A stretch of 38,250 bases of DNA. It comes from Oscillospiraceae bacterium (lineage in GTDB: Bacteria; Bacillota; Clostridia; Oscillospirales; Ruminococcaceae). A program made the position numbers and the translations under genes. Under the pieces are notes generated by a model. That model searched no databases, was not told the origin of the DNA, and saw only the letters and a list, made by a program, of their open reading frames with translations. The DNA lies in assembly GCA_009783205.1 (NCBI GenBank), contig WRHO01000018.1, positions 1-38,250 on the forward strand. The letters run 5' to 3'. The first letter of the stretch is position 1, and each line of letters begins with the position of its first letter. This document shows, piece after piece, positions 1 through 38,250 of the stretch.

Positions 1-228
1 CCGCCGACACCTACACCCCCCACGCCGACCCCCACTCCCCCCACGCCGACTACTACAACTCCCACGCCAACTACAACTACACCCACGCCGACTACTACAA
101 CTCCCACACCAACTACAACTACACCCACGCCGACCACCACTACACCCACGCCGACCACCACTACACCCACGCCTACCACTACAACACCTACACCGCCCAC
201 AACTACACCCACGCCGACCACAACCGAG
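1..228 (+). repeat. Tandem Pro/Thr linker repeat
   Basis: Near-identical 15-21 bp units reading ACNCCNACNACNACNAC encode a PTPTTTT linker. Purine-poor on the plus strand. Such arrays join modules in secreted carbohydrate-active proteins and readily change copy number. Confidence 0.85.
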
Positions 229-924
229 ATAATAACTACATCTGTTACAATCGTTACTACGGCGGCAACTACCGCGCCTTATGATATAGGCGACGAAATG
301 TTTAGGTTTAAAGGGAATTATGAAGACTTGCTCAACGTATATTTGAACGAAAAGCTTTTAATCGGAAACATAGTTAATAACGGCAGCCTTTGGGAGTTGT
401 TTTTAAACAACGCTATTGATTACGGGTTCGGTAAAGGATATTCCTACGAGAAAAATTTGGGTAAGGCATATGAGGGGAGCGTTATTGTGGTGCTGTATGC
501 CGATTTTCTTAAAACCCTTCAAAAAGGGACATACTACCTTAAGGTAGAGTTTAAGGACGGGACATTTGAGGGTATGCCGTTTGAGGTTGAGGGGGGCGAG
601 CCGGACGACACTACGACTTTAAGTGAGACATATGCAACAACGAATGTCGAAACGACCGTCGCTTCAAACGCGGCAACAACGATAATAACGACAGCCGCAA
701 CAATGTCAACGGTAACAACCGCCGTTTCTTCAACGATTGTTGCCACAAGCGATACTGCTTCGGCTACAACATCTGCGCTGTCGACCACGCACGCGACCAC
801 ACGCACAGTCGCACAAGATTCAAACCCAAAAACGGGGATTGTGTTTTTCCCGGGTTCTGTGTTTATTTCGGGACTCGCCGCGTATATTGCACGCAGACGA
901 TTTAAAAAAATTGAACAAGGTTGA
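1..924 (+). CDS. Cell-wall-anchored surface protein, C-terminal part (5' end outside window)
   Basis: The reading frame is open from base 1, so the start lies upstream; only about 307 residues are visible. They comprise a Pro/Thr linker built from PTPTTTT-type repeats (about the first 80 residues), a compact domain of about 100 residues rich in beta-strand pattern (from GDEMFRFKGNYE to FEVEGG, reminiscent of X2/Ig-like modules of cellulases, seen by pattern only), a second Thr/Ala/Ser-rich linker, and a C-terminal sorting signal. The signal is NPKTG followed by a hydrophobic stretch and a basic tail (RRRFKK), the layout of sortase substrates; NPKTG replaces the classical LPXTG. The product is therefore probably secreted and covalently attached to peptidoglycan. 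Its catalytic or binding module, if any, is out of view. No terminator separates it from phoH; the phoH -35 box overlaps its stop codon. Confidence 0.8.
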   Translation, partial: PPTPTPPTPTPTPPTPTTTTPTPTTTTPTPTTTTPTPTTTTPTPTTTTPTPTTTTPTPTTTTPTPPTTTPTPTTTEIITTSVTIVTTAATTAPYDIGDEMFRFKGNYEDLLNVYLNEKLLIGNIVNNGSLWELFLNNAIDYGFGKGYSYEKNLGKAYEGSVIVVLYADFLKTLQKGTYYLKVEFKDGTFEGMPFEVEGGEPDDTTTLSETYATTNVETTVASNAATTIITTAATMSTVTTAVSSTIVATSDTASATTSALSTTHATTRTVAQDSNPKTGIVFFPGSVFISGLAAYIARRRFKKIEQG

Positions 925-950
925 CAAACACATTTTAATTATGTTATAAT
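921..950 (+). promoter_or_regulatory. Sigma-A type promoter of phoH operon, apparently leaderless
   Basis: TTGACA at 921-926, an 18-bp spacer and TATAAT at 945-950. Only six bases (TACTAT) separate the -10 box from the ATG at 957, and no Shine-Dalgarno sequence lies between them, so transcription is expected to begin at or within a base or two of the start codon. The -35 box overlaps the stop codon of the preceding surface protein (922-924). Confidence 0.75.
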
Positions 951-956
951 TACTAT

Positions 957-2033
957 ATGAAAACAGAAAAATTAATTACACCGGACAAGCTCGAATACGT
1001 GCGCGCCGTATTTGGAGACTTTGATGAAAATATAAATATTATTCAAGACAGGTTCAATGTAGCCGTTACGGGAAGAAACGGGAGCATAAAAATTTCGGGC
1101 GAATCGCCCGATTCGGTAGAATTGGCGGTTCGCGCAATAGAAATTATGCTCAAAAAAATCTCCGCGGGCGATTCTTTAAATGAACAAGCCGTTCGTTATA
1201 TCTCCGAAACCCTTTTTGAGGGAAACGAACGGAATAATATTGGGGCGGAGGGCGACGTCGATTCGCTCGAAGCACTTGAGGAGTTTACAAAGGCGGGGGG
1301 CGACTGTGTCTTTGTTACTTTTACGGGAAAGCCGATTCGCCCTAAAACAATCGGTCAAAAACGCTATGTCGAAAAAATTAGCGGCAACACCGTCGTCTTC
1401 GGAGTAGGTCCGGCGGGAACGGGCAAAACATATCTCGCCGTCGCTAAAGCGGTTCGCGCGTTTAAAGCAAAAGAGGTACAACGCATTATATTAACCCGAC
1501 CCGCGGTTGAAGCGGGGGAGAAGCTCGGATTTCTCCCCGGCGATTTGCAGAATAAGGTTGACCCCTATCTTCGACCGCTTTATGACGCGTTGTTCGATAT
1601 GATGGGGGCGGAGGCGTTTAATAAGAACATGGAGCGCGGAACAATTGAGGTCGCGCCGTTAGCCTACATGAGAGGGCGCACGCTCGACGACAGCTTTATT
1701 ATACTCGACGAGGCGCAAAATACCACCCCCGAACAAATGAAGATGTTTTTAACTCGGTTGGGCTTCAACAGTAAAATGGTCATTACCGGCGATATTACAC
1801 AGATTGATTTGCCGGACAAAAAGCGGTCGGGATTAGTTGAAGCAATAGCGGTTTTAGACGGAATTGCCGATACCGCGATGTGCAAATTCTCGCACAGAGA
1901 TGTCGTTCGCCACAAATTAGTACAGGAAATTGTTAAGGCATACGAGCGTCACTCTAAGCCGCAAAAGGTCGAAAAGAACAAACCGCCGGTTAAGCGGTTC
2001 TATAAATTAAAGGGAATTAAAAAAGATGTCTAA
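957..2033 (+). CDS. phoH: PhoH family ATPase (YbeZ-like)
   Basis: 358 residues, normal for the family. The N-terminal ~110 residues form the KH-like part; the P-loop core follows, with Walker A GPAGTGKT at 151-158 and Walker B FIILDEAQ with D251/E252. PhoH/YbeZ proteins are NTPases linked to RNA metabolism and often act beside the YbeY endoribonuclease, which is the next gene and overlaps by 8 bp. Cytoplasmic. The ATG lies six bases after a consensus -10 box with no Shine-Dalgarno, so the gene is probably translated from a leaderless mRNA. It heads an operon with ybeY, dgkA, era and recO, a conserved Firmicutes order. The family call is firm; the exact substrate is not known from sequence. 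Confidence 0.95.
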   Translation: MKTEKLITPDKLEYVRAVFGDFDENINIIQDRFNVAVTGRNGSIKISGESPDSVELAVRAIEIMLKKISAGDSLNEQAVRYISETLFEGNERNNIGAEGDVDSLEALEEFTKAGGDCVFVTFTGKPIRPKTIGQKRYVEKISGNTVVFGVGPAGTGKTYLAVAKAVRAFKAKEVQRIILTRPAVEAGEKLGFLPGDLQNKVDPYLRPLYDALFDMMGAEAFNKNMERGTIEVAPLAYMRGRTLDDSFIILDEAQNTTPEQMKMFLTRLGFNSKMVITGDITQIDLPDKKRSGLVEAIAVLDGIADTAMCKFSHRDVVRHKLVQEIVKAYERHSKPQKVEKNKPPVKRFYKLKGIKKDV

Positions 2034-2490
2034 ATTAAAATTATCGTTCTCCACAAAAATCAAATACGGGTTGAATTTTCGCCCCCTCGCTTTCAGAGTT
2101 TGTCATAAAGTTTTAGAATACGAGAATTATACAAATACTGCCGAAATATCGCTTATGTTTGTATCCGACGAAGAGATACACGGGCTTAACCGCAAACACA
2201 GAGATGTCGACAGACCTACCGACGTTTTATCGTTCCCGATTGGCGAGCCTAATCATGACGAGGGGGCTGTAACCCTCGGCGATATTGTGATATCTCTCCC
2301 CACCGCTCAGGCGCAGGCGAAGCAATACGGTCATTCCACAAAACGCGAATTGGCGTTTTTAATTGTTCACGGGCTATTACACCTTCTCGGCTACGACCAT
2401 ATAAATGAAGACGACGAAAAAATAATGACGTTAAAGCAAAAGGAGATTCTCGAATTATTAGGACTCCCGCGAGAAGCTTCAAAGTGTTGA
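2026..2490 (+). CDS. ybeY: Endoribonuclease YbeY (rRNA maturation factor)
   Basis: 154 residues. The zinc site typical of the family is intact: H115, H119 and H125 in HGLLHLLGYDH. The upstream motif RPTDVLSFP is also present. YbeY is a single-strand-specific metallo-endoribonuclease acting in 16S rRNA 3' maturation and ribosome quality control. The ATG lies inside the end of phoH (8-bp overlap), consistent with translational coupling. Followed after 22 bp by dgkA; the gap contains inverted halves CTCCCGC (2463-2469) and GCGGGAG (2501-2507), the second of which includes the dgkA ribosome-binding site, so a local hairpin could tune dgkA translation. Confidence 0.96.
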   Translation: MSKLKLSFSTKIKYGLNFRPLAFRVCHKVLEYENYTNTAEISLMFVSDEEIHGLNRKHRDVDRPTDVLSFPIGEPNHDEGAVTLGDIVISLPTAQAQAKQYGHSTKRELAFLIVHGLLHLLGYDHINEDDEKIMTLKQKEILELLGLPREASKC

Positions 2491-2512
2491 TAATATTCCG
2501 GCGGGAGGGCTT

Positions 2513-3007
2513 ATGAACAGGAGCAGGAGTCTTATAAAAAGCTTTGTACACGCGTTTCGCGGGATTGCGTTTTGCGTGATGTATGAGCGCAATATGCGTA
2601 TTCATATTGTCGTTACGGTATATGTAATGCTTACCGCTTTATACTTTTATGAGCTTACGCGCACAGAACTGATATTGCTTATTTTAACCTGTGTATCCGT
2701 TATGTCGCTCGAAATTATTAACACGGCGATTGAGGTATTGACCGACAAAGCGTCACCCGAGTATTCGGCGTTGGCGAGGGCGGCAAAGGACGCGGCGGCG
2801 GGGGCGGTACTTCTCTCTTCAATAGCGGCGGTCGTAATAGGGGTTATATTATTGTGGGATTTAGAGCGACTTATGCAAATTATCGGCTTTTTTTCGGAGA
2901 ATTTATTCGCGCTTTTCACCTTACTTGTTTCGCTCGTTTTAGCTTATATATTCGTTTTTAACGGTAAAGAAAGACGCAAAAGAGGAATAAAAAGAAATGA
3001 CAAGTAA
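2513..3007 (+). CDS. dgkA: Diacylglycerol kinase / undecaprenol kinase, DgkA family
   Basis: 164 residues of integral membrane protein. Family signatures are visible: EIINTAIE and the KDAAAGAVLL segment with its catalytic acidic and lysine residues, each preceding a hydrophobic helix. In Gram-positives this enzyme generally phosphorylates undecaprenol, feeding the lipid carrier pool for wall and polymer synthesis. It is longer than typical 120-135 residue members because of an additional hydrophobic helix near the C-terminus (NLFALFTLLVSLVLAYIFVF) followed by a very basic tail. Ribosome-binding site GGGAGG lies just ahead of the ATG. The end overlaps era by 11 bp, so the two are likely coupled. 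Confidence 0.93.
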   Translation: MNRSRSLIKSFVHAFRGIAFCVMYERNMRIHIVVTVYVMLTALYFYELTRTELILLILTCVSVMSLEIINTAIEVLTDKASPEYSALARAAKDAAAGAVLLSSIAAVVIGVILLWDLERLMQIIGFFSENLFALFTLLVSLVLAYIFVFNGKERRKRGIKRNDK

Positions 3008-3893
3008 AACAGTATTTGCGGCGATATGCGGGAAGACTAATGCGGGGAAGTCTTCGTTAGTCAACCGCCTTGTCGGAGAGAAAATCGCAATAGTATCCGA
3101 AAAGCCGCAGACGACGCGAACCCAAATAAACGGTATCCTCACCACAGAGACCGTGCAATATGTTTTTGTCGATACACCCGGATTCCACAGTGAAAAAAGC
3201 GAACTGTCCAAGCATATGCACAAGACGATACGAAGCGCGGTGGCGGGGGTTGACGTGATTATTTTTGTCGCCGATTGTACAAAAGGAATCACATTGAATC
3301 AAGAATTGCTCGAAACAAAAACCGATATAATACTACTTTTGAACAAGGTTGATTTACTGAAAAGCAAAGCCGAGTTATTGACTATAATTGACAATTGTGT
3401 AAAGCTTCGCGATTTTATCGAAATAATTCCGATAAGCGTAATAGACGGGACAAATGTTGAAAAAGTTCTCCCCGTTCTTGAGCGTTACGCAAAAGATGGC
3501 GCGTTTTGTTATGACCCCGAACTACCCACTGACCAGCCCGAGAAGATTTGGTTATCCGAGATTATAAGAGAAAAGCTTTTACACGAGCTTCGAGAGGAGC
3601 TTCCGCACGGTATCGCCGTTCAAATCGAATCGGTTGAACACTCGAAAACAAACAAAGGTGCGGAAATAGTAGATTTATCGGCGGCGGTCATATGCGAAAA
3701 ACAATCTCACAAGGGAATGGTCATCGGCAAAGGCGGGGCAAACCTAAAGAAGATAGGGAGCGTTGCGCGCTTAGAGACGGAGGCGTATTTCGGCTGTAAA
3801 GTGAATCTCAAGTTGTGGGTGAAGGTTGCCGAGGATTGGCGCAATCGCGAAAGCTTAATAAATGAATACGGACTGAAGTCAATTGACAGTTGA
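2997..3893 (+). CDS. era: GTPase Era
   Basis: 298 residues, standard length. The GTPase domain shows G1 GKTNAGKSS near residue 12, G3 DTPGFH, G4 NKVD, and the C-terminal KH RNA-binding domain has the GXXG loop in MVIGKGGANLKKIG. Era binds the 3' end of 16S rRNA and helps 30S assembly, functionally matching neighbouring YbeY. It overlaps the dgkA end by 11 bp. The last codons (GAC AGT TGA) are part of a TTGACAG repeat array at 3884-3912, so the extreme C-terminus (IDS) and stop codon appear to be supplied by a short repeat. All key residues are intact. Confidence 0.97.
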   Translation: MTSKTVFAAICGKTNAGKSSLVNRLVGEKIAIVSEKPQTTRTQINGILTTETVQYVFVDTPGFHSEKSELSKHMHKTIRSAVAGVDVIIFVADCTKGITLNQELLETKTDIILLLNKVDLLKSKAELLTIIDNCVKLRDFIEIIPISVIDGTNVEKVLPVLERYAKDGAFCYDPELPTDQPEKIWLSEIIREKLLHELREELPHGIAVQIESVEHSKTNKGAEIVDLSAAVICEKQSHKGMVIGKGGANLKKIGSVARLETEAYFGCKVNLKLWVKVAEDWRNRESLINEYGLKSIDS

Positions 3894-3912
3894 CAATTGA
3901 CAGTTGACAGTT
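3884..3912 (+). repeat. TTGACAG / TTGACAAT short tandem repeat
   Basis: Four consecutive TTGACA cores spaced 7-8 bp. The first copy overlaps and supplies the era stop codon. A related array lies at 6733-6760 at the end of another gene. The cores look like -35 boxes, but no TATAAT follows at a suitable distance. Confidence 0.8.
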
Positions 3913-3932
3913 TTTTAGAGGTTATAGGTTTT

Positions 3933-4466
3933 ATGCTTATTACTATTGACGGGCTCGTTATTTCCCGCAGAGAATTTGGTGAAAGCTCCTGTTTTATTGA
4001 TATTTTTACAAAAGAATACGGCGTTATTGAGGTTATGGCAAAGGGGGTAAAAAAACTTAACCACCCTCTTGCACAGGCAACCGGGCTTTTTGCTTATTCA
4101 AGCTTTTGCCTAAACAAGAAAAGCTTAAAATACACCATTAATTCCGCTAAGTGTAAACACGTTTTTCATAGCCTGAGCGGGGATTTGGCTTTGTTATCAT
4201 TAGCGGCGTATTTTGCCGAATTAATTAAGTATACCCAGTTACCGGAGCAATCGAGCGGCGATGTTTTAAAAGCCGCCTTAATCGCGTTCACAGAGCTTGA
4301 ACACGGGGAGCCGCAGGGTAAAATCAAAACGGCTTTTGAAGTAAAGCTTATTGACGCGCTCGGAATTTCACACCCCGATATTGACGCAAAACAATCGGAG
4401 ACATATTTGACAGAGCAATTAGGCAGAGGGTTCAAAACGCTCGATTATTATAAAAGCATTTTATAG
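3933..4466 (+). CDS. recO: DNA repair protein RecO, short form lacking the zinc-finger segment
   Basis: RecO loads RecA onto SSB-coated DNA with RecR. I place the start at ATG 3933 (AGAGG eleven bases upstream), giving MLITIDGLVISRREFGESS, which matches the family N-terminus; an upstream TTG at 3897 would add repeat-derived residues. The OB-fold part (about 1-80) and the helical part (80-150) are recognisable. The protein is only 177 residues against the usual 230-260. The C-terminal signature GRGFKTLDYYKSIL is present, but the section normally between the helical domain and this end, which carries the CXXC...CXXC zinc finger, is missing, and only one cysteine pair remains in the N-terminal half. 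This looks like a clean in-frame loss. The family call is firm; functional status is uncertain. Confidence 0.88.
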   Translation: MLITIDGLVISRREFGESSCFIDIFTKEYGVIEVMAKGVKKLNHPLAQATGLFAYSSFCLNKKSLKYTINSAKCKHVFHSLSGDLALLSLAAYFAELIKYTQLPEQSSGDVLKAALIAFTELEHGEPQGKIKTAFEVKLIDALGISHPDIDAKQSETYLTEQLGRGFKTLDYYKSIL

Positions 4467-4492
4467 GGAGCCGCTATATGTGAGGAGTATGT

Positions 4493-5362
4493 ATGTCGTT
4501 ATTCTATACACCCGAAAAATCGGGAAAAGGCGTTTCAAAAGAGGAAGCGCAAAGAGAGATTAAACCTTTTTTTAAGTTTTGGTCTTTATTGGGGAGAAAG
4601 TTTTGGTATCTGATACAGTTAAACTGTCTTTATCTGTTATTATGTATCCCCATAGTTACGTTTGGCCCGGCGACGGTTGCGTTGACGCGGGTCGTAAGGC
4701 GGTTTGTCATTGAACAGCCTATATTTGTTTTTTCGGAATTTTTCGGAGCTTTTAAAAAAAGCTTTAATATAAGAACCGTTTTTTTAGGGATAACATCGCT
4801 CGTTTTCTTTATTTCATTCCTCTTTTCTTTATTTTACAGCTTTTATATTGTCAACGCGGAGCCTAACGGCGTAAATTATTTCACCCTCGCTATGACAATG
4901 GCGTCGGGAGCCGTCCTTTTAATAGTGAACGCTTATATTTACACTCAAATCGCCTGTCTCGATTTAAAAATGTCCGCTATGTTGAAAAACGCGGGTATTC
5001 TTTGTATAGCCGGATTTAAGCGCAACATAGTTATTTTATTCGGGTTTGTTGCGACAATACTGATTACATCGGTTATAATTCTTTCGTGGCCGTTTTTGAT
5101 TATACTGTTGCTGTTGGCACCTTTCGCACAATTGGCATTTTTTTCCGTTTTCAATGTCTATCCCGTTATTCAAAGGTATATAGTTAATCCTTTTTATGAG
5201 TCGCTCGGAGAAAGGAACCCCGAAACACAAGATTATAGCGGCGCGACATCTGACGAAAGCGACGAGCGAGGCGGGAAAACAGCATTATTCACCGATTTGG
5301 GCGGGCAAGAAATGCCTATAGACAGAAAAAAAGTAAAATCTTCCGGAAAATTAATCAAATAG
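4493..5362 (+). CDS. DUF624 (YesL-like) integral membrane protein
   Basis: 289 residues. The signature near residues 25-70 (FFKFWSLLGRKFWYLIQLN, then FGPATVALTRVVRRF) is typical of DUF624 proteins such as Bacillus YesL. About five to six hydrophobic helices follow, then a charged cytoplasmic tail of about 55 residues. The molecular function of the family is not established; members often sit beside sugar-uptake genes, but here the neighbours are repair and phosphoesterase genes. The start ATG follows TGAGGAG by about six bases. It is 26 bp after recO and may be read through from that operon. A promoter for the next unit begins right after its stop codon. Confidence 0.85.
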   Translation: MSLFYTPEKSGKGVSKEEAQREIKPFFKFWSLLGRKFWYLIQLNCLYLLLCIPIVTFGPATVALTRVVRRFVIEQPIFVFSEFFGAFKKSFNIRTVFLGITSLVFFISFLFSLFYSFYIVNAEPNGVNYFTLAMTMASGAVLLIVNAYIYTQIACLDLKMSAMLKNAGILCIAGFKRNIVILFGFVATILITSVIILSWPFLIILLLLAPFAQLAFFSVFNVYPVIQRYIVNPFYESLGERNPETQDYSGATSDESDERGGKTALFTDLGGQEMPIDRKKVKSSGKLIK

Positions 5363-5364
5363 GA

Positions 5365-5393
5365 TTGTATTTTTATATTTTTTATGGTATAAT
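5365..5393 (+). promoter_or_regulatory. Promoter upstream of hairpin element A and the PHP gene
   Basis: TTGTAT at 5365-5370, 17-bp spacer, TATAAT at 5388-5393. Predicted transcription start is near 5400, about ten bases before the first base of the inverted repeat at 5411, so the element would form most of the 5' untranslated region of the PHP gene. Confidence 0.65.
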
Positions 5394-5410
5394 TAGGTTG
5401 ATAAAGAATA

Positions 5411-5570
5411 GGCAACCTCCGAAAACCTGTTTCGTGTAATCGTCGAGATGAAAATTTCGTCAGACGAGGAGCTTTTTCTTTAAATATCCGTTGATATTTA
5501 AAGAAAAATCAACGAAGTATGGCGGAATTTTTCAGCCGGCGAGTGCCGGAAGAGGTTTTCGGAGGTTGCC
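5411..5570 (+). repeat. Long-hairpin dispersed element, copy A (candidate structured RNA)
   Basis: A 160-bp intergenic element bounded by a perfect 18-bp inverted repeat (GGCAACCTCCGAAAACCT at 5411-5428 and its complement at 5553-5570). Inside, the conserved strand CGTCAGACGAGG lies 5' of an inner hairpin and AACGAAGTATGGCGG lies 3' of it. The inner hairpin (5473-5508) is a perfect 16-bp stem with loop CGTT. Copies B (16241-16411) and C (31796-31957, inverted) share the core but have unrelated outer stems. In this orientation CGUCA pairs with UGGCG using a U.G wobble. It ends six bases before the ribosome-binding site of the PHP gene. I do not recognise the family. Confidence 0.75.
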
Positions 5571-5590
5571 AATATACGGAGGATTGCTTA

Positions 5591-6448
5591 ATGAAGGCGG
5601 ATTTACATTGTCATACTACGCTTTCCGATGGCTCGCTCGGAATAGAAGAGGTTATTGCACAAGCGAAGCGTAATCAATTGGACTGTATCGCCATTACCGA
5701 CCACGATACACTTTCCTCAATGTCGAGGGCGGCGGTTCTCGGAAAACGCTACGGGGTGGATATTATCCCCGCCGTTGAGTTCTCCGCATATGACGGAAAA
5801 CGCAACTCAAAGGCGCACCTAATTTGTTACAATCCTCAAAAGCCCGACCGCCTTGAGGGGTTGTGCCTTCGCACCTGTGAAATGCGAAAGCTTCGAAGTA
5901 AGAATATGTCGTTAAAGGTTATAGAAAACTATCCTATTACATTAGAGAATATAATAAAATATGCCGCGGGAAGTAAGGCGATTTACAAATGTCATATTAT
6001 GCACGCGTTGATGGATTACGGATACACAATTGATTTATACGGGAGCGTTTATGAAGGTCTTTTTGATATAAACGACGGATTATGCGCCGACATTGTTCGC
6101 GGCGAAATAGACGAATACCCCGAGGTGAAATTTGTGTCACAGTTGATTCGTTCTGCGGGCGGTATCGCGGTTTTAGCGCACCCTAAGGTTTATGATAATT
6201 TCGATTTGCTCGAAGAATTGGCAGAAGGCGGGTTAATCGACGGCGTTGAGGTTTGGCATTGTTCAAACACCCCCGAGGACAATGAGCATATATTAAAAAT
6301 TGCGGAAAGGTATGACCTTATCACAACGGGCGGTTCTAATTTTCACGGATTTTATAATCATTATCCTTTTCCGCTCGGGCATTTTACAACGCCACAGGAA
6401 TCATTAGACAGAATAATGCGAAAAAAAGAAAGCAAAATAAAGGTATAG
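5591..6448 (+). CDS. PHP-domain phosphoesterase (TrpH/YciV-like)
   Basis: 285 residues. The N-terminal metal motif DLHCHTTLSDG carries H6, H8 and D13; ITDHDT, the glutamate in VEFSAY and a late LAHP motif complete the PHP pattern. Relatives hydrolyse nucleoside 3',5'-bisphosphate (pAp) or the 5' ends of short RNAs. The last motif, usually GSDFHG with Asp and His as metal ligands, reads GSNFHG here (N250, H252), so one ligand is changed. The start is ATG 5591 after TACGGAGGA; an upstream in-frame start would lie within hairpin element A and would add repeat-derived residues. The 5' untranslated region is almost entirely that element. Cytoplasmic; exact substrate unknown. Confidence 0.88.
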   Translation: MKADLHCHTTLSDGSLGIEEVIAQAKRNQLDCIAITDHDTLSSMSRAAVLGKRYGVDIIPAVEFSAYDGKRNSKAHLICYNPQKPDRLEGLCLRTCEMRKLRSKNMSLKVIENYPITLENIIKYAAGSKAIYKCHIMHALMDYGYTIDLYGSVYEGLFDINDGLCADIVRGEIDEYPEVKFVSQLIRSAGGIAVLAHPKVYDNFDLLEELAEGGLIDGVEVWHCSNTPEDNEHILKIAERYDLITTGGSNFHGFYNHYPFPLGHFTTPQESLDRIMRKKESKIKV

Positions 6449-6455
6449 GTTCGCA

Positions 6456-6478
6456 GAGCCTTTTGCGGCTCGGAAAGG
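6456..6478 (+). promoter_or_regulatory. Leader hairpin next to ribosome-binding site of the TSCPD gene
   Basis: GAGCC (6456-6460), loop TTTTGC, GGCTC (6467-6471), followed directly by GGAAAGG. Almost the same arrangement precedes ychF at 7272-7294. The hairpin abuts the purine-rich ribosome-binding segment and may affect initiation. Confidence 0.5.
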
Positions 6479-6491
6479 TACGGACGTCAGC

Positions 6492-6740
6492 ATGAAGTAT
6501 GAATACACACCGCGCGGTGTTTGCGCGCAAAAGATTGAGTTTGATATAAACGACGGCATATTACACGATGTTAAAATTTTCGGCGGGTGTCAGGGGAACG
6601 GAGCGGGTATTGCCAGATTAGTCGAGGGAATGAAGACCGACGATGTAATTCAAAGGCTCGAAAGTATTCGTTGCGGCGCGAGAGCAACCTCTTGTCCCGC
6701 ACAGCTCGCGGCGGCGTTGAAACAATTGACGGACAGTTGA
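6492..6740 (+). CDS. TSCPD domain protein (TIGR03905 type)
   Basis: 82 residues, a stand-alone TSCPD module. Family landmarks are GVCAQKIEFDI, FGGCQGNGAGIARLVEGM, and IRCGARATSCPAQLAAALKQL; the cysteines in GGCQGN, RCG and SCPAQ are the conserved ones. TSCPD modules also occur at the C-terminus of adenosylcobalamin-dependent ribonucleotide reductases, but the free-standing proteins have no proven function. The start ATG follows GGAAAGG by 14 bases, a long spacing, with a small hairpin just upstream. The final codons (ACG GAC AGT TGA) merge into a TTGACAG repeat, as at the end of era. A strong bidirectional terminator follows. Confidence 0.88.
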   Translation: MKYEYTPRGVCAQKIEFDINDGILHDVKIFGGCQGNGAGIARLVEGMKTDDVIQRLESIRCGARATSCPAQLAAALKQLTDS

Positions 6741-6760
6741 CAGTTGACAAGTGACAGTTG
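6733..6760 (+). repeat. TTGACAG short tandem repeat, second array
   Basis: Consecutive GACAGTTGACAGTTGAC units with one AAGTGAC variant. The first unit contributes the stop codon of the TSCPD gene. It is the same motif as at 3884-3912. Confidence 0.8.
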
Positions 6761-6777
6761 ACGGGCAGAGTACAAAT

Positions 6778-6818
6778 AAACCCCCTGTAAACATTAGCGT
6801 TTACAGGGGGGTTTCATT
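6778..6818. terminator. Bidirectional intrinsic terminator
   Basis: Arms AAACCCCCTGTAAAC and GTTTACAGGGGGGTTT with a six-base loop (ATTAGC); A/T runs flank both sides. It sits between the TSCPD gene (plus) and the DUF3892 gene (minus), which converge on it. Confidence 0.9.
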
Positions 6819-6850
6819 TGATAGATTTTATCGTCGTGACCCTGTGTTCT

Positions 6851-7129
6851 TTACAAAGTAGGAAGACTCGACAAATTATTGTCATCGGTGTCATCGGGGA
6901 GCGACTTTAGATACTCGCTTCCGCGCCTTTCGGAAACGCCTACGCCGACAATACCGCCGTTGCGGGCTTCGCGTATTCCGTCTTCCTTACTTAAAACCCT
7001 TCCGTCGGCTAATTGATATCCGGTTATTCTTCCGCTTTCCTTTGCGAGCGCAACGATTTTTTGTGCGTCCGGTCGGGTTTGCGGAATTTCTTTCATTGCC
7101 ATTAAAGGCAAATTTTGATTATTTTTCAT
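6851..7129 (-). CDS. DUF3892 domain protein
   Basis: 92 residues from the preferred ATG at 7129, which follows AAAGGAATGG at good spacing; an in-frame ATG at 7141 would sit directly on that ribosome-binding site. The core ITGYQLADGRVLSKEDGIREARNGGIVGVGV then YLKSLPDD is the DUF3892 pattern, a small soluble domain of unknown function common in Clostridia. The tail (DDTDDNNLSSLPTL) is acidic. It is monocistronic, convergent with the TSCPD gene across the terminator at 6778-6818, and divergent from ychF. No function can be assigned. Confidence 0.75.
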   Translation of the reverse strand: MKNNQNLPLMAMKEIPQTRPDAQKIVALAKESGRITGYQLADGRVLSKEDGIREARNGGIVGVGVSERRGSEYLKSLPDDTDDNNLSSLPTL

Positions 7130-7202
7130 ACTTATGACCATTCCTTTTTCATTTTAACCTATGCTCATTATTCATTATTTGCTATTCATTATTTTATTAT
7201 GC

Positions 7203-7232
7203 TTGACTTTTCTGTGTATAATATGGTATAAT
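7203..7232 (+). promoter_or_regulatory. Promoter of ychF
   Basis: TTGACT at 7203-7208, 18-bp spacer, TATAAT at 7227-7232. A second TATAAT at 7217-7222 is too close to the -35 box. The upstream stretch 7160-7200 is very AT-rich, with repeated ATTCATTATT, resembling an UP-type region. Confidence 0.7.
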
Positions 7233-7271
7233 TGCTAATTATTGACGTCGAGAAAAACAAATAAAAAAATT

Positions 7272-7294
7272 GAGCCGGTTGCGGCTCGGAAGGG
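7272..7294 (+). promoter_or_regulatory. Leader hairpin next to ribosome-binding site of ychF
   Basis: GAGCC (7272-7276), loop GGTTGC, GGCTC (7283-7287), then GGAAGGG. Same stem sequence and purine-rich tail as at 6456-6478. The gap to the ATG at 7309 is longer than usual (about 14 bases). Confidence 0.5.
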
Positions 7295-7308
7295 CATGAT
7301 ATAAAAAA

Positions 7309-8406
7309 ATGAAATTAGGTATTATAGGTCTCCCGAATGTCGGGAAATCGACCCTCTTCAACGCTCTGACATCTTCTTCCTCGGCGGAAGCCGCCAACTA
7401 TCCTTTTTGCACAATTGAGCCGAACGTCGGAATTGTCCCCGTCCCCGACCGACGACTTGACGAATTGGCAAAAATATACAACCCTAAAAAAATTACCCCC
7501 GCAATATTTGAAATAGTAGATATAGCGGGGTTGATTAAGGGCGCGTCAAAGGGCGAAGGTCTCGGCAACAAATTCCTTTCTGATATTCGAGAGGTTGACG
7601 CGATTATCCATGTTGTACGTTGCTTTGAAAACGAGAATATTGTTCACTCCGACGGCGAGATTAACCCGGCAAGAGATATTGAAACGGTCAATTTAGAGTT
7701 GGTTTTCTCGGATATCGAGGTGCTTTCCCGCCGATTAGAAAAATCAAAAAAAGCACTTAAGGGCGATAAATCTGTTCAAAGGGAAATAGAGCTTCTCGAC
7801 GCATTACTCGCACATTTGGAGGATGGTAAAACTGCGCGAACCTTTACGCTTTCCGAAGACGACGCGGACATTTTAAAGACCACACCCCTTCTTTCAAATA
7901 AGCCGGTTATATATGCGGGAAACGTATCTGAAAACGATTTTGCGGCGGGAACGGAGAACAACCTCCATTATAAGGCTTTAACCGATATCGCAAAAGCCGA
8001 AAAATCGGGGATTATCCCTGTATGTGCCGCGACCGAAGCGGAAATATCGGTAATGGACGAAAACGACCGCGAGCTTTTTTTGAGCGAACTCGGCTTTACC
8101 GAGTCGGGGCTTATACGAATAATAAAAGAGGGATACGCTTTATTAGGTTTAATTTCGTTTTTAACGGCGGGCGAAAAAGAAGTGCGCGCCTGGACAATAA
8201 AAAACGGGTTCACCGCACCTAAGGCGGCGGGAAAAATACACACCGATTTGGAACGCGGATTCATCAGAGCCGAAACGGTCGCCTACGACGACTTGATTAA
8301 GCTCGGGAGCGTAGCCGCGGCTAAGGAAAAAGGATTGGTACGGTTGGAGGGGAAGGAATATGTTGTTAAGGACGGAGACGTGATATTGTTTAGGTTTAAT
8401 GTGTGA
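7309..8406 (+). CDS. ychF: Redox-regulated ribosome-associated ATPase YchF (OLA1/Obg family)
   Basis: 365 residues, full length. G1 GLPNVGKST at residues 7-15, G3 [14 protein letters not shown], the YchF-specific switch with [19 protein letters not shown], a coiled-coil insertion around 120-200, and a C-terminal TGS domain ending in [10 protein letters not shown]. YchF prefers ATP to GTP, binds ribosomes and is linked to stress responses. It has its own promoter (7203-7232). Its last 11 bases overlap the 3' end of the convergent minus-strand gene (8396-9028), leaving no room for a terminator, so transcripts of the two units should interfere or read through. Confidence 0.97.
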
Positions 8407-9028
8407 TTACACCCCCGCAACCCTTTGAAATCGTAGGATTTCGTTCCCATTTCTCGACAAATTTTTCTATAAACTCATCTTCATTAACAGTAAAAACGCC
8501 TTTAAAACATTTTTCGTCGTAAAATGTAAGCCCGAACCGAATATATCTTTCCTTTGCTTTTTCCGAAAAATAGTTCCCTATATTCGCCATTGACGGTGAT
8601 TCTCGTAAATCCGCAAACATATTTTCTTCTTCATTGTACGGATTCTTTTCTCTATTATAAACTACTATAAAATTTATATACTTTTTTGTATAAGACGCAT
8701 CTTTATTTATAATATCGGTAAATATTAAAGGGCTGTCCAACATTTTCAACCTAATTCTGCGTTTTTCGTGTTTAGTTGATTTACCGACTAATTTCCCGCT
8801 TTTAAACTCAATAAAGTATTGTTCCCCGCTATCGTCTTCGTATAAAGCGTCTGCCGAACTCGGTTCATTATCCAATCCTTGATTTTTATTATATTCTTTC
8901 TTTACTTCGTCAAAATTAATAACGGGAAGCGTTGAATCAATCATATACTCCCCATTATCTGATTTTGATGTTTCTTTTAATTCAGAAATATGTTTTTTAA
9001 AATCTACAAATTCGTTTATATTAATCAT
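8396..9028 (-). CDS. Small PD-(D/E)XK nuclease-like protein, partner of OLD-like ATPase
   Basis: 210 residues, not a family I recognise by name. Start chosen at ATG 9028 because it forms an ATGATTAA overlap (8 bp) with the ATPase stop codon, a typical translational-coupling arrangement. Residues 56-76 contain SSADALYEDDSGEQYFIEFK: D60, E74 and K76 give the D-x(n)-E-x-K spacing of PD-(D/E)XK nucleases, with strand-like hydrophobic residues around E-x-K. The rest is mixed alpha/beta with many Lys, Asn and Glu. No signal or membrane segment. Pairing with an ATPase suggests an effector whose nuclease activity is gated by the ATPase, as in several two-gene anti-phage modules; that is inference. 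Its 3' end overlaps convergent ychF. Confidence 0.65.
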   Translation of the reverse strand: MININEFVDFKKHISELKETSKSDNGEYMIDSTLPVINFDEVKKEYNKNQGLDNEPSSADALYEDDSGEQYFIEFKSGKLVGKSTKHEKRRIRLKMLDSPLIFTDIINKDASYTKKYINFIVVYNREKNPYNEEENMFADLRESPSMANIGNYFSEKAKERYIRFGLTFYDEKCFKGVFTVNEDEFIEKFVEKWERNPTISKGCGGVITH

Positions 9029-10271
9029 CTGAATGCCTTGAATCCTCCAAGCCTTGTAGCGGTTTTGCAAATTTTTTATATATTCTCTCTAAATCAAGAG
9101 TAACATCTTTAATAACCGCGTTTTTTTCTTCGTTGTCTTCTTCTGATAAATAAAAAGCACAATCCTTTAAAATATCATGTTTATATGCAGAAACTTCAAT
9201 TGCATTAAGAAAATATGGGCTGTGTGTATTTATCAATATATGCAAATTAAAGGCTTTTTGAATTCGAACAATTATCTCCGCTAAATCTATTTGCCATTCG
9301 GGGTGTAAATGTATTTCGGGTTCGTCTAAAATCAATACACCTCTTTCCTTTAGCGAGCCATTTAAAAGAAGCGTTTTTATAATTATAAAGCATTTCAATC
9401 CGGTGGATACATTTCGTATATTGAATAGAGCCTTGTCTTCTTGATAAAAAGCGTGACCTGAGTTCTTTCGATAAATTTTTCCGCTACAAACACAATCAAG
9501 TTTATTATAAACTTCGCTCAACTTTTTAGCTATTAAAAGCTCGCTTAATTCCTCATCTTCTTCTTTTTTTCTCAAACATGAACGTAAATGCTCGCGATGA
9601 GGAATATCATTATGACGCTCGGGACGAAGAATAAATAACGGTTTATCTAATACATAAGGGTCGTCAATATAAATTGCTTCAGAATTTAATTTATTAAAAT
9701 TAGTGATTTTTTTGATATTATTATCTGTAATTTCAATAGCTAAATCATCTCTGTCGTTTATTCCTAAAATAATTTTACATATACTGTCTACATCATATAA
9801 ACTGTTTATTTGTCTGTTAAAAGAGTCTTCAAGATTTTTTTGTAAAATAGCGTTTATCAATTCGTTGTCCTGTGTTTTTAGTGCTTCTGTTATCCTTTCA
9901 ATTTTATCATCAATTATTTCATAGGTTTTATCACCTTCACATTCAAAAAATTCTAATATTTTTTTCTTTAAAGCTTCCTTATCGTTTAAATATATGCTCT
10001 TATTGCTTAATATTTGCTCTGAAAATTCAAAATAGTCTATGGTTGTATTTTCGTTCAAATAATCTCCGATTTCATAAAGTGTTCGTCTGATAACTATATC
10101 TCTACGTCTTTTTACTTGATTATCAATATTATAAAAACTGTTAAAAATAGTATACAGGGTTTTACTTACGGTGCTTTTACCGGTATTATTATATCCGGTA
10201 ATAACCGTAATTGCATCAATTCTTACATCTGCCTGTTTAATCTTACCTAAGTTTTCAATTTTTAAACGCAT
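9021..10271 (-). CDS. AAA/ABC-type ATPase, OLD-like, lacking TOPRIM
   Basis: 416 residues from ATG 10271, which has AAGGTGAAG just upstream; a GTG at 10280 would overlap that site. Walker A GYNNTGKST at 26-34, a long mostly helical middle (about 40-280) with charged coiled-coil-like stretches, ABC-signature region NVSTGLKCFIIIKTLL, Walker B GVLILDEPEIHLHPEWQ, and H-loop INTHSPYFLNAIE. This is the SMC/OLD-like ATPase layout seen in defence genes (OLD, Septu, PARIS ATPases) but it is too short for a TOPRIM nuclease, whose place is probably taken by the small overlapping downstream gene. A/T-ending codons dominate compared with ychF and the activase, suggesting transfer. The exact family is unknown to me. 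Confidence 0.8.
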   Translation of the reverse strand: MRLKIENLGKIKQADVRIDAITVITGYNNTGKSTVSKTLYTIFNSFYNIDNQVKRRRDIVIRRTLYEIGDYLNENTTIDYFEFSEQILSNKSIYLNDKEALKKKILEFFECEGDKTYEIIDDKIERITEALKTQDNELINAILQKNLEDSFNRQINSLYDVDSICKIILGINDRDDLAIEITDNNIKKITNFNKLNSEAIYIDDPYVLDKPLFILRPERHNDIPHREHLRSCLRKKEEDEELSELLIAKKLSEVYNKLDCVCSGKIYRKNSGHAFYQEDKALFNIRNVSTGLKCFIIIKTLLLNGSLKERGVLILDEPEIHLHPEWQIDLAEIIVRIQKAFNLHILINTHSPYFLNAIEVSAYKHDILKDCAFYLSEEDNEEKNAVIKDVTLDLERIYKKFAKPLQGLEDSRHSDD

Positions 10272-10326
10272 ATTCTTCACCTTACAATAATTTTATCTAT
10301 AGATTTTTAACAATACTATCATATTT

Positions 10327-11382
10327 TTAATCATCTGTCAACTCTACAGACTCACCAATCAACCAATCATACAAATCCACATGGTCATAGTAACAATTCT
10401 GCAACCGTCCCTCACCCGCGCCCAAAGGCCCGTACTTATAAGGAGCCTCAAGCGTTGCGATAATGTACAGCCGTTCGCCGTCAACCGCCTTTTCGTCGGC
10501 AATTGCGCCGAGCGAAATTAAATTTGCTATTCCGTCATATTGAATCCACTCAACGCCGTCATCTGTTTCGCCCAAATAATACGTATAATCTAACGCGCCG
10601 TTTTTGATTCCGCGAACAAACTCTCTGTAAAACGGGTTGTTCTCGCTTTCGCGCATGAGTCCGTTGGAATTTCTCACGTTGTAATCCCCCGGCATTGTAT
10701 ACTCTTTTGTGCCGCATATTTCCCTGAACAACGGGAACTTCTGATATGCGTATCGCGCCATTAACGCCATATCATAGGCGCACGACCATCCGTCAATCTC
10801 GAGCAAGCCGTGAGGATTAGTAATACTGGTGTTGACGCAACCTATTTCTGCGGCTTTATCGTTCATCATTTTTACAAAATCCGAAATGCTCCCCCCGCCC
10901 ACGTTGTATGCCAAAGCATTTGCCGCGTCATTACCGGAAGGAAGCATTAATCCGTACAATGCGTCTAAATAGGTGAGGTTGCTTTGCCCCGTGTGAAGCC
11001 CCGCCATTGAGCCGCCTTGGGTATTTGGGTCGGCAAGGTCGAAGCCCGCAAAAACGACGCGGGGAACCTCAATTAACTCGCTCAACCTTTCCTCATCTTC
11101 GCCGATTTCCTCGAGCGTAACCAACGCCGTCATGATTTTTATGGTAGACGCGGGACTCAACGCTTGAGTCTCGTTTTTTGAAAACACCTCCGCACCGCTT
11201 TCGACATCTACTACATATACCCCGCGACTGTTCAATTCGCCGACAAACGGCTCCCTCTCCGGCGCGATATTATCTCTCCAATTAAGCGGGATTGATGTTT
11301 CACAGGCGGCAAGAATCAACGTCAATATAATAGCCGTAACCGCCGCGGAAAGCTTTAAACCGCATTTTTTGACATTTTTCAT
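10327..11382 (-). CDS. D,D-carboxypeptidase-like penicillin-binding lipoprotein (PBP5 family)
   Basis: 351 residues. An N-terminal signal ends in a lipobox (LILAAC, C27), so it is probably a membrane-anchored extracellular lipoprotein. Serine peptidase S11 motifs: S79-T-I-K82 (active serine and lysine) in SPASTIKIMTAL, S149-G-N151 in LPSGNDAANALAY, and the third motif in RGIKNGALDYTYYLG, which reads K260-N-G instead of the usual KTG. Members trim the terminal D-Ala of muropeptides. The C-terminal beta domain of larger PBP5 proteins is absent. Its ATG shares one base with the stop codon of the upstream dehydratase activase (TGATG), so they are co-translated despite unrelated functions. No clear terminator before the next minus-strand gene. 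Confidence 0.88.
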   Translation of the reverse strand: MKNVKKCGLKLSAAVTAIILTLILAACETSIPLNWRDNIAPEREPFVGELNSRGVYVVDVESGAEVFSKNETQALSPASTIKIMTALVTLEEIGEDEERLSELIEVPRVVFAGFDLADPNTQGGSMAGLHTGQSNLTYLDALYGLMLPSGNDAANALAYNVGGGSISDFVKMMNDKAAEIGCVNTSITNPHGLLEIDGWSCAYDMALMARYAYQKFPLFREICGTKEYTMPGDYNVRNSNGLMRESENNPFYREFVRGIKNGALDYTYYLGETDDGVEWIQYDGIANLISLGAIADEKAVDGERLYIIATLEAPYKYGPLGAGEGRLQNCYYDHVDLYDWLIGESVELTDD

Positions 11383-14300
11383 CAGTGTTTTAAAACATCC
11401 TCATATTTGTTATTAACTTCGATTACGCTCGCTATAACCTCCGCCTTTATATCCATATTCTTTCTCGCCTGTGACAGCATTAGCCGAATCCTGTTCAATT
11501 GATTGACCTCGCTTGCGCCGGGGTCATAATCAACCGCGACAATGTTCGACTGAGGATTGCGGCGTTTCAACTCGCCGATTATACCCTTGCCGACTATATG
11601 GTTCGGGAGACAGGCGAAGGGCTGCATACAAATTATATTGTTTACCCCGTCCGACATAAGCTCCATCATTTCGGCGGTGAGCATCCACCCCTCGCCGGCA
11701 ATATTTCCGGTGGAAACAATTCCGTCGACCAACCTTCTTATTTCTCTGAACGATTTATGATGCCCAAATTTTGTCCCCTCAATCGCGTCGGCAACCGGCT
11801 TTTGTAGCCATTCGAAAAAGTCGATTACTTTATTGGAAATAAAACGACGTTTCTGCGATACGGTCAAAAATTCATAACGCGAGTTGGCGTGGTCGCACAT
11901 AAATCCCATAAAACTGAGAAAATCGGGAACAACCGCCTCCGCCCCCTCCGATTCGACAACATCTACTACAAAATTATTTGCGGCGGGGTGATATTTAACC
12001 AAGACCTCACCAACAATCCCCACCCTCGGTTTTTCAATCTCAAAAACGGGGAGGTCGTTAAACTCCTTAACTATATCCCGCACGTTTTTTTCCAAACGCT
12101 TACGGCTTATATGCTTTATTTCACCCTTGAGAAATTCGTTCCACTTATCGTAAAGCCTATTCGCGCTCCCTTTTTCCATTTCATACGGTCGAGTTTTGTA
12201 AAGGCAACGACTCAGAAGGTCGCCGTAAATAAGCGATATCGCCGCCCTCATCAAAAGTATCGGCGTAAGACTGAACCCCGGGTTTTTTTCCATACCGACA
12301 ATGTTGAGCGAAATGAGCGGAATATGCTTATAGCCCGCATCGGACATTGCTTTTTTCAACATACCTATATAGTTGGTTGCGCGACAGGCTCCGCCCGTCT
12401 GTGTTATCATGAGCGACGTGTTTTCCATGTCGTATGCCCCGCTTTGAATGGCGTGCATTAACTGTCCTATCGTTAATATAGCGGGGTAACAGGCGTCATT
12501 ATTCACATACTTCAACCCTTCGTCAACTACCTGTTGTGAATAATCCTTAAGAATAACCAAGTTTATTCCGCTCGACCTAAACGCCCGCTCAAGAAGCTCA
12601 AAATGAATAGGCGACAATTGCGGCGCGAGAACGGTGTGCGTCCTTCTCATCTTTTTTGTGAAAAGAGGATGTCGCTTAAATGCCGTAATTTCGCCGTTTG
12701 TCTTATATCCCTTCCTGTGGCGTTCCTGTACAACCGAAATAAGCGAACGCAAACGAATCCTCGCCGCCCCGAGATTGTTCACCTCGTCGATTTTTAAAAG
12801 CGTGTAAAGCTTACCGCTTTCCTCGAGCATCTCCTGAACCTGGTCGGTTGTCACCGCGTCAAGCCCGCAACCGAACGAATTAAGCTGTACAAGCTCCAAA
12901 TCCGCCTTTTTTGACACCAATGAAGCCGACGCATACAACCTCGTATGGTACATCCACTGGTCAACGCTCCTTATAGGGCGTACAACCCTTGCTAAATGAG
13001 CGACCGCGTCCTCGGTCAAAACGGCATATCCGTAGCCGTTGACCATTTCGGGTATTCCGTGGTTTATTTCGGGGTCGACGTGGTAAGGCCTCCCCGCTAA
13101 TACTATACCTTTTTCTCCCGTTTTCTCGAGCATGGCGAGCGTTTCCTCGCCTTTTTTACGTATGTCGCGTTTAAACCGCTTGTCCTCTTCGTAAGCATAC
13201 GCTAATGCCCGCCCGATTTCATCGCCGTCTATTCCTAACGGTAAAAATTCCTCAACGAGTCTTTCCGCCATTCGTTCGGGGTGATAAATCGGCAGGAAGG
13301 GGTTCATAAACTCCACCTCATGCTCCCGCAGCTCGGGGACGGAATTTTTAATAACCTCACTATAAGTAGCGACGACGGGACAGTTGTAATGATTATCGCC
13401 TTTATGCCCCTCGTCCATCTCATAGGTTAAACAGGGGAAGAAAATTAATTTAACGCCGTCATGAATCAAAGACATAACATGACCGTGGGCGAGCTTAGCG
13501 GGGTAACACACCGATTCGCTCGGCATTGTTTCTATACCGCTGTCATAAATTTCGCGGGAGGATTTTGGTGAAAGCTTAACGCTGTATCCGAGCTTTGTAA
13601 AAAAAGTATGCCAAAAAGGGTAGTTTTCATAAAAGCCCAACACCCTCGGTAATCCTATTACACCGCGTTTTGCCTCCCCCTCCGGTAACGATTTGTAATC
13701 GAAAATACGGTTGTATTTATACTCATACAGATTCGGTAATGCCGACTTCTTTTCGTTGAGACCGCCGCCTATCTCACATCGGTTATTGGTAATAAACCTG
13801 CTCCCGTCGTCAAAACGACTTATTGTGAGTAGACAGTTATTGGCGCATTTTGAACACCTCGCGGTGGATTTTTTTATTGAAAAGCTTTCGAGCCTTTCGG
13901 AATCGGCAATTGTCGAGCCTTTTTGGTCGTCGCGCTCCATTGCGATTAACGCGCCGCCATACGCACCCATTAACCCCGCCTTGTCGGGTCGAACCACATT
14001 CCGACCACAGGTGAGCTCAAATGCACGTAATACCGATTGATTCAAAAATGTTCCGCCCTGAACAATTATTTTTTCGCCCATTGCTTCGGGTTCGCGAATT
14101 TTAATAACTTTAAAAAGCGCGTTTTTCACAACCGAATAGCTCAACCCCGCAGAAATATCGGCAACGGTCGCGCCCTCTTTTTGCGCCTGTTTAACCCGCG
14201 AGTTCATAAAAACGGTGCAACGCGAGCCTAAATCGACCGGGTTTTCTGCGGTAAGTCCCGTTTCCGAAAACTCCGCAGCGGTCATACCGAGCGCGTTGGC

Positions 14301-15662
14301 AAAGTTTTCAATAAACGAGCCGCACCCCGAGGAACAGGCTTCGTTCAATAAAATCGAATCAATTTCGCCGCGGTGAATCCTCATACACTTCATATCCTGT
14401 CCACCTATGTCGAGTATAAACTCAACACCGGGGAGAAGCTTTTCTGCGGCTTTATAATGCGCCATTGTTTCGATTTCGCCAAAATCAATACCGAGCGCGG
14501 AAATAACTAAATGTTCGCCGTAGCCCGTTGCTGTCGCTTTTGCTATGTAGGCACTTTCAAACGGCGGCATTTTTGAGTAAATATCCTTAAGAATACCTAT
14601 TACCGATTTAAGCGGGTCGCCCATATTATTGTCGTAATGTGAATACAAAATTTCGGCTTTGTCGTTAATCAACACCGCTTTAGTGGTCGTACTTCCCATG
14701 TCTACGCCTAAGTAACAGGGACCCTTGTACGTGAAAAGGTCTGCCTCGGGAATAGAATCACGCTTATGTCTTTCTAAAAATTCGGTTTTCTCGTCTTGAT
14801 TCTTAAACAACGGTTGAAGCCGTTCAACCTCATGAACCACAACCGACGATAAGCCCAACATTTTCTCGCGCAAATGCTCCGCCGTAACCTCCGCCGTGCT
14901 TTCGGAAAGCCCCGCCCCTATCGCCACAAATAAGTTGGCGTTTTCGGGAAAAATAATGTCGTCGTCCGTTAATCCTAAGGTTTCTATAAATCTTTTGCGT
15001 AATTCAGATAAATAATGTAAAGGGCCGCCCAAAAAGGCAACTTTTCCGCGAATCGGCTTACCGCAGGCGAGACCGCTCATGGTTTGATTAACGACCGATT
15101 GATATATAGAAGCGGCAATATCCGATTTTTTCGCTCCGTCGTTCAATAGCGGCTGAATATCGCTTTTGGCAAAAACGCCGCAACGCGACGCAATCGGGTA
15201 GATTGTATCATACTTTTTTGCGAGTTCGTTTAGCCCGGTAATATCGGTATTAAGCAACGCCGCCATCTGGTCAATAAATGCGCCCGTCCCTCCGGCACAG
15301 GTGCCGTTCATACGCTGTTCAAGTCCCCCCGTAAAGTATGTAATCTTTGCGTCCTCGCCGCCTAACTCAATAGCGACATCTGTTTCGGGGATTAGCTTCT
15401 CGACCGCAACCGCGCCCGCCGTCACCTCCTGAACAAAAGGAATATCCAACCATTTTGCCGCGTTTATCCCGCCCGAGCCGGTTACCGCTATTTTGACAGA
15501 ATCGGAACCGAGAGAATCAATACACCCCTCTAATACCTCCGCGAGCGTCTTTTTTATATCCGAATAATGCCTTTGATATTTATGATAAACAATATCATTT
15601 CGGTCGTCCGTTACAGCAATTTTAACCGTGGTAGAACCCACGTCAAGTCCTATTTTCTTCAA
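11382..15662 (-). CDS. Acyl-CoA dehydratase activase-related protein (double ASKHA, DUF2229)
   Basis: 1426 residues. Two BcrA/BadF/HgdC-type ASKHA ATPase domains in tandem: the first starts [16 protein letters not shown] (1-265) with [16 protein letters not shown], the second [16 protein letters not shown] (about 315-575) with [14 protein letters not shown]; the cysteines in these loops are the usual ligands of the inter-subunit 4Fe-4S cluster. A cysteine-rich connector ([15 protein letters not shown]) leads to a DUF2229/2-hydroxyacyl-CoA dehydratase-like region (about 660-1426). Such giant fusions are common in Clostridia; the single-domain relatives reductively activate 2-hydroxyacyl-CoA dehydratases, but the role of the giant forms is unproven. 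The start is TTG 15662 with GGAGGAAG upstream. The leader holds a tandem 16-bp repeat. Confidence 0.92.
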
Positions 15663-15680
15663 TACTTACTTCCTCCACTC

Positions 15681-15712
15681 GTTTCAGAGTCTATTTGTTT
15701 CAGAGTCTATTT
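15681..15712 (-). repeat. Perfect tandem 16-bp repeat in activase leader
   Basis: GTTTCAGAGTCTATTT occurs twice head to tail (15681-15696, 15697-15712) on the plus strand, between the predicted transcription start and the ribosome-binding site of the minus-strand activase gene. It could be a duplicated operator or a recent slippage product. Confidence 0.8.
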
Positions 15713-15713
15713 A

Positions 15714-15742
15714 AAGATACTATATTTTATATCATCAGTCAA
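15714..15742 (-). promoter_or_regulatory. Promoter of activase / D,D-carboxypeptidase operon
   Basis: On the minus strand: TTGACT (15742-15737), 17-bp spacer, TATCTT (15719-15714). The -35 box overlaps the stop codon of the upstream lipoprotein gene. The -10 box is only a moderate match. Confidence 0.45.
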
Positions 15743-16194
15743 GAACAAAATTCTGTCAATATATCTTCTATTTCCTGTGCGCCTTCGTGACAGATAAGGT
15801 AAACGAGTTCGCCTTTAAAGCCAACCCTCGAATTAGCGGAGGCTTGTTGTGCTTGCGGGTAAAACGCCGCTTCCTTTAACTGCGCCTGATGCTCGAGCAT
15901 TGCGTTATAAACCTCGCTAACCTTATCCTTATTTGCTTCAATAAAAATCAATTGAACGAAAACGGCGGAAATTGCCGCTTCCTTTGCGACAAATAGTTTT
16001 GCATCGTCTGTATTGACCTTATAATCGGGTAGCCTTTCCTCCGAAATATCGAGCATAAGCGGGAGTTCGGGTTGTGCGTTTTCCGCAATATGCTCATAAA
16101 TCTCCTCGGGCGTTTTGTATACACCCTTTTGCTCACAAGCGGTCAATACAAATATCGCCGCTATTAATAATATTGTTACTTTTTTCAAATTCAT
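15739..16194 (-). CDS. Small lipoprotein, DUF4358-like
   Basis: 151 residues from ATG 16194, which follows AAAGGTA; upstream in-frame starts would fall inside hairpin element B and are rejected. Signal peptide with lipobox FVLTAC (Cys about 20). The mature protein starts with YKTPEEIYEHI and has an AKEAAISAVFVQLIFIEANKDK helix and a conserved-looking C-terminal half that ends in two cysteine-containing segments (LICHEGAQEIEDILTEFCS). The layout of a short Clostridia lipoprotein with the phrase VFVQLIFIEA-like fits DUF4358, seen by pattern only. Extracytoplasmic, membrane anchored. Function unknown. It lies downstream of hairpin element B, which would be antisense in its leader. Confidence 0.6.
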   Translation of the reverse strand: MNLKKVTILLIAAIFVLTACEQKGVYKTPEEIYEHIAENAQPELPLMLDISEERLPDYKVNTDDAKLFVAKEAAISAVFVQLIFIEANKDKVSEVYNAMLEHQAQLKEAAFYPQAQQASANSRVGFKGELVYLICHEGAQEIEDILTEFCS

Positions 16195-16240
16195 TACCTT
16201 TTCTTTCCTTTTCTTTTCGCGCCGTAAAAATTCCCGGCAA

Positions 16241-16411
16241 TTCTTAGAAGTTGTGTTCATAGACGAATCGTTTAGATTTCGAGCGAATTTTTCGTCAAAC
16301 AAGGCAAAAATTTTGCGAATATCCATTGATATTTAAGAAATTTTTAACGCAGTATGGCGGAAAATTCGCCGAAAGATGAGCGGTGATGTCTATGAATACA
16401 GCTTCTTAAAG
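16241..16411 (+). repeat. Long-hairpin dispersed element, copy B (candidate structured RNA)
   Basis: A 171-bp element filling the gap between two minus-strand genes. Outer arms 16241-16264 and 16388-16411 pair at 19 of 24 positions by Watson-Crick plus three G.U. Next inward, GCGAATTTTTCGTCA (16283-16297) pairs with TGGCGGAAAATTCGC (16355-16369) over 15 bp with two U.G. The inner hairpin has AAAAATTT/AAATTTTT below and AATATC-CATT-GATATT above. The conserved loop strands are AACAAGGC and AACGCAGTA. Core matches copies A and C; the outer stem does not. No clear plus-strand promoter lies ahead of it. Confidence 0.75.
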
Positions 16412-16416
16412 TCTGT

Positions 16417-17046
16417 TTATCTGATATAGTTTGTTTTAATTTTTACCGCCGGCTCGGGAATATCAATATTTGAGGCGGGTTTTAATTCGAGCAGATACGC
16501 CATATTCCTTCCTATAACCTGCATCATTTGAACCCCCTCTTGGTCTGTTGCCGCCTGTTCCCCGTTCAGTCCGTGAATCCCGCTCCAATACATTGTAGGA
16601 GTTATGAGCATTTCCGCAAATTCAAAATATTGATTAATTGTTTGAAGTGCGGCGGTTCCGCCCGCTCTTCTCATTGCGACAACCGCGGCGGCGGGCTTAA
16701 ACCTAAACCTCCCGGTACCCGAATAAAACAATCTGTCTAAAAAGCTTTTCAGAGTTCCGTTAATTCCCGCATAATAAACCGGCGACCCCACAACTAACCC
16801 GTCGGAATTGTGTATTTTTTCGGCAATTTCGTTAAGCCCGTCACCTTCGCCGAAGACGCACTTCTTTGTTTTTACGCAACCCATACAGGCCGTACAACCA
16901 CGCAACGCCATTTGACCGATTTGAATTATTTCTGTGTTTATATCCTTTTCATTGAGGCTTTTCGCGATTATACCTAAGGCAAAAGCCGTTGTTCCGTTTT
17001 CGTGCGGGCTTCCGTTTATTAATGTTACTTTTGAGGTCTCTTTCAT
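16417..17046 (-). CDS. Flavodoxin-fold NAD(P)H-dependent oxidoreductase / iron-sulfur flavoprotein-like
   Basis: 209 residues. The N-terminal VTLINGSPHENGTTAFALG is the phosphate-binding loop of the NADPH-dependent FMN reductase family, and SPVYYAGINGTLKSFLDR is the second FMN contact. Between them, the motif GCTACMGCVKTKKC has the closely spaced cysteines typical of iron-sulfur flavoproteins and multimeric flavodoxin WrbA-like proteins of anaerobes, so a 4Fe-4S cluster is plausible. Cytoplasmic redox carrier or reductase; substrate unknown. It is transcribed divergently from the Rnf operon from back-to-back promoters (17094-17154), which suggests co-control of redox genes. Hairpin element B follows its stop codon by 5 bp. 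Confidence 0.85.
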   Translation of the reverse strand: MKETSKVTLINGSPHENGTTAFALGIIAKSLNEKDINTEIIQIGQMALRGCTACMGCVKTKKCVFGEGDGLNEIAEKIHNSDGLVVGSPVYYAGINGTLKSFLDRLFYSGTGRFRFKPAAAVVAMRRAGGTAALQTINQYFEFAEMLITPTMYWSGIHGLNGEQAATDQEGVQMMQVIGRNMAYLLELKPASNIDIPEPAVKIKTNYIR

Positions 17047-17093
17047 ATAGCCGTTACCATACCTTTCCGCGCCGTAATATTGATTGAATACAA

Positions 17094-17122
17094 ATTATAT
17101 CATTAAAATTTTTAAAAGTCAA
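17094..17122 (-). promoter_or_regulatory. Promoter of flavodoxin-fold gene
   Basis: On the minus strand: TTGACT (17122-17117), 17-bp spacer, TATAAT (17099-17094). Its -35 box is three bases from the -35 box of the divergent rnf promoter, forming the palindrome AGTCAA-TAC-TTGACT. Confidence 0.75.
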
Positions 17123-17125
17123 TAC

Positions 17126-17154
17126 TTGACTTACTCTTATATATATGCTATAAT
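17126..17154 (+). promoter_or_regulatory. Promoter of rnf operon
   Basis: TTGACT at 17126-17131, 17-bp spacer, TATAAT at 17149-17154. About 47 bases of leader separate the -10 box from the rnfC start; AAGGAG at 17191-17196 is the ribosome-binding site. Confidence 0.85.
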
Positions 17155-17201
17155 AATCAAATATATTAAAATCATTGCGCGTTCAATGTAAAGGAGTATA
17201 T

Positions 17202-18494
17202 ATGATTTTAAACGCCGTTAAGCTCCCCGAGTACAAGGATTCGGCAGAAAAAAAAACCGAGACCCCGCCTCTTCCTGCAAAGGTTATTATAAGCTTATCA
17301 CAAAATATAGGCGCGCCCTGTGAGCCGCTCGTTAAAATAGGCGACAACGTATTAACGGGACAGATGATTGGCGATTCGAACGCCCTTATTTCGGTTCCCG
17401 TTCATTCCTCCGTAACCGGAACGGTTGAGGACGAGGTAAAGATTTTGAGCGTAGACGGAAGGGTTAGTCGCGCTTTAGTTATAAAAACCGCCCCGCTCAA
17501 CAAAATGCACGAGAGCATTAAACCACCCGAGATTACCGATAAAGCGAGTTTTCTTAAAGCCGTCCGCAATTCCGGGAGCGTGGGCTTAGGCGGCGCGGGT
17601 TTCCCGACCTATGTTAAGCTTTCATTTGATAAATCAAAAACTCCGGTAAATACGCTTATAATCAACGCCGCCGAATGTGAGCCGTTTGTAACCGGCGATT
17701 ATCGCGAAATAATGGAAAATTCGCGTAACGTCTTTGAGGGAATCGAGCTCGTCATGAAGCATCTCGAGATACCAAAGGCGGTTATAGGCATAGAAAAAGA
17801 CAAGCCTAAAGCAATCGCGTTATTAAGCGACATTATAAAAGAAAAAAATGCCGACGGTATTACAATAAAACCTCTCCCCTTAAAATATCCGCAGGGGGCG
17901 GAGAAAATCCTTATATATCAAACAACCGGCAAGACAATTAAAGAGGGTGAACTCCCGCTACACTCCGGCTGTCTCGTTTTAAACGTATCGACCGTTTCGT
18001 TTTTAGCGGAATATATGAAAACGGGGGTTCCGTTGATTACGAGACGATTGACCATTGACGGCGATATTGTAAACAACGCTAAGAACATTTTTGTTCCGGT
18101 GGGTACACCCCTTGAGGAGCTTATTAAATCGGCAAATCTAAGAAAAACACCCGACAGGATTGTTTTCGGCGGCCCGATGATGGGGTTTAGCGCATACGAT
18201 ATGCAGACTCCGGTCACAAAAACTACCGGAGCGGTTTTGTTTTTCGGCGAGTTTAATAAAACAACAGAATCTGCGTGTATTCGATGCGGAAAATGTATTC
18301 ACGTTTGCTCGATGAATTTAAGCCCGTATGAACTTAACACAGCCTATGACGCCAACAATATCCCGCTTTTAAGAAGGCTCAAGGTAAATCTTTGCATGAG
18401 CTGCTCGGCGTGTTCGTTTGTATGTCCCGCTAAACGCAATATATGCGAAAAAAATCAATTAGCAAAACAACTTTTAAAGGAAAACAAGAGCTGA
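17202..18494 (+). CDS. rnfC: Electron transport complex subunit RnfC
   Basis: 430 residues from ATG 17202 (AAGGAG six bases upstream); an upstream TTG at 17175 is rejected because it lies ahead of the ribosome-binding site. RnfC is the NADH-binding peripheral subunit of the ferredoxin:NAD+ oxidoreductase. Visible: an N-terminal barrel-sandwich region (PLPAKVIISLSQNIGAPCEPLVKIGD), the NADH/FMN region with GLGGAGFPTYVKL and NAAECEPFVTGDYR, a SLBB-like part, and two C-terminal 4Fe-4S motifs, CIRCGKCIHVC and CMSCSACSFVCPAKRNIC. The first motif ends VCSMNL rather than VCP. It is the first gene of an operon rnfC-D-GA-B. Confidence 0.96.
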   Translation: MILNAVKLPEYKDSAEKKTETPPLPAKVIISLSQNIGAPCEPLVKIGDNVLTGQMIGDSNALISVPVHSSVTGTVEDEVKILSVDGRVSRALVIKTAPLNKMHESIKPPEITDKASFLKAVRNSGSVGLGGAGFPTYVKLSFDKSKTPVNTLIINAAECEPFVTGDYREIMENSRNVFEGIELVMKHLEIPKAVIGIEKDKPKAIALLSDIIKEKNADGITIKPLPLKYPQGAEKILIYQTTGKTIKEGELPLHSGCLVLNVSTVSFLAEYMKTGVPLITRRLTIDGDIVNNAKNIFVPVGTPLEELIKSANLRKTPDRIVFGGPMMGFSAYDMQTPVTKTTGAVLFFGEFNKTTESACIRCGKCIHVCSMNLSPYELNTAYDANNIPLLRRLKVNLCMSCSACSFVCPAKRNICEKNQLAKQLLKENKS

Positions 18495-18557
18495 GGCGTC
18501 GGTGGCTATGCCGCCGAGCAGTCAGCTTGACGATAAGAAAAGGAAAATAAGAGCTGA
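18476..18557 (+). repeat. Direct repeat pair at the rnfC/rnfD junction
   Basis: AAAGGAAAACAAGAGCTGA (18476-18494, end of rnfC including its stop) recurs with one change at 18539-18557, where it forms the ribosome-binding site just ahead of the rnfD ATG. The offset is 63 bp. The spacer holds a small GC-rich hairpin, CGGTGGC-TAT-GCCGCCG. Confidence 0.75.
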
Positions 18558-19613
18558 ATGAATAAACTCATTATTGAACCTAACCCACATATCCGAAGCG
18601 ATAATTCGACTAAACAGATAATGTTGACCGTTATTATCGCGCTTGTACCCGCTATGCTTGCTTCGGTAATCATATTCGGGGCGCGAGCCGCGTTGCTTAT
18701 TTCAATTTGCGTAGGAAGCTGTGTTTTATTTGAGTATTTGTTTCGAAAAATGTTCAAAAAAAGCCGAACCATAGGAGATTTTTCCGCAATAGTCACGGGG
18801 ATTCTTTTAGCTTTTAACCTCCCCGTAACGCTTCCGTTGTATATGGCTGTGATAGGGAGTTTTGTCGCGATTGTGATTGTAAAGGAAATGTTTGGCGGTT
18901 TAGGGCAAAATTTCGCGAACCCCGCAATAGTCGGAAGAATTGTACTTATGTTATCCTTTCCCGCCCAAATGTCAAATTATGCCGTTCCTTTTTATTACAA
19001 GGACGGGTTTGATGCGGTTACGACCGCAACACCTCTTTCGGCGGAATCGCCCGACCAAATTCCGCCTATGCTCGATTTATTCTTCGGTAAACACGGGGGA
19101 AGTTTGGGTGAAACCTGTTCCTTCGCGCTTATATTAGGGTTTATTATCCTTTTGGTAATGCGGATTATACGCCCCGCTACGCCGCTTATACTTGTAGGAA
19201 CGGTTGCGCTCGGTACATTTGTTTTCTCCGGATTTAACACCGATGAAACCCTTTTTGCAATTATAACGGGGGGGCTTTTACTCGGCGCGATTTTCATGGC
19301 GACCGATTATACAACCAACCCCATGACGCTTAAAGGGAAAATTATTTTTGCATTTGGTTGCGGCTTAATTGCGCTGGTTATTCGACAGCTTGCGGGGATG
19401 CCCGAGGGGGTGGCTTTCGCAATTCTTACAATGAACATATTTACGCCGGTTATCGACAAAATCACGCGTCCAAAGCCGTTAGGCATGAAGGATTCTAAGA
19501 CTGTGAAGGAAGCTGAAGCTTCAAAAAAAGACGGCGCGGGCGAAGTTAAAAATGATGTTAAAGGCGAAGTCAAAAACAATGTTAAGAAGGAAAAGAATAA
19601 TGAACAGAGCTAA
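18558..19613 (+). CDS. rnfD: Electron transport complex subunit RnfD
   Basis: 351 residues, multi-spanning membrane protein. Family marks are PNPHIRSDNSTKQIM at the N-terminus, FGGLGQNFANPAIVGRI in the middle, and the covalent-FMN motif DAVTTATPL with T158 as the expected flavinylated residue. RnfD carries electrons across the membrane within the ion-pumping Rnf complex. The C-terminal tail after the last helix is an unusual lysine-rich extension containing a short internal duplication (GEVKNDVKGEVKNNVKKE), probably cytoplasmic. The ribosome-binding site is a duplicated copy of the 3' end of rnfC. Its last 14 bp overlap the start of the next gene. Confidence 0.95.
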   Translation: MNKLIIEPNPHIRSDNSTKQIMLTVIIALVPAMLASVIIFGARAALLISICVGSCVLFEYLFRKMFKKSRTIGDFSAIVTGILLAFNLPVTLPLYMAVIGSFVAIVIVKEMFGGLGQNFANPAIVGRIVLMLSFPAQMSNYAVPFYYKDGFDAVTTATPLSAESPDQIPPMLDLFFGKHGGSLGETCSFALILGFIILLVMRIIRPATPLILVGTVALGTFVFSGFNTDETLFAIITGGLLLGAIFMATDYTTNPMTLKGKIIFAFGCGLIALVIRQLAGMPEGVAFAILTMNIFTPVIDKITRPKPLGMKDSKTVKEAEASKKDGAGEVKNDVKGEVKNNVKKEKNNEQS

Positions 19614-20853
19614 AAACTTTTTTCAATTCAAATATATAAAGCCGCCGTTAGTTCTCGGTCTTATAACAACGATTATGGCGGGGCTTTTAATATTTTCGTC
19701 GCTTTTAATTCCGGACACCTCGGGCGTTCTGACCGATGCTCTTCGCGACGCCTGTGTTTCGACTATGGGTGAGGGTGAATTTGAGATAATTGACGATTGG
19801 GAGGCGGCGGGATTATCAATACCGAAACCCGATTCGGTTGATTTTTTAATTATGAAGGACGACGATATAAAACAAATTGCTTTCATAATAACCGCTAACG
19901 GGTATAAATCGCCCAACGGAATCGTCGCTTTGGTTGCTTTAGATGAAAACGGGGTCGTTTTAGGGGTTGTTCCGGTGGAAATCAACGATGACCCCGGAAT
20001 CGGAGACAGGGTGAGAGACCCGGGGTTCCTATTCCAATTCGAGAATAAGTTCTACCAATTTTCAAATTGGGACAGCTCTATGAATGTTTGGGACAATCCC
20101 CTCACCGCTACATCAAGAGGGGCGACTCCGATTAAAGACAACGAAATCATGGGTATAACCGGCGCAACCTATTCGTCACAAGGGGTTGCCGACGCGGTCA
20201 ACACCGCCCTCATTGTTCATCAAGCGTTGGAATCGGGCGAGCTTAAGGTGCATGAAGAAACAAAAACGGGACTTTTGACAACTTTATTTGTTATACTGAT
20301 TGCGGGTGTTCTTACCGAAAACTTCATCTTGGTAAAATTCTTGGGAATTTGTCCGTTTTTAGGTGTAAGCAAAAAAGTATCCGGCTCGGTCGGAATGGGG
20401 CTGGCGGTTACGGTAACAATGCTTTTGGCGACCGCCGTTACCTACCCGATTTTCTTTCTCGCGCTCTCTCCGTTGAACATTCCTTATATGAGTACGGTGG
20501 CTTTTATAATGATTATAGCGTTATTTGTACAGCTTTTAGAAATACTCATGAAAAAGTTTATACCTCCGCTTTACGAAACATTGGGGGTTTATCTCCCGCT
20601 TACAACAACAAACTGTTCCATCTTAGGCGTTACGCTTTTAAATGTCAACAGGGGGTATAATTTCGGTATAGCCATGTTTAATTCATTATGCGTCGGACTC
20701 GGATTCTTTATCGTAATTGTTTTATTCTCAACCTTAAGAGAAAAAATTGAACAAAGCGATATCCCTCCTGCATTAAAAGGCACGCCTATTACTTTAATTG
20801 CCGCCGCGATTATGTCGCTGTCGTTAATAGGGTTCAGCGGGTTAGGAAGCTAA
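19600..20853 (+). CDS. rnfG/rnfA: RnfG-RnfA fusion protein
   Basis: 417 residues combining two Rnf subunits. Residues 1-215 are RnfG: one N-terminal membrane helix, an extracytoplasmic FMN-binding domain, and the flavinylation motif TGAT at 187-190 (T190). Residues about 223-417 are RnfA: six membrane helices with ENFILVKFLGICPFLGVSKK (C251) and YLPLTTTNCSILGVTLLN (C339), ending GFSGLGS as RnfA does. Normally rnfG, rnfE and rnfA are separate and in that order; here rnfE is absent and the flanking genes are joined in frame by a short linker (ESGELKVHEETKTG). RnfA and RnfE normally pair as inverted repeats sharing a 2Fe-2S cluster. The start is ATG 19600 after AAGAAGGAA, inside the end of rnfD. 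Confidence 0.92.
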   Translation: MNRAKNFFQFKYIKPPLVLGLITTIMAGLLIFSSLLIPDTSGVLTDALRDACVSTMGEGEFEIIDDWEAAGLSIPKPDSVDFLIMKDDDIKQIAFIITANGYKSPNGIVALVALDENGVVLGVVPVEINDDPGIGDRVRDPGFLFQFENKFYQFSNWDSSMNVWDNPLTATSRGATPIKDNEIMGITGATYSSQGVADAVNTALIVHQALESGELKVHEETKTGLLTTLFVILIAGVLTENFILVKFLGICPFLGVSKKVSGSVGMGLAVTVTMLLATAVTYPIFFLALSPLNIPYMSTVAFIMIIALFVQLLEILMKKFIPPLYETLGVYLPLTTTNCSILGVTLLNVNRGYNFGIAMFNSLCVGLGFFIVIVLFSTLREKIEQSDIPPALKGTPITLIAAAIMSLSLIGFSGLGS

Positions 20854-20879
20854 AGCTAAAAAGAGGAGATTGAAAAAAT

Positions 20880-21683
20880 ATGTCATATGTAGTTCCTGTA
20901 TTATTTTTTACGCTCATCAGCGGGTTAGCGGGGGTTGTATTAACCGTTGCCGGGAGATTATTTCGCGTTGAGGTTGACGACACCGTTGAAAAGCTTACCG
21001 AAGCGTTACCGGGAATCAACTGTGGTGCCTGTGGCTTTGCGAGCTGTGCAAAATATGCCGCCGCAATTAAGGACGGTAAAATTGCTCCTAATCAATGTAA
21101 GCCGGGCGGCGCGGATGCGGTTAATAAATTATCGGAGGTTTTGGGCAAGAAAATTGAAGCCGCCGAACCCGAGGCGGCGTTTTCGCATTGTGCCGGAGCC
21201 TGTACCATCAAATACGATTATCAAGGTACCGAAAGCTGTCGCGCATCCGAATTGTATTATAACGGCAGAGAGGAATGTCGTTTCGGTTGCACGGGATTGG
21301 GCGATTGTGTAAGAATTTGCCCGACGGGAGCAATAACTATCGGAAAACACGGAAGGGCGGTTATTGCACACAACAAATGTAACGCTTGCGGTTTGTGCGT
21401 TAAAGCCTGTCCCAAAAAAATTATACGAATTCAAAAGGTCAGCCGTGCCGTACACGTCACCTGTTGCTCGAAGGATTCGGGAAAAGCCACGAGAAAGGTT
21501 TGTGCAAACGGGTGTATAGGTTGTAAGCTTTGCGAAAAAAAATGCCCGACACAGGCTATTAAGGTAAGGGATAATTTAGCGAGAATCAACTATGATTTAT
21601 GTAACAGTTGCGGCGAATGTGCCTCCGTCTGCCCTTCAAAATGTATCACACTTCGCCGCGAATGTGATATACTTCTTAATTAA
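20880..21683 (+). CDS. rnfB: Electron transport complex subunit RnfB
   Basis: 267 residues. One N-terminal membrane helix (about 5-27), then the Fe-S domain C48-GAC51-GFASC56 with C73, a linker, and several CXXCXXCXXXC ferredoxin motifs (CTGLGDCVRICP, CNACGLCVKACP, CIGCKLCEKKCP, CNSCGECASVCP), so about six 4Fe-4S clusters are possible. RnfB is the ferredoxin-accepting subunit. Last gene of the operon; AGAGGAG eleven bases before the ATG. The cysteine content and domain order are normal. No convincing terminator hairpin separates it from the promoter of the next cluster at 21710. Confidence 0.96.
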   Translation: MSYVVPVLFFTLISGLAGVVLTVAGRLFRVEVDDTVEKLTEALPGINCGACGFASCAKYAAAIKDGKIAPNQCKPGGADAVNKLSEVLGKKIEAAEPEAAFSHCAGACTIKYDYQGTESCRASELYYNGREECRFGCTGLGDCVRICPTGAITIGKHGRAVIAHNKCNACGLCVKACPKKIIRIQKVSRAVHVTCCSKDSGKATRKVCANGCIGCKLCEKKCPTQAIKVRDNLARINYDLCNSCGECASVCPSKCITLRRECDILLN

Positions 21684-21709
21684 ATTACCGCGAAATTTTT
21701 AAAAAGTGC

Positions 21710-21738
21710 TTGACAACTTATTTTGACTATGATATAAT
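21710..21738 (+). promoter_or_regulatory. Consensus promoter of surface-glycopolymer cluster
   Basis: TTGACA at 21710-21715, exactly 17 bp, TATAAT at 21733-21738: a full consensus sigma-A promoter. About 45 bases of leader precede the ATG at 21790, without a strong ribosome-binding site (GAGCGCAGATAATTAAATA). Confidence 0.85.
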
Positions 21739-21789
21739 GCTTTATGGTTGAAAATATAGATTTATTAAGAGAGCGCAGATAATTAAATA

Positions 21790-23580
21790 ATGAGCAGTTT
21801 AAAACGAGTAGACAAGCTAAAAGAATATGTGTTATCAGAAAACGTCATCACAGGATTAACCGACGAATTGCGAAAAAATACCGGTAAAGAAGATTTCTTT
21901 ACCGTGTTTCTCTCTGTCTGTAATAAAAAAGAACGCGCGCGTGTGTTCCACGGGAGCGGCTCTACTATTGAGCAAGCGTGGATTGAAGCCGAAAAGAATC
22001 TCGAAATTTTCCGTAAAAAGCCCTTGAATAACAAGGTTAAGGGCAAAGTCAACGTGAAAACTCTCCCTTTGGGCGGTGCTTGGGTTAAAGCCGATGTTGT
22101 CACGAGTTATAAGGAAATTGATACCATTGATTTTGATAAAATAATAATAAAGAACAAATGGATAAATTTCACAAGATTGGGCGTAGCGTTTGATTCGCGG
22201 TTTGAGGTTGCGTTTCTTGAATCGGAGTTGAACGGAAACAGGGTGATTGATTATTACACCGAGAGCGAAATTGCAAATCGAATTTGGGAAAAGGCGAGGC
22301 TTTCTTGTCTGTTAAACATTGACAACCTTAATGTTTATACAAAAAAATACTACGGGCTTACGAAATTTTTGAACATTCCCGAAAAAATTACCGTATTCAC
22401 GACACAGGGGTTCTTTTGCGGCGAAGATGATGTAATATACGAGCTGTACGGCGATTCGGACAGTTATGATTACGGAAGACGAAAGATTGATGTTTTGGAT
22501 TCCGGCGTTATAGACGATGTTATTATCGGGGCGTCAAAATATCTCGCGAGTTTAATTGAGCCGAGCGGGAAGTTTATATACGGTTATTTCCCCGTTTTCG
22601 ACAGTAAAATGACATCTTACAATATACTGCGTCACGCGTCGTCGTTGTGGAGTTTAATTAATTTGTACCGTATAAGCCGCGACGACACAATCGTTTCACA
22701 GCTTAATTCGGCGATGGATTATATGGAGAATTTTATCGAGCATAAAGATGAAAATACCGCATATTTGGTAGAGCGCGCCGCCGGGGAAATTAAGTTGGGC
22801 GGAAACGGTGTAGCGGTTATCATGTTCACCGAGTATATGGACGTATTCGACAGCGATAAATATATAGATATTGTTAGTAAATTAGCCAACGGAATTCTAC
22901 AGCTTCAAAGTCCCAAAACCGGCGAATACTGGCATATACTGAGCTTTCCCGAGTTTGACAAAAAGGAAGAATTTCGTACCGTTTATTATGACGGTGAAGC
23001 GACATTCGCGCTTGCTCGTGCGTATACCTACACGAATGACAAGCGTTATCTTGACGGAGCGCAAGCCGCCGTTGAAAACTTTATCAAGAAGGATTATATT
23101 AAATACCGCGACCATTGGGTGGCATATGCGTTGTTCGAAGTCACAAAGTATATTGATGATGTCAGATATTATGAATTTGCGCTAAGAAATGCCGACCTTA
23201 ATCTAAAACCTATATATTATCGCGCGACATCGTTTCACACTTATCTTGAGTTGCTCACGACGGCGTGGAGAACTTATCGGCGGGCTTTAAAAAATGATGT
23301 TGATTCCGATTTTATAAAGAATTATGACCCCGCTTTTTTTGCAAAAACTATTTATTACAGAGCGCGTCATATGCTTAACGGATATTTTTATCCCGAATAC
23401 GCTATGTATATGAAGGCACCGGAGAAAATTGTCGGTTCGTTTATGATAAGACATCATAATTATCGCGTTAGGATTGATGATATTCAGCATTTTATCGGTG
23501 GGTATTATTTTTATAGCGTGCTGTATAAGGATATTCGGAAGTTTATTGATGATGAGTTTGTTCGGGGGTTAGATGTTTAA
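21790..23580 (+). CDS. Probable alpha-helical toroid protein of surface glycopolymer cluster
   Basis: 596 residues, no signal peptide or membrane helix. I cannot name the family. The first ~195 residues are mixed alpha/beta. From about 235 to 590 the protein consists of paired helices with recurrent motifs of the (alpha/alpha)6-barrel type: LRHASSLWSLINLYR (from 280), KLGGNGVAVIMFTEYMD, YYDGEATFALARAYTYT, and DHWVAYALFEVTKYI. Similar helical-toroid modules occur in glycan lyases, epimerases and unsaturated glycosyl hydrolases, so it may act on or sense a polysaccharide; this is inference. First gene of the AT-rich cluster with a CapA-LicD fusion, a pyruvyl-transferase-like protein and a cytidylyltransferase. 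The ribosome-binding site is weak although the promoter is consensus. Confidence 0.6.
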   Translation: MSSLKRVDKLKEYVLSENVITGLTDELRKNTGKEDFFTVFLSVCNKKERARVFHGSGSTIEQAWIEAEKNLEIFRKKPLNNKVKGKVNVKTLPLGGAWVKADVVTSYKEIDTIDFDKIIIKNKWINFTRLGVAFDSRFEVAFLESELNGNRVIDYYTESEIANRIWEKARLSCLLNIDNLNVYTKKYYGLTKFLNIPEKITVFTTQGFFCGEDDVIYELYGDSDSYDYGRRKIDVLDSGVIDDVIIGASKYLASLIEPSGKFIYGYFPVFDSKMTSYNILRHASSLWSLINLYRISRDDTIVSQLNSAMDYMENFIEHKDENTAYLVERAAGEIKLGGNGVAVIMFTEYMDVFDSDKYIDIVSKLANGILQLQSPKTGEYWHILSFPEFDKKEEFRTVYYDGEATFALARAYTYTNDKRYLDGAQAAVENFIKKDYIKYRDHWVAYALFEVTKYIDDVRYYEFALRNADLNLKPIYYRATSFHTYLELLTTAWRTYRRALKNDVDSDFIKNYDPAFFAKTIYYRARHMLNGYFYPEYAMYMKAPEKIVGSFMIRHHNYRVRIDDIQHFIGGYYFYSVLYKDIRKFIDDEFVRGLDV

Positions 23581-23619
23581 TTACGTTGATTCTTTTTGCG
23601 GAAAGGAATGGCATTTATT

Positions 23620-26070
23620 ATGAATGAATTTAAAGATGATTTATTATATACTAACGATGTTTTAAAAAATGTAGCTGTAAAAATAGATGATTCTCGTGGT
23701 TTTAGCGGTATAACTATTGCAGGAGATACGTATTTTGGTGAATGGTATGTCCGTCATAACGCAAAAAAAGGAAAGTATCATGCACTATCAGAATGTGGAT
23801 ATGGTCATTCTTTTGAAAAAGTCGCTCCGCTTTTGCCTTCAATAGATTATAATATTGTAAATTTTGAAGCTGTGTTAACCGATGATATAAATTCACCATT
23901 TTCAGGAAGTTTAAAATTCATTCTTGATGCATCTCCGATAGAGACAATTAAAGAATTAAAGCGCAGAAACATTAATGCAGTTATGCTCGCTAATAATCAT
24001 TCAATGGATTTTGGTGAGAATATCGCTGTTAAATCCGGCGAAATGTTTATCGAAAATGGTTTTAAAACAATCGGCTTAGGAAAAACAATTGAAGAAGCCA
24101 ACAGACCGCTTTGCTTAGATTGCGCGGGACGTCGGGTTATCCTTTTTAACGCATATTGGTTCAGAAAAGACAGAAACGAAAAATATAAACATTACGCAAC
24201 AGAAAATCATGCCGGAACCGCCTGTGTCACAGATAGTATTTTTGATAGTATTACAAAGTATAGAGAAAAATATCCTGATGCGTTTATTATTTTTTCTCCC
24301 CATTGGGGAACAGATTTCAATGAGCCTACCGACTATATGAGAAAATTAGCGTCAAAGGCGATTATTGCGGGCGCAGATTGTATTATCGGGCATGGGTCGC
24401 ATATTGTTTCAAATGTGGAGTTTATTAACGGGAAATTTGTAATTTTTTCAATCGGGAATTTTGTTTTTAATCACAACGGAGACCTTTTTATAACAAAGAA
24501 TAAGCCGAAATATGGTTGTTTAGCAAAGCTGGCTATAAATAAAGAAAGCGTTAAACTTAAACTATATCCGTTCTTTGTATTCAATCCGGAATGTGATTTT
24601 CAGCCCTACCCCGTTACCGATGAACAGTTAGAAGAGTTTATAAAGCATTATCCTCCTATCGCGTTCGAAAGAATTAATTGTGATGAATTTGGATATTATT
24701 TAGAAGTTAATCTTGAACCGGAAGGCGGGAGAAAACAAATGGATTTTAATATATACAAAGAACGGTTTTATAAAACCGCTATTGATTTTGATTCGTATTG
24801 CTTATTCATAAAACGAATTCGCGAAGAGTTCGGAGATAGTATTGATATTCACATTTTTACGAGTGGGAAATCTCTAATATCGCATTTAGTTGATTTTGAA
24901 GCTTTAAACAAAATGCGAAAACGAGGTAAGAGTCCTTTTTCTCAGAATTTGCGCGGCGTAAATATTGTTTTATATGATAATAAGAATCAAGAATTGATAG
25001 ATTCGGTATGTTTTGATTTATTATCCGGCACTGTTTGGCGTGATAAGAAAGAAGTCGCAGTTATCGAATATGTGAATAATAAGTTGCTTTTAAAAACTAT
25101 CGAAGAAATTGATAATTTTCAAAAAGAAAAAAACATTTTTATGCATCAAAAGTTTTTTGAAATTATTGAAAAAGATGTAAAAAATCAAGAAGCCACATTT
25201 GATGTAAGGCGCGATTTTCATAAAAATATCCCTCGTGCTAAAGGGCGGCTTCGCATGAAACAGCTCATTTTATTATATATACTGACTGTTTTCGATAAAA
25301 TTTGTAAACGCTTAGAGGTGCCTTATTCTCTTGAGGGTGGAACGCTTATGGGTGCGTGGCGCAATGGGGGGTATATTCCTTGGGATGATGATGTGGATGT
25401 TGTAACTTTACCCGATGGATTTATAAGGCTTTGTGAATATTCCGATTCTGACGAGCAGTTTAAAGATTTGCCTAAAGTGTATGCACATATAAATGAACGC
25501 GTATCTAATCTCGGAACCGGTAGGTTTCGTATACCCGAAATTGGTTTTGCTTTCGATGTATTTCCGTATAGTTATTCGGATAGCGGGACGGTCGAGGATT
25601 GCCTGTCATTGAAGAAATTCAGAGCCGCGCACAGAAAAGAGGTTGTTTCAAAAATAGGCACTGATTATAACAAGGACAGACAGAAATTTTATACAGCGGT
25701 AAATGATTTATTCACTCGGGTTGAAGACAAATATAACCCGCGAAACACTAATGCTTATCTTTTAGGGCCTTTACTCTGCGGAGTTAAATGTCATGTTTAT
25801 CCCACTGATGTTATATTCCCGATGTCTGAATTAAATTTTGAGGGATTCACTTTTTCTGCGCCAAACGACCCCGACCAATATTTGGCAATAAAATATGGAA
25901 AGAATTATTGGGAGCTTCCTCCTGATATAAATCATCAGCACCATAATTTCCAAAACACTACTTATACCCGTATTAAGAAAGCTGTCGAGGGTATAAAAAG
26001 AATAGATGCTCCGTTTTATAAAAAATATATTGAAAAAGAATGGGAAGAATATAATAATGGAAACAAATAA
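23620..26070 (+). CDS. CapA-LicD fusion protein
   Basis: 816 residues from ATG 23620, with GGAAAGG 13 bases upstream; ATG 23608 is too close to it. Residues about 30-330 are a CapA/PgsA-type metallophosphatase-like domain: GDTYFG (35-40), NFEAVL, ANNHSMDFG (H127), HWGTDF, GHGSHI and FSIGNFVFNH. A middle part (about 380-520) is unassigned. Residues about 540-816 are a LicD-type nucleotidyltransferase-fold phosphotransferase with YSLEGGTLMGAWRNGGYIPWDDDVDV (shown here as one motif in two parts: YSLEGGTLMGAW and W588-DDDVD593). LicD proteins transfer phospho-substituents such as phosphocholine from CDP-linked donors to glycans. Fusion with CapA is unusual. No signal peptide, so cytoplasmic or membrane-associated. 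Strongly AT-rich codon use. Confidence 0.85.
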   Translation: MNEFKDDLLYTNDVLKNVAVKIDDSRGFSGITIAGDTYFGEWYVRHNAKKGKYHALSECGYGHSFEKVAPLLPSIDYNIVNFEAVLTDDINSPFSGSLKFILDASPIETIKELKRRNINAVMLANNHSMDFGENIAVKSGEMFIENGFKTIGLGKTIEEANRPLCLDCAGRRVILFNAYWFRKDRNEKYKHYATENHAGTACVTDSIFDSITKYREKYPDAFIIFSPHWGTDFNEPTDYMRKLASKAIIAGADCIIGHGSHIVSNVEFINGKFVIFSIGNFVFNHNGDLFITKNKPKYGCLAKLAINKESVKLKLYPFFVFNPECDFQPYPVTDEQLEEFIKHYPPIAFERINCDEFGYYLEVNLEPEGGRKQMDFNIYKERFYKTAIDFDSYCLFIKRIREEFGDSIDIHIFTSGKSLISHLVDFEALNKMRKRGKSPFSQNLRGVNIVLYDNKNQELIDSVCFDLLSGTVWRDKKEVAVIEYVNNKLLLKTIEEIDNFQKEKNIFMHQKFFEIIEKDVKNQEATFDVRRDFHKNIPRAKGRLRMKQLILLYILTVFDKICKRLEVPYSLEGGTLMGAWRNGGYIPWDDDVDVVTLPDGFIRLCEYSDSDEQFKDLPKVYAHINERVSNLGTGRFRIPEIGFAFDVFPYSYSDSGTVEDCLSLKKFRAAHRKEVVSKIGTDYNKDRQKFYTAVNDLFTRVEDKYNPRNTNAYLLGPLLCGVKCHVYPTDVIFPMSELNFEGFTFSAPNDPDQYLAIKYGKNYWELPPDINHQHHNFQNTTYTRIKKAVEGIKRIDAPFYKKYIEKEWEEYNNGNK

Positions 26071-26254
26071 AATATCCTACGAGCGATTGCTTGAAATTTA
26101 TAAAGAGTGTTTGAATGAGACAAACGCACAACAAAGAAAACAACAGTCCGTCATTAATAAGAAGCTCATTGGGGTGAAAAATACTATTACTGTCGAATCA
26201 GACCAAATGAAATTATATATGGAATATTTAGAAAAGCTTCAAAATCAAAGATAA
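26057..26254 (+). CDS. Small charged protein, unknown
   Basis: 65 residues from ATG 26057, overlapping the CapA-LicD end by 14 bp, with GGGAAGAAT upstream. Predicted almost all helical (YERLLEIYKECLNETNAQQ ... MKLYMEYLEKLQNQR) and rich in Glu, Lys, Gln. No signal or membrane segment. Tight placement between two cluster genes supports a real, translationally coupled gene, perhaps a structural adaptor for one of the large enzymes. No homologue recognised. Confidence 0.55.
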   Translation: METNKISYERLLEIYKECLNETNAQQRKQQSVINKKLIGVKNTITVESDQMKLYMEYLEKLQNQR

Positions 26255-26269
26255 GGATATTTGAAAACT

Positions 26270-27106
26270 ATGGAATTATATACTCAATCCCATCCCTTAT
26301 CAAGACGGTTGCATTTTATTAACAAGTTTCACTCTCTAAATACAGGCGACCATTACGGTTCGGTTATAGACAATATCCCCTTGTTTTTGGACTACGGTCT
26401 TTGCATAAAGCATGATATAGATAAAATTATATATAAGTGGATTCGCGAGGGTGATGCTGTAATTATAGGGGGCGGGGGATTATTAAACAATAATAAAGTT
26501 AAATGGAATGCTAAAATTTTCGTTCTTATTGAACACTGTAAAAAAAATAATATTAAACTCTTTTGTGTTGGCGCGGGAATGCATAAGTATAAAAATATTA
26601 AGGAAATAAGCCGTCCAATTAATTTTGATGATTTCGTTTTAAGTGGAATTCGTGATTATAACTTTATTGATACAGACGGTCGAAAAATAGAATATCTTCC
26701 CTGTACAACCTGTATGTCTCCGCTTTTTGATAAAAGATATGATGTTGTTCGTGAATTTGGTGTTGTTCAACAACATAAAAACAGGATAGTAGATATTGAT
26801 GTAAATAATTATGAATCAATACGAACTATAGGTCATATATCACAAATGTTATCGTTTATCGGCTCTTGTGAAACACTATTGACAAATTCATACCATGCTA
26901 CATTATGGGCGCAATTAATCGGGCGAAGAGTGATTTTGGTCAACGCTTGGGCGAATAAATTTGATTATATGAGGCATATGCCAATACGATTCAGCGGGAA
27001 TCTTACTAAGGACAGAGAACGTAGCGAATTATACCTTGATTTTTTAAGGGAATCACGGTCTATTGTAAATTCATTTGTTCAGCGCATACTTGAACACTTG
27101 GAGTGA
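26270..27106 (+). CDS. Polysaccharide pyruvyl transferase-like protein
   Basis: 278 residues from ATG 26270; a TTG at 26261 is an alternative, since AAGGA (26253-26257) is 12 bases from the ATG but only 3 from the TTG. The pattern fits the pyruvyl transferase (CsaB/PssM-like) GT-B-type fold: NTGDHYGSVIDN near the start, GDAVIIGGGGLLNN, FCVGAGMHKY, and a C-terminal LLTNSYHATLWAQLIGRRVILVN loop where such enzymes bind donor. These enzymes add ketal-linked pyruvate to glycopolymers, or are related glycosyl/phosphoglycosyl transferases. Cytoplasmic. Sits between the LicD fusion and a TagD-like enzyme, so it likely decorates the same polymer. Confidence 0.72.
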   Translation: MELYTQSHPLSRRLHFINKFHSLNTGDHYGSVIDNIPLFLDYGLCIKHDIDKIIYKWIREGDAVIIGGGGLLNNNKVKWNAKIFVLIEHCKKNNIKLFCVGAGMHKYKNIKEISRPINFDDFVLSGIRDYNFIDTDGRKIEYLPCTTCMSPLFDKRYDVVREFGVVQQHKNRIVDIDVNNYESIRTIGHISQMLSFIGSCETLLTNSYHATLWAQLIGRRVILVNAWANKFDYMRHMPIRFSGNLTKDRERSELYLDFLRESRSIVNSFVQRILEHLE

Positions 27107-27137
27107 AAAATATTTTGAAAGGTCGTTTAAATTTAAA

Positions 27138-27545
27138 ATGAAAAGAGTTATAACCTACGGTACCTTCGACCTACTCCATTATGGTCATGTCAGTATTTTG
27201 CAACGCGCAAAGGCATTAGGTGATTATTTAGTGGTAGTGTTGTCAACAGATGAATTCAATTTTAATATGAAAAGTAAAGTATGCTATTTTAATTACGAAA
27301 AAAGAAAACAACTTTTAGAAGCGATTCGATATGTTGATTTAGTTGTTCCGGAATATGCGTGGGAGCAAAAGGTCGATGATATACAGTTGTATAAAATTGA
27401 TGTTTTTGTTATGGGCGATGATTGGCGAGGCAAATTTGATTTTTTAAATAAATACTGTGATGTTGTTTACTTGGAAAGAACACCGGAAATTTCAACAACA
27501 CAAATAAAAGAAAGTCTTGCAACTAATAAGGAAAGTTCATGCTAA
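27138..27545 (+). CDS. tagD: Glycerol-3-phosphate cytidylyltransferase-like protein (TagD type)
   Basis: 135 residues, normal size. KRVITYGTFDLLHYGHVSIL contains the HXGH motif (H-Y-G-H) of cytidylyltransferases; the C-terminal RTPEISTTQIKESL contains the second signature (usually RTxGISTT), here RTPEISTT. It would make CDP-glycerol (or a related CDP-alcohol) from CTP, a donor for teichoic-acid-like polymers and a plausible substrate source for the LicD fusion. Start ATG 27138 gives the canonical N-terminus; the ribosome-binding site (GAAAGG, 16 bases away) is poor, and upstream in-frame starts overlap the previous gene. Its end overlaps the next gene by 7 bp. Confidence 0.85.
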   Translation: MKRVITYGTFDLLHYGHVSILQRAKALGDYLVVVLSTDEFNFNMKSKVCYFNYEKRKQLLEAIRYVDLVVPEYAWEQKVDDIQLYKIDVFVMGDDWRGKFDFLNKYCDVVYLERTPEISTTQIKESLATNKESSC

Positions 27546-28153
27546 TTTGCCCAAAATGTAAAACAAAATACGGAAAAAAATATATATTCCGAAAGAATCC
27601 TAAATTTTGCATTGATTGTAATGTAAAGCTTGTGAATATTTATACACAGGAAGATGCGAAGATTTTAACGCTTAAAGCATATTACAGGAATCTTAGTCCG
27701 TTTCCGGAATCAACAATGAAAGATAATGTCGATGAAGCCGATTTAACCGAGGTGTATAAAATTAATCCAAAAGCGTATGCCCGCGGAAGCGTTTGGTTGC
27801 TTGATATTTTGGACGATAAGAATATTTCTTATAAAATAATAACGAAAGATACGCTTGTTAAAAAAATCAGAAGTTTTAATGTGGAAAAAGTAAGGCTTTC
27901 TAGAAAAGCGGGTTTGTCCAAACAAAAGCACATTATAACTCACCATGTTTTTGTCTTTCCAGAACACGAGAAAACCGTTCTCAAGCTCATTAAACAATAT
28001 AACAACCCCACAAAAATAGAGGCTTTGAATTTTGATGAATACACCGACACCTTCGACACAAACAATATGCCTCAAACAAAATGCCCCTCATGCGGAGAAG
28101 AATGTGATTCGGACTATACAAACTGCCCGTATTGTAAAAACAAACTATATTGA
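27539..28153 (+). CDS. Protein with zinc ribbons at both ends, unknown
   Basis: 204 residues; start ATG 27539 after AAGGAAAG, overlapping the tagD-like stop. An N-terminal four-cysteine ribbon (CPKCKTKYG ... FCIDC) and a C-terminal one (CPSCGEECDSDYTNCPYCKNKLY) flank a mixed alpha/beta middle with several basic patches (RLSRKAGLSKQKH). No membrane segment. Last gene of the glycopolymer cluster and followed by a terminator. Could be regulatory or a structural adaptor; no function can be assigned from sequence. Family not recognised. Confidence 0.7.
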   Translation: MLICPKCKTKYGKKYIFRKNPKFCIDCNVKLVNIYTQEDAKILTLKAYYRNLSPFPESTMKDNVDEADLTEVYKINPKAYARGSVWLLDILDDKNISYKIITKDTLVKKIRSFNVEKVRLSRKAGLSKQKHIITHHVFVFPEHEKTVLKLIKQYNNPTKIEALNFDEYTDTFDTNNMPQTKCPSCGEECDSDYTNCPYCKNKLY

Positions 28154-28160
28154 AAATCAA

Positions 28161-28199
28161 AAATCCCCTGCACTCTTTTAAAGTGCGGGGATTTTTTGT
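28161..28199. terminator. Intrinsic terminator between convergent genes
   Basis: AAATCCCC-T-GCACT / AGTGC-GGGGATTT with a single bulged T, then TTTTTTG on the plus side and an A-run on the other. Ends the glycopolymer cluster and probably also the minus-strand gene 28203-29090. Confidence 0.88.
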
Positions 28200-28202
28200 T
28201 CA

Positions 28203-29090
28203 TTAAAACAACCTTGTACATTCTTTGAAAACGTCGCTGTCTCGGTAATCCTCATCATTTCCCGACGCGGCAATCGTTTCGCAAAGTTTTGCGAGCGCGC
28301 CGTAATTCATTAGCGACTGCGCCTCTTCCCGCAATTGATTATTGGGGGCGTTTCGCGCAAAAACCCTCCCTATTTCCGAAAGACCTATAAACAATGTATA
28401 GTTTTTTATGAGCATTACCGTATCAGATAGGTTTACGCGAGGCGGTTGAATATCCGAAAGCGCTTTACCCATTTGTACTAATACCCGCTCAATCTCCGTT
28501 TTGTCGTTGCGTAAAATCAAGTTGAAAACGCTGTTCCCCGCCGTCTTTTTTGCATTATCCGAATGTCGTTCGGGTTGCAACGTGAAAACACCCTCAACCG
28601 TGAACAAATCCTCGGGAGCCTGTGCATAAAAGGTCATGGCGTAAAGCGCGGCGAAATGTAAACAATCGGCGGTCGCCGATAAGTCGATTATGTGACAGAA
28701 TGGCGGGGTTTCGTAAAAGGCGATAAGCTCGTTCGCCGTCATTTTCTTTCCTTCGTAAAAAGCGTTTTTATAAAACAATTCCGAGTTAAAACGCGCAATA
28801 AATTCTGCGTTCCTTTTCGCCGTCGTCATAAGCCTACGCATATGCGCGTTATTTGATTGTAATAGCTTTCTTTCGGTTTTTACAATGCTTTTTTTGAATT
28901 GTCGCGGGAGCTTATCGGGGATGTTAAAGCTGTACAAGCCGTCTTTTATTTGCAAATGACAAACATACCGTCTCTCTTTTAAAAACGGCATATTCAGAGT
29001 ATGATGATTAAAAATGAGCGACTTCGGCTCTATCCCCAATTCGCCTAAGGCGAATAACTCTTCCTCGTTAAAACTGTCATTTATATCCAT
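28203..29090 (-). CDS. Hypothetical protein, apparently leaderless
   Basis: 295 residues, not recognised. Soluble, largely helical; no signal or membrane segment. Distinctive stretches are FNHHTLNMPFLKERRYVCHL, a central ETPPFCHIIDLSATADCLHFAALYAMTFYAQ helix pair (split: ETPPFCHIIDLSATADC and LHFAALYAMTFY), and a C-terminal helical half with REEAQSLMNYGALAKL. The start ATG at 29090 is six bases from a TATAAT box and lacks a Shine-Dalgarno, the same geometry as phoH. No other in-frame start occurs nearby (next Met at residue 34). Monocistronic, G+C like the core genes rather than the AT-rich neighbouring cluster. Confidence 0.7.
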   Translation of the reverse strand: MDINDSFNEEELFALGELGIEPKSLIFNHHTLNMPFLKERRYVCHLQIKDGLYSFNIPDKLPRQFKKSIVKTERKLLQSNNAHMRRLMTTAKRNAEFIARFNSELFYKNAFYEGKKMTANELIAFYETPPFCHIIDLSATADCLHFAALYAMTFYAQAPEDLFTVEGVFTLQPERHSDNAKKTAGNSVFNLILRNDKTEIERVLVQMGKALSDIQPPRVNLSDTVMLIKNYTLFIGLSEIGRVFARNAPNNQLREEAQSLMNYGALAKLCETIAASGNDEDYRDSDVFKECTRLF

Positions 29091-29096
29091 ATTTTG

Positions 29097-29125
29097 ATTA
29101 TATACGAAAAATGTCGAATTTGCAA
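29097..29125 (-). promoter_or_regulatory. Promoter of hypothetical gene 28203-29090, leaderless geometry
   Basis: On the minus strand: TTGCAA (29125-29120), 17-bp spacer, TATAAT (29102-29097), six bases (CAAAAT), then ATG at 29090. The predicted transcription start coincides with the start codon. Confidence 0.65.
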
Positions 29126-29180
29126 TAGTTTTTTGTGAAAATTAACTCCAATTCAAGTGATACAAGTGCCATGCTTAGAC

Positions 29181-31586
29181 TCATGGTGCAATCATAGTGT
29201 CAATCGTCTGCCCCTTGGCATTGCTCAACTTAATGTCGTTTCCTGAAACTAAACTAAAATTAGTGTGTATTCTTTTCAAAACAGGAGTAACATCATTACC
29301 GGCATCTCTCACTAACACTGTTTTACCGGGTTGCACTATAACAGACGGCATCTGCCACTTAACCAAATTACTGTCATCATCAGACAGATACAAGCCTTTA
29401 CAAGAAATTGTTTTGTCGGTGGGATTACGAAGCTCAATCCAGCCTTCTTCAGTATTGATTTTGCTGATGTGAATGTTGTTAAAGAAGGTTTCGGGTCTTC
29501 TGCCGTTCGGCTCAATCCCTCCAATTAAAATGCCGTCGGAGTAAACGCCGATATTGTCCTGACGTACGTGTTCACGGTCATACTCTTTCCTTATATCGTC
29601 GCGTTTTTCAATTCCCTGATAACTCCAGTCGTTCGTGGGGTCCCAGTTGTCACCGTAGTAAAATCCCACAGTAAACTGGAACATTTTATTAGAGTTCGCG
29701 ATATTATAATCGCCCCAATCTATCTCGAAATAGTAGATGTTAGGGTCGTCTTCGTATTGATGCGGGCCGGTAATTTGGCTGGTTGCTCCCGCCTCTGTTG
29801 ATGCTTGGCAATATAGTTTTTGCGCTTGTACTGATTCGACAGGTAATGTTGTCATTTCTGATATGTTAAAAAAGTATCGAATGCTGAGATTAGGCATTCT
29901 TTTGGTAGAATCAGTTCGTACTATAAGCGAAAGCTTGGTTACACCCGCAGTCACGTTCACGATATCGTCTGCCGCATATGCTTCAACCCAGAAATCGTTA
30001 CCGCCTTCCCCTTTCCCGCCTGTAGCAGGGGGGAAATCGGGAGTAACCTTCATATCGGGGTTTCCGAAAAAGTGATATAGTCCGGCACAAGCTCCCACAA
30101 ATGCGGCGTTATAGTCGATTGTGACTTCATTATCAATCCAGTCATGGGTAACGTCATTATGACTGTCATTAGCTTGCGGCCCGCCGACTAATGCTCCGTA
30201 AAGTACAAAACGATGAGGACTCGGGTCTTCTGCCATAGTAGTTCCCGACGCTGCTCTATGGTGGGGGAATTTAGCAGAGTTTTCACAACAACCGACAATG
30301 TAACAGCGGTTAATCGGATTATCCCCCATGAGATATTCCATTTGACCTTTCGCCCATTCGGAATATCTTCCCGGTTTGCCGTTGTTTTGGTACTTATCGT
30401 AAATGAGTGCGGTAAGCTGCAAAGCCGTATTGTAACGTGCACTTCCCCAGGTGTTCAAGAAGAGATACCCTCCGGGAGTGTGTTGTCTTGCAAGGTTTTC
30501 ATCGAGTGCTTTCTTTGTCTGATTCCAGAAATTTGCATCTTCGTATTCACTTCGCCCTTGAGCTGTACGGTATATATTCTGCACGTTAAGGTGGGGGTAT
30601 TTCATGTCGATAATTCCCCATATAACAGACGATGCGTTCCACATATCGTTCCAGCATAACCACCACCCCGGAGGCGCGTAATAATCAACGAAAGGGGCGG
30701 CATCTGTTAAGTATTGAACATCTTCTGTCGCCAAGAAAAGCACCCCTGCCGCAAAACAGTAGTCATCTTCCCATTTTTGGGAAAAGTAATAGGCTTTAGG
30801 CCCGTCGGCATTATCGCTGAGAGTTTTCGGGTGGTCGTTTGCGAATTTGAAAAGTGCTTTTGCGTATTTAAGGTTTTTTGCCGCATATTCGGCATCGGTA
30901 TCCTTGAAATTCAGATAATTCATCGCGAGTGACGCAGCGTGTGCCGCGACATAGTCGGTGTAGGGCTTTTCGGGAGTGGTGAAAAACACAGGTCTTCTCA
31001 TTTCGTCGACTTCGGGGGAATTCCAGAAGGCGTGGTCAATATCGCCGCAACCCACTTGGTAACAAAATGCCGCAACGTCGCCGTTCTCGTCAAGAAATGT
31101 AGATTTCATGAAATAGTCGTTGAAATAACGCAGGATTGTTTCGATATGGTCGTCTTGCCCGGTTGCAACGTAAGAATCCCGAAACTCGTAATAACCCCAC
31201 CCGAGAACAGAACCGGGATAGGCTTCAGGCATACCGAACTTTACGTGGTCGCCGGCATCGTGGAATCCGCCCGCAAGGTCAACGAATCCGTCACCGTCCG
31301 GGTCGATATATTTCCCATATTTTGCGATTTCTGCGGCGGTGAGATTTGTTGCATCGGGGTTCAGCGGAACCCTCGCGTCATACTCGTGACAGTTTCCGCG
31401 CCAGTCAAACCGAGTGTTTTCCTCGACTTCCGTTCCGCACATATTTGCATCGTAGAAATACATAGAGTATTGGAGAGCTTTTGCGAAATTATAGGACTCG
31501 TCAGCGGATGCCGTGACGAATATGGGCGACAACGATACGCACATGACAACTGCTGTAAGAACACTTAAGACTCTTAGATTTTTCAT
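29181..31586 (-). CDS. Secreted GH9 cellulase with CBM3c and lamin-tail domain
   Basis: 801 residues. Signal peptide to about residue 28 (ASA-DE). GH9 catalytic domain about 30-510: F-H-D110-A-G-D113 holds the general-base aspartates, PHHR at 441-444 is the substrate-binding histidine motif, and D478...E487 in the second signature gives the proton donor E487. A CBM3c-like module follows at about 530-690, as in processive endoglucanases. The last ~100 residues (INTEEGWIELRNPTDK ... VSGNDIKLSNAKGQ) match a lamin-tail (LTD) fold instead of a dockerin. It hydrolyses beta-1,4-glucan outside the cell. Ribosome-binding site AAAGGA, own promoter at 31622-31650. Intact motifs; no terminator is obvious downstream. 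Confidence 0.95.
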   Translation of the reverse strand: MKNLRVLSVLTAVVMCVSLSPIFVTASADESYNFAKALQYSMYFYDANMCGTEVEENTRFDWRGNCHEYDARVPLNPDATNLTAAEIAKYGKYIDPDGDGFVDLAGGFHDAGDHVKFGMPEAYPGSVLGWGYYEFRDSYVATGQDDHIETILRYFNDYFMKSTFLDENGDVAAFCYQVGCGDIDHAFWNSPEVDEMRRPVFFTTPEKPYTDYVAAHAASLAMNYLNFKDTDAEYAAKNLKYAKALFKFANDHPKTLSDNADGPKAYYFSQKWEDDYCFAAGVLFLATEDVQYLTDAAPFVDYYAPPGWWLCWNDMWNASSVIWGIIDMKYPHLNVQNIYRTAQGRSEYEDANFWNQTKKALDENLARQHTPGGYLFLNTWGSARYNTALQLTALIYDKYQNNGKPGRYSEWAKGQMEYLMGDNPINRCYIVGCCENSAKFPHHRAASGTTMAEDPSPHRFVLYGALVGGPQANDSHNDVTHDWIDNEVTIDYNAAFVGACAGLYHFFGNPDMKVTPDFPPATGGKGEGGNDFWVEAYAADDIVNVTAGVTKLSLIVRTDSTKRMPNLSIRYFFNISEMTTLPVESVQAQKLYCQASTEAGATSQITGPHQYEDDPNIYYFEIDWGDYNIANSNKMFQFTVGFYYGDNWDPTNDWSYQGIEKRDDIRKEYDREHVRQDNIGVYSDGILIGGIEPNGRRPETFFNNIHISKINTEEGWIELRNPTDKTISCKGLYLSDDDSNLVKWQMPSVIVQPGKTVLVRDAGNDVTPVLKRIHTNFSLVSGNDIKLSNAKGQTIDTMIAP

Positions 31587-31621
31587 TTTTTACATATCCT
31601 TTCACGAACACGATATTTTTT

Positions 31622-31650
31622 ATTATATCACGATTTTACATGATTTGCAA
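31622..31650 (-). promoter_or_regulatory. Promoter of GH9 cellulase
   Basis: On the minus strand: TTGCAA (31650-31645), 17-bp spacer, TATAAT (31627-31622). Same -35 sequence as the hypothetical gene downstream at 29120-29125. Confidence 0.7.
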
Positions 31651-31716
31651 TACATTGACCCGCTTCTTTATTAATGAAATTTTAACTTTCCCGAATTTCT
31701 CGGACAGAAAATTTTG

Positions 31717-31758
31717 AATTTTGCCGTTACGTAAATAAATTTTGCCGTTACGTGAATA
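31717..31758 (+). repeat. Tandem 21-bp duplication in the cellulase/kinase intergenic region
   Basis: Two head-to-tail 21-bp units containing TTTTGCCGTTACGT with a single A/G difference (31717-31737, 31738-31758). They lie between the divergent promoters, just upstream of the plus-strand -35 box at 31768, so they could be a duplicated operator. The 436-bp gap (31587-32022) otherwise holds the two promoters and hairpin element C. Confidence 0.75.
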
Positions 31759-31767
31759 AATCTTTTC

Positions 31768-31796
31768 TTGACTTTTCGGCAAAGCTATGATATAAT
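31768..31796 (+). promoter_or_regulatory. Promoter of hybrid sensor kinase
   Basis: TTGACT at 31768-31773, 17-bp spacer, TATAAT at 31791-31796. The predicted start near 31803 lies in the 5' arm of hairpin element C, so this transcript carries the element in antisense orientation relative to its conserved core. Confidence 0.8.
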
Positions 31797-31957
31797 ATAC
31801 TCCTTAACCACTAAATATTACACCGTTTTTTGAATATTTTCCGTCATACTGCGTTGATTTTTTTCTTAAATATAAGCGTATATTCGCGAAAAAATCGCCT
31901 TGTCTGACGAAAAATATTCTGCAAAATCACTGCAAAATTTAGCAGTTAAGGAGTATA
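31796..31957 (-). repeat. Long-hairpin dispersed element, copy C (candidate structured RNA, inverted)
   Basis: A 162-bp element whose core reads on the minus strand. Outer arms start TATACTCCTTAAC on both strands and pair over about 27 bp. Then GAATATTTTTCGTCA pairs with TGACGGAAAATATTC (15 bp, one U.G), followed by loop strands GACAAGGC and AACGCAGTA. The inner hairpin has GATTTTTT/AAAAAAATC below and AATATA-CGCT-TATATT above. On the minus strand five helix imperfections are G.U and none is A.C. The core matches copies A and B; the outer stem does not. Confidence 0.75.
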
Positions 31958-32022
31958 AATGTGATAGACTGCATTGTGGATAGGTATGTGAACGCACAGA
32001 TTATTTTTATGAGGTAGGGTTT

Positions 32023-34938
32023 ATGATTATAAAGCGACTACATATGAGAACGACGCAGATGTTTTCGGCGATTATTGTTATAATTGCCGTTACGCTCGGT
32101 TGTACGGGCTGTGTACGTGAAAAAGCTTTACCGCAATCCTTATTTGAAACAACTGAAGAAGGCGTAATTTTCACCGACTTTCATGATATTCCGGATATAA
32201 CCGATGAGGAAATCGCGGCAATTGAAGAGCTTCAAAAAAAGTATACAACCTTTATATACGGTATGACGCCGAGTACAGAAACCTTTAAAGATAACAACAG
32301 CGGCGAAATCAAGGGGTTTTCCAAGTTTTTGTGCGAATGGCTTACCGAGTTATTCGGCATAGAGTTCATTCCGGCGCATATTGAATTTAACGAATTTCTC
32401 GATAAATTCATGAGCGGCGAAACGGCGTTCACCGGGGACATAACGCCGACGGAGGAGCGGAAGAACTATTTTCATATGACCGACGATATAGCCACCCGCT
32501 CTGTTCAACATTTCAGAATAAAAGGCAGTAGCTCGATTCAAGCAATAGAAGAAGAACGATTGCCGCGGTATGCTTTTATAGAAGGAACATCGACGATTGA
32601 AGACGTTGCGGCGCGTTTAAATGAGGAACAATATGAAGCCGTATTTTTTAATAATATTGATGATATTTATGCCGCTTTAGAAAACGGCGAGGTGGATTCC
32701 TTTTTAAACGAGAGTACACAGGAAAGCTTTTTTGATTATTACAGCGATGTTTACGCCGAAAGCTTTTACCCCGTTATATTTAGTCCGGTGGCGTTATCGA
32801 CGGCTTTATCCGAACTCGAGCCAATTATTACTGTCGTCAATAAAGCCCTTCATAACGGCGCGAAGCCCTATTTGAACGAATTATACAATAAGGGATATGA
32901 GGCGTATAAGAAAAACAAATTCCAAACCTATCTGACGGACGAGGAAAAAGCATATCTTAATTCTGCCGAGTCCATTCCTATCGCGCTTCAATATTTTAAT
33001 TATCCTACCGTTTTTTACGATACACACGAGAAAAAATGGGACGGAATCGCGGTGGATTTATTGAGCGAGGTCGAGAAAATTACGGGATTAACATTTAGAA
33101 TTGCGAACGAAATGAACGCCGAGATGGGTGAATTAATCGCAATGTTAAACGACGGAAGGGCGCATATGTTCTCCGATTTGGTGTATTCCGATGAAAGGGC
33201 TCAGTATTATGAGTGGGGCGAGGTAAAATTTTTAGAAGACCAATACGCGCTTTTGTCAAAAGCGTCTTTCCCCAATCTGTCGTTATCGGAAATACCCAAC
33301 GCGAGAATCGCGCTTATTAACAATACCGCTCATTGTGAAATGTTTAAAACGTGGTTCCCCGACGCACACGATGTAAAACAATACGAGACGGTTGACGAAG
33401 CGTTTTTTGCAATGGAAAACGATGAATTTGATTTGGTTATGGTATCGAAAACAAAGCTTCTTTTATATATAAACTATTATGAATATTCGAGCTATAAAAT
33501 TAATTACTTGTTTGACCATTTTTATAAAGCCTCGTTCGCTTACGGCAAAGAATATACCGTTTTGCGCGACATTGTTGATAAGGCGTTATCGCTCGTTGAT
33601 GTGGATTTTGTTGTTGAACAATGGATGACAAAATCATACGATTACAAGTCACAAATTATAATGTCTCAGCGACCCTGGCTCATAGGGGCGATTTCTCTTT
33701 CGATTGTTATTATTATTTTAACAATGGTTCTGTTTATACGAAGCAGTCATATGACCTCCGAGTTGATGAAGGCAAAGAAACAGGCGGAGATAGCGAGCGG
33801 CGCGAAATCGACATTTTTAGCAAATATGAGTCACGAAATACGCACGCCCATGAACGCCATTATCGGTATGACCGTCATTGCCGAAGCAACCGACAGCACC
33901 GAGCGGAAGAACTATGCTATCGAAAAAATAAAAGAGGCTTCTTATCACCTTCTCGGTGTAATAAACGATATATTGGATATATCAAAAATTGAGTCGAACA
34001 AATTTGAGTTGTCGACGAGCGAGTTTGAGTTTAATAATATGCTTCAAAAGGTCGCCGGTATTGTCGCCTTCCGCTTAGAAGAAAAGTCGCAAAGCTTTAC
34101 GATGAACATTGACGAGAATATACCGAGCATAATAATATGCGACGACCAACGCCTTTCACAGGTTATTATAAATCTATTATCCAATTCAAATAAATTCACC
34201 CCCGAAAAAGGCACAATTGAGCTTAACGCAAAGCTTGAACACAAAGACAATTACGGCAATTATACAATCAGAATAAGCATTACGGATACCGGAATAGGTA
34301 TAACCGAGGAACAAAAGGAAAAGCTTTTCCATTCGTTTGAACAAGCCGACTCAAATACGTCGAGAAGGTACGGGGGGAGCGGCTTAGGTCTCGCTATTTC
34401 AAAAAATATAATAGAAATGATGGGGGGCGAGATAACTGTGGAATCTAAAATAGGAAAGGGTGCGACCTTCTCCTTTACGTTTAAAGCAGAAGAAGGCACT
34501 AATAATAAGACAACCGATATAGTTCCCGAAAAACAAAATCAACGTAAAAAGCCCCAAACCGTCTCTTTTAAAGGCTGTACAATGTTGTTGGTAGACGATA
34601 TTGCGGTTAATCGTGAAATTGTTGAGTCGTGGCTCGAAGCAACGGGAATAAAAATAGACAGTGCCGAAAACGGAGTCGAGGCGGTCGATATATTAAAAGC
34701 AAACCCGGATAAATACGACGTTATATTTATGGATTTACAAATGCCGGAAATGGACGGCTACGAGGCGACCCGACAAATCAGAGCTATGAATAAAGAAATA
34801 CCTATTATCGCAATGACTTCAAATGTTTTTAAAGAGGATATTGACAAATGTCTTAATACGGGCATGAACGGTCATATAGGAAAGCCGCTCGATTATGAAG
34901 AATTATTGGATATTCTCCGTACCTTTATGGGCCCGTGA
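32023..34938 (+). CDS. Hybrid sensor histidine kinase with two periplasmic-binding-type sensor domains
   Basis: 971 residues. N-terminal membrane anchor or lipoprotein-like signal (VTLGCTGC; lipobox not canonical). Two extracellular SBP_bac_3-type domains follow (about 50-295 and 310-540; the second has [11 protein letters not shown] and [17 protein letters not shown]). One membrane helix at about 549-570, a short coiled coil, HisKA with phosphoacceptor H604 in [13 protein letters not shown], HATPase motifs ([24 protein letters not shown]), and a C-terminal receiver domain with D904 in [14 protein letters not shown] and the late K in GKPLDYEEL. The layout resembles BvgS/EvgS-type sensors of small molecules. 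No response regulator gene adjoins. ATG 32023 follows GAGGTAGGG. Element C occupies its leader. Confidence 0.93.
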
Positions 34939-35002
34939 ACATGAATCGGTGAACACCCGCGTTGCTTATGCAACAAAACCCGGCACTAAGCTTGTATACT
35001 CT

Positions 35003-35012
35003 GTGATAGAAT
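35003..35012 (+). promoter_or_regulatory. Possible extended -10 promoter of amidase
   Basis: TGTGATAGAAT resembles TGN-TATAAT extended -10 (TAGAAT at 35007-35012) with no good -35 box at 17 bp. AAAAGGAG at 35026-35033 is the ribosome-binding site for the ATG at 35042. Confidence 0.35.
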
Positions 35013-35041
35013 ATAAAAAAATCACAAAAGGAGTATTACAA

Positions 35042-35755
35042 ATGAACAAAACAATAGTAATCGAAATCGGACACAGGGCGAACGACGCGGGCACGGTAGG
35101 CGGCGGCTTGCGCGAGACAGACCTCGCATTAGCGGCGGGTCTCGAGTTTAAACGACAGGTGGAGCGGCACGGCTTCACAACCATCCTTAATCGCATAGAA
35201 TGGGCGGGGGAGCCGCTAACCGAGTTTTACAAAAAAGCGGCGAACGCAAGCCCGGCGGCGGGTATCGCCTTCCACTGGAACGCGGGCGGCGGAAACGGGT
35301 TCGAGTGTTATACGCAAACCAACGGTATGCACTTAAGGTCGATTGAGTTAAGCTCGGCAATTGCCGACGAAATGAAAGCAATTACGGTAATGCGCCCAAA
35401 CCCCGTAAGGAATTGTAACACCCACCCTACACCCAACGGACAAAATTATACGTCGCTCATTAACAGCGTTCCCGCACCCTTTTCCTATTGTGAAATGGGA
35501 TTTATCGACAACGCAACCGACCGCGTGAGATTTGACACAATCGAAAAACAGAAACGGTACGGCGTATGCGCGGCAAAAGGCGTTTTGAAATACTTAGGCG
35601 TTTCGTGGATTGAAGAGGGCGAAGGCGTTCAAAGTCCGCCCGCAAAAAGTATATTGTACAGGGTGCAGGTGGGCGCGTTCGCCGACAAATCGAATGCAGA
35701 GAAATTTCGCGACGAGCTTCGCGGTAAGGGTTACCCCGATGCATTTATTGTTTAG
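35042..35755 (+). CDS. N-acetylmuramoyl-L-alanine amidase (Amidase_3) with half SPOR repeat
   Basis: 237 residues from ATG 35042, preceded by AAAAGGAG; upstream in-frame codons overlap the kinase and are rejected. The zinc-amidase core shows EIGHRANDAG (first His ligand), IAFHWNAGGG (His), and FSYCEMGFIDN (catalytic Glu). It would cut the bond between N-acetylmuramic acid and L-Ala. The C-terminus (YRVQVGAFADKSNAEKFRDE then GYPDAFIV) is a half-length SPOR-like peptidoglycan-binding repeat of about 35 residues, as in the repeats of Bacillus CwlC. No signal peptide is visible, so export would be by lysis or a non-classical route, as for sporulation/mother-cell or phage-like amidases. Confidence 0.87.
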   Translation: MNKTIVIEIGHRANDAGTVGGGLRETDLALAAGLEFKRQVERHGFTTILNRIEWAGEPLTEFYKKAANASPAAGIAFHWNAGGGNGFECYTQTNGMHLRSIELSSAIADEMKAITVMRPNPVRNCNTHPTPNGQNYTSLINSVPAPFSYCEMGFIDNATDRVRFDTIEKQKRYGVCAAKGVLKYLGVSWIEEGEGVQSPPAKSILYRVQVGAFADKSNAEKFRDELRGKGYPDAFIV

Positions 35756-35766
35756 AAGTATATCTA

Positions 35767-35818
35767 AAGGGTCAATAGGGTTAATGTTTTTTCAGACATT
35801 GACCCTTGACATTTTTTT
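35767..35818 (+). terminator. Possible terminator after amidase
   Basis: AAGGGTCAAT (35767-35776) pairs with ATTGACCCTT (35798-35807) across a 21-base loop; a T-run (TTTTTTT) follows within a few bases. The 3' arm overlaps the -35 box of the LRR gene promoter. Confidence 0.4.
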
Positions 35819-35834
35819 ACACTTGTGTTATGAT
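35806..35834 (+). promoter_or_regulatory. Promoter of LRR surface protein
   Basis: TTGACA at 35806-35811, 17-bp spacer, TATGAT at 35829-35834. GGAGG at 35864-35868 serves the ATG at 35877. The -35 box lies inside the 3' arm of the 35767-35807 inverted repeat. Confidence 0.75.
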
Positions 35835-35876
35835 AAAAAATACACATTGAGGATTAAAAAATTGGAGGCTTTAGGA

Positions 35877-38129
35877 ATGAGAGGGACGAGAAATAGGATT
35901 ATATCGACGTTTATTGTTTTTTGTATGGTGTTGACATTTTTGCCGACGGCGACTCTTCCCGCAAATGCTACGGAGTTTGATGATTATACATATTCCGATA
36001 ATGAAGACGGCACCGTAACGATTACCCAATACATAGGAGACGGCGGTGATGTAACAATTCCGAATACGCTCGACAGCAAGAGCGTAACGAGTATAGGTTC
36101 TAATGCGTTTCTCGGTCGCTCGCGTTTAACATCAATCACAATCCCCGACGGCGTTACGAGTATAGGCAGTTCTGCGTTTTCCGGTTGCAGAAACTTGACC
36201 ACAGCCACAATCCCCGACAGCGTTACGAATATAGCCATAGGTGCGTTTTCTTATTGCACAAGCTTAACATCAATCACAATCCCCGACTGCGTAACGAGTA
36301 TTGGTTCTAATGTGTTTAACTATTGCACAAGCTTAACCTCAATCACGATTCCCGACGGCGTTACAATTATAGACGATTCTGCGTTTTCATTGTGTGCAAG
36401 CTTAACTTCAATCACAATCCCCGACAGCGTTACAAGTATAGGCTATTCTGCGTTTTCCCATTGCCAATCGCTTGAATCAATCACAATCCCCGACAGCGTT
36501 ACAAGTATAGGCAGTTCTGCGTTTCGCGATACAAAGTGGTATGAAAATCAAGATGATGGGGTTGTTTATGCGGGAAAATTCGCTTATAGTTTTAAGGGTG
36601 AAATGCAAGAAAACACCGCTATAAAACTGCGCGATGACACAAAAGCTATTGCAGACTCTGCATTTTCCAATAACACAAACTTAACCTCAATCACAATCCC
36701 CAACAGCGTTACAAGTATAGGTAGTTCTGCATTTTCCTATTGTACCTCGCTTACATCAATCACGATTCCCGACAGCGTTATAAGTATAGGTAGTTCTGCA
36801 TTTTCCTATTGTACCTCGCTTACCTCAATCACGATTACCGACAGCGTTACAAGTATAGGTAACTCTGCGTTTGCCGATTGCACCTCGCTTACATCAATCA
36901 CAATCGGTAATGGCGTTACGAGTATAGGCGATAATACGTTTCTCGATTGCACAAGTTTAACCTCAATCACAATCCCCGACAGCGTTAAAAGTATAGGTCG
37001 CTGGGCGTTTCGCGATTGCACAGGCTTAACCTCAATCACAATCCCCGACAGCGTTACAAGTATAGGTAGTTCTGCATTTCGCGATTGCACAAGCTTAACC
37101 TCAATCACAATTCCCGACGGCGTTACAAGTATAGTCGGTTGGGTGTTTTACAGTTGCACCTCGCTTAAATCAATCACAATCCCCAACAGCGTTACAAGTA
37201 TAGGCGATAGTGCGTTTTTCAGTTGCACAAGCTTAATCTCAATCACAATCCCCGACAGCGTTACGAGTATAGGCGATAGTGCGTTTTTCGGTTGCACAAG
37301 CTTAGCCTCAATCGCAGTACCCGAGAGTGTTACGAATATAAGCTTTGCGGCATTTTACGAGTGCACAAGTTTGACTGAAATCACAATTCCTAATAGTGTT
37401 ACGAGTATAAGCTCTTATACGTTTTCGGGTTGCACCTCGCTTAAATCAATCACAATCCCAGACAGCGTTACAAGTATAAGTAGCTCTGCATTTCGCGATT
37501 GCACCTCGCTTATATCAATCACAATCGGCAATAGTGTTACGAGTATAAATCCTTATACTTTTTCGGGTTGCACCTCACTTACATCAATTACATTTAAGGG
37601 GGAGACTCCGCCGAGTTTGAATGGTTATTATTCTGTACTTGAAAACACTCCCGCTTTAAAGACTATATATGTGATAATCGGTGCAAAAACGGCATATAAA
37701 GCCGTTTCACAATTAAGCGAATATATTTTATTAGAAAGCTGTTTCGGTATGGATTGTGGTAAGTGCGATGTTTGTAACCCTGTGGAAACTACAACCACCT
37801 CCGCAACAACCGATACTGCGCCAATCACAACTACATCAACACCGACCACCACAACTACACCGCAACACGACACTACTCCCTCTACAACTACTTTAGTACC
37901 CACGCATAAAAAAGGCGTAATCTCCACACAAGGCATATCCAATGACGAGCCGACAATCTTCTGTTTCATAGAGATTCTTCTGTATCTCGTAAAAATGCCG
38001 AGCGAAGCGGAGAATAATTCAGCCGCAATATTGAGCAAGGAAGGTAAAGCGGCGGGAGAGCCGACAATCTTCTGCGGGATAGAAATACTGTTATATCTTG
38101 TGGGCTTGACCGACGGGAGCGAGTGGTAA
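35877..38129 (+). CDS. Secreted BspA-type leucine-rich-repeat protein with dockerin-like C-terminus
   Basis: 750 residues from ATG 35877; the frame stays open upstream into the amidase, but only this ATG has GGAGG and starts a signal peptide (ending TLPANATEF). About 20 LRR_5 repeats of 23 residues (LTSITIPDSVTSIGSSAF-type), broken once by a ~45-residue insert (TKWYENQDDGVVYAGKF...) normal for the family. A Thr-rich linker (about 640-675) leads to two repeats, DEPTIFCFIEILLYLV and GEPTIFCGIEILLYLVGL, which resemble the F-helix halves of dockerins, but calcium-loop Asp/Asn residues are lost and a Cys sits where a ligand Asp is usual. Likely a surface or cellulosome-like adhesion protein. Stop codon lies ten bases before a probable insertion sequence end. 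Confidence 0.88.
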   Translation: MRGTRNRIISTFIVFCMVLTFLPTATLPANATEFDDYTYSDNEDGTVTITQYIGDGGDVTIPNTLDSKSVTSIGSNAFLGRSRLTSITIPDGVTSIGSSAFSGCRNLTTATIPDSVTNIAIGAFSYCTSLTSITIPDCVTSIGSNVFNYCTSLTSITIPDGVTIIDDSAFSLCASLTSITIPDSVTSIGYSAFSHCQSLESITIPDSVTSIGSSAFRDTKWYENQDDGVVYAGKFAYSFKGEMQENTAIKLRDDTKAIADSAFSNNTNLTSITIPNSVTSIGSSAFSYCTSLTSITIPDSVISIGSSAFSYCTSLTSITITDSVTSIGNSAFADCTSLTSITIGNGVTSIGDNTFLDCTSLTSITIPDSVKSIGRWAFRDCTGLTSITIPDSVTSIGSSAFRDCTSLTSITIPDGVTSIVGWVFYSCTSLKSITIPNSVTSIGDSAFFSCTSLISITIPDSVTSIGDSAFFGCTSLASIAVPESVTNISFAAFYECTSLTEITIPNSVTSISSYTFSGCTSLKSITIPDSVTSISSSAFRDCTSLISITIGNSVTSINPYTFSGCTSLTSITFKGETPPSLNGYYSVLENTPALKTIYVIIGAKTAYKAVSQLSEYILLESCFGMDCGKCDVCNPVETTTTSATTDTAPITTTSTPTTTTTPQHDTTPSTTTLVPTHKKGVISTQGISNDEPTIFCFIEILLYLVKMPSEAENNSAAILSKEGKAAGEPTIFCGIEILLYLVGLTDGSEW
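36110..37590 (+). repeat. 69-bp tandem repeats encoding LRR_5 units
   Basis: About twenty 69-bp units are nearly identical at the DNA level around ACAATCCCCGACAGCGTTAC and AGTATAGGTAGTTCTGC. High identity suggests recent amplification or gene conversion; copy number may be variable and short-read assembly here may be unreliable. Confidence 0.85.
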
Positions 38130-38138
38130 TACTGTAAA

Positions 38139-38190
38139 GGGGCCTTCCAAAAACCTCCCGGATATGTTATAATGTAAAAGGGTGATAAAA
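38139..38190 (+). mobile_element. Left end of probable insertion sequence
   Basis: From GGGGCCTTCC at 38139 the sequence leads into an extended -10 promoter (TGT-TATAAT, 38165-38173) and a small frame with a transposase-like start. The other end is outside the window, so neither the inverted repeat nor the target duplication can be confirmed. Confidence 0.35.
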
Positions 38191-38250
38191 ATGTTACAAT
38201 TAGATTTGTTAGCGGAAGATAAACGCTTAACACGGCTCAGTCAATTAGGG
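38191..38250 (+). CDS. Probable transposase, N-terminal 20 residues (runs off window)
   Basis: ATG 38191 follows AAAAGGGTGATAAAA. Only 20 residues are visible; they end in RLTRLSQLG. The phrase LSxLGD(P) near the N-terminus is common in IS5-type transposases, which is why I suggest one, but 20 residues cannot settle it. It could equally be an unrelated gene. Confidence 0.4.
   Translation, partial: MLQLDLLAEDKRLTRLSQLG

Follow-up and report, generated by a model that had tools for sequence, protein, structure and literature searches.

Three hairpins of a clostridial contig are MITEs whose folded core is kept while their ends change

Three long hairpins lie in the window, by which we mean the whole stretch of 38,250 nucleotides analysed here (contig WRHO01000018.1 of an Oscillospiraceae bacterium). 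We found that they are MITEs and not one fixed RNA gene, that their core is selected as a single-stranded fold, and that their ends are swapped while the core persists. In a normal MITE it is the other way round: the centre drifts between conserved ends. The explanation that we favour, and hold to be probable, is a MITE superfamily in which exchangeable ends surround an ancient folded module, most probably RNA, that is likely bound by an RNA-binding or RNA-processing factor. In the accessible part of the literature, bacterial MITEs are described genus by genus and through their ends; a strand-specific core would unite many of them, Correia elements included, into a superfamily, and the old question about the nature and the persistence of Correia elements becomes general and testable.

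The three hairpins and their family in the genome

The sequence-only reading had described three hairpins of about 165 bp around a common core, and all three are indeed present in the window, where the core pattern matched three times as against no match in 100 shuffles. Each copy forms one long hairpin (z of about -10), and none of 200 shuffles was equally stable. The terminal letters of the window copies are GGCAACC, GAAGTTG and TACTCC. The edges that this reading gave for copy 1 (5411-5570) stand, while copies 2 and 3 are trimmed by their target duplications to 16247-16405 and 31798-31955; likewise, the strands that it saw as shared are present in all three copies, but the core of copy 3 sits on the minus strand. 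The elements and their parts are as follows.

5411..5570, plus strand: MITE copy 1, subfamily A, 160 bp, ends GGCAACCTCCGAAAACCT
5407-5410 and 5571-5574: target duplication of copy 1, AATA, 4 bp
5458..5525, plus strand: core of copy 1, G31/A85 variant, CGTCAGACGAGG ... AACGAAGTATGGCGG (model match 5436-5548)
16247..16405, plus strand: MITE copy 2, subfamily B, 159 bp, ends GAAGTTGTGTTCATAGAC
16244-16246 and 16406-16408: target duplication of copy 2, TTA, 3 bp
16293..16360, plus strand: core of copy 2, A31/C85 variant (model match 16271-16382)
31798..31955, minus strand: MITE copy 3, subfamily D, 158 bp, ends TACTCCTTAAC
31796-31797 and 31956-31957: target duplication of copy 3, TA
31841..31909, minus strand: core of copy 3 (model match 31819-31931)

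A comparison with Rfam and a covariance-model search of the genome had both been proposed along with the hairpins. No Rfam family matched the window at the gathering threshold, and none matched the loci of the window copies (L015-L017) or the loci L062, L101 and L144 at E<=1. In the genome, the covariance model gave 45 matches at E<=1, the weakest of them at 3.8e-8, and the strict pattern found 22 copies in 1.9 Mb, with none for its reversed control. The arms of the copies fall into ten types, A to J, among which A and H as well as C and D are visibly related, while E and J are single-copy types (the core scan behind this typing had 51 rows, several of them still false). Copies of the same subfamily have their arms in common and their flanks then diverge.

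We looked at target duplications in five subfamilies (A, B, C, D and F) and found three kinds. Exact 4-bp duplications flank 5 of the 9 copies of subfamily A (P = 2e-9, computed on 5 of 10 rows, the row L009 being a chance match in other DNA), exact 3-bp duplications (TNA) flank 5 of the 7 copies of subfamily B (P = 7e-8), and exact TA duplications were seen throughout C (5/5), D (6/6) and F (2/2), 13/13 together. All 29 copies of these subfamilies are 157-160 bp long despite the unrelated ends of A, B and the TA types. By our own arithmetic, this length (L001-L022, L160-L189, L265-L278) comes to about 15 turns of B-DNA.

The elements are therefore described as MITEs by the usual features: they are short and dispersed, lack coding capacity, and carry terminal inverted repeats and target duplications. 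The outer arms had been called unrelated; the A, B and TA-type ends do differ, but each arm is that of a repeated subfamily and not unique. The view that such a pattern speaks against transposon copies is not supported, given the fixed ends and target duplications within subfamilies, and the ends that match those of transposons in sister genomes (see below).

The fold of the core and its strand

An alignment of 58 representatives (A1, from which L103 and L029 had been removed out of 60) showed 83% of cells paired, as against 65% when shuffled. Cells changed on both sides numbered 376, compared with 137 in the shuffled alignment and at most 222 in slid controls. This covariation over controls, together with the strand-specific fold presented below, bears out the claim of the sequence-only reading that structure is under selection.

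That reading had also called the asymmetric internal loop conserved, and judged by looser scans it is the most conserved part, nearly invariant as C30 N31 A G G C / A A C G N85 N86 G87. In A1, positions 23-26, 29-30, 32-34, 82-84, 86-91 and 93-95 are largely fixed by the search pattern, so that their invariance proves little, and the fair evidence comes from looser sets, namely 58 weight-scored representatives and 51 proteobacterial loci with arms, which too favour the motif. In these sets C30, A32, G33, G34, A82, C83 and G87 are kept in 57-58 of 58 and in 51 of 51, C35 in 48/58 and 50/51, and G84 in 55/58 and 45/51. The outer pairs covary: subfamilies F and G carry switched pairs at 26-91 and 25-92, and pair 29-88 is, in Proteobacteria, G-C in 23 loci, A-T in 21, T-A in 4 and G·T in 2. 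The search pattern leaves positions 31 and 85 free, and these two covary, in part non-canonically (Fisher, 4e-10), with A/C 38, G/A 12, A/T 3, T/A 3 and A/A 2 among the representatives and A/C 41, T/A 5, G/A 3 and A/A 2 among the proteobacterial loci. In addition, position 28 faces position 89 as a G·A mismatch in 52 of the 58 representatives but in only 32 of the 51 proteobacterial loci; another 16 of these 51 have a standard pair there.

Template switching can perfect hairpin arms. Considering that palindromes are perfectible by mutation alone, we compared the types of mismatch, since perfecting by mutation has no means of polarising them; under quasi-palindrome correction, as with dsDNA cruciforms, G·T and A·C should be equally frequent. 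On the core strand, in counts that are not fully independent as the copies are related, the arms of the 58 copies hold 141 G·T versus 21 A·C mismatches, and 123 A·G versus 13 C·T. The same excess of G·T over A·C was found at 21 or more pairs from the core (106 versus 8) and, in 30 copies with distinct arms, from 19 pairs out (48 versus 6); it is weaker in the inner stem (52 versus 32, P = 0.04). Forty proteobacterial loci outside the first set gave 64 G·T versus 8 A·C with conserved core wobbles excluded, and by copy G·T was above A·C in 23 and below it in 5. In view of this strand asymmetry we rejected quasi-palindrome correction as the source of the compensatory change. The core strand is also the more stable one in 56 of 58 copies with RNA parameters and in 58 of 58 with DNA parameters. 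As a tool, the count of G·T versus A·C mismatches provides an in-silico test by which selection on structure can be told apart from palindromes having been perfected by mutation.

These counts bear on the idea that several transposons have ordinary MITE families, that gene conversion made the centres of these families alike, that quasi-palindrome correction produced the compensatory changes, and that the core has no function. The ability of template switching to perfect arms speaks for it; nevertheless, we regard this idea as very improbable, since mutational correction is strand-blind and yet both separate sets (141:21 and 64:8) are polarised. Moreover, imperfections last, among them T·G pairs, a bulged A and the mismatch of G28 with A89, and the core motif is common to several phyla.

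G·A mismatches in unrelated arms bunch at distances of 6-9, 16-19 and 26-29 nt, counted from the core (38 of 60, with 30% expected), in windows that were picked after seeing the data and that recur about once per helical turn, the strongest period being 9-9.5. We propose that the centre functions single-stranded, in a fold whose polarity is fixed and which comprises the internal loop, the inner hairpin and arms with G·A mismatches about every ten pairs.

As for the nature of the core-strand product, RNA is more likely than ssDNA because the end zone, 31-48 pairs out, favours G·T over A·C (46 versus 2) and not A·G over C·T (3 versus 3). If the folded strand were DNA, a strand-specific ssDNA structure, extruded at replication forks or on uptake, would be recognised in cis by a protein of the host or of a transposon, to the benefit of the element's transposition or replication. 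With such a structure would agree the core strand favoured by DNA parameters in every copy, the constant length of about 15 B-DNA turns in subfamilies with unrelated ends, and a selection that seems to act on element lineages, orientation to genes being random. However, DNA mismatch stabilities are such that A·G should be favoured too, which is not what the end zone shows, and we consider folded DNA a serious but unlikely alternative to RNA.

Ends of the elements and their gene neighbours

To follow the ends, we derived 27 end types from the copies and looked for them in 16 loci of the genus that hold transposases. MITE ends were placed correctly in 5 of the 16, in sister genomes (L282 and L289-L292). 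In the IS630-type remnants L289-L292 of genome G017, a TATAGTCGATTAACTTAA-like end stands directly after the transposase and differs in 2-3 of 18 bases from the ends of L032/L049, MITEs that lie in other genomes; these ends match MITEs of G020 and G006, and not those of G017. The ends of the core-MITEs L025/L039 enclose the IS5-type element L282 of genome G042, whose transposase remnant (L282:1292-1961) has, as its left end, half a MITE core joined to it at the hairpin tip. This fusion might represent an intermediate stage in the exchange of ends. In L287, an end with 2 mismatches points away from the transposase, and the other ten transposase loci, L281 and L284 of the window's genome among them, gave no end match at <=2 mismatches. 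At 3 mismatches, two of these ten (L279 and L280) show misplaced end matches; therefore, for L291 and L292 it is position, and not score, that carries the argument. The window genome's own PF01609 transposases (L281, L284) lack the window ends, and the window's three end types found no transposon counterpart in the 16 transposase loci.

Cores and ends were also compared between copies. The set of 124 distinct copies contains 156 pairs whose cores are identical to at least 93%; 29 of these pairs have outer arms that agree, on each side, in no more than 60% of positions. For example, L032 and L124, both in G020 by matching coordinates, are identical over 67/67 nt of core between unrelated arms, those of L032 being IS630-type and those of L124 carrying the AGAGCTTGTTGACAC end of an IS5-like kind. 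That such a match occurs within one genome, between arms that are unrelated, also agrees with gene conversion, as the reading of a core without function would have it. The sequence-only reading had named as contrary to its view the outcome that searches would meet the core solely in fragments of a MITE whose ends are conserved; the MITE part of this came true and the conserved ends did not, as the core is conserved while the ends vary.

In the superfamily that we favour, the outer 20-30 bp would be transposon ends, IS630-type with TA, IS5-type with TNA and a third type with 4-bp targets, for which no transposon was found in the 16 transposase loci. Different transposases would move different subfamilies in trans, a movement that we infer from the ends shared with two transposon families in sister genomes. 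Template switching among copies, or gene conversion, would be what retains the core when ends are exchanged.

The following features neighbour the window copies, the two genes serving as context.

5591..6448, plus strand: PHP-domain gene, its ATG 20 bp past copy 1 (listed as ORF 5519-6448; we ourselves place the start at 5591)
32023..34938, plus strand: hybrid sensor kinase gene that follows copy 3
31768..31796, plus strand: sigma-70-like promoter TTGACT-17-TATAAT, 11/12 matches

A promoter scan of the stretch gave 2 sites, with 1.8 expected. The predicted promoter at 31768..31796 would produce an antisense transcript of copy 3 that heads to the sensor-kinase gene. Its -10-like box (TATAAT|A) ends on the first base of the target TA of copy 3, and the insertion target overlaps the promoter-like site.

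Gene context was judged on 30 rows with enough flank, one of which is a false core hit. The 29 true copies are all intergenic between called ORFs (overlap of <=60 bp allowed), and their orientation is random: the upstream gene is on the same strand in 13 of 29 and the downstream gene in 14 of 28. For the 28 copies with both neighbours called, the gaps are tandem in 16, divergent in 7 and convergent in 5. With no orientation bias, read-through transcripts are not obviously the selected thing, and random orientation to genes suggests a benefit to the element and not to particular host genes.

The same data weigh on the proposal of a host cis-regulatory RNA (a leader, a terminator or an RNase III site) that was kept for regulation and spread secondarily by transposition. 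Copies 1 and 3 do lie upstream of genes, and a precedent exists in Correia elements, whose transcripts are bound and cleaved by RNase III according to the accessible part of the published account (PMC2649163). On the other hand, orientation is random over mixed gaps, scans found no terminator-like site at copies 1 and 2 and one weak site at copy 3, and gene contexts vary among the window copies, so that we judge a host regulatory RNA highly unlikely. As part of the MITE superfamily, a core-strand transcript would be bound by an RNA-binding or RNA-processing factor, for which RNase III on Correia transcripts serves as precedent. Such binding might render gene-adjacent insertions tolerable or regulated, and carrier lineages would thereby persist.

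Distribution among bacteria and known repeats

The strict pattern occurs in 10 of 149 genomes, its own included, all of one genus. A scan of species genomes revealed at least 110 stretches, mostly in Oscillospiraceae and other Clostridia, the other carriers being Pseudomonas, Nitrosospira, Bacteroidetes MAGs and one Thermoleophilia MAG. The search of related Clostridia that had been suggested from the window thus found the core in Oscillospiraceae and other Clostridia and, beyond them, in Proteobacteria and Bacteroidetes MAGs. When 28 of these stretches were folded, 26 had the standard core pairs in a hairpin; the exceptions are L081, which folds otherwise, and L103, which is without a left arm. 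Model matches were present in all 14 genomes tested through loci, ranging from 1 to 140. Sampling the order of Nitrosospira, we obtained matches at E<=0.001 in 65 of 250 genomes, and in the class of Pseudomonas 64 of 274 genomes match at E<=1e-6, the centre genome being counted in both cases; among the best 58 such loci listed, the motif is present in 52, of which 51 have arms, and absent from 6. The strict core had no match in viral contigs. In the betaproteobacterial loci L224, L226, L230, L233 and L235, a second stretch lies about 20-80 bp past the core or core-like hairpin and consists of CAACCC..GGGCTGGG.. together with an inversely oriented half core that resembles CTGCGTTGT, which suggests a putative compound element with two cores.

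The sequence-only reading knew of no named repeat with this layout; in fact, Correia elements (CREE/NEMIS) bear the same core motif. Whole Correia elements were drawn from viral-collection contigs by means of the published repeat, and the test matrix was built solely from non-neisserial copies and from loop positions only. The 106-bp form (CREE106) scores 26.2 bits and a 155-bp form (CREE155) 26.3 bits, where the maximum is 30.3 and the median of members 27.6, and each of these scores was equalled by 1 of 20,000 shuffles; the motif had been narrowed after a wider matrix, with the covarying outer stem included, gave 56, 612 and 498 of 1,000 shuffles as high. Model R1 gave no match on 15 Correia loci at E<=10, so the Correia link rests on the motif test and on anatomy.

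This anatomy is close in several respects. Correia elements carry RACAAGGC and CAACGCNGTA at a hairpin-constrained spacing, and resemble the window core in GACAAGGC ... CAACGC.GTA, with a 41-nt spacing in the 106-bp form. Like the window elements, they have an asymmetric loop that ends palindromic arms and are dispersed mostly between genes; like subfamilies C and D, they have TA-flanked ends. They differ in their terminal repeat, TATAGTGGATTAA..., which is not that of the window ends and is lacking in the window copies, and in length, being about 105 or about 155 bp long where window-type elements are 157-160 bp. As for TA target duplications, subfamilies C, D and F have them and A and B do not, the duplications of copies 1 and 2 being 4-bp and TNA. 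By our own arithmetic, the two published Correia lengths are near 10 and 15 helical turns. Binding of IHF to Correia elements has also been published, as far as the accessible text goes.

We put forward, as a plausible but tentative idea, a mobile RNA or ssDNA module that spans phyla and has an evolutionary continuity of its own. This core would move between transposons by taking on new palindromic ends and be read by a factor conserved among widely differing bacteria, Correia elements being only its first-described local form. In its accessible part, a 2009 paper states that the Correia repeat is confined to Neisseria. We sought this repeat in 16 genomes and in phage records and found none, and in plasmid records it was present in two N. 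gonorrhoeae entries. These two (NZ_CP119140.1 and NZ_CP119142.1) are chromosome-sized, 2.17-Mb Neisseria gonorrhoeae records within the plasmid collection.

Other short repeats share some of these features. RUP of pneumococcus and MITEAba12 are described, in the accessible parts of their reports, as short and non-autonomous, with the ends of resident transposons and a proposed mobilisation in trans (PMC2229807, PMC6382973). The core-MITEs are likewise short and non-autonomous, with ends that, in sister genomes, are common to transposons. They are unlike MITEAba12 in that their centre is conserved across phyla and their ends vary, whereas the terminal repeats are the most conserved part of MITEAba12 in the accessible section of its report (PMC6382973). 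ERIC of enterobacteria is also a long imperfect intergenic palindrome, and AAGGCG ... AACGCAG can be seen by eye in one E. coli copy; for that copy the best model E was 0.69 and off the palindrome (filters off), and the motif score was reached by 646 of 20,000 shuffles, neither of which supports ERIC as a member of the family. The betaproteobacterial repeat BRE is tandem-variable in the accessible description, and no account of the wider core family was found in the accessible parts of the open-access literature searched. Finally, two Rfam sRNA-Xcc1 matches above gathering (L254:178-262 and 697-781) lie on a contig that carries a Correia element, outside that element.
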